A DNA stretch of 32,402 bases from Candidatus Levyibacteriota bacterium. Its GTDB lineage: Bacteria > Patescibacteriota > Microgenomatia > Levybacterales > UBA12049. Each line of letters starts with the position of its first letter. Positions within the stretch are counted from its first letter, which is position 1. This document shows, one piece after another, positions 1 through 32,402 of the stretch. Under the pieces are notes generated by a model. That model searched no databases, was not told the DNA's origin, and saw nothing but the letters and a program-made list of their open reading frames with translations. A program made the position numbers and the translations under genes. Location of the stretch: positions 200,125-232,526 of the forward strand of contig JACROF010000002.1 in assembly GCA_016214555.1 (NCBI GenBank), read 5' to 3'.

Positions 1-44
1 AAACAGAAGGTGCGGTTTTTTTTATAAAAAATAAACTTTAATAG

Positions 45-73
45 TTGCCTATAGTATTTATTTGTAATATACT
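45..73 (+). promoter_or_regulatory. Promoter of the 260-aa gene
   Basis: A -35 TTGCCT at 45-50 and a -10 TATACT at 68-73 are separated by 17 bp. The predicted start near 80 gives a leader of about 58 nt, unusually long for this window. It is a sequence match only. Confidence 0.6.
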
Positions 74-80
74 ATCACCT

Positions 81-116
81 GTTATCTTTGTGATAACGTT
101 TTTGCGCGAAAGCGTA
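81..116 (+). promoter_or_regulatory. Structured leader: GTTATC/GATAAC hairpin plus GAAA-loop hairpin
   Basis: A perfect 6-bp inverted repeat, GTTATC (81-86) and GATAAC (92-97), sits right at the predicted transcription start and is followed by GTTTTT. A second short hairpin with a GAAA tetraloop lies at about 103-116. The first could be an operator or a weak attenuator. The role is unknown. Confidence 0.4.
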
Positions 117-137
117 GCACTTTGAAAGGGTGACCAA

Positions 138-920
138 ATGTCTCGGAGGACTGCAAAGAACACCTCTTTGGGTACAATTTTTCAGTACTTGAAATTCAAA
201 CTGGAACTCAGACAGAGGGAAAATCAACGATTTCAGGAATTTGTGGTTCCCAATGAACCGCTGACCCAAAACAGTCCTGAGATGAAAGCGCTGATGCAAG
301 GCTCTGATTTGTTACTGCTAAAGATCGCCGCCCGTATCAAAGAAGATGACCGCTCGATTCCCCTTATGGATGACCGAGATATTGACATTCTCCTTGTGAC
401 ACTTGCAAACGCGATTGCAAAGGAAGACGATCTCTCCAGAGAAGAAAGAGACCAAATCAAAGCAATTATGCAAAAGATGGTCAGCGCCTTTGTCACCTCA
501 ATACTTGAGTCCTTAGGTCCTGAAACAGACCCATATGAATCTTTTTGGCTATATGTCAATCATGTCTATGAGGTCACAAAGGAGTACGCCTGCCAACTTC
601 AGGAACTCCTCACCAACCAAGATGCGCTTGATGAATTGACCCGCCGTCAGTACTCCAGGGAGAAACTTGAGGAGGATTTCCAAAAAGTTCTAGAAAGCAT
701 GTTCAATATGGACATGTTGAAAAGAGCTTTTCTGGATCCCCTACTTGATATTATTGCGGAAAGCCCTGAAGATCGAGCCGAGATTGAGGAAGAGTTTCAA
801 AATGAAGACCTATCCGATCTGATACGAAAGCTAGAGGTGAAAAAGTCTCAAGTCAGAGACTTCTTCACCCAAGAGATCAACCGTATTTACGGCTTGACAT
901 CACCCTCACTGCCAACCTAA
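138..920 (+). CDS. Uncharacterised acidic helical protein
   Basis: A 260-residue protein I do not recognise. It has no signal peptide or membrane segment and is rich in Glu, Asp, Lys and Leu in helical patterns, most clearly from about residue 150 to 245. It is probably cytosolic and largely alpha-helical. The ATG start at 138 is preceded by AAAGGGTGA (125-133), a good Shine-Dalgarno sequence. Unlike most first genes here it has a real, structured leader and its own strong terminator, so it is a single-gene transcription unit. Its codons look somewhat more GC-rich than the neighbouring genes, which could mean transfer or high expression; I did not compute this. It has no operon partner, so context gives no function. 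Confidence 0.75.
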   Translation: MSRRTAKNTSLGTIFQYLKFKLELRQRENQRFQEFVVPNEPLTQNSPEMKALMQGSDLLLLKIAARIKEDDRSIPLMDDRDIDILLVTLANAIAKEDDLSREERDQIKAIMQKMVSAFVTSILESLGPETDPYESFWLYVNHVYEVTKEYACQLQELLTNQDALDELTRRQYSREKLEEDFQKVLESMFNMDMLKRAFLDPLLDIIAESPEDRAEIEEEFQNEDLSDLIRKLEVKKSQVRDFFTQEINRIYGLTSPSLPT

Positions 921-928
921 CAATTACA

Positions 929-970
929 CCTCTTGCACCTTCACTTTTGTGACTGTGCAAGAGGTTTTTT
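929..970 (+). terminator. Rho-independent terminator of the 260-aa gene
   Basis: A perfect 10-bp stem, CCTCTTGCAC (929-938) pairing with GTGCAAGAGG (955-964), is followed by six T. It starts 9 nt after the stop codon. Confidence 0.92.
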
Positions 971-979
971 ATTGCCAAA

Positions 980-1016
980 AACTAAAACGAACACGTTAGA
1001 CGTGCTCGCTTTAGTT
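980..1016 (-). terminator. Terminator of the minus-strand dnaB/80-aa unit
   Basis: Arms 980-995 and 1001-1016 enclose a 5-nt loop. On the minus strand all 16 positions pair, two of them as G.U wobbles, and the stem is followed by a T-rich stretch. On the plus strand the same two positions become A/C mismatches, so the element is stronger for minus-strand transcripts. Confidence 0.7.
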
Positions 1017-1039
1017 AGTTCTAGAACTATTCCAAAATC

Positions 1040-1282
1040 TTAAGCAGTTGGATTTCCCTGATTGTTATCAGTTGCTGGAACTCCAGGAACTGGCGCAACA
1101 GGAGTCTGTGCAGCTGGATCACCCATAGGTGATGGAGCTGGAGTCTCTGGCGCTTGGACTGGTGGCACAACAGGTGCTGTTGGCTCCGGTGCTGGATTTG
1201 GATTAACTACTGGGGCTTGGTCTGCAGCTGGAGCTTGCATTCCTCCCATCCCAGGATTTTGTGATTGATCATTTGGATTCAT
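1040..1282 (-). CDS. Small Pro/Ala-rich disordered protein
   Basis: An 80-residue protein made mostly of Pro, Ala, Val, Gln, Asn and Gly with repeated PxP and AP patterns. It has no hydrophobic segment, so it is predicted to be unstructured and soluble. The start is well supported: AAAGGGGGTG (minus strand, 1291-1300) lies 8 nt before the ATG, close to a perfect anti-16S match. It lies downstream of dnaB in the same direction, across a 110-nt AT-rich spacer, and ends before the minus-strand terminator. Low-complexity composition prevents a family call. The opposite strand is also open here, but only this strand has a ribosome-binding site. Confidence 0.65.
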   Translation of the reverse strand: MNPNDQSQNPGMGGMQAPAADQAPVVNPNPAPEPTAPVVPPVQAPETPAPSPMGDPAAQTPVAPVPGVPATDNNQGNPTA

Positions 1283-1305
1283 CTATAATTCACCCCCTTT
1301 CTCTT

Positions 1306-1391
1306 AATTAATAACTAAGAATGAAGAATTAAAAATTTTATAAGAAATTTTCCTATATCATTTATTAACTCTTAACTTTTAATTGTTAATT
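1306..1391. repeat. AT-rich quasi-palindromic spacer between dnaB and the 80-aa gene
   Basis: The 30-nt arms 1306-1335 and 1362-1391 match as inverted repeats at 23 of 30 positions by hand alignment. They fill almost the whole gap. The transcript could form a long AU-rich hairpin here. Confidence 0.5.
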
Positions 1392-1392
1392 T

Positions 1393-2721
1393 CTATGCTT
1401 CTGCATGAGACTTCTCAACATTATAAAATCGTATCCTATCTCCACGAAAAAGTAAATCAATCTCCCCTGTTGGACCATTCCTGTGCTTGGCAATAAGCAC
1501 TTTTGTTGGAATATTTTTGGATGAAGCATCCAACTCAACGTCAGGACGATAGAGAAACATAACAACATCAGCATCTTGCTCAATTGCACCTGATTCCCGA
1601 AGATCTGCCAGCTGTGGCTTTCTTTCTCCCCTATGCTCAACAGCACGAGAGAGCTGTGATGCAGATAACACAGGGACATTTAACTCTCGAGCCAAATTTT
1701 TAAGAGCTTGCGACACAATTGACACTTCCTGAACACGATTTTCAACTCTTCTTCCTGGATCAACAAGCTGAAGATAATCAACGATAATAAGGCCTAAATT
1801 ATGCTCCATATGAAGTCTCCTTGCCTTGCTTCTCATTTCAGCAAGATTTAATCCTGGAGTATCATCAATAAAAATCGGTGCCTCAGCCAACTGCCCCATC
1901 GCATCAGAAAGCTTAGTAAAGTCTTCCTCTGACAATTTTCCAGTTTTAAGCCTCCATGCATCAACATCCGCCTGAGCAACTAAAAAACGATCGACAAGCT
2001 CTTCTTTGCTCATCTCAAGGGAAAAAATAGCAACAGGCCTCTTGTCTTGTGTGGCAATATACTGAGCCATATTAAGTGTGATTGCTGTTTTTCCCTGTCC
2101 TGGCCGAGCGGCAAGAATAATAAGATTTGCTTTTTGAAATCCAGACAAGAGCCTATCAAGCTCAGTAAAGCCTGTCTTCACTCCGCGATACCCCTCCCCG
2201 CCCTTGTGAAGCTCGTCAATTCTATCAAAACTCTGCGTAAGTGTATCCTTAATGGGAATAAATCCCCTGGTTATATTTCCCTGTGAAATAGTAAAAATAG
2301 ATGACTCTGCTTGATCTAATACTTCTTTGGTTTCTTTATTTTCGTCATAGGCTAATTCTGCAATTGATACCCCCGCACGAATTAATGCCCTCTTGGTTGA
2401 TGCCTCTTTCACAATATGCGCATAATGCTCAATATTTGCTGCAGTCGGCACTGCCGAAACAAGCTCAGTAAAATAATTTGAGTCAATCGATTTGAGAATC
2501 TTTTCTTTTTTGAGAATGTTTGTAACAGTGAGAATATCAATCGGCTTTCGCTGATCATACAACTTCAGCATTGAGCCAAAAATGACTGCATTTGTCTCAT
2601 CATAAAAATCTTCTGCTTTCAGAAATTCAGAGACGAGAATCATTGCGTCTTTGTCTATAAAAATAGCCCCTAAAACGCTTTCTTCTGCTTCTTTATTGTT
2701 TGGGAGAATTTTAACTGCCAT
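1393..2721 (-). CDS. dnaB: Replicative DNA helicase DnaB
   Basis: Hexameric 5'-3' replicative helicase that unwinds DNA at the fork and recruits primase. The 442 residues are a normal length. The N-terminal collar domain covers about residues 1-105 and the RecA-like ATPase domain about 180-440. Walker A is RPGQGKTA at 206-213. Walker B is LIIVDYLQL at 311-319. An AKHRNGPTGE segment (411-420) supplies the usual arginine finger near the C-terminus. The ATG at 2721 begins the conserved MAVKILPNNKEAEESVLG start. No Shine-Dalgarno sequence is visible. A TATAGA hexamer ends 7 nt before the ATG, so a leaderless transcript is possible. It follows the MBL-like gene by 39 nt. No intein is present. Confidence 0.97.
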   Translation of the reverse strand: MAVKILPNNKEAEESVLGAIFIDKDAMILVSEFLKAEDFYDETNAVIFGSMLKLYDQRKPIDILTVTNILKKEKILKSIDSNYFTELVSAVPTAANIEHYAHIVKEASTKRALIRAGVSIAELAYDENKETKEVLDQAESSIFTISQGNITRGFIPIKDTLTQSFDRIDELHKGGEGYRGVKTGFTELDRLLSGFQKANLIILAARPGQGKTAITLNMAQYIATQDKRPVAIFSLEMSKEELVDRFLVAQADVDAWRLKTGKLSEEDFTKLSDAMGQLAEAPIFIDDTPGLNLAEMRSKARRLHMEHNLGLIIVDYLQLVDPGRRVENRVQEVSIVSQALKNLARELNVPVLSASQLSRAVEHRGERKPQLADLRESGAIEQDADVVMFLYRPDVELDASSKNIPTKVLIAKHRNGPTGEIDLLFRGDRIRFYNVEKSHAEA

Positions 2722-2760
2722 AGAAAAGTCTATAACCTGGAGACAGTCCCAGCCTCGACG

Positions 2761-3276
2761 TTACGAAAGTAAAATCGTCTCAGTTTCACTGGGGAGCTTA
2801 TCGACTGAGATCGTGTATTTCGGAACCTCTTTTTTTGTGTCTTTTGCTATAGTATCAACGCATTCTCTCCCTTTTTCACCAGTAAAAAGAATGGCATTCA
2901 TAGCAAGCGATGGAGCAAATGAAATATTGCCAAAAGTATTAGCAAAAACAACAGCGATGTTATGGTCTTTTAACTTTTGATGTGCTTTTTCAAGCGCTTC
3001 TCGATCACCAAGTAATATCTCCACTCCATCAACAGTAACCGTATACACCGTCTGAGATTCAGCCTTAACTCCCGTCATCTTAATTCCACCAGCTTCATAT
3101 TCACCAGGACCATCAATAATAACAGTATCTGTTGGAATTTTTAATGAGGATTTCTGTGGATTTCCGATGAGAATTACCGCATTTGAGATAGTTCCCTTAT
3201 CTTGAGGATTGATAATTATAGAAGCATTCTTTCCTTTAATTCTTATTGAATTTGTTCCAAAACTAGCAATTTCCAT
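2761..3276 (-). CDS. Degenerate metallo-beta-lactamase-fold protein
   Basis: A 171-residue protein that is mostly beta-strand. A GPGEYEAGGI motif lies near residues 56-65. This motif is typical of the Lactamase_B_3-like branch of MBL-fold proteins. The HxHxDH metal motif of active enzymes is absent and the protein is short, so it is probably not a classical hydrolase. I chose the ATG at 3276 because an extended -10 (TGC TAGTAT on the minus strand, 3284-3292) ends 7 nt before it. A longer reading from 3321 would start upstream of that promoter. It lies just upstream of dnaB in the same direction. The fold assignment is moderately sure; the function is unknown. Confidence 0.6.
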   Translation of the reverse strand: MEIASFGTNSIRIKGKNASIIINPQDKGTISNAVILIGNPQKSSLKIPTDTVIIDGPGEYEAGGIKMTGVKAESQTVYTVTVDGVEILLGDREALEKAHQKLKDHNIAVVFANTFGNISFAPSLAMNAILFTGEKGRECVDTIAKDTKKEVPKYTISVDKLPSETETILLS

Positions 3277-3283
3277 GTACCCC

Positions 3284-3292
3284 ATACTAGCA
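3284..3292 (-). promoter_or_regulatory. Extended -10 for the MBL-like gene
   Basis: On the minus strand TGC precedes TAGTAT (3284-3289), which ends 7 nt before the ATG at 3276. A TGGACA (3309-3314) lies 19 bp upstream, which is a poor spacing. Confidence 0.4.
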
Positions 3293-3338
3293 TAAGAGAT
3301 ACATACTGTCCATAGCCGCAAAACGAGTAAATTTTCTT

Positions 3339-3367
3339 GACATTACATGTTTTTTGACATATTATCT
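3339..3367 (+). promoter_or_regulatory. Consensus promoter of the 3450-5740 operon
   Basis: TTGACA (3339-3344), 17 bp, TATTAT (3362-3367). Transcription would begin near 3374. This rules out the upstream in-frame start at 3354 and leaves a leader of about 76 nt to the ATG at 3450. Confidence 0.8.
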
Positions 3368-3449
3368 TCTTGCGCTTGCCTCCCCACTGTCAATCAGCAC
3401 AGGCGTTTTACTATCTTTTTCTCCACATCGTAGGATAGTGCATACATAC

Positions 3450-3878
3450 ATGAAAGCAGAAAGAATAATTCTATCTCTCATTGCGATCTTTGTTGGACTC
3501 TTGGTTGCAGGAGGTGCTTTTTACATCTATCAGATGACCAAACAAATCCCCGATGACCAAGCAGATACCATTACCATAAAATCACACCCCACCCCTACGC
3601 CTCGCTCGGCAAATTTTCTCAGTATCGAATCACCAAAAAACGAAAGTATTGTTGAGAACAAAACAATAACGATCACGGGGAAAACAGTGCCCAAATCAAC
3701 AATCATAGTTTCAACAGTGAGCAGCGATCAGGTAGTAAAGCCATCAGCAGCTGGTAATTTTTCATTAACTCAAGTAATTGATACCGGGGTAAATCTTGTG
3801 ACAGTTACTGCTATTTTCCCAGATGGCAACCAACAGACACAGCAACGGATTGTTAGTTACGTAACGGAGGATTTTTAA
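3450..3878 (+). CDS. Membrane-anchored Ig-like/beta-sandwich protein
   Basis: A 142-residue exported protein. After MKAER comes one hydrophobic segment (about residues 6-28), then a Pro/Thr linker with TPTPR near residue 50. The rest is an extracellular beta-strand domain of about 85 residues that begins with SIESPKNESIVENKTITITG. That pattern, a segment on negative events followed by a G-K-T/V-P-K-S turn, resembles Ig-like (glucodextranase B-like) domains used in surface adhesion. The start at 3450 is chosen because the promoter ends at 3367; an in-frame start at 3354 would lie inside it. It ends 1 nt before the next gene and is surely co-transcribed with it. Confidence 0.65.
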   Translation: MKAERIILSLIAIFVGLLVAGGAFYIYQMTKQIPDDQADTITIKSHPTPTPRSANFLSIESPKNESIVENKTITITGKTVPKSTIIVSTVSSDQVVKPSAAGNFSLTQVIDTGVNLVTVTAIFPDGNQQTQQRIVSYVTEDF

Positions 3879-3879
3879 A

Positions 3880-4662
3880 TTGAAAAATTATATCGCTATT
3901 ATCCTTATCAGCATTGCTCTCTCGCTCTACCCCCAGGTTTCTCAGGCTGTAACCCCGACTCCTTCTCCAAAGCCAACATCTGAATCTGTTACGGAAAAAC
4001 TTTCGAATCAAATTAACGACCTTAAGGAAAAAATTGCCTCAAAAGTAGCTACACTTAAGCTCGTTGAAAAAAGAGGAACAATGGGAAACATCAAAGAGGT
4101 GAATAATTCACAAATTACTCTTTTGGATCTTCAAAATCAAACGCGTATTATCGATCTTGATGAGATAACAAAGTTCTCCTCTGGAACATCAAGCGATTTT
4201 GGTCTTTCTGATCTAAAAACAGGAATGAAAATAAGTGCTATTGGTCTTTACAATAAAGACTCACAAAAACTTCTTGCTCGGTTTATTGAGGTTGTATCAA
4301 CTCCAATTGTCATTTCTGGTGCTGTCTCAGAAAAAGATAAGGAGGATTTCACTTTGAAAGTTGCTCTTGAAGACGGGGGAAATTACATAATAGACGTAGA
4401 AAATGTTACTAAAACATTTAGCTATATTGATACTGATTCAGAAAAGTCAGGTTTTTCAGAAATTGAAGAAGGAAATCGCGTTTATATTGTTGGATTTGCA
4501 GATAAAAAAGAAAAAAATCGCATAGTCGCATCAAGAATTTTGATCTTTAGTAGTCTTCCAAAAAATCCTAAAATTGTCATAGCTCCTGATGCAGTTGATG
4601 GCAAAAATACTGTTGTAACCTCATCTGGCAGTGGGAAAAAATTAACTCCGATCACTAGATAA
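3880..4662 (+). CDS. Secreted protein with OB-like DUF5666-type repeats
   Basis: A 260-residue protein with a signal peptide (hydrophobic residues 5-20, likely cleavage after SQA near residue 23) and a PTPSPKPTSE linker. A short helical stretch follows at about 35-60. Two beta-rich domains cover about 65-140 and 142-225. Each contains a segment of the type 'leak-through of a reference potential': GxIxxVxxxxItL...I.D...T. This resembles DUF5666-like small barrels, but I am not certain. It starts at TTG 3880, supported by GGAGG at 3866-3870 with 9-nt spacing. It follows the anchored Ig-like protein by 1 nt and precedes the M24 peptidase by 1 nt. It is probably an envelope protein. Confidence 0.6.
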   Translation: MKNYIAIILISIALSLYPQVSQAVTPTPSPKPTSESVTEKLSNQINDLKEKIASKVATLKLVEKRGTMGNIKEVNNSQITLLDLQNQTRIIDLDEITKFSSGTSSDFGLSDLKTGMKISAIGLYNKDSQKLLARFIEVVSTPIVISGAVSEKDKEDFTLKVALEDGGNYIIDVENVTKTFSYIDTDSEKSGFSEIEEGNRVYIVGFADKKEKNRIVASRILIFSSLPKNPKIVIAPDAVDGKNTVVTSSGSGKKLTPITR

Positions 4663-4663
4663 T

Positions 4664-5740
4664 ATGACCTCTCTTTCTTACCTCCGCGAAGAAATCAAAA
4701 AAGATAATCTTGACGGTGTGCTTATCTCCACCTCATCTCAGATTGGTTATCTTACAGGATACTTCGGGTTCTCCTCAATTGAAAGGGACGCATATATGCT
4801 TGTAACCAACAACAAGGCTTATCTTTTTACGAACCCACTCTATAATGATGAAGTAAAAAAGCGATGCCCTGATGTAATTGTGATTCAGCACACTGCACAA
4901 CATCCTTTCGCACTCAACTTTAAAAACATTGTAAGCAAATATAAGTGTCAAACAATTGGTTTTGAAAGCAACAATCTTTCAGTTAGTGAGTACCTAAAAA
5001 TAACAGCACAGATTGATTGCCGCTTAGTCAACATAGACTTAAGTCACATCAGAAGTAAAAAAACTCCAGATGAGATAGAAAGCATAAAAAAAGCATGCCT
5101 TCTTGCACAGAAAGCATATCTTTTAACAAAGGAAAAAATAAAACCCCACATGTCAGAAGCAGGGTTAGCTCTCCTTTTTGAATTAACAGTAAAAAAACTT
5201 GGTGGTGACTTATCATTCCCAACGATCGTCGCATTTGGTAAAAACGCTGCTATTCCCCATCACCATAGTGATGAGACAAAACTAAAAACTAACGATGTAG
5301 TACTAATGGATTTTGGCGTAAAACTCAACAACTATTGCTCTGATATCACACGGACATTTTTTCTTGGCAAAGCAACTAATGAATATCAAAAGCTTTACCA
5401 TATTGTAAAAAACGCACAAAAAGCTGCAATAGACTTTATTAACATGTCTCTTGCTACTAAAAAGGAAATTCTTGCACAAACTGTTGACGATGAGGCAAGA
5501 AATTTTATCATTGAAAAAGGCCATCCATCTATCCCCCACTCACTTGGTCATGGCATTGGTATTGAAGTCCATGAAGCTCCAAGCCTCTCCCCAAACTCCA
5601 AAGATATACTTACTGAAGGAATGGTTTTCTCAATCGAACCTGGAATTTATGTACCAAATAAATTAGGCATCCGCATCGAGGACCTATTTTTAATTCAAAA
5701 TAATCAATTAATACAATTAACAGGCGGCCTTACCAGCTAG
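4664..5740 (+). CDS. M24 family metallopeptidase (Xaa-Pro aminopeptidase type)
   Basis: A cytosolic dimetal peptidase that removes N-terminal residues next to proline. It has 358 residues, a normal length for PepQ/YqhT-like enzymes. The N-terminal creatinase-like domain covers about 1-130 and the pita-bread catalytic domain about 135-358. All five metal ligands are present: D216 and D227 in MDFGVKLNNYCSD, H296 in SLGHGIG, E325 in IEPGIY and E339 in GIRIED. The ATG at 4664 is 1 nt after the stop codon of the previous gene, so translation is likely coupled. I am sure of the family; the exact substrate cannot be told from sequence. Confidence 0.93.
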   Translation: MTSLSYLREEIKKDNLDGVLISTSSQIGYLTGYFGFSSIERDAYMLVTNNKAYLFTNPLYNDEVKKRCPDVIVIQHTAQHPFALNFKNIVSKYKCQTIGFESNNLSVSEYLKITAQIDCRLVNIDLSHIRSKKTPDEIESIKKACLLAQKAYLLTKEKIKPHMSEAGLALLFELTVKKLGGDLSFPTIVAFGKNAAIPHHHSDETKLKTNDVVLMDFGVKLNNYCSDITRTFFLGKATNEYQKLYHIVKNAQKAAIDFINMSLATKKEILAQTVDDEARNFIIEKGHPSIPHSLGHGIGIEVHEAPSLSPNSKDILTEGMVFSIEPGIYVPNKLGIRIEDLFLIQNNQLIQLTGGLTS

Positions 5741-5757
5741 CTGTTTGAGTGTGAAGA

Positions 5758-5766
5758 TGATAAAAT
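5758..5766 (+). promoter_or_regulatory. Extended -10, leaderless promoter of hisS
   Basis: TGA followed by TAAAAT (5761-5766) ends 7 nt before the hisS ATG. There is no good -35. Transcription should start at or next to the ATG. Confidence 0.65.
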
Positions 5767-5773
5767 ACAAAAT

Positions 5774-6967
5774 ATGTTAGTTCAAACACTAAAAGGCTTT
5801 AGGGATTTTTTACCTCCCCAAGCTCGAAAAAGACAATTTGTTATTAACACCTTAAAATCGGTGTTTGAGTCGTATGGATTTGAACCGCTTGAGACTCCAG
5901 CTCTTGAGTATGAAGAGATTCTCACTGGAAAATATGGTGAAGAAGGCGACAAATTAATGTATCGCTTTGAAGATAATGGAGGTCGAAGGGTAGCGCTTCG
6001 CTATGACCAGACTGTTCCTCTTTCACGCGTTGTTGCACAATACCAAAATGATCTCCCACTTCCTTTTAAACGTTATCAAATCCAGCCAGTATGGAGAGCT
6101 GAAAATACGCAAAAAGGACGATTTCGTGAATTTCTTCAGTGCGATATCGACACGGCTGGGACAACTTCGCCTATTGCAGATGCAGAAATTCTTGTGATTA
6201 TCAACGATGCATTTGAGACACTAGGATTTAATAACTTTACAATTCTTGTCAATGATAGAACTAACTTTAAAAACTTCTCTCAAAAAGCTATCACTTCAAT
6301 TGATAAACTTAAAAAAATTGGCCGAGACGCTGTAATCAAAGAACTTGCTGCAGAAAATATGGGGGCTGAAGAATTGGATAATCTTATAAAATCAGACATG
6401 CCTTCTTCACTCCAAACAATTGTTGATAATGCTAAAAAGCTTGGTGTGCTTGATACTAGACTAGTCTACGAACCAACACTTGCTCGGGGACTTGATTACT
6501 ACACGGGAATTATTATTGAGGTTGAGATTGACGGATATACGGTAGGATCTGTAGGTGGCGGAGGAAGATATGACAACCTTATCGGCATGTTTGCTAACAA
6601 GACAATTCCTGCTGTGGGATTTGCTTTTGGATTTGATAGAGTCATGGATGCAATGGATGAGAAAAATCTTTTCCCAAACACTCTCTCGTCAGCAAAAGTA
6701 CTCGTGACCATATTCTCTCCTGATCTTCTAAAAGAGAGCATCGAAGCAGCATACAAGCTTCGCGCTGAGGGAATTGCAACAGAGCTTTATGTAGATCAAG
6801 CCGCAAAAATGGAAAAACAGCTTAAATATGCTGATGATAAAAAAATCCCATTTGCCCTAATCATCGGGCCAGATGAAGCAAAGAACCAAACATTCACTCT
6901 AAAAAATCTTGAAAGCCGAAAACAAACCTCATGCACATTTCCAGAACTTCTTTCACAAATATCATAA
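5774..6967 (+). CDS. hisS: Histidyl-tRNA synthetase
   Basis: Class II synthetase that charges tRNA-His. It has 397 residues, slightly shorter than typical (about 420). Motif 1 is in the N-terminal region. The LRYDQTVPLSR segment is at 75-85. Motif 2 is at about 98-126, including QPVWRAE. The histidine-specific loop LARGLDYYTG is at 236-245. The GSVGGGGRYDNLIG segment is at 258-271 and motif 3, GFAFGFDRV, at 282-290. The anticodon-binding domain runs from about 308 to the end. The start at 5774 fits the leaderless -10 just upstream. It follows the M24 peptidase by 33 nt but has its own promoter. Confidence 0.97.
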   Translation: MLVQTLKGFRDFLPPQARKRQFVINTLKSVFESYGFEPLETPALEYEEILTGKYGEEGDKLMYRFEDNGGRRVALRYDQTVPLSRVVAQYQNDLPLPFKRYQIQPVWRAENTQKGRFREFLQCDIDTAGTTSPIADAEILVIINDAFETLGFNNFTILVNDRTNFKNFSQKAITSIDKLKKIGRDAVIKELAAENMGAEELDNLIKSDMPSSLQTIVDNAKKLGVLDTRLVYEPTLARGLDYYTGIIIEVEIDGYTVGSVGGGGRYDNLIGMFANKTIPAVGFAFGFDRVMDAMDEKNLFPNTLSSAKVLVTIFSPDLLKESIEAAYKLRAEGIATELYVDQAAKMEKQLKYADDKKIPFALIIGPDEAKNQTFTLKNLESRKQTSCTFPELLSQIS

Positions 6968-6972
6968 TTTAC

Positions 6973-7001
6973 TTGAAAAGTTTACCTCGTCCTGCCAAAA
7001 T
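6973..7001 (+). promoter_or_regulatory. Leaderless promoter of the EamA transporter
   Basis: TTGAAA (6973-6978), 17 bp, TGC-CAAAAT with the hexamer at 6996-7001. It ends 6 nt before the ATG at 7008. Confidence 0.65.
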
Positions 7002-7007
7002 GAAATA

Positions 7008-7928
7008 ATGAGACTGTCCAAACCTCAACTTGCTATCCTCGCACTTATTGTGACAAATATTATCTGGGGAGCTAGTTCACCAATTTTCAAATGGTCTCTT
7101 GAGGAGGTTTCGCCATTTACTTTTGCTTTTGTACGATTCTTCCTTGCAGCTCTTCTCCTTCTTCCGTTTACAATCCACAAACTTGTTATTTCCAAACATG
7201 ATTTTGTCTCGCTATTTGTTTTGGCATTCATCGGTTTTTTTGTTCATATCGGACTACTACTCTTTGGCCTAACAATCTCAAGTAGTGTAAATGCATCAGT
7301 CATCGCAACTGCTGCTCCCATATTTTTACTTATAGGAAGTCTTTTCATTTTTCGAGAAAAAGTTAAAAAAAGGATAATTTTAGGAACCATTATAAGCTTG
7401 CTTGGCGTAATTATTATTATCCTTCGTCCGCTTTTTGATCATGGACTTGATGGAACTATTACTGGAAATCTTCTGTTTTTGCTATCTACAATATCATTTG
7501 TACTCTACACTTTTATGCTTAAAAATTACACAACACATCTTAAAGCATCAACAGTCACTTTTTATCTTTTTATGTTTACAGCAGTCATTTTTTTACCATT
7601 TTTCCTTGTTGAATCATCGCATCAGCCACTTACCAGCATCGTCAGTCTTCAAGCGATCTTGGGGATACTTTTTGGAGCGATCTTTACATCAGTTATTGGC
7701 TATATGTTCTATAACTTTGCTATCCACGCAATTAAAACAAGTGAAATTGGACTTTTTCTCTATGTAGATCCCGTTATAACAGTCTTAATAGCTGTTCCAT
7801 TACTTGGTGAACATATCACACCCTCATTTATCATTGGTAGCATTGCTGTCATTCTTGGAATATGCATTGCTGAAAAAAGAATTCACTACCATCCTATTCA
7901 CCGACTTTTTAAAAAACACCCTCTCTGA
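7008..7928 (+). CDS. EamA/DMT-family transporter
   Basis: A polytopic inner-membrane protein of 306 residues with about ten hydrophobic segments in two homologous halves, the typical layout of drug/metabolite transporters. The conserved start of the first half, NIIWGASSPIFKWSL, is at about residues 14-28. The second half begins near residue 145. These carriers move small metabolites or amino acids; the substrate cannot be read from sequence. An in-frame start exists at 6909 inside hisS, but the promoter at 6973-7001 places the true start at 7008. The Lys/Arg/His-rich tail (about 287-306) is cytosolic. Family call is firm. Confidence 0.9.
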   Translation: MRLSKPQLAILALIVTNIIWGASSPIFKWSLEEVSPFTFAFVRFFLAALLLLPFTIHKLVISKHDFVSLFVLAFIGFFVHIGLLLFGLTISSSVNASVIATAAPIFLLIGSLFIFREKVKKRIILGTIISLLGVIIIILRPLFDHGLDGTITGNLLFLLSTISFVLYTFMLKNYTTHLKASTVTFYLFMFTAVIFLPFFLVESSHQPLTSIVSLQAILGILFGAIFTSVIGYMFYNFAIHAIKTSEIGLFLYVDPVITVLIAVPLLGEHITPSFIIGSIAVILGICIAEKRIHYHPIHRLFKKHPL

Positions 7929-7929
7929 C

Positions 7930-7958
7930 TTGAAAAAACCTTTCTCGTAGGCTATAAT
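7930..7958 (+). promoter_or_regulatory. Leaderless consensus promoter of rpmE
   Basis: TTGAAA (7930-7935), 17 bp, TATAAT (7953-7958). The hexamer ends 6 nt before the rpmE ATG at 7965. It is one of the best promoters in the window. Confidence 0.85.
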
Positions 7959-7964
7959 AGTCTC

Positions 7965-8264
7965 ATGCAAACAGCAATTCACCCACAATATTTTGATCAA
8001 ACTCAGGTTATATGCGTCTGCGGCAATAAGTTTACGCTTGGCTCAACTCGTGAAATTATTCACGTGGAGCTTTGCAATAAATGTCACCCATTTTACACAG
8101 GAGAACAAAAATTCGTTGATACAGCTTCACGAATTCAAAAATTCCAGACCAAACAGCAAATCGCAACTACATTTAAAGCAACTACTGTCAAAAAACAGGA
8201 AGAGAAAAGAAAATCTCAAGAAGCTCCAAAAACTCTCCGCGAGATGCTCATGTCCCTTAAGTAG
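7965..8264 (+). CDS. rpmE: 50S ribosomal protein L31
   Basis: A large-subunit protein at the central protuberance that helps hold the subunits together. The core covers residues 1-60 and starts MQTAIHPQYFD. It keeps the zinc-ribbon cysteines: CVCGN near 18-22 and CNKCHPFYTG near 38-47. This is the zinc-binding (C+) form. At 99 residues it is longer than the usual 66-80, because of a Lys/Gln/Glu-rich C-terminal extension from about residue 60. It has its own leaderless promoter and is followed by prfA, the same neighbour as in many bacteria. Confidence 0.95.
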   Translation: MQTAIHPQYFDQTQVICVCGNKFTLGSTREIIHVELCNKCHPFYTGEQKFVDTASRIQKFQTKQQIATTFKATTVKKQEEKRKSQEAPKTLREMLMSLK

Positions 8265-8283
8265 CTACCTCTAATTCGTATAA

Positions 8284-8351
8284 GGTAGAATGTATCATGT
8301 AGTATGCATACAACATTTATACTTAATACTTAATACCTACTACTTACTACC
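8284..8351. repeat. Quasi-palindromic spacer between rpmE and prfA
   Basis: The gap begins with GGTAG (8284) and ends with CTACC (8351). The outer 22 nt of both ends match as inverted repeats at about 15 positions. The right half consists of near-repeats of ACTTAATA and CTACTTA. A short CTACCT/AGGTAG stem (8265-8270 and 8283-8288) lies just upstream. No promoter is obvious. Confidence 0.45.
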
Positions 8352-8356
8352 AACCT

Positions 8357-9253
8357 ATGCAAGACTATAGATACGTTCAGTTAGAAGAAATTCAGAAAAA
8401 AATTGATGAAACAGAGCTTCTTTTGGAGGATCCTCAGCTTTGTGATCTAGCAAAAGAAGAACTGGTGGGTCTTTATTCCCAAAAACAAGCACTCGAGGAA
8501 AGTCTTAAACAAAGTCAACAAAACGAATCACATGATGATATGGATACGAGAAATGTCATTGTTGAAGTAAAAGGCGCTGCAGGAGGCGATGAAGCAAGTA
8601 TTTTTGCCGAAGAGCTTCTTCGTATGTACATGCGCTTTGCAGAAAGAAAAGGATTTAAAGCAGAATTCCTTGAAGACAATGTCTTAAAAATCTCAGGAAA
8701 AGGTGTCTTTAACATTCTTAAATATGAGTCAGGAGTTCATAGAGTTCAAAGAATTCCAAAAACTGAGAAAAAAGGAAGGATTCACACATCTACAGTCACT
8801 GTCTCTGTTCTTCCAGAATTAAAAGATATAGATCTTCACATTAGCCCTGACGATATTCAATTTGAGGCTTTTAGGTCTGGTGGACATGGAGGACAAAACG
8901 TCAATAAAGTCTCAACTGCCGTAAGACTCATCCACAAACCAACAGGACTTGCTGTCACCTCCAGCGCTGAACGTTCGCAAATCCAAAATAGAGAAATTGC
9001 CATGACGCTTCTTAGAGGGAGACTCTGGGAAAAAGAAGTTGAAAAGCAGCAAGATGAATACTCATCTCTTAAAGCAACTCAGGTAGGACGAGGTATGAGA
9101 AACGAAAAAATTAAAACCTACAATTTTCCTCAGGATCGTCTGACAGATCACCGGATGGGAAAGTCTTGGGGTAACTTACCCGTAATTATGGACGGAGCAA
9201 TCCCAGATGAACATCCAACAGATGATGACGTACTTGAAGCAGTTGAAGAATAA
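8357..9253 (+). CDS. prfA: Peptide chain release factor 1, short form
   Basis: Recognises UAA/UAG in the ribosomal A site and triggers peptidyl-tRNA hydrolysis. GGQ is at 178-180 within RSGGHGGQNVNK. The RF1 tripeptide position reads PKT (134-136) inside RIPKTEKKGRIHTS, so it fits the P-x-T class and not the SPF of RF2. At 298 residues it is about 60 shorter than E. coli RF1 (360). Most of the loss is in the N-terminal helical domain, and a loop before KISGKGVF is also shortened. It follows rpmE by 92 nt. It ends 2 nt before the convergent antiporter gene, leaving no room for a terminator. Confidence 0.93.
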   Translation: MQDYRYVQLEEIQKKIDETELLLEDPQLCDLAKEELVGLYSQKQALEESLKQSQQNESHDDMDTRNVIVEVKGAAGGDEASIFAEELLRMYMRFAERKGFKAEFLEDNVLKISGKGVFNILKYESGVHRVQRIPKTEKKGRIHTSTVTVSVLPELKDIDLHISPDDIQFEAFRSGGHGGQNVNKVSTAVRLIHKPTGLAVTSSAERSQIQNREIAMTLLRGRLWEKEVEKQQDEYSSLKATQVGRGMRNEKIKTYNFPQDRLTDHRMGKSWGNLPVIMDGAIPDEHPTDDDVLEAVEE

Positions 9254-9255
9254 CT

Positions 9256-10947
9256 TTATTTAAGAAAGGCTAAATCTTTTGCTTTGTATTTCTCAATCAT
9301 CTCTAGACTATCATCATTGATTAAAATTTTTGCCAAATGATCTCCCCCAACCAAATGCGGTAACACCACATAATCAGCACCTGACTTATATAACTGCTTG
9401 GCCTCATCTGATTCAAAAGCCATAACTACAACCTTAGCTTTCCTATTGGCATGCTTTAACCCTTCGATCAGTAATAAATTATCCTCAAGATCTGGCACTG
9501 TAGAGATCACCATTTTTACCCTATCAAATCCTATTCTGTCCTGAATTTCAGGATCTGCAATATCTCCAAAAATTGCAGGAATTTTTTTATCTTTTAATCT
9601 ATTGATTACATCGGGGTCAAAATCAACCACGATAACTTTTTCGTCACTTTGCTTGAGGGCATGAATAATACTTTGACCCATCTGATGTCCCCCAATTAAT
9701 ACAACGTGCTTGTCGTAGTCTTTAAATTCATCGCTTTGTACAAAATCATGCTTGTTGGGGGTTTTTCGAAATTCTAAAAATCCAAATCGCGAACCAACAA
9801 TAGCATAAAGTTGATTTGAATTTTGAATAATATATGTCGATACCACAAAAGTAATTATGCTCACTAAAATTACCGTCGTAACAATACTCTCAGGAAGTAT
9901 ACCCATGCTTTGACCAAGAAAAAGAATAATAAGACTAAATTCTGATATCTGAGCAAGTGATGTCCCAACCAAGAAAGATGTTCTCTTTCGAAAACCCAAA
10001 ACTCCTGTGATGATCATAACAATGAAAGGCTTTATAAAAATAACAAACGCAGAAAGAATTGCTGCAGGAAGAAGTGATGACACGACATTTGAAAGGCTCA
10101 TCTGAATGCCAAGAATGACAAAAAATATAGTAACAAAAAAATCTCTAAGGGCTTTCATGCGTGCAATTATTTGATAATTTTCATGGGTATTAGCAAGCGC
10201 AAGTCCAGCCAAGAATCCACCGATCTCAATTGAAAAACCAATTGGCTCCCAAGTAACAAGTGCTGTGACCGCAAAAACCCAAGCTAAACTAAAAAGAAAT
10301 AGTATTTCCCCTGACTTTGAAAGATTATGAAGAATACGCGGAAAAACATACTTGCTAAAAAGCAAAATCCAACCTATAAGTACACTCAATTTTAACCCAA
10401 CAAGTAGAACCTGATCTGTCATCTCTACTATTGATCCCGCATGAAAACCGTTCATAAAAATGATTGTGAGAATGGCAAAAAAATCCTGCATCAAAAGAAT
10501 ACCTATCGCCAATTTCCCATGAAGACTATTGAGATCCTTCCTATCAGACAACAATTTTACGATAACAATCGTACTTGAGAACGATAATGCAATAGATAGA
10601 TAGAGACAAACAGCTGAAGGAAATCCAAGAAGTATCCCAAGCATATACCCCAAAACAAGAGTCGCCCCCATCTGGAGACTACCTGCGATAATTGCAGTTT
10701 TACCAATAGAGCGAAGCTCATGCAGCTTTAACTCCAAGCCAAGCATAAAAAGAAGTAAGGTTATCCCTAGTTGTCCAAAACTCTGAAGTGCACCTGTATG
10801 TTGGAGATGAAAAAATCCAAGCGGACCAAGAATGATACCTGTTAGTATATATGCCAAAATAGCTGGCTGCTTAAGATAGCGAAAGATAATAGATAGTACG
10901 GCTGATATGATAATAATAATCGCAATCTCAAAAAATACACTTTCCAT
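9256..10947 (-). CDS. Cation:proton antiporter with TrkA-N domain (KefB/CPA2 type)
   Basis: A monovalent cation/H+ antiporter of the CPA2 family in the cytoplasmic membrane. With the start at 10947 it has 563 residues. About 12-13 hydrophobic segments fill residues 1-390. A cytosolic TrkA-N (RCK) domain follows, with a nucleotide-binding GGHQMGQS turn and an acidic VVDFDP at the end of the second strand. TrkA-N domains sense NAD(H) or other nucleotides. A longer reading starts at 11118, but its first 57 codons overlap the divergent gene and its promoter. The promoter at 10955-10982 supports the ATG at 10947. K+ or Na+ specificity is not clear. Confidence 0.9.
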   Translation of the reverse strand: MESVFFEIAIIIIISAVLSIIFRYLKQPAILAYILTGIILGPLGFFHLQHTGALQSFGQLGITLLLFMLGLELKLHELRSIGKTAIIAGSLQMGATLVLGYMLGILLGFPSAVCLYLSIALSFSSTIVIVKLLSDRKDLNSLHGKLAIGILLMQDFFAILTIIFMNGFHAGSIVEMTDQVLLVGLKLSVLIGWILLFSKYVFPRILHNLSKSGEILFLFSLAWVFAVTALVTWEPIGFSIEIGGFLAGLALANTHENYQIIARMKALRDFFVTIFFVILGIQMSLSNVVSSLLPAAILSAFVIFIKPFIVMIITGVLGFRKRTSFLVGTSLAQISEFSLIILFLGQSMGILPESIVTTVILVSIITFVVSTYIIQNSNQLYAIVGSRFGFLEFRKTPNKHDFVQSDEFKDYDKHVVLIGGHQMGQSIIHALKQSDEKVIVVDFDPDVINRLKDKKIPAIFGDIADPEIQDRIGFDRVKMVISTVPDLEDNLLLIEGLKHANRKAKVVVMAFESDEAKQLYKSGADYVVLPHLVGGDHLAKILINDDSLEMIEKYKAKDLAFLK

Positions 10948-10954
10948 ATATCTA

Positions 10955-10982
10955 GTATTATGCATTCTGTCTGATCTCGCAA
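10955..10982 (-). promoter_or_regulatory. Leaderless promoter of the antiporter
   Basis: On the minus strand TTGCGA (10977-10982), 16 bp, TAATAC (10955-10960). The hexamer ends 7 nt before the ATG at 10947. Confidence 0.55.
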
Positions 10983-11024
10983 GTCTATCAGCAAAGCCTT
11001 GTCTCAAAAAATAGATTTTGCTAG

Positions 11025-11030
11025 TATGAT
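11025..11030 (+). promoter_or_regulatory. -10 element of the DnaQ/GIY-YIG gene
   Basis: TATGAT ends 5 nt before the ATG at 11036. No clear -35 is seen. Transcription would start at the start codon. It is divergent from the antiporter promoter within an 88-bp gap. Confidence 0.45.
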
Positions 11031-11035
11031 AATCC

Positions 11036-12451
11036 ATGTTGCCTACCAAACTCGCTTTTGTTGACCTTGAAACCACAGGAACTCGCCCAACGTATGATCG
11101 AGTTATTGAAATTGGCATTGTTCAGACACAACGTGGAGAGATTGTCGATACTTACTCAACGCTCATCAACCCTGGAGGAATACTTCCACTTGAAATCGAA
11201 AAAATAACCGGCATTACCACAAAGGATGTCAGCAGTGCTCCACCATTTCAAGAAGTAGCTTCGGAGATATTAACGCGACTTAAAGACTATACATTCGTTG
11301 CTCATAATGTGAGGTTTGATTATGGATTTCTTAAAGCAGAATTTGCAAGAATAGAAAAATCATTTTCACCCAAACATTTCTGCACTGTCAGACTTTCGCG
11401 CGCTCTTTTTCCACAAGAATATCACCACAACCTCGATGCTATCATCAATCGTTTTCAACTTTCGGTAGAAAACAGACATCGCGCACTTTATGACGCCATG
11501 GCTATCACTTCTTTTTATCATAAAGCCAAAGAAATGGTTGGGGAGGATGTTTTTGAAGAAGCGCTTAAAAAAGTTTTGAAAAAGCCTTCATTGCCTCTTA
11601 ATCTAGATCCACGAATTCTTGAAAATCTACCAGAAACCGCAGGAGTATATATATTTTATGGTGCAACTGATATTCCTCTCTATATTGGAAAAAGTATTAA
11701 CGTAAAAGAACGCGTACTTTCACACTTCTCAGGTGACATCAGATCGCCCTTAGAAATGAAAATCTCTCAACAAATTCAATCACTTGAAACAATAGCAACA
11801 GCTGGTGAATTGGGTGCGCTTTTTCTTGAGAGCCAGCTTATTAAGGCAAAAATGCCCCTATACAATAGAATGCTTCGGCAAAGAAAAGAGCTTATGGTAT
11901 TGAGACAAAAAGAAGATGCAGAGGGGTATCTTACTGTAAAACCAGAAGTCTTTACGGGCGAAGAAACTGACAATTTATCATCAATTGTTGGGATCTTTCG
12001 TTCAAAAAAACAGATGAATGACCACTTGTATACACTCGCAAAGGAGCATTTGCTATGCGAAAAATTACTAAATATCGAAAAAACATCAAAAAGTTGTTTT
12101 GGGTATAGGCTGGGAAGATGTAAAGGCGCCTGTATTGGCCGCGAGATTCCTCTTTCCTACAACATGCGATTTATTGAAGGATTTACCGAAACAAAAATTA
12201 AGAGATGGCCATTTGACGGGCCAATTATTATTGAAGAACGAGACGAAATATGCGATAAAAAAGAGTTTTTTCTCGTTAATAACTGGTGTCTTCTAGAATC
12301 AGCAACCACAGACAGCTTTGATAGTTTTGATCACAAACAAAACAACTACATCTTTGACCTGGATATGTATAAAATCCTTGTGAGATTTATTCTCCAAACT
12401 AAAAATTCAGCAAAGATTCATCCGTTGCCACTTAAAGAAGATGGGATGTAA
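11036..12451 (+). CDS. DnaQ-like exonuclease fused to GIY-YIG/UvrC-like nuclease
   Basis: A 471-residue DNA-repair nuclease with two domains. An N-terminal DEDDh 3'-5' exonuclease covers about 1-165: D10 and E12 in VDLETTG, D95 in NVRFD, H148 and D153. A GIY-YIG endonuclease covers about 198-280: GVYIF at 203-207, YIGKS at 216-220 and R226. After these comes a UvrC-like cysteine region with C341, C354, C362 and C366. The spacing 13-8-4 is nearly that of the [4Fe-4S] ligands of E. coli UvrC. The DnaQ-Cho/UvrC-N fusion occurs in several bacterial phyla. A role in excision-type repair is inferred. The start fits the leaderless -10 at 11025-11030. Confidence 0.9.
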   Translation: MLPTKLAFVDLETTGTRPTYDRVIEIGIVQTQRGEIVDTYSTLINPGGILPLEIEKITGITTKDVSSAPPFQEVASEILTRLKDYTFVAHNVRFDYGFLKAEFARIEKSFSPKHFCTVRLSRALFPQEYHHNLDAIINRFQLSVENRHRALYDAMAITSFYHKAKEMVGEDVFEEALKKVLKKPSLPLNLDPRILENLPETAGVYIFYGATDIPLYIGKSINVKERVLSHFSGDIRSPLEMKISQQIQSLETIATAGELGALFLESQLIKAKMPLYNRMLRQRKELMVLRQKEDAEGYLTVKPEVFTGEETDNLSSIVGIFRSKKQMNDHLYTLAKEHLLCEKLLNIEKTSKSCFGYRLGRCKGACIGREIPLSYNMRFIEGFTETKIKRWPFDGPIIIEERDEICDKKEFFLVNNWCLLESATTDSFDSFDHKQNNYIFDLDMYKILVRFILQTKNSAKIHPLPLKEDGM

Positions 12452-12475
12452 GTCAAGGATAATACGAGCATTCTA

Positions 12476-12916
12476 TTACTCTACAACTATTGTTCCAGTC
12501 ATCTCAGGATGAATACTGCAATGGTATGAATAGGTGCCTTCCTTAGTAAAGGTGTAACTTCCTTCCTCGCCTTTTGCTAATACTCCTGTTGTAAAGACAT
12601 CATCGTCTGAAACAATATTGTGATCGGTCATTCCATCATTTCTCCATGTAACACTCTCGCCAACCTTTACCGTAAGTGATTCAGGCGTAAACATACTGTC
12701 ATTCATACTAACCACTCGTTGATCTTCGCTTGTGATTGTATTTGCAGTCTCATACATCATCTTTTCAGTACTTGATGGTTGATTGTAAAGAAAAAGCATA
12801 ATAATTGAGATGATAACAAATCCTCCACCCGCAATAATCAAAAATGAATGATCGTCAGTATGGGAAGTATGATGAACTTTTTTCTTTGCTGTTTTTGAAA
12901 CTCTCTTTTTTGCCAT
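12476..12916 (-). CDS. Membrane-anchored cupredoxin (type 1 blue copper protein)
   Basis: A 146-residue electron-transfer or copper-binding protein on the outer face of the membrane. A basic N-terminus (1-23) is followed by a transmembrane anchor (about 24-45), a linker, and a plastocyanin-like domain (about 66-146). All four copper ligands are in place: H99 in DHNIV, then C133, H136 and M139 in HCSIHPEM. The Shine-Dalgarno AAGGGGGGTGA (minus strand, about 12921-12931) lies just before the ATG. It is one of two cupredoxin domains in the window and fits the copper theme around 21.5-25.4 kb. It is convergent with the nuclease gene. Confidence 0.9.
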   Translation of the reverse strand: MAKKRVSKTAKKKVHHTSHTDDHSFLIIAGGGFVIISIIMLFLYNQPSSTEKMMYETANTITSEDQRVVSMNDSMFTPESLTVKVGESVTWRNDGMTDHNIVSDDDVFTTGVLAKGEEGSYTFTKEGTYSYHCSIHPEMTGTIVVE

Positions 12917-12933
12917 ATTTTCACCCCCCTTCG

Positions 12934-12959
12934 CCCGCCGAAGCTTTAGCGAAGGCAGG
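12934..12959. repeat. GC-rich palindromic mini-element in the cupredoxin leader
   Basis: Arms CCCGCC (12934-12939) and GGCAGG (12954-12959) enclose GAA-GCT-TT-AGC-GAA. It is much more GC-rich than its surroundings. It shares the CCYGCC/GGCRGG arms with elements inside copA and ychF. Confidence 0.6.
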
Positions 12960-13006
12960 TTTCGTTCCTCACTTTAATGTACATTATCCCTATGAGGTCG
13001 GGCCAC

Positions 13007-13022
13007 GGAGGAGTAAGCCTCC
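13007..13022 (-). promoter_or_regulatory. Leader hairpin upstream of the cupredoxin gene
   Basis: GGAGG (13007-13011) pairs with CCTCC (13018-13022) around a 6-nt loop. A TTGACA (minus strand, 13054-13059) and TATGAT (13029-13034) with 19-bp spacing lie upstream, so the leader would be about 105 nt and carry this hairpin plus the palindromic element. Its role is unknown. Confidence 0.35.
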
Positions 13023-13077
13023 TAATTCATCATACAATATTTTTGTAGTTAGTTGTCAACAGAGAAGTGAAGAATTA

Positions 13078-13833
13078 TTAATTAACGAGGTAGGTAACTT
13101 TTGCTTTTTTCTGCAAATCACTAATTAGTGTTTGGACTTTCTCACTAAATTTTTGCTGCTCAAGTGAAGATTTAACCTGAGTCTTTATGTCGTTTTCGCT
13201 GATATCTTGTGGGAGAGTGCTGTTATTCTTTTCAATATAATCATTTACCTCTTTATCTGAAACAGTAATTTTTCCAACCAATTTCTCAAGGAGCTTTTGG
13301 ATCTTTATTCTTTCCTCATAAGCTTTGAGAGTGTCTCCTTGAGCAGCTAACGCCTCTTCTAGCTTTTGATTCTGTTTTTCAACGGTTTTTCGGACTCTAG
13401 CAACTTCGTCTTTAACTTCCTTATCAGCAACTGAGATATTCTTTTTATCCGCTTCCTGATAGATAAGAGCTTTTGTGACAAGCTGATTAAGCGCTTGCTT
13501 TCCTGCAGTCACCCGGGCATCTGATAGATAGACAGCTTCAGTCTCGTTGATATAAGTAATCCTTGAGATTGGCTGACCGTTGACCATCGCAACGACAAAA
13601 AGACTTCTATAATAGACTGCCAAACCCACAAGGGCGATAGCGATAGCAACAAGAACTAGCGTCCTTTTTTTAAGCTTTAATTGACTTAATTGTGGATATG
13701 AGCTAGATGTCTCTGATGTCAAAGGAATAGTAGCTTTCTGTGTACTTTTAACTAGTTTCTTAGAAGAAGAGGTTTTTCTGGAGGAACTTGTAGTTTTTTT
13801 AACGGATGTTGATTTAGTTTTTGCTGATGGCAT
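13078..13833 (-). CDS. SurA-N-like membrane-anchored chaperone
   Basis: A 251-residue protein, probably a folding helper at the outer face of the membrane. A Ser/Lys/Thr-rich basic tail (1-55) precedes one transmembrane segment (about 57-80). The exported part has the SurA-N start: VNGQPISRITYINE near 83-96, then long charged helices to the end. The PPIase (rotamase) domain that normally follows is missing, so it would be a chaperone without isomerase activity. The ATG at 13833 is 6 nt downstream of a TATAAT -10. It lies just after htrA in the same direction, in line with envelope protein quality control. Confidence 0.75.
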   Translation of the reverse strand: MPSAKTKSTSVKKTTSSSRKTSSSKKLVKSTQKATIPLTSETSSSYPQLSQLKLKKRTLVLVAIAIALVGLAVYYRSLFVVAMVNGQPISRITYINETEAVYLSDARVTAGKQALNQLVTKALIYQEADKKNISVADKEVKDEVARVRKTVEKQNQKLEEALAAQGDTLKAYEERIKIQKLLEKLVGKITVSDKEVNDYIEKNNSTLPQDISENDIKTQVKSSLEQQKFSEKVQTLISDLQKKAKVTYLVN

Positions 13834-13839
13834 TATCTA

Positions 13840-13867
13840 ATTATAATAACAAAAATAAAAAATGCAA
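13840..13867 (-). promoter_or_regulatory. Leaderless promoter of the SurA-like gene
   Basis: On the minus strand TTGCAT (13862-13867), 16 bp, TATAAT (13840-13845). The hexamer ends 6 nt before the ATG at 13833. Confidence 0.75.
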
Positions 13868-13875
13868 ATAGTAAT

Positions 13876-15051
13876 TTATTGCTGGGGGGCTTCTTGAAGA
13901 ATTACTTTTTTTTGAAAATTTTGAGAAGACCCATCTTCGTTCTCACGATAGATCTCAAGTGTCATAGTATCTCCAACTTTTTTCTTTTGAATAAGTGTTG
14001 AAAGCTCTCTTGTCCCAACCTGCAACTTCTGCCCATCAACTTTTGCAATAATATCACCTCTTTTAAGCCCTGCTTTATCTGCTGACGAATCAGGAACGAC
14101 CATCTGTATATACGCACCCTCTGGGAGTTCATTTCTGATAGCAACATCCCGAGTTATCATTTGATAGGCAACGCCAAGATATGGCCTACTAAACTGCCCT
14201 GTTGCATTAAAATTTTTAATTGAATCTTTGATGGTATTTATAGGGAGAGCAAAACCAATGTTTTGACCACTTTGTGAGACTGCAGTATTTACACCAATAA
14301 CCTGACCACTTGAATTAAGAAGCGGTCCACCACTATTTCCAGGATTAATTGCAGCATCAGTCTGAATAACATCCGACAATTCTTCAACAGTCCCCTCAAA
14401 AACACTCCCAGCAGTTATTCCCCTTCCAAGTCCTGAAATGACACCTGTAGTGACGGTATTATTAAACTCTCCAAGTGCTGTACCGATAGCGATAGCGAGC
14501 TGACCCACTTGAAGTTTTGACGAATCCCCCATCACCACGGGTTTTAAAACATTTCCGGCATTCTCGCTTGGATCAATTTTGACTATGCCAATATCACTAA
14601 GAGGATCACGGTATATTTTGGAAGCTTTATATTGCTTACCATTATTGGTAATAACAACATAGCTAAGCGTAGTGTCGCTAATTACATGCCTGTTTGTTAC
14701 CACAAATCCTTCATCTGTAACAATAAATCCTGATCCGATGTTTTGAGGTTTTGAAGGATCAAATAATTCATCATCAGAGGTTTCAGGAAGCAAAATACCG
14801 AAAAAATCAAAGGGGTTAAATTGATTTTGTGGAGAATTCTCTTTTGGTACTGCCGCGATAGTAACAACAGATGGCGCGACATCTTTTACTACTTGAGTTA
14901 CTACTGACTCCTCAGATACTATCTTTATTTTTTCGTTTCCAATCTCTTTTCTTGAAACTGTATCTAAGATCTGAGGAGAGTACTTCGTTACTCCAGTAAG
15001 GATAAAAAACAAAACTAGCAAAACCCCAACAAGAAGGACAAGCTTTTTCAT
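13876..15051 (-). CDS. htrA: HtrA/DegP-type serine protease with PDZ domain
   Basis: A membrane-anchored protease that degrades misfolded envelope proteins. It has 391 residues: an N-terminal anchor at about 3-22, an S1C trypsin-like domain at about 55-275 and one PDZ domain at about 285-385. The catalytic triad is complete: H122 in TNRHVIS, D153 in SDIGIV and S240 in NPGNSGGPLL. The ATG at 15051 lies 2 nt after the ctpA stop codon, so the two proteases are co-expressed. With ctpA upstream and a SurA-like chaperone downstream, it forms an envelope quality-control group. Confidence 0.95.
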   Translation of the reverse strand: MKKLVLLVGVLLVLFFILTGVTKYSPQILDTVSRKEIGNEKIKIVSEESVVTQVVKDVAPSVVTIAAVPKENSPQNQFNPFDFFGILLPETSDDELFDPSKPQNIGSGFIVTDEGFVVTNRHVISDTTLSYVVITNNGKQYKASKIYRDPLSDIGIVKIDPSENAGNVLKPVVMGDSSKLQVGQLAIAIGTALGEFNNTVTTGVISGLGRGITAGSVFEGTVEELSDVIQTDAAINPGNSGGPLLNSSGQVIGVNTAVSQSGQNIGFALPINTIKDSIKNFNATGQFSRPYLGVAYQMITRDVAIRNELPEGAYIQMVVPDSSADKAGLKRGDIIAKVDGQKLQVGTRELSTLIQKKKVGDTMTLEIYRENEDGSSQNFQKKVILQEAPQQ

Positions 15052-15053
15052 AA

Positions 15054-16331
15054 CTACTTCTTCGTAAGTATTTCTACGGCTTTTTCAAGCTGTGCGTCAT
15101 GAGACTGGTCTTTGGAGTCAAGTGTGACAACGATATCAGGCTTGAGTCCTTCCCCATTCTTTCCATTTCCAACCCATGATTTTTTGGGTGTTAACCATCG
15201 TGCGATAGTCACATGAATCCCCGAACCATTTCCAAGATCTTCTGCATTCTGCATCGTTCCTTTTCCGAAAGATTGTTCTCCAACAAGTGTTGCCCTATCA
15301 TAGTCCCGAAGAGCCCCGGCAACAATTTCACTTGCAGATGCTGACCCTTTATTGATAAGCACGACGAGTGGAGTATTCATAAGCAGCCCTCCTCTTTTCA
15401 CAACAAGACTTTCTTCTTTTCCACTTCCGTAATCCTGAATAACAACTGGTGAACCCATCTTAAGAAATTCTGATGCAATAAAAACAGCATCGTTAACATA
15501 ACCTCCTGGATTATTTCGAAGATCAAGAATTAATCCTTTGACAGCACCCTTTTTTTGCATATCAAGACTTAGCGCATTGATTGTCGTAAGCCACTCCTGA
15601 TTTGTATTGTCTCCGAATTGTGAAAGGCGGATATATGCTATTTTATCTTTTTGATGCGCACTCAAAGCGGCTGGTTTATTTATTTGATCGATTGCCCCGA
15701 CTTCCTTAACCCATGCGGCAACACTCTTAACCGTAATCGTATCTCTAATTATTTTAATAATTTTTTCAGTTGACTCATTTTTATGCTGAACAGTGAGTGC
15801 GACCTGCGTTCCTTTAGGGCCACGAATTTTTTCAACTGTTTGGGTAAGTGTCCAGCCTGATGTAGCATCGTCATTCACTTTGAGAATTGCGTCCCCTGAT
15901 TTGATACCTGCCTTTTGCGCCGGACTCCCATCAATCGGCGCAACAACGACAACTTGTTTATCTCGAAGACCTAACTCTGCACCAATACCGCTAAATTGCC
16001 CAGATAACATCTGCTTAAAATCCTTATTTTGGGTGGGTGGAAGAAAAACGGTGTAAGGATCATCAAGACTATTGACCATTCCAGTTATCGCACCGTTGAG
16101 CATTTTATCTGCATCAATTGCTTTCTTATCATAATACCCCTCCTGAACTTTTTGAAAAACAGTCCAGAAACGATCCATATCAAGATTACTCAAAGAGGAT
16201 GGTGGTTCTTTATTAACAACAGAAATAGAAGGCTTATACTGCTTCCAATCAAAAGAAATTTTATTAACGCCGATATAATAACCAACAATTCCGGCTATTA
16301 AAATTAATATAAAAAATCGGATAACTCTCAT
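15054..16331 (-). CDS. ctpA: C-terminal processing peptidase (S41, CtpA type)
   Basis: An exported serine protease that trims or degrades proteins at their C-termini. From the ATG at 16331 it has 425 residues: an N-terminal anchor (about 5-22), a PDZ domain (about 110-190) and the S41 catalytic domain (about 225-405). The catalytic serine lies in GSASASEI (329-336) and the lysine is K357 in SFGKG. The ATG overlaps the upstream TGA by one base (TGATG), which indicates coupled translation. A TTG at 16334 would add one residue but is a poorer choice. Confidence 0.95.
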   Translation of the reverse strand: MRVIRFFILILIAGIVGYYIGVNKISFDWKQYKPSISVVNKEPPSSLSNLDMDRFWTVFQKVQEGYYDKKAIDADKMLNGAITGMVNSLDDPYTVFLPPTQNKDFKQMLSGQFSGIGAELGLRDKQVVVVAPIDGSPAQKAGIKSGDAILKVNDDATSGWTLTQTVEKIRGPKGTQVALTVQHKNESTEKIIKIIRDTITVKSVAAWVKEVGAIDQINKPAALSAHQKDKIAYIRLSQFGDNTNQEWLTTINALSLDMQKKGAVKGLILDLRNNPGGYVNDAVFIASEFLKMGSPVVIQDYGSGKEESLVVKRGGLLMNTPLVVLINKGSASASEIVAGALRDYDRATLVGEQSFGKGTMQNAEDLGNGSGIHVTIARWLTPKKSWVGNGKNGEGLKPDIVVTLDSKDQSHDAQLEKAVEILTKK

Positions 16332-17146
16332 CAATTTTGAACAACTACTTTTTCAGCTCCATGGATAGCTACGGTTTTTTCGGTCTTGGAAAGCGTTTTA
16401 CCCAAAGCCGCATCAATTGCTATTACAGGAATATTTATTCTCCGAGAGCTGAGATAAGAAAAAAGGTCCTCGGTAAGTGCGGTTCCAAGTATTCCTCCAA
16501 CTCCAATAACTGATGCTTTCGCAACTGCTTCTTTGTCAATTGAAGGAAGAAGAAGAATGCATCCCTTTAACGCTGGGGTTATTTGTGAACCCTTAACCTC
16601 GTCGCCTTCCTCTGGGGCAATCACCACTATTTTTCCTTGCGCAACTCCTCCAAATCCCATTGATCCAACGATATTTTTACTCTCAGACTCGAGAACAATT
16701 TCATTATTATTGCACACCCCAATAGTACCATCAAGTGGAGAGGTTATCGCCATAGGAGATTGTTTTGAATCCTCAGCTAGGACCTCCCCCTCCCCCTTGA
16801 CGACTAAAACTCCCGCATCTCTCTCAAAGCGAATGATCGTCCCATTGACGTGTGAAATAACCCGTTCTTTCTTAAGGCCAAATGATTTGCTCTGCTGAGC
16901 AATAACGTCACCAACTCTGAGCATATCCCCTGGAGCTTTAAGGAGTGTTTTATGAGAAGATGTTGGCGAAATGTGAAGAGCCTGTGCAATATTGATAAAA
17001 GTATCTGTGGATTTTTTGATCGAAGCCTCAGAAGGAATTATAACTGCATCATCTCCAACTGCAAGAGTGTCTCCAGCCTTAACTGAATCACCTTTCTTTA
17101 CCAAAATTTTGTATCCATCAGGAATAGTAATCGGCAGTGAAGTCAT
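16331..17146 (-). CDS. Uncharacterised protein with lipoyl-like/barrel hybrid segments
   Basis: A 271-residue soluble protein. Residues 8-30 (PDGYKILVKKGDSVKAGDTL) and 65-85 (APGDMLRVGDVI) repeat the pattern of biotinyl/lipoyl and RNA-polymerase-type barrel hairpins, and a third copy lies near 130-145. A Gly/Ile-rich second half (about 150-271) has VIGVGGILGTALTEDL, reminiscent of a nucleotide-binding turn. No lipoylated MK lysine or catalytic motif is visible. It is translationally coupled to ctpA by a 1-nt overlap. I cannot name a function; coupling to ctpA suggests a role linked to the envelope or to protein turnover. Confidence 0.6.
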   Translation of the reverse strand: MTSLPITIPDGYKILVKKGDSVKAGDTLAVGDDAVIIPSEASIKKSTDTFINIAQALHISPTSSHKTLLKAPGDMLRVGDVIAQQSKSFGLKKERVISHVNGTIIRFERDAGVLVVKGEGEVLAEDSKQSPMAITSPLDGTIGVCNNNEIVLESESKNIVGSMGFGGVAQGKIVVIAPEEGDEVKGSQITPALKGCILLLPSIDKEAVAKASVIGVGGILGTALTEDLFSYLSSRRINIPVIAIDAALGKTLSKTEKTVAIHGAEKVVVQN

Positions 17147-17221
17147 ATAAACAAGAAAAAGATTAAAACTGAAAACTAAAAAAATGTCGTTTTAAATTTT
17201 TTGTCTTACGTTTTACATGTA

Positions 17222-17467
17222 TTAGTCTCGAGAAACGTATGGCAAAAGCGCTAGATGTCTTGCGTATTTGATAGCATCAGTAAGACGTCTTTGATGCTTT
17301 GCGCAAAGCCCCGTCCTGACACGACCAATCATCATACCACGATCAGTAATGTACTTTTGAATAGACCCAACATCAGAATAAACAGGGACTTTTTTATCTT
17401 CACAAAAAGCACACTTCTTAGGTGCAATGATTTTTCGTCTTGGTTTGATTGTTTTCTTATATGCCAT
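17222..17467 (-). CDS. rpsR: 30S ribosomal protein S18
   Basis: A small-subunit platform protein that pairs with S6. It has 81 residues, a normal length. It keeps the CAFC pair near 19-22, and the RVRTGLCAKHQRRLTDAIKYAR core. It lies in the classic order rpsF-ssb-rpsR. TATATT ends 6 nt before the ATG (minus strand, 17474-17479), so it may also have its own leaderless promoter. No Shine-Dalgarno sequence is seen. Confidence 0.96.
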   Translation of the reverse strand: MAYKKTIKPRRKIIAPKKCAFCEDKKVPVYSDVGSIQKYITDRGMMIGRVRTGLCAKHQRRLTDAIKYARHLALLPYVSRD

Positions 17468-17492
17468 ATTTTAAATATAATCCTAAAATGTA

Positions 17493-17554
17493 AAACTCAA
17501 ATCTTAAAACTATAGTATTTTTGTTTTGCTTTTTAAGTTTTAACTTTTAAGTTT
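17493..17554. repeat. AT-rich quasi-palindrome between ssb and rpsR
   Basis: The 18-nt arms 17493-17510 and 17537-17554 match as inverted repeats at 15 of 18 positions, with a 26-nt loop. The mRNA could fold into an AU-rich hairpin directly after the ssb stop codon. Confidence 0.5.
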
Positions 17555-18091
17555 CTAAAAAGGTATGTCATCCGGAGGAACCATTTCCTCATCGGGCGCA
17601 ACCCTCTCTGACTCCGATACAGACTTTGGAGCCTCTTTCTTCTCCTCCTTTGGCTCATCAGAGCTTTCAGGAGAGGTAGCTTTTGCTTTCTTCTCAACTG
17701 GCTTTGTTGCCTCTTTTGGCTCATCTGCCTGAGTTGAGCTTACAGCTGTCTGCTGACCTTTACTATCAAGAAGAATCATGTCGTCAATAACAACTTCTGT
17801 TACTGATTTTTGTGCTCCATCCTGACCAGTCCAGCTTCTCGTAGAAAGTCGACCTTCTACATATATTTTTCGACCTTTTACCAAAAATTGACTACACAGC
17901 TCTGCTAATTTATTCCAAGAGACAATGCGATGAAACTCTGTCTCTTCGTGTTTTTCACCCGAATCTGTTGTCCATGATCTATTTGTTGCAAGACCAAAAG
18001 TGCATACTGCAGTCCCTTGTGGTGTGTATCGCAACTCCGGATCGCGTGTCAAATTCCCAATCAATTGTACCCTATTTAGACTTCGTGCCAT
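17555..18091 (-). CDS. ssb: Single-stranded DNA-binding protein
   Basis: Binds single-stranded DNA during replication and repair and recruits partners through its tail. It has 178 residues. The OB-fold covers about 1-110, beginning with NRVQLIGNLTRDPELRYTPQ, and includes GRKIYVEGRLSTRSW. A disordered, charged linker (about 115-165) follows. The acidic tip ends in PPDDIPF, the conserved partner-docking peptide. It sits between rpsF and rpsR as in most bacteria. No Shine-Dalgarno sequence precedes the ATG; the 73-nt gap to rpsF is A-rich. Confidence 0.97.
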   Translation of the reverse strand: MARSLNRVQLIGNLTRDPELRYTPQGTAVCTFGLATNRSWTTDSGEKHEETEFHRIVSWNKLAELCSQFLVKGRKIYVEGRLSTRSWTGQDGAQKSVTEVVIDDMILLDSKGQQTAVSSTQADEPKEATKPVEKKAKATSPESSDEPKEEKKEAPKSVSESERVAPDEEMVPPDDIPF

Positions 18092-18164
18092 AGTAAAAAT
18101 TCAAAATGCAAATCTCAAATCTCAAAAAATGTTCCCTTATTTTTGCACTTTTATTTTTTCTGTT

Positions 18165-18443
18165 TTATTTTGTCCTAATGAGCAAATGCCTTAAGACATT
18201 TTCACTTCGTAAAATTCTTGTTTCTAGATCATGTGGAATCGCATTTTCTGACTCAAGGTCCATTTTATGATAAAAACCAGCAAGTTCCCTCTTGATCTTG
18301 TATGCAAGTGGCTTTTGACCCCACTCATCTTCCTTTGTTATCTTGGCATCTCCAAGCCACTCTTTAATCTGAGCAAGAACTTTTTTTCGCTCAGTCTCTG
18401 AAAGAGATGTCTTGAGAACTAAAACTAATTCATACAATCGCAT
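18165..18443 (-). CDS. rpsF: 30S ribosomal protein S6
   Basis: A small-subunit platform protein that binds S18. It has 92 residues with the family's MRLYELVLVLK start, a WGQKPLAYKI segment near 41-50, and a GFYHKMDLE strand. It is the first gene of a minus-strand series that continues through ssb, rpsR, the barrel protein, ctpA and htrA. Its promoter at 18456-18485 leaves a leader of only about 5 nt. Confidence 0.96.
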   Translation of the reverse strand: MRLYELVLVLKTSLSETERKKVLAQIKEWLGDAKITKEDEWGQKPLAYKIKRELAGFYHKMDLESENAIPHDLETRILRSENVLRHLLIRTK

Positions 18444-18455
18444 AATGTAGGCCTA

Positions 18456-18485
18456 ATAATACCAAATTTGAGGCTCTCCTCGCAA
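18456..18485 (-). promoter_or_regulatory. Promoter of the rpsF operon
   Basis: On the minus strand TTGCGA (18480-18485), 18 bp including TGG, then TATTAT (18456-18461). The hexamer ends 12 nt before the rpsF ATG. It overlaps the upstream flank of the divergent HTH gene promoter. Confidence 0.6.
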
Positions 18486-18502
18486 GTAGCAATACGCTCT
18501 TG

Positions 18503-18511
18503 TGCTAAAAT
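18503..18511 (+). promoter_or_regulatory. Extended -10, leaderless promoter of the multi-HTH gene
   Basis: TGC precedes TAAAAT (18506-18511), which ends 7 nt before the ATG at 18519. No clear -35. Confidence 0.65.
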
Positions 18512-18518
18512 ACCCGCG

Positions 18519-19664
18519 ATGACAAACAGAAGAGAAAATGGAAGCATTGTCACTGATCAGGTCAGCACAGCCAAAGCAGAGCATATGAAGAAAGTTACAC
18601 CCTTTCTATCTTTATATGAAGAGGTTGCAAGCGGTCATGCTGAAAGACTTCACCCTGAAGGAGAAAGGGCTGCAATTGCTATAGCTGTCATGACTCATGA
18701 TCCCCGCAATCTTCGCCACCTCTCAGAGCTTTGGGACACAACCGAAGAGCAAATTCGCATTAGTATCAGGGAAGGTTTTTATGATCCTGCTGTAAAACAG
18801 GTGGGTTTTGAAATTTTCGATCGAAAAAAATCGCAGGAAAAAGAAGAAAAGGTAAAAAACGAAAAAAGAGAACCAGAAAAATCAGTGCAAGAACGTATTG
18901 ATGGAATGTGGATGTCTCTCCCACCCGATCTATTAACAGAGCATCAAAAAGAAACTATAGCTTATATCAATGAAGGCAAATCCAGCAAAGAAATTGCACA
19001 AATATTAGGCATCACACCTGTTGGAGTCTCCAATGTGCTCAGGAGAGTAAGAAAAAAAATCGCTCCATACATCTTGAGACGAGGACTTATTCGTATTCAT
19101 AGTATGAAAGAAGCGCCACTCTATAGTGCTGCAAAATACGGCTCAATTGACGCAGGAAAAATTTTACTCTCTACATATTCAACTAAGCCAATCATTGAAA
19201 GATATCTTGATGAACAAAGAAGGCTCAACCCGCTCTTGATCATAGATGGATATATACCGCTCTCAGATAGACTGCAAATTGCAGCAAATGAAAGAGGTTC
19301 TCTGTCACGCAAAGCACATGCTGACCATGTGATAAAAAAGAACGGCTTGCTCTATGTGCATGAGGAATACTTAAAGCAATTTAGAGATAGAGCAATTCGC
19401 AGAAAAAATCACAGAAAACCTACTCCCGATCATAAAACAATCAGAGAATGCATTCCTTTACCTTATAGTCATGAGGACTGGAATTATGTCTATAGAAAAC
19501 TACTAGATCTCATCAAATCTGGCGATATACCTGCTATCAAAATGGGACAAAGCTTTCTCACAACAGACTTTGATACCAAAAAAATAGTTGAGGAACTCAT
19601 GGAAATGGCAAAAAAGAGGAAAAAACGTGGCCCTTATAAAAATAGATCTAGGCCCCTATCTTAA
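18519..19664 (+). CDS. Large DNA-binding protein with several HTH-like segments
   Basis: A 381-residue protein, probably a transcription regulator. The clearest domain is a LuxR/sigma-region-4-like HTH at about 138-185: LTEHQKETIAYINEGKSSKE then ILGITPVGVSNVLRRVRKK. A possible HTH lies at about 60-92 (DPRNLRHLSELWDTTEEQIR). Residues 326-362 read like an excisionase-type winged helix (KLLDLIKSGDIPAIKMGQSF), and 247-288 resemble it weakly. A charged linker runs from 102 to 125 and the C-terminus is basic (KKRKKRGPYKNRSR). An upstream TTG start at 18468 would lie before the -10, so the ATG is preferred. It diverges from rpsF and overlaps the ychF 3' end by 17 bp. The target is unknown. Confidence 0.75.
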   Translation: MTNRRENGSIVTDQVSTAKAEHMKKVTPFLSLYEEVASGHAERLHPEGERAAIAIAVMTHDPRNLRHLSELWDTTEEQIRISIREGFYDPAVKQVGFEIFDRKKSQEKEEKVKNEKREPEKSVQERIDGMWMSLPPDLLTEHQKETIAYINEGKSSKEIAQILGITPVGVSNVLRRVRKKIAPYILRRGLIRIHSMKEAPLYSAAKYGSIDAGKILLSTYSTKPIIERYLDEQRRLNPLLIIDGYIPLSDRLQIAANERGSLSRKAHADHVIKKNGLLYVHEEYLKQFRDRAIRRKNHRKPTPDHKTIRECIPLPYSHEDWNYVYRKLLDLIKSGDIPAIKMGQSFLTTDFDTKKIVEELMEMAKKRKKRGPYKNRSRPLS

Positions 19665-20784
19665 ATTCGATAACATCTCCATCCTCAACAATATAGTCTT
19701 TTCCCTCCAACCTTGCCTTTCCAACTTCACGAGCTTTTTTTCTCCCACCTGTTGCAATATAATCGTCAAAACTAATGACTTCTGCTTTGATAAATTTCTT
19801 AATAAAATCAGTGTGGATCTCCCCTGCAGCCATAGGCGCACTACTTCCTTTTTTGACAGTCCATGCCCTGACCTCTTTCTCACCTGCTGTGAGAAATGAG
19901 ATGAGCCCTAATCTCTCATAAGCTTTCTTGATCAAACGTTCAAGCCCTGACGCACCGACTCCTAATTCTGCAAGATATATCTGTTGATCATCAGCAGACA
20001 AACCAGCCAGTTCAGATTCTATTTTTGCACAAATAACAACCTGTCCGCCATCGCTACGCCCAGGCGTTAGCAGGCGGGTAAATCTATCTTCGATTTTAGC
20101 GATGCTGTCTGCGTTGTACTCATTCTCCGTGACATTGAGAACAATAATTTCGGGTTTGTTGGTGAGTAAAAACATATCCCTCATCGCTTCGCGTTCTTCA
20201 TCAGTCAAGACGACATCTCGAGCTGCAATCCCTTTATTAAGACCCTCAAACAATTTTTCTGCGGCTTCTTTTTGTCCTTTAATCTGTATTTTTGCTTTTT
20301 GATTTTTGATTTTTGCAATCGTACTGAGATCCGCAAGTATCAGCTCTGTCTGAATGGTTTCATAGTCGGTTTTTGGATCAATACTACCTTCACGAATTAT
20401 AATTTCAGCAGCTTGCCCTGAGCTTGCCGAAGGGTCTTCAAAAGCTCTCACAACATGAGCAATCACACTTACCTCTCTAATGTGCGAAAGAAACTTATTA
20501 CCCAGTCCTGCTCCTTCACTTGCTCCTTTGACAAGCCCTGCGATATCGACAAATTCAACTGTTGCAGGCTTAAGTGGTGGTAATTCAGGCATTTTCTCCT
20601 CATCTTTTGTGATCTCGGCAAGCTGAATCAAACGACTATCCGGAACTGGAACGATTCCTACATTTGGTTCAATAGTTGCAAAAGGATAATTTGCAGCCAA
20701 AGCCTGCTGCTTTTTAAGAAGGGCATTAAATAGAGTACTTTTCCCAACGTTTGGTAGACCTACAATACCGACTGATAGATTCAT
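19648..20784 (-). CDS. ychF: Redox-regulated ATPase YchF (OLA1 family)
   Basis: A conserved TRAFAC-class P-loop nucleotidase that binds ribosomes. It has 378 residues against about 363 in E. coli. The P-loop GLPNVGKST is at 9-17, G3 DIAGLVKGA at 80-88 and the G4 position reads NVTE (217-220), the NxxE form that favours ATP. The C-terminal TGS domain begins near 295 (TAGEKEVRAW). The extra length comes from two inserts encoded by GC-rich mini-elements: SASSGQA near 119-125 and LLTPGRSDGG near 238-247. Residues 158-170 are encoded by an A-rich repeated stretch. It starts 8 nt after a TATAAT -10. Confidence 0.95.
   Translation of the reverse strand: MNLSVGIVGLPNVGKSTLFNALLKKQQALAANYPFATIEPNVGIVPVPDSRLIQLAEITKDEEKMPELPPLKPATVEFVDIAGLVKGASEGAGLGNKFLSHIREVSVIAHVVRAFEDPSASSGQAAEIIIREGSIDPKTDYETIQTELILADLSTIAKIKNQKAKIQIKGQKEAAEKLFEGLNKGIAARDVVLTDEEREAMRDMFLLTNKPEIIVLNVTENEYNADSIAKIEDRFTRLLTPGRSDGGQVVICAKIESELAGLSADDQQIYLAELGVGASGLERLIKKAYERLGLISFLTAGEKEVRAWTVKKGSSAPMAAGEIHTDFIKKFIKAEVISFDDYIATGGRKKAREVGKARLEGKDYIVEDGDVIEFKIGA
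20045..20077. repeat. 33-bp GC-rich palindromic mini-element inside ychF
   Basis: Outer arms CCGCC (20045-20049) and GGCGG (20073-20077) flank an inner hairpin GCTACGCC-CA-GGCGTTAGC with one bulged base. Its 33 bp equal 11 codons, so the frame is kept. It encodes an extra loop near residues 237-247 that E. coli YchF lacks. Confidence 0.65.
20281..20320. repeat. A-rich repeated stretch inside ychF
   Basis: On the minus strand near-repeats of CAAAAAT and CAAAAAG encode a Lys/Gln/Ile/Asn-rich segment (about residues 157-170). It resembles the A-rich intergenic spacers near 17.5 and 18.1 kb. Confidence 0.35.
20411..20434. repeat. GC-rich mini-element inside ychF encoding SASSGQA
   Basis: Two GCTTGCC copies (20411-20417 and 20422-20428) and CCCT/AGGG arms form a 24-bp insert, eight codons. 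E. coli YchF has no equivalent residues between its ENDN and IIHVSG segments. Confidence 0.6.
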
Positions 20785-20896
20785 AGAGGCTAATTATAGC
20801 ATTTGCCTTGAAGAATGACATGATCAGAACTTCAAGCTCTGTAAAAGCGGATTCTGGTTTTTGTAGAATATATTGAAATTGTTTTACCTTTGTCAT
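20726..20896 (-). CDS. Possible 56-aa small protein downstream of the DUF5674 pair
   Basis: An ATG at 20896 follows the previous TAA directly. It is preceded by AAAGGAGTTTAA, a strong Shine-Dalgarno sequence with about 5-nt spacing. The 56-residue product begins MTKVKQFQYILQKPESAF and continues with helical, Leu/Phe-rich sequence, then a basic end. It would be the third cistron of the DUF5674 unit. Its 3' third overlaps the ychF start in another frame, and the ychF -10 lies inside it. That overlap and the lack of any recognised family keep confidence low. Confidence 0.4.
   Translation of the reverse strand: MTKVKQFQYILQKPESAFTELEVLIMSFFKANAIISLYESISRYCRSTKRWEKYSI
20793..20801 (-). promoter_or_regulatory. 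Extended -10, leaderless promoter of ychF
   Basis: TGC followed by TATAAT (minus strand, hexamer 20793-20798) ends 8 nt before the ATG at 20784. Confidence 0.75.
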
Positions 20897-21172
20897 TTAA
20901 ACTCCTTTTTTCAGCAAAGCTGCATTTTGGAAAAGAGTGCTATACATAAGAGCATCTTCAGCCTTTTTATCCAGATCATTTTCTAATGAAAGTTTATCAA
21001 GACTTTTAAAGAGTCTTTGCAAGTAAGGTGACAATTTCTCACTGTCAATTTCGTCTTTTCGTCTTTGCGCTTCTAATAAAAATCTATCTGCTGTAGTATG
21101 TGACCCTCTAAAATAACCCATTGCTACTCTTTTAAGGTCCATTGAGATAGATCCTAAAATAACCTTATTCAT
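20897..21172 (-). CDS. Uncharacterised 91-aa protein coupled to the DUF5674 gene
   Basis: A small, helical, charged protein with no membrane segment. It begins MNKVILGSISMDLKRVAMGY; residues 30-80 are rich in Lys, Glu and Leu. It overlaps the preceding gene by 4 nt. The ATG is preceded by AAGGAG with 6-nt spacing, so both are translated from one mRNA. I do not recognise a family. A partner role with the DUF5674 protein, such as a two-protein complex, is only an inference from coupling. Confidence 0.65.
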   Translation of the reverse strand: MNKVILGSISMDLKRVAMGYFRGSHTTADRFLLEAQRRKDEIDSEKLSPYLQRLFKSLDKLSLENDLDKKAEDALMYSTLFQNAALLKKGV

Positions 21173-21507
21173 AAAATCTCCTTAAAAAAATATTCCATAA
21201 GATTCTCAAACGCTTTTCGCCTTTCAGGATCTTGGATTTCATTACTTGTATTATTATCTGTAGGTCTTATATTAATAAACGAATTATAATCTATTATTTT
21301 TGTTTCAAGATCAACACCCCCACCCCATAAATCCGACTGGCGTGATCCCTGTTTCAGTAGTAACGCTTCAGACTCAAAATGTCGATTTTGCCCTGCTGAA
21401 CATATCTTATTTTTAATATCTATAACAGTTTTAATGTAGGTATCAAATTCTTCACGAAGACTTTCAATCTCATCTTTAGTAAATGGGGTATCTTTGGTAA
21501 TTATCAC
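21169..21507 (-). CDS. DUF5674-like protein
   Basis: A 112-residue soluble protein. The conserved features of DUF5674 that I recall are present: SAGQNRHFESEALLL near 37-51, QSDLWGGGVD near 56-65, and YNSFINIRP followed by NEIQDPERR near 74-97. Function of the family is not known. The start is a GTG at 21507 because TGC-TATAAT (21514-21522) ends 6 nt before it; the in-frame ATG at 21549 lies upstream of that promoter and inside copZ. It begins 8 nt after the copZ stop and can thus be expressed without copper control. Confidence 0.7.
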   Translation of the reverse strand: MIITKDTPFTKDEIESLREEFDTYIKTVIDIKNKICSAGQNRHFESEALLLKQGSRQSDLWGGGVDLETKIIDYNSFINIRPTDNNTSNEIQDPERRKAFENLMEYFFKEIL

Positions 21508-21513
21508 AAGTAT

Positions 21514-21522
21514 ATTATAGCA
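21514..21522 (-). promoter_or_regulatory. Leaderless promoter of the DUF5674 gene, at the copZ 3' end
   Basis: TGC followed by TATAAT (minus strand, hexamer 21514-21519) ends 6 nt before the GTG at 21507. It overlaps the last codons of copZ. Confidence 0.7.
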
Positions 21523-21727
21523 AAGAAGCCTTGTACCCGGTTTTTTCAATTATTTTTACAATATCTTTAACCATAACTTTATCTTCATCAAATTCAACTT
21601 CACTTTCTTGTTTTGCATAATGAGTACTCGAGTTTTTAACTCCCTCAGTATCCTCAAGCTCGCCATCAATATTCATAGCACAGCTTGTGCAATGCATTCC
21701 TTCAATCCTTAACTTTATTTTTGTCAT
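21515..21727 (-). CDS. copZ: Copper chaperone CopZ (HMA domain)
   Basis: A 70-residue cytosolic heavy-metal-associated domain with the metal-binding loop GMHCTSCAM; the cysteines are C13 and C16. It carries Cu(I) to the P-type ATPase encoded upstream. The ATG overlaps the preceding TGA (ATGA), so translation is coupled; GGGGGGTGAT lies about 10 nt upstream. It is the last gene of the csoR-copA-TauE/cupredoxin-copZ operon. The Tyr near position 66 (GYKASLL) is usual for bacterial CopZ. Confidence 0.92.
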   Translation of the reverse strand: MTKIKLRIEGMHCTSCAMNIDGELEDTEGVKNSSTHYAKQESEVEFDEDKVMVKDIVKIIEKTGYKASLL

Positions 21728-22866
21728 ATTACATTAATCACCCCCCGATACATCCCCATACTACACATAAAAGGAATTTGTGTTGATTTGTCAGGCATCT
21801 TTAAAACAATAGTCTCTGTATTTCCTGCTTGTACAACCTTTTGATAGTTAAAGTAAGGAATGGTGAATGCTGAGGCACAAGTATATACACCATCATTTTT
21901 AATCTTGAAAGCAACACTTGATCCTGCTTTAACAGTTACAACATTTGGATTATACCCAGATGCCTGAATATCAATTAGCACATTCTGAGATGGAGTCTCT
22001 TGAGAAACATTGTTTAAAGTGCCTTGGGGCTGTTTAAAAATATTGTTGAGAGTCCATGTGCTACCTGATAAAGCTAGCACATTATTTAAATTAAAAACCG
22101 CTAGAAAAATTAAAGCTACTGCTGCTACTTTCATAAACTTTTGGTGCATTGATTCACCAAGCCGTGTAGCAAAGTACCCGAGAATAAAGAAGAGTGGCGA
22201 GGTTCCTAAGACGAATGCTAAAAGAATAGCAGCACCCAGAAAAGGGCTCCCAGAACCTATTGCTAATGCCATCATTGCCTGTGTAATACCACAGGGTATA
22301 AAGACAGTAAACGCTCCAAGGAGTGCTGGTGCAAACAAGTTCTTACTCTTAGATTGATTTCGTACCATACGAGTAAGAAATTTAGGTGGTTGAACAATAA
22401 AATATCTAAATATAGGATGAACGTTTAGCATATTTAATGCTGTTCCAACCATGAATACAACTACCGCAAGTTGCATAATAACTTGTGCTGTAAGAGATAA
22501 CTGAAATAGTGAGCCAAACAAACCAAGTAGAAATCCTAATACTGTATAAGCGACTAATTTTGAAGCTAAGAATGCCAGAATAGGAACAGCATTTCCCGAT
22601 TGTTTTGTTTTTTCTTTCAACTTTTCCTCTTCTCTTTGAGCAATTGTTGCAGCTAATAATCCACCCTGAACTGCAAGACATGTAAGACCTCCTGTAAGTA
22701 GCCCTGTGAGAAAAATAGTCCAAAGATTGATGTTGCCCGCTGTCACAGGAGCTGGAGAGGTAGGATGTTCTAAAGAGTTAATTTTAAGGAGTAGAAACCC
22801 TATCAACCCAAAAGATATTATTACTACCCAAATAAATAAAGTTTGTTTTTTTATTTTAAATTCCAT
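21724..22866 (-). CDS. Sulfite-exporter/DsbD-like membrane protein fused to a cupredoxin domain
   Basis: A 380-residue membrane protein. It has one N-terminal hydrophobic segment (8-27), then about six membrane segments between 48 and 275 in the DsbD_2/UreH-like arrangement, with an internal repeat around GLLTGGLTCLAVQGG and FTVFIPCGITQ. A cupredoxin-like domain at about 295-380 holds likely soft metal ligands: a Cys in YTCASAF and a CSMGM near the end. Such fusions occur in copper loci of Gram-positive bacteria and probably move copper or electrons across the membrane. It lies between copA and copZ and overlaps copZ by 4 nt. Confidence 0.85.
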   Translation of the reverse strand: MEFKIKKQTLFIWVVIISFGLIGFLLLKINSLEHPTSPAPVTAGNINLWTIFLTGLLTGGLTCLAVQGGLLAATIAQREEEKLKEKTKQSGNAVPILAFLASKLVAYTVLGFLLGLFGSLFQLSLTAQVIMQLAVVVFMVGTALNMLNVHPIFRYFIVQPPKFLTRMVRNQSKSKNLFAPALLGAFTVFIPCGITQAMMALAIGSGSPFLGAAILLAFVLGTSPLFFILGYFATRLGESMHQKFMKVAAVALIFLAVFNLNNVLALSGSTWTLNNIFKQPQGTLNNVSQETPSQNVLIDIQASGYNPNVVTVKAGSSVAFKIKNDGVYTCASAFTIPYFNYQKVVQAGNTETIVLKMPDKSTQIPFMCSMGMYRGVINVI

Positions 22867-22868
22867 AG

Positions 22869-25118
22869 TTATATTTTAACTCTCTTTAAAAGCAATGAGT
22901 TGGATACTACTGAAACGCTAGATAATGCCATTGCTGCTCCTGCAAAAATGGGATTTAGCAAAATACCCCAGAATGGGAATAAAGCACCCATAGCTACAGG
23001 AATTAGTATGACATTGTAAGCAAACGCCCAAAACAAATTGGTCTTAATAGATTTTACTGTTTTTTTAGACAATTCAATAGATGAGGCAACAGATCGCAAA
23101 TCTTTATTAATTAAAGTAATATCTGCAGCCTCAATAGCTACATCTGTACCAGAACCCATTGCTATTCCAACGTCTGCTGCGGCGAGCGCTGGTGCATCGT
23201 TTACTCCGTCTCCAACCATTGCAACCTTTTTCTCTTCCGATTGAATTTTTCTAACCTCAGCTTCTTTCTGATCAGGGAGAACTTCTGCAAATACCCGTTC
23301 TATCCCCAATTTTTTCGCAATTGCATTTGCTGCTCTTTGATTATCTCCCGTAATTATGGCTACCTCAATTCCTTTTCCTTGCAACGCTTTTATACCAGCC
23401 TTTGCCGACTCTTTTAATGTGTCTGCAACAGCAATAATCCCGATAAGTTTATTGTTAACTGCAAGTAACATAACAGTCTTTCCTTCATCTTCAAGCTTAC
23501 CAATACTTTCAGTTACTGATTTATAATCTACTTTTTCTCTATCCATGAACCTACGATTTCCAAAGATGACTTTATCTTTTGCAACAATACCCTCAACTCC
23601 ATGACCAGCAACCGCCTGAAACTTTGTTGCATCACCGAGTTTCAGCTTTTCCACTTCAGCTTTCTTAACAATTGCTTCTGCAAGTGAATGCTCTGACCCT
23701 TTTTCTAAGGAAGCAGCAATACGCAACACTTCAGACTGTTTTATTTTTGCTACTGGGACAACATCAGTAACTTCAGGTTTACCATGAGTTAAAGTTCCTG
23801 TTTTGTCAAAAACCACACTATTTATTTGGCTTGCCATTTCTAAACTCTGCGCATCTTTGAAAAGAATTCCATGTTCTGCTCCCTTACCAGTTCCCACCAT
23901 TATTGCTGTAGGTGTTGCCAGTCCCATCGCACAAGGACAAGCAATAATCAGAACTGAAATCATACTTACTAACCCATTAACATAATTTCCAGTCAGAAGA
24001 ACCCATCCTAAGAAAGTTATAACTGCAATAATCAGAACTGCTGGAACAAAAATTTCTGAAACCTTGTCTGCCATTCGCTGAATTGGAGCTTTGCTGCCCT
24101 GTGCATCTTCTACCAATTTGATGATTTGAGCAAGCATTGTATCTGCTCCCACTTTTGTCGCCTTCATAATAAAGCTACCTGATTTATTAATTGTTGCCCC
24201 AATCACTAAAGCACCAACTGTTTTATCAACAGGCATACTTTCACCCGTTACCATTGACTCATTTATTGATGACTCACCCTCAATAATCACACCATCAACT
24301 GGTATTTTCTCTCCAGGTCGGACTCTAATTAGATCATCAACTTTCACTTCTTCAATAGGGATATCCAATTCCTGCCTGCCGGCAGGCAGGTCTTTTCCAT
24401 TTCTTACTACTCGTGCAGTTTTAGCTTGAAGTCCTACTAATTTTTTTATTGCATCGGAAGTGCGAGATTTAGCTCTTTCCTCAAGAAATTTACCTAAAGT
24501 GAGAAATCCAATCACGATTATGGTTACATCATAGTAGTTGTGCTCGGTATTCAAATACTGTGCAAGGGGCCCTTCAAAGGCAGTAACGATAAAGCTGTAC
24601 AGAAATGCAACAAGCGTCCCAATACCAACCAAGGTATCCATATCTGCGCTTCTAGTTTTTATAAATCTCCAAACCCCAGCAAGATATGGTCTACCCACCA
24701 CAAACATCATGTATGTTGCTAGGAGTGGAAATAAGTGATGGAAAAATTCTTTAATGGTATAGCTCATTGGAAAAAAGATTTCCCAGAGCATATATAAAAT
24801 ACTTATCGCAGCAATAGGGATTGAAACCAAAACATTTTCTTTCAGTTTGTTCTGATCGGTAGTGTGACTCATATGATCCACGTGGTTCACATTATTTTTA
24901 GGTTGTTCCATTACAAGTTCATATCCTTTATCTTTTAGTGCAGAAACAAGGTCATGTTCAGAGGTGTGTTCACTATATTTCACGGTAGCTTTGTTTGTCG
25001 CTAAATTAACAGAAGCATCAGATACTCCATCCACTTTCTTAAGCGCCCTCTCAATTACATTAACGCAAGAAGCACAGCGCATTCCTTTAACATCAAAAGT
25101 TTTTTTTACATTATTCAT
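22869..25118 (-). CDS. copA: Cu(I)-exporting P1B-type ATPase
   Basis: Exports Cu(I) from the cytosol with ATP. It has 749 residues with one N-terminal HMA domain (GMRCASC, 12-18) and a His-rich linker (about 79-86). The actuator motif is TGES (291-294), the membrane metal site CPC (394-396), the phosphorylation site DKTGT (438-442), the P1B motif SEHSLAEAI and the hinge [10 protein letters not shown]. The last helices hold YN and MALSS, the Cu(I)-type signature. Residues 244-249 (LPAGRQ) are encoded by a perfect 20-bp palindrome inserted in frame in the actuator region. It starts 8 nt inside the csoR end. A weak AAGAAA precedes the ATG. Confidence 0.97.
24371..24390. repeat. Perfect 20-bp GC palindrome inside copA
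   Basis: CCTGCCTGCC followed by its exact reverse complement GGCAGGCAGG. It encodes LPAGRQ in CopA. The flanking gene is AT-rich, so the segment stands out. The arms match the intergenic element at 12934-12959. Confidence 0.9.
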
Positions 25119-25386
25119 TATTTTTCTTAAAAACTTGCATTATTTCTGCAATAGACTCGTCAGCTTTTCCACTTTTGATTGCATCAGATACACAGCATTT
25201 TAGGTGATTTTCTAAAAGAAGATTACCTGTCCTCTTAAGCCCACTTTCAATAGCTTGCATTTGGTGCATAACATCTATGCAGTATGCATCTTCTTCCATC
25301 ATTTTGATGACTTTATCGAGGTGTCCTCTTGCAATTTTGAGGCGGTGAGTTATTCGTTCTTCTGTGTCTTTTGGTCTGTATGCCAT
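25111..25386 (-). CDS. csoR: Copper-sensing repressor CsoR
   Basis: A homo-oligomeric DNA-binding protein that releases its operator when it binds Cu(I). It has 91 residues, all helical. The metal ligands C36, H61 and C65 fall at the same numbers as in the M. tuberculosis protein (YCIDVM, NHLKCC). An extra C64 is present. The ATG at 25386 is chosen because AGGGGG lies 4 nt upstream and the promoter lies at 25406-25434; an in-frame ATG at 25434 would be inside the -35. It heads the copper operon and its 3' end overlaps copA by 8 nt. Confidence 0.95.
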
Positions 25387-25409
25387 ATATCCCCCTATAA
25401 GGGATATAT
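25385..25409. promoter_or_regulatory. Likely CsoR operator
   Basis: A perfect 9-bp inverted repeat, ATATATCCC (25385-25393) and GGGATATAT (25401-25409), with a 7-bp spacer CCTATAA. It overlaps the -10 and the start site of csoR. The TAnCCC...GGGnTA core is like known CsoR sites. Binding is inferred. Confidence 0.8.
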
Positions 25410-25434
25410 TACTATTTTCGCAATAAGCTGTCAA
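25406..25434 (-). promoter_or_regulatory. Promoter of the csoR-copA operon
   Basis: On the minus strand TTGACA (25429-25434), 17 bp, TAATAT (25406-25411). It leaves a leader of about 13-14 nt with a ribosome-binding site. Confidence 0.85.
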
Positions 25435-25486
25435 TAAGTTACCTTAAACAACTTCAGCTATTTGAGGAGATTCCGCATGTAATGTT

Positions 25487-25495
25487 TGTTATACT
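25487..25495 (+). promoter_or_regulatory. Leaderless promoter of the VTT-like gene
   Basis: TGT followed by TATACT (25490-25495) ends 6 nt before the ATG at 25502. Confidence 0.65.
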
Positions 25496-25501
25496 ACATA
25501 C

Positions 25502-26062
25502 ATGAGCATATGGCATTCCTTCCACTATAAAAATATCACCCTCTTTCTAATATCGATAATCATTGCTTTTATAATTTCTCGGTTCGAACCATTTCATAAT
25601 TTCTTACTAAGTGTTGGAGACTTAGGATACATCGGAGCATTTTTAGCAGGCATATTATTTGTCTCAACTTTCACAGTCGCAACTGGGGCAATAATCTTAT
25701 TGGTTTTAGCTGAAAGATTGTCCCCAATTGAGATTGGAATCATCGCAGGTCTTGGTGCAGTGGTCGGAGATTTTACAATTTTTCGACTTGTCAAAGATAA
25801 TCTTGCAAATGAATTAAAAGATATATACGACCATATAGATGGTAATCATCACTTCAGACGAGTACTTCATACAAAATATTTCAGCTGGACACTTCCAGTA
25901 ATTGGCGCTGTTATAATAGCCTCACCGCTTCCAGATGAAGTGGGTGTGAGCTTAATGGGCATTTCCAAAATGAAGACGTATCAATTCCTTATTGTCTCCT
26001 TTATTTTAAACGCAATTGGCATCTTCTTGGTGGTCTCAGCATCTTTAGTGATTAAGCCCTAA
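25502..26062 (+). CDS. VTT/DedA-like integral membrane protein
   Basis: A 186-residue membrane protein with about four to five hydrophobic segments: 10-26, 40-68, 76-92, 133-147 and 160-184. The segment after a charged amphipathic stretch, ASPLPDEVGVSLMGISKMKT, is like the conserved region of VTT (SNARE-associated/DedA) proteins, which are often lipid scramblases or flippases. The usual first VTT motif is weak and the protein is short. Its divergent position next to the csoR promoter may be chance. Family call is tentative. Confidence 0.6.
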   Translation: MSIWHSFHYKNITLFLISIIIAFIISRFEPFHNFLLSVGDLGYIGAFLAGILFVSTFTVATGAIILLVLAERLSPIEIGIIAGLGAVVGDFTIFRLVKDNLANELKDIYDHIDGNHHFRRVLHTKYFSWTLPVIGAVIIASPLPDEVGVSLMGISKMKTYQFLIVSFILNAIGIFLVVSASLVIKP

Positions 26063-26075
26063 ATGCCTCACAAAT

Positions 26076-26630
26076 TTATTCATCCGGTACAAATCTGAGT
26101 GCATTAGAATTCATACAATACCTTTTTCCTGTAGGCTTGGGACCATCATCAAAAACATGCCCCAGGTGTCCTCCACAAGTATCCAAAACTTCAATCCTAT
26201 CATCACCCAGTCCTGCTTCTTTTCGTAACACTACCGCATTTTCATTAATAGGAGCCCAAAAACTCGGCCACCCCGTTCCTGAATCAAACTTTTGTTCTGA
26301 GCGAAAAAGTGGCACATCACAGCCAATGCTGTAATATGTCCCCTTCCTCTTCTCATTGTTTAGCACGCCCGTAAAAGGAATTTCCGTCCCTGCCTCGCGA
26401 AGGATATGAAACTCTTGGGGAGTTAATACCCTCTTCCACTCCTCATCTGTCTTAAGCTTATTTTTGTTAAATGCACCAGAGATAATATGTCCCTCGTACT
26501 GATCTATCGTAGATCTCTCAACCGCTTTTTTATTCAGGTGACTAATCATGACAATTCCCCCTATCAGTAAAACAACAAATGCAATCAAGAAAAGTACATT
26601 CTTATGTTTGCGGTGAGCTTTATATAGCAT
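26076..26630 (-). CDS. msrB: Membrane-anchored methionine-R-sulfoxide reductase
   Basis: Reduces methionine-R-sulfoxide in exported proteins. It has 184 residues, with an N-terminal anchor at about 12-31 and the SelR domain at about 62-182. Core motifs are present: FDSGTGWPSFW at 115-125, CGGHLGHVF at 152-160 and the catalytic C172 in RYCMNSNAL. The first cysteine of each zinc CxxC pair is missing (SIGC at 101-104 and DTC at 150-152), so it is probably a zinc-free form. It starts 12 nt after the DipZ-like gene, which can supply reducing power outside the membrane. Confidence 0.93.
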   Translation of the reverse strand: MLYKAHRKHKNVLFLIAFVVLLIGGIVMISHLNKKAVERSTIDQYEGHIISGAFNKNKLKTDEEWKRVLTPQEFHILREAGTEIPFTGVLNNEKRKGTYYSIGCDVPLFRSEQKFDSGTGWPSFWAPINENAVVLRKEAGLGDDRIEVLDTCGGHLGHVFDDGPKPTGKRYCMNSNALRFVPDE

Positions 26631-26642
26631 ATGGTGTATTCA

Positions 26643-28406
26643 TTAGCCAAAAGTAAAAGCAAAAAGTTCTGCATTATTATCCTCAAATTCAAGCCGCAAA
26701 ACATGACGTCCAGGGAAAGATTGGTTAATCAATTTGTAAAGTTTGTCACTGTCAACTGTTACGATACCGTTTAGATTATCTTCTCCAAAATCCTGCATTT
26801 TCTCGTCAAGATACACTTTTACTTTTGCAGGAATCCCCTTGGTCCCACCTGCATCGCTTTGCGAAACATTGCGGGCAGGTCGCATGACTAAATATACTTC
26901 TTTTGCATCAAAATTAAGTGTTAGTGTTGCGCCTTTTTGGGGATTGGCATATTCTTCCATTACATTCCATGCGCCATCATATGCAACCTGATTATCTCCC
27001 ACATGTGCGGGAGTTGAATACGTCCCAAGCGTATCTCTCTTTATAGTTTCAGGGGATGCAAAATGTTCGATTCTTCCATACCCCAAATATATTTCAGGTG
27101 TTTTTGCATTGACCTGATATGTTGGATTGTTTATCTTTGAAGACACGTCAGTTGCTCCTGCTTCTTGTAAAAGTTCTTGAATTACTCTTTCACTTTCGTC
27201 ATAAGCCCCCTCTCCAAAATGGGAGTATCGTACATATCCTTCTTTATCAATAAAGTATTTTGCAGGCCAGAAACGATTATTGTATGCCCTCCAAGTAGAA
27301 AAATCATTGTCTTGGACAATAGGATACGTGAGATCAAAGTCTTTGATTGCTTGGGAGACATTTTTTGCGCTTTTTTCAAACTCAAATTCAGGAGCATGAA
27401 CACCAATAATAACTAAGCCTTTATCCTTATACTTCTCATTCCAATCTCTAAGATAGGGCAAAGTTCTTTGGCAATTAATGCATGAATATGTCCAGAAATC
27501 GATAACAACAACTTTTCCTTTTAATCCTTCAAGCGTCAATGGTTCGCTGTTAAACCACACGCCTCCAGGAATAATCTCAGGAGCTTTTACCCCTTTTGGC
27601 TCTGTCAAATCAAACATCGGCTTTCCCATGTCTTCTTTTTTAGTTTCACTACCAGATTTTTTATCTAATTGATTGCGTATCAACTCATTATCTTCAAAGC
27701 GAGTCAGACCTGTGCCATATTGTGGAAAAGTGTTTAGTACAAATGTTTGAAATCTCCTATCAACGTTAAAAAATATTCCTACAGCTGTCAAAATCATTAA
27801 CACCCCAAACATTTTTTGGATATGACCTAAGTTAGCAAGTAGCCATGGAACTCGACGAAGGGCATTTTGACCACCCAACATGATCAAAAACATCGGAATA
27901 GCAGTCCCGAGTGAATAAGCAAGTGTGATTAAAAATGCATCAAAAGTAACTGTTCCCGTAATTGCCAGAGAGATAACAGATGCAAGTATTGGACCAACAC
28001 AGGGAGTCCAAAGTAACCCAACAGAAAACCCAATGAGTAATCCGCCTCCAAAGCCGGTTCTTCCTTGACTCCTTGGCATAAAACCAGCCAATGCAGAAAA
28101 AAGTCTTTCTACAAGTACCTGGAATTGAGGAACAAGAAGTGATAGCCCAAGTCCCGCGATGACAACCACTGAAGCAAAACGAAGTGTTTCTGCCGGAACA
28201 CCACTCAATCTTACTATTGTTGAGAGAAAAAGTGTAAAGAAGGTAAAACTAATAACAAAGCCAGTAACAACTCCCACCGGTCGCGCTTTACCCGTATGCA
28301 CCCCACCAACACTTGATGTAAGAATAATGGGAAGGATAGGAAGAATACAGGGTGAAAGTACCGTAATAATTCCAGCCAGAAATGCAAATGCGACAAGTAA
28401 AATCAT
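26643..28406 (-). CDS. DipZ-like CcdA-thioredoxin fusion protein
   Basis: A 587-residue transmembrane thiol electron carrier. The CcdA/DsbD membrane domain covers about 1-215, with redox cysteines C20 in LSPCILP and C136 in WTPCVGP. A TlpA/AhpC-like thioredoxin domain covers about 275-430, with C309 and C312 in SCINCQRT. A beta-sandwich C-terminal domain covers about 450-587. This layout is that of M. tuberculosis DipZ. It would pass electrons from cytosolic thioredoxin to exported proteins such as MsrB. It lies between the Met-rich thioredoxin and msrB in one direction. Confidence 0.93.
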   Translation of the reverse strand: MILLVAFAFLAGIITVLSPCILPILPIILTSSVGGVHTGKARPVGVVTGFVISFTFFTLFLSTIVRLSGVPAETLRFASVVVIAGLGLSLLVPQFQVLVERLFSALAGFMPRSQGRTGFGGGLLIGFSVGLLWTPCVGPILASVISLAITGTVTFDAFLITLAYSLGTAIPMFLIMLGGQNALRRVPWLLANLGHIQKMFGVLMILTAVGIFFNVDRRFQTFVLNTFPQYGTGLTRFEDNELIRNQLDKKSGSETKKEDMGKPMFDLTEPKGVKAPEIIPGGVWFNSEPLTLEGLKGKVVVIDFWTYSCINCQRTLPYLRDWNEKYKDKGLVIIGVHAPEFEFEKSAKNVSQAIKDFDLTYPIVQDNDFSTWRAYNNRFWPAKYFIDKEGYVRYSHFGEGAYDESERVIQELLQEAGATDVSSKINNPTYQVNAKTPEIYLGYGRIEHFASPETIKRDTLGTYSTPAHVGDNQVAYDGAWNVMEEYANPQKGATLTLNFDAKEVYLVMRPARNVSQSDAGGTKGIPAKVKVYLDEKMQDFGEDNLNGIVTVDSDKLYKLINQSFPGRHVLRLEFEDNNAELFAFTFG

Positions 28407-28420
28407 ATATTTTGTTAACT

Positions 28421-28468
28421 AATCTCTGATGCTGGTTTTTGTTATAGCAAAAACCAGAACCGCAGATT
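28421..28468. promoter_or_regulatory. Palindrome around a -10 upstream of the DipZ-like gene
   Basis: A perfect 10-bp stem, CTGGTTTTTG (28432-28441) and CAAAAACCAG (28448-28457), with a 6-nt loop. Weaker outer pairing extends to 28421 and 28468. On the minus strand the centre reads TGC-TATAAC, a fair extended -10 located 35 nt before the dipZ ATG. It could be an operator, an intercistronic mRNA hairpin, or both. Confidence 0.5.
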
Positions 28469-28973
28469 ACTTAATATGAGAAAGTAACTCATCTATCTGT
28501 CCACCATTCCACTTTGCTACCTCTTTACCTGTACTGTCTATCTGGACAAATGTGTGCTGATAGGTAATTCCATACTTTTTTGCAAGGTCTTTTTCTTCCT
28601 GATCTGTTTCTGGGTCATTATAATTAACTCTAATCAAAGTAACATCTTCAGGAATTTTACTTACGTTTGCAGTAAAGCTAGCATCAGCCGGTTTACAGGT
28701 CGGACACCAAGACGCGTAGAAAAATAACACGCGACGAGTACTCAAAGCACTCTCTAAAGCTGACTTACTATATTGAATATAACGAGAGTTAGTCAACTTG
28801 TCATCCATCATTACACCTGTTGGTTCCATGGATGTATCTTCTTTTGACATCATAGCTTCATCCTTTTTCATCATGGAATCAGATTGGGAAGAATTTTGGG
28901 AAAAAGTGTATGCACCGATACCAAAAACTACTACAACTGCGATAACAACCAAAATTACTACTGGATTTTTCAT
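28467..28973 (-). CDS. Membrane-anchored thioredoxin-like protein with Met-rich linker
   Basis: A 168-residue exported thiol oxidoreductase. Its anchor (5-23) is followed by a Met-rich linker with M34, M35, M41, M42, M49, M55 and M56, then the thioredoxin fold (about 65-165) with C90 and C93 in WCPTC. The methionine pairs may bind Cu(I) or act as oxidation sinks; this is inference. The start at 28973 has the best ribosome-binding site in the window, AGGAGGTGA (minus strand, 28984-28992). It is first in a trx-dipZ-msrB series. Confidence 0.88.
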   Translation of the reverse strand: MKNPVVILVVIAVVVVFGIGAYTFSQNSSQSDSMMKKDEAMMSKEDTSMEPTGVMMDDKLTNSRYIQYSKSALESALSTRRVLFFYASWCPTCKPADASFTANVSKIPEDVTLIRVNYNDPETDQEEKDLAKKYGITYQHTFVQIDSTGKEVAKWNGGQIDELLSHIK

Positions 28974-29002
28974 CGATTTTGATTCACCTCCTGTCTATAT
29001 CT

Positions 29003-29031
29003 AGAGTAGTAAATCAAAACAGAAATGTCAA
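29003..29031 (-). promoter_or_regulatory. Promoter of the Met-rich thioredoxin gene
   Basis: On the minus strand a perfect TTGACA (29026-29031), 17 bp, and a weak TACTCT (29003-29008). The start would lie about 20-25 nt before the ATG, leaving room for the Shine-Dalgarno sequence. The weak -10 could mean an activator is needed. Confidence 0.45.
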
Positions 29032-29038
29032 GTTGTCT

Positions 29039-29392
29039 TTACATTTTGAAATAAGAATACATGCGGGAAAGAAGTTTGGAGAAAACCATTGCACAAAGAG
29101 CAATGACAAGCCACGGATCAATTTCGTGCTTTAATGCTTGAAGAATAATTCCTGTAATTAAAATACCAACACCTACAAGATATGAAATTCTTCCAGCTGT
29201 AAGAATATGTATTGTTTCCCTTTCGTCCGAGGATTTTTCTCTGAAAAGAAAAGCAGAAAACGTGAGGAACGATACAATAAGTCCTACAATTAACATTGAA
29301 ACCATACTCTCAGGCATAGTTAAATTTCCAGGGTTCAAAAACAAAATTGCTATTCCAAGTATGAGGATCGCACTGATAGTCTCAAAAATCAT
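29039..29392 (-). CDS. Small membrane protein paired with an XRE regulator (DUF2178-like)
   Basis: A 117-residue membrane protein with four hydrophobic segments (about 3-20, 31-49, 69-87, 93-109). The cytosolic loop between helices 2 and 3 holds REKSSDERETIH, a D-E-R-E motif typical of DUF2178-like proteins that lie next to small XRE regulators. It starts 2 nt after the regulator's stop codon, so the pair is one operon. The function of such pairs is poorly known; the membrane partner may control the regulator. Confidence 0.7.
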   Translation of the reverse strand: MIFETISAILILGIAILFLNPGNLTMPESMVSMLIVGLIVSFLTFSAFLFREKSSDERETIHILTAGRISYLVGVGILITGIILQALKHEIDPWLVIALCAMVFSKLLSRMYSYFKM

Positions 29393-29394
29393 AG

Positions 29395-29601
29395 TTATTT
29401 CTCTATTGTAAACAATTTTTCAACAGTCGTGTCAAAATATTTTGCAATCTTAAGCGCAAGCAATACAGATGGTGTGTAATTTCCTTTTTCTATGGCAATA
29501 ATTGTTTGACGGGTTACACCAATTGATTTTGCTAGCTTTTCCTGCGTAATATTCTTTTCAACCCTACATTCCTGTAAGTGATTAGTAACTTTCTCGGACA
29601 T
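29395..29601 (-). CDS. XRE-family transcription regulator
   Basis: A 68-residue protein made almost wholly of one HTH_3 domain: NITQEKLAKSIGVTRQTIIA at about 18-37, followed by EKGNYTPSVLLALKIAKYF. This is the compact YozG/Cro-like type. It binds DNA as a dimer and probably controls its own promoter. TGC-TATAAT ends 11 nt before the ATG, leaving a very short leader. Confidence 0.92.
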   Translation of the reverse strand: MSEKVTNHLQECRVEKNITQEKLAKSIGVTRQTIIAIEKGNYTPSVLLALKIAKYFDTTVEKLFTIEK

Positions 29602-29612
29602 AACTTTGGTCT

Positions 29613-29621
29613 ATTATAGCA
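29613..29621 (-). promoter_or_regulatory. Extended -10 of the XRE operon
   Basis: TGC followed by TATAAT (minus strand, hexamer 29613-29618), 11 nt before the ATG at 29601. Confidence 0.65.
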
Positions 29622-29691
29622 ATCTTGGAGGCTTTGAGTGTACAATCCTACCGACCAAAGATCTCGACGAAATTATACCAAAAATATAATC

Positions 29692-29700
29692 TGATAAAAT
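29692..29700 (+). promoter_or_regulatory. Leaderless promoter of the TfoX-N gene
   Basis: TGA followed by TAAAAT (29695-29700) ends 6 nt before the ATG at 29707. Confidence 0.65.
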
Positions 29701-29706
29701 AGGGTC

Positions 29707-30036
29707 ATGGCAACGCTTCAATCAACAGTCGACGTAATCGCAGAAAATATGAGTGGTGCTGGAAATATCACCAGCAGAAAAATGTTTGGCGAGTATGCTC
29801 TTTATCTTGATGGCAAAGTCATCGCCTTTATTTGTGATGATAATTTTTATATCAAACCAACTGAGGAAGGGAAAAAATTTTATCCAGACTTTGAAGATGC
29901 TCCGCCCTATCCCGGAGCGAAAATGTATATGTTAATTTCTGAAGATACATGGGAAGACAGAGAATTTATGACAAAATTGGCAATAATAACAGCCAACTCC
30001 CTCCCCACCCCAAAACCGAAGAGGAAAAGAACTTGA
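29707..30036 (+). CDS. TfoX N-terminal domain protein
   Basis: A 109-residue protein with the TfoX/Sxy N-terminal fold: ITSRKMFGEYALYLDGKVIA at about 21-40, then FICDDNFYIKPTEEGK. The fold is mostly beta and is found alone in many bacteria. The C-terminal TfoX helical domain is missing, so it is not a full competence activator. The tail is short and basic (PTPKPKRKRT). It has its own leaderless promoter and no operon partner. Its role is unknown. Confidence 0.88.
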   Translation: MATLQSTVDVIAENMSGAGNITSRKMFGEYALYLDGKVIAFICDDNFYIKPTEEGKKFYPDFEDAPPYPGAKMYMLISEDTWEDREFMTKLAIITANSLPTPKPKRKRT

Positions 30037-30316
30037 TTATTCAAGATTTACCTGCATACTATTAACTTTTAAAGAGCGCTTAACAAACTCTATGCTCGTG
30101 GCCATATCACTCAGAGGTCATCCAGGAGTAATTACAACATCTGTTGGCAGATCAACTTCCACCCAAGCAATCAGAGTATTAGAAAAATTTCTTAGAACTA
30201 TTACTGAAGAATTTATGAAGGTATCTAATAAAAGTTATTACAAAAAGTGTTATTAAAACGAAGAACGCCAACGATCAGAGAAGAACTCTTAACAAAGGAA
30301 CCAATTTTTTTAAGGC
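30037..30316. other. 280-bp gap, possible gene remnant
   Basis: No convincing gene. One plus-strand frame is open from about 29990 to 30256. An ATG at 30092 would give 54 residues (MLVAISLRGHPGVITTSVG...) with a protein-like middle. It has no ribosome-binding site and no -10 at the usual distance. It could be the decayed end of a lost gene. No terminator or tRNA is seen. Confidence 0.35.
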
Positions 30317-30721
30317 TTAAGGGGATATTTCCACTGGCTCATCAGGCATAACATATCTGACTGCTGGTACTCTACCCACAAGGTCTTTAATGTATTTTCC
30401 ATTTCCGTACACTCCCACCGATGCTGTGATAATAAGACGTGAATAATCCACCAACTCCCCCGATGCTTTATCTGCTTCTAACTCTTGTACAATTGGATCA
30501 GTAGCTGCTGACGAAACTTCGTAAAGAAAATCATACACTTCTTTCCTCGTCAAAACATCCTTATTAGGAGCAGGCTGGATTAGATGATAAGCAAATAAAA
30601 CGACATTTTTACTGATTCCGTCATTTTGAGACAAATAAACATCTGTATCCTGATCAATAGGTGGCAAAGCGTCAACAGGTGGCTCAATAGGTTGCGTATA
30701 GAGTCCTCTCAGATTTTCCAT
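30317..30721 (-). CDS. Uncharacterised 134-aa protein
   Basis: A soluble, acidic protein I do not recognise. It begins with a Pro-rich segment (1-25, TQPIEPPVDALPPIDQDTD). A mixed alpha/beta part follows, with VVLFAYHLIQPAPNKDVLTR at about 40-59, an acidic helix near 85, and a C-terminal strand RYVMPDEPVEI. There are no cysteines and no membrane segment. TGC-TATAAT ends 6 nt before the ATG, which supports it as a real gene. Confidence 0.7.
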   Translation of the reverse strand: MENLRGLYTQPIEPPVDALPPIDQDTDVYLSQNDGISKNVVLFAYHLIQPAPNKDVLTRKEVYDFLYEVSSAATDPIVQELEADKASGELVDYSRLIITASVGVYGNGKYIKDLVGRVPAVRYVMPDEPVEISP

Positions 30722-30727
30722 GCGGCT

Positions 30728-30736
30728 ATTATAGCA
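30728..30736 (-). promoter_or_regulatory. Leaderless promoter of the 134-aa gene
   Basis: TGC followed by TATAAT (minus strand, hexamer 30728-30733) ends 6 nt before the ATG at 30721. Confidence 0.75.
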
Positions 30737-30749
30737 CGTGCCCAGCTTA

Positions 30750-31352
30750 TTACTTTTTCATATACTTCCACATGCGGGGTTTGCCCTCACTCATCCACTC
30801 AATAGCTGTCTCCATACGACTATTTCTCGTCTCATCCGTCTTGGCATCGTTGATCCAATCAGCATAGTCCCGCTTGTTACTCGGGCTAAACTTTTCATAA
30901 ACTTCAAACGCTTTCTTATTAGCCTTGATGGCTTTCATGAAATCCTCAGGCATATTAACCACAACTGGTTTGGGAGCCTTTTTTGGAGATTTGATACCCT
31001 CTTCATTTAATTTTGCCGCAACACGGACAAATTCGATGATATCTTTATCAGGTGGTATACCCTCAAGACTGGTGATCCGTCCCCAGCTCCCCATCGCCTC
31101 TTTTTCTTTAATGTATTGCTTCATTCCTGGAATAAGGTCCTGTTTCCAAAAGCCAAAGACAGCGTGCTCTTTAAAACCAGCCATACTCGCAATAACACCG
31201 TGATACTCAAAATGAGGCATACCCCATTTGATCGTCTCTTCAAGATCAGGACAGCCTTGGTGCATGAGTTCACGAACATGCTTGAGGATAGGCTGTGCAA
31301 AAGGCTGAGCTTTTTCAATATATTCATCAATTTTTGGATTGGCATTTTTCAT
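30750..31352 (-). CDS. YdeI/OmpD-associated family protein (DUF1801 + OmdA)
   Basis: A 200-residue cytosolic protein with two parts. The N-terminal DUF1801-like domain (about 10-115) has ETIKWGMPHFEYHG and AVFGFWKQ. The C-terminal OmdA-like domain (about 130-198) has MPEDFMKAIKANKKAFEVYE and SPSNKRDYADWI. This combination is widespread and often linked to stress conditions, but its biochemical role is not established. It starts 3 nt after the stop of the membrane protein gene and shares its promoter. Confidence 0.9.
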   Translation of the reverse strand: MKNANPKIDEYIEKAQPFAQPILKHVRELMHQGCPDLEETIKWGMPHFEYHGVIASMAGFKEHAVFGFWKQDLIPGMKQYIKEKEAMGSWGRITSLEGIPPDKDIIEFVRVAAKLNEEGIKSPKKAPKPVVVNMPEDFMKAIKANKKAFEVYEKFSPSNKRDYADWINDAKTDETRNSRMETAIEWMSEGKPRMWKYMKK

Positions 31353-31355
31353 AGA

Positions 31356-31655
31356 TCAGAGTTCAAGAAAATAAACAGGAGCAAATGCAATAATAAATAC
31401 AACTATTTGTATAATCAAGATATGAACCATCTCTCTTGGCTTTTTGGATAACTGGGAAAAAATAAAATAAAGGATGATAGGTATCTGTCCTCCCATCAGG
31501 AGTTGAAATACATGCACAGGCAACCCCTCGTCATGAGGCTCTTTTGAGACACCAAAGAGACAAACATAACTTATGGTAAATGCCAACGCTGCTGCTGACA
31601 TAACAACTGGTAGCCATGCGCTTGGATGGTGTTTAAAAAAATTCTTCACCCTCAT
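31356..31655 (-). CDS. Small three-helix membrane protein
   Basis: A 99-residue membrane protein with hydrophobic segments at about 13-34, 48-66 and 76-97 and a basic N-terminus (MRVKNFFKHH). No family recognised. An ATG at 31676 is in frame but lies in the promoter. TGC-TACAAT ends 6 nt before the ATG at 31655, so the shorter form is preferred. It is the first gene of a pair with the YdeI-like gene. Confidence 0.65.
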   Translation of the reverse strand: MRVKNFFKHHPSAWLPVVMSAAALAFTISYVCLFGVSKEPHDEGLPVHVFQLLMGGQIPIILYFIFSQLSKKPREMVHILIIQIVVFIIAFAPVYFLEL

Positions 31656-31661
31656 ATCTAT

Positions 31662-31670
31662 ATTGTAGCA
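31662..31670 (-). promoter_or_regulatory. Leaderless promoter of the small membrane protein
   Basis: TGC followed by TACAAT (minus strand, hexamer 31662-31667) ends 6 nt before the ATG at 31655. Confidence 0.65.
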
Positions 31671-31703
31671 AATCAAATATAGGCTACATCAGAGGCAAAT
31701 AGC

Positions 31704-31732
31704 TTGATTTTTGAAGCAATGTATGCTATACT
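31704..31732 (+). promoter_or_regulatory. Promoter of the terminal membrane protein gene
   Basis: TTGATT (31704-31709), 17 bp ending in TGC, TATACT (31727-31732). The ATG at 31745 lies 12 nt downstream; the in-frame ATG at 31733 abuts the hexamer and is probably upstream of the transcript start. Confidence 0.7.
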
Positions 31733-31744
31733 ATGGGACTAAAT

Positions 31745-32402
31745 ATGACACTTCGTCTTCAAAGCCTTATGTGGGCCTTTTTTGGCTATACCAGCCTCAT
31801 TTTACTAGGTGCAGCTGTTGAAACAATCACCTATGGAGGCTTCTTGCGTAGTCATTATGCGCTTGATCTAAAAGCCATTTTCCTCCCCTTTTTCACAGTA
31901 GGGCTCTATTTCTTCCTCAAGCCTATTCAGAAAAATACGCTGAGATTTAAAAGACTTTTGTCACTTAACAACAAAGTCCTTTTGCCTGCTACTGCTTTTT
32001 TGATGACATTTTTTACGCTCATTGAGTATCTTCATTTCCCAAATTACGTCTTCAGTACATTTCATATTCATTACAACAACATCTTTTATGGATTTGCCTT
32101 AAGTCTTTTGACGAGTGTTTATTTTTTACCTAAGAAAACATGGAAGAAATATGAGGTAAATATCCTATTTATTACACCATTTGTACTCACAAGTATCGCA
32201 TTTCTTATCAAACTCTGGCCGGATACACCATTTTATACACTCAGTCGCGAAGACAATCTTTTTGAAAATCTCCAATTTTTCTTTTTCGCCTCAGCAGCCG
32301 TAGTTGCACTACATAAGGCTATAAAAACATTTCAGGAAAAAAACTGGCTCTATCTTCCTATCTTTTTTGCATCATTTTTATTTCTTTTCTTTCTTGCAGG
32401 TG
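31745..32402 (+). CDS. Polytopic membrane protein, 3' end cut by the window
   Basis: At least 219 residues, open to the window edge. There are about seven hydrophobic segments: 10-24, 40-55, 80-95, 112-125, 140-157, 180-195 and 203-219. Loop segments include RSHYALD near the first helix and SREDNLFENLQFFFF near 170-185. The E-D-N-L-x-E-N pattern before a helix resembles a family of uncharacterised bacterial membrane proteins, but I am not sure. No substrate or catalytic motif is visible in the part present. Confidence 0.7.
   Translation, partial: MTLRLQSLMWAFFGYTSLILLGAAVETITYGGFLRSHYALDLKAIFLPFFTVGLYFFLKPIQKNTLRFKRLLSLNNKVLLPATAFLMTFFTLIEYLHFPNYVFSTFHIHYNNIFYGFALSLLTSVYFLPKKTWKKYEVNILFITPFVLTSIAFLIKLWPDTPFYTLSREDNLFENLQFFFFASAAVVALHKAIKTFQEKNWLYLPIFFASFLFLFFLAG

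Follow-up and report, generated by a model that had tools for sequence, protein, structure and literature searches.

The window, that is, the whole stretch of 32,402 nt from a Candidatus Levyibacteriota bacterium that was analyzed, carries a cupredoxin gene on its minus strand, and a 26-bp palindrome is located upstream of the start codon of this gene (position 12916). On the forward strand the palindrome reads CCCGCC GAA GCTTTAGC GAA GGCAGG, as given in an earlier sequence-only reading of this DNA, and on the mRNA strand CCTGCC-TTC-GCTAAAGC-TTC-GGCGGG. Its outer arms contain one C/A mismatch and are followed inward by a GAA/GAA internal loop and a GC-TTTA-GC core. Downstream of it, the minus strand continues with CGAA, GGGGGGTGA, AAAT, and the ATG of the cupredoxin. 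In a palindrome scan of the window the single copy is a modest hairpin that falls below the scan threshold; it is by its recurrence that the element exceeds chance. The GC content is 38% in the window and 33% in the 419 kb examined (loci L009 to L028). The features of the leader are compiled in Table 1. Promoter-like scores of at least 9.5 were found for 6 of 25 leaders versus 13 of 250 random points.

Table 1. Positions in the window of the cupredoxin gene, its leader, and the parts of the leader
Feature	Position	Strand	Basis
P2 hairpin (the palindrome)	12934..12959	-	sequence, R1 match, pairs counted
Whole leader, ~107 nt	12921..13027	-	R2 match, model positions 1-109 (G000:C1:213045-213151:-; L316)
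P0 helix, anti-SD strand (part of CTCCTCC)	13008..13013	-	alignment columns 15-20
Shine-Dalgarno (SD) GGGGGG, other half of P0	12924..12929	-	sequence and leader alignments
P1 5' arm CCTCA	12993..12997	-	sequence; present in folds
P1 3' arm TGAGG	12967..12971	-	sequence; present in folds
Cupredoxin gene behind the leader (146 aa)	12476..12916	-	ORF/protein
TTGACA, -35-like	13054..13059	-	consensus match only
TATGAT, -10-like, spacer 19	13029..13034	-	consensus match only

The palindrome belongs to a family of mobile palindromes of about 30 nt that is present at low copy number in several phyla. With up to 3 mismatches it was found at 6 sites of its own genome (reversed control, 0), and its 21-base core with up to 2 mismatches at 265 sites in 62 of 100 genomes, namely, the own genome and 99 relatives (reversed control, 2 sites). 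At an E value of ≤0.001, model R1, built from 60 copies of which the window copy was one training row, detected the element in 77 of the 100 genomes, with 10 copies in the own genome and a maximum of 51 per genome. The exact 19-base core occurs in at least 118 named stretches in several phyla; among the matches listed (80 of at least 118), the carriers comprise several Patescibacteria, many Bradyrhizobium, Bacteroidota, Nitrospirae, and Omnitrophota, together with a Dependentiae, a Rickettsiales bacterium (contig L131), and a Legionella. At locus L031 of genome G075, which is of the same class as the window, the 70 bases displayed are identical to L107 of Candidatus Curtissbacteria; the most likely origin of the window is accordingly among the Microgenomates of the Patescibacteria. 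Fourteen viral contigs of IMG/VR contain the 18-base core, and a plasmid search with a 61-nt query gave no match. The core and tag strings were not found in the literature, with subscription papers and sequences printed with breaks being beyond reach.

The architecture of the family was derived from 78 unique copies, taken from 80 of the at least 118 stretches and selected by the core alone with the flanks left free. Stem pair -4:+3 is held in 61 of these copies versus 31.4 in shuffled sets (maximum, 43) and stem pair -2:+1 in 70 versus 54.3 (maximum, 63), whereas the third free pair, held in 55 versus 50.6 (maximum, 57), is not beyond all shuffles. Two of the three free inner pairs thus lie above all shuffles, as in a short imperfect hairpin with a covarying stem. 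On the purine strand the hairpin is preceded by a 5' YTTG-like tag (Y,.86; T,.55; T/G,.77; G,.64), and beyond the other foot nothing is clearly conserved in the 78 copies. In the family plan, this tag is followed by an imperfect hairpin of 26 nt whose internal loop is mostly GNA/GNA. The loop is not absolute, since copies with GTC/TAT instead of TTC/TNC are found repeatedly. Compensatory arm changes are also seen in alignment A1, whose arm covariation and GNA motif are biased because its rows were filtered for paired arms and GNA loops. The sequence-only reading had proposed to build a covariance model from genome-wide copies and named a lack of further copies, or of compensatory changes in their arms, as evidence against it; further copies with such changes were found.

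The same reading had grouped the element with palindromes inside the ychF and copA genes of the window, and this kinship was not shown, as R1 has no other match in the window up to an E value of 3. The copA palindrome CCTGCCTGCCGGCAGGCAGG (24371-24390) is a clean in-frame insertion of 7 amino acids relative to one printed alignment with a solved CopA, and the ychF palindrome (20041-20077) is no clean insertion relative to the one printed YchF alignment and has no R1 match; the foot of the latter, CCTG-TCCGCC, resembles the family tag plus arm. A high-copy REP in the own genome was rejected, since few copies were apparent when k-mers were counted over 419 kb, and a scan of these 419 kb for GC-rich hairpins returned other hairpins, none of this palindrome family.

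A spread of the element as a discrete unit is supported by two exact differences of 30 nt between filled and empty sites. In Bradyrhizobium betae (L108), filled and empty versions of a host repeat are found at different places of one locus, and the difference corresponds to the tag (4) plus the hairpin (26). The host repeat reads as a CGTC-tagged REP by the description in the available text of Di Nocera et al. 2013 (PMC3733652). In the relative G050, a complete second unit of 30 nt is embedded in P2 of leader L344, at a place that is uninterrupted in leader L311 of the same genome. In addition, the cupredoxin leader L267 of G075 has a CTTG-tagged unit inside a P2-type hairpin directly before the SD, for which no empty counterpart was seen. 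The insertion site in L108, L344, and L267 is CGA^AG on the purine strand, with an ambiguity of 2 nt. Near-30-nt pairs that are not exact were observed among the matches listed for the Bacteroidota L096 and L099. Target site duplications are weak: flank-repeat scores of at least 11 were obtained for 7.6% of 198 copies versus 1.5% of 396 controls, with some of the high scores being tRNA or tandem artifacts. With the tag taken as 4 or 5 nt, the flank was identical to the distal arm in 22 of 194 copies versus about 8 expected. A sequence like a CGTC REP, GATTGCTTCGCTACGCTCGCAATGAC, was observed in the relative G018 (L053:2287, L230) and in L184.

Since 30 is a multiple of 3, in-frame insertion is possible. 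Rickettsia palindromic elements (RPEs) insert in frame, and for the present family insertion in frame into conserved protein genes was likewise found. At least 12 of the ORF frames carrying copies read as known proteins, as judged from their translations. The copy in DHFR is a 12-amino-acid insertion in all four printed alignments, its 36 nt being longer than the 30-nt unit, and the copies in RadA, ArgRS, and ValRS lie in variable loops without clear gaps in the alignments. Copies are also enriched at tRNA genes, of which one was present within 150 bp for 30 of 230 copies versus 10 of 690 random windows; in 11 copies an arm overlaps the tRNA end by 3 to 6 nt. Two tandem units, each a tRNA-Arg 5' half plus palindrome, precede an intact tRNA-Arg at L029:1395-1620. 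At L006:1460-1560 (minus strand), a copy is located between a short frame encoding a trpS start (MKKKVYSGIRAT) and a full trpS-like gene, with most synonymous sites being different between the two starts.

The distribution of the family bears on a reading that we consider unlikely, namely, that the element is a selfish REP-like repeat without function here, which landed upstream of an SD by chance and was kept as harmless. Long ORFs harbor 24 of 55 copies versus 162 of 220 random points, and 21 copies are elsewhere; this depletion in ORFs, as if copies were purged from genes, and the clustering near tRNA genes would fit such a repeat. The absence of the window copy from the leaders of the G044 cupredoxin gene and of its syntenic counterpart in G001 points in the same direction. 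More generally, of 30 cupredoxin loci, six hold an R1 match at E values of ≤0.001, and in three (the window, G075, and G068) the palindrome is inside the leader. In G068 some 70 nt, with another hairpin among them, separate the copy from the downstream SD, and in the G001 leader the SD is preceded by a different hairpin, with a weak R1 match (16.8 bits) further upstream. Set against a stray repeat are leaders with P0 and P2-type hairpins in front of DUF5679-like genes (L311, L313, L317, L319, L379, and L383, from 6 genomes belonging to 5 genera), and an anti-SD that tracks the variant of the SD in 29 of 34 leaders (see below), which would not be required of it.

The sequence-only reading had likened the element to REP elements mobilized by TnpA-REP transposases and suggested a search of the genome for a Y1/RAYT gene. 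Two Y1_Tnp genes are present in the own genome. One of them (L007, G000:C5, ~41067-41297) is flanked on both sides by, in all, three copies of AGGGGTTTCACCCCT, a repeat unlike the window element of which one more copy is at L016:1695; this gene and AGGGGTTTCACCCCT are a separate RAYT/REP-like pair. Some other Y1 genes also have different palindromes on both sides. None of 32 Y1 loci (101.7 kb; flanks of up to ~1.5 kb) carries the element as judged by R1, and 3 of 20 further, larger Y1 loci from high-copy genomes carry a copy, at 397 to 636 nt from the Y1 frame. No copy adjoins any Y1 gene in the 52 of 225 Y1 matches examined. A Y1/RAYT gene as direct neighbor and source was rejected, given the lack of adjoining copies at these 52 and the other palindrome at the own Y1 gene.

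It is also rather improbable that the element is a REP proper that is moved in trans by the Y1 (RAYT) transposases of the genome, although several observations are consistent with it. The tag and imperfect hairpin, without an obvious long target duplication, are of the expected kind, and copy number correlates with Y1 count in the 100 genomes (Spearman 0.36, P 2.7e-4; partial r of 0.33 after genome size and contig number), the coefficient being 0.53 within the family (61 genomes). All 22 genomes with at least 10 copies have a Y1 gene, as do 71 of the 100 genomes overall. However, the correlation is absent (0.01) among 30 members of the class outside the order, 19 of the 29 genomes without Y1 have 1 to 8 copies, and G087 has 18 Y1 genes and no copies. 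The absence of copies adjoining the 52 Y1 genes examined and the other palindromes flanking some Y1 genes, including one of the own genome, also argue against movement in trans. Of the REP-like spread proposed earlier, a mobile and covarying family is retained and the copy number correlation remains, whereas a cognate RAYT is not supported.

A comparison with known repeats leads to a similar picture. According to the available text of Di Nocera et al. 2013 (PMC3733652), REPs of the GTAG superfamily are hairpins of 20 to 40 nt with a tag at one end, the stems vary by compensatory change, some copies are inside genes, and GTAG-3 has noncomplementary di- and trinucleotides between stem and loop. 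The element resembles the GTAG REPs thus described in hairpin size, end tag, unpaired nucleotides by the loop, compensatory stems, and copies in genes. It differs from them in its YTTG-like tag, its few copies, its frequent location in long ORFs or at tRNA ends, and the absence of an adjoining RAYT among the Y1 genes examined. Accordingly, no GTAG tag was seen at the hairpin foot of the 78 copies, no RAYT gene flanked by the same repeat among 52 of 225 Y1 matches, and the family is neither of high copy number (10 in the own genome; maximum, 51) nor mostly extragenic (24 of 55 in long ORFs). The same text describes CGTC REPs as being present in several phyla, also inside genes, with no dedicated transposase known, and equates CGTC-1 and CGTC-4 of R. 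conorii with RPE-6 and RPE-4. The element shares all three properties with CGTC REPs and RPEs, the latter being considered here by description, but its tag and stem differ, and no CGTC tag was seen in the 78 copies. The B. betae unit was inserted into what reads, by that description, as a CGTC element.

Evidence for a structured leader emerges from the copies close to start codons. Ten of 55 copies are directly upstream of an SD and a start, versus 1 of 220 random points, and five of these ten, from five genomes in four genera, have a similar context before five different genes. When up to 2 mismatches were allowed, the pattern of a P2 arm plus SD, GGCGGGCGAAGGGGGGTGA, gave 41 sites (control, 1), which are spread over 24 of the 82 genomes of the order. 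Twelve leaders with a recognizable upstream part, chosen by eye from 30 read, were aligned (A2) and share the order G-run, CTTG-like, C-rich anti-SD, GNAG, CCC, hairpin P1, GCGAAA-like, P2, and CGAAGGGGGGTGA. In helix P0, anti-SD, GNA, and GCCC face GGGC, GAA, and SD. In these 12 leaders, 95.3% of the cells of P0 and of a small helix, P3, are paired, versus 44 to 60% for slides. Two-sided changes occur in 5 of the 15 pairs of P0 and P3 versus 1.9 in shuffled sets, with only 2 of the 5 being among the 10 pairs of P0, and in 6 of 9 pairs of P2 versus 2.9; the number of further pair types is not above shuffles.

Model R2, which holds P0 and P2, was trained on these 12 leaders, including the window copy. 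In an alignment fitted to R2 (A3) of 47 leaders at E values of ≤1e-4, which come from 46 loci chosen among the strongest R2 matches and include the 12 training leaders, two-sided changes occur in 11 of 14 pairs versus 5.4 in shuffled sets. At the pair that joins base 3 of the anti-SD to the variable base of the SD, 25 leaders have CG, 11 UA, 5 AU, 1 UG, and 4 another combination. The R2 search from which the 46 loci were chosen also gave partial matches that comprise the palindrome alone. When motifs alone were compared, 29 of 34 classified leaders, among them all 7 outside the order, had an upstream motif that followed their variant of the SD. This comparison drew on the 28 top-scoring leaders of the 47 and on 8 of the wider class, two of which, L324 and L386, were unreadable. 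GGAGG is matched by CCTC in 9 of 11 leaders, GGTGG by CCAC in 2 of 2, and GGGGG by CCCC in 18 of 21; the motif of 16 of these 18 can likewise be read as CCT. For the two GGTGG leaders, it is the SD and not the upstream G-run that the anti-SD tracks. The SD/anti-SD covariation across the leader set indicates that P0 is selected. A conserved helix pairing the SD is found for the set; the window, one of the three unmatched GGGGG cases, has CTCCTCC and not the CCCC partner of its GGGGGG, and can form this helix only with two of the six pairs between anti-SD and SD being G-U.

At E values of ≤1e-6, 25 of the 233 genomes searched in the class contain an R2 match, and 19 of them are outside the order. 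The eight wider-class leaders read precede DUF5679-like (two), HU (two), and other genes, the names of all leader genes except the window cupredoxin being readings of protein starts. Among the weaker R2 matches, P2 together with an SD and no evident anti-SD was found for HU (L351 and L357), YbaB (L334, L350, and L352, with L315 being the exception), and a locus of the own genome (L354); in L343 the anti-SD is mismatched. Ten matches to Rfam were found for 14 loci at E values of up to 1, none of them over the leader or the P0-SD region, and no Rfam family describing the leader was found. Matches to RNase P RNA of about 430 to 500 nt, below the Rfam cutoff, were noted at two HU leader loci (L302:1802-2298 and L306:695-1122). 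A second leader type, with the same outer arms and SD and about 50 to 60 nt replacing the small loop, was observed in L285, L286, L291, and L310, and a stretch like TTCGGCTTTTCAATTCTRTTCGA is common to L285 and L291.

Hairpins other than the family palindrome are found in the P2 slot, e.g., in L321, L323, L347, L382, and L386, with L382, L384, and L386 being three of the eight wider-class leaders, and no hairpin at all is present in L325 and L331. P2 is hence exchangeable. Such leaders, and the unrelated hairpin of the G001 cupredoxin leader, would be expected if leaders favored any stable hairpin before the SD and the likeness to a mobile repeat were due to chance or local template switching, a mechanism that can make arms match without selection. 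This convergence has a low probability in our view, as the family core is in P2 of many leaders and is common elsewhere in those genomes, and as P0 joins segments that are about 90 nt apart.

The explanation that we prefer, with moderate confidence, is that a mobile palindrome was built as hairpin P2 into a recurrent leader that controls translation. The suggestion in the sequence-only reading that the element could shape the cupredoxin mRNA is supported in terms of its place in a structured, recurrent leader with covarying helices. In this leader, the upstream anti-SD segment can pair with the SD across the GNA/GAA internal loop to form P0, which would lower translation. P2 separates P1 from the SD and is one CGAA away from the latter; it probably arrived at the leader by insertion and may tune the control by P0. 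As the 3' arm of P2 shares three bases with the inner P0 helix, its folding should loosen P0. Predicted folding energies do not decide between the pairings. For 40 of the 47 leaders, the ensemble has the SD largely in a paired state, with a median unpaired probability of 0.175 and an opening cost of about 4.7 kcal/mol, and P0 has a median of 5.6 kcal/mol above the minimum. In the minimum-energy fold of the window leader the SD is paired with the left arm of P2, a pairing that was rejected as it shows no covariation. A hairpin of G-run, CTTG, and C-run as antisequestor was also rejected, being not above its slides.

Translational riboswitches and other SD-sequestering leaders have an upstream segment complementary to the SD and competing helices. 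Both properties are shared by the window leader type, which differs from known riboswitches in the lack of an Rfam match (14 loci), in the very heterogeneous genes that it precedes, and in the use of a mobile palindrome as a module. A broader and much more tentative proposal, doubtful at present, is that of a class-wide cis-regulatory leader of small-genome bacteria that is assembled from mobile palindromes. A tagged fold, x-CTTG-x'-GNA-core-GNA-x, would jump as a 30-nt unit, carry or land beside an SD, and turn into a portable two-state control of translation for unrelated genes, with nesting at two scales in the copy of the window.

How these reduced and mostly uncultured bacteria control translation is little known. 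A leader with an SD-tracking anti-SD precedes DUF5679-like, HU, ATP synthase c-like, and other genes and is directly testable. Furthermore, a 30-nt palindrome that, with no transposase adjoining it, enters genes, leaders, and the surroundings of tRNAs in several phyla makes an older question testable, namely, what moves the repeats of the CGTC and RPE types.
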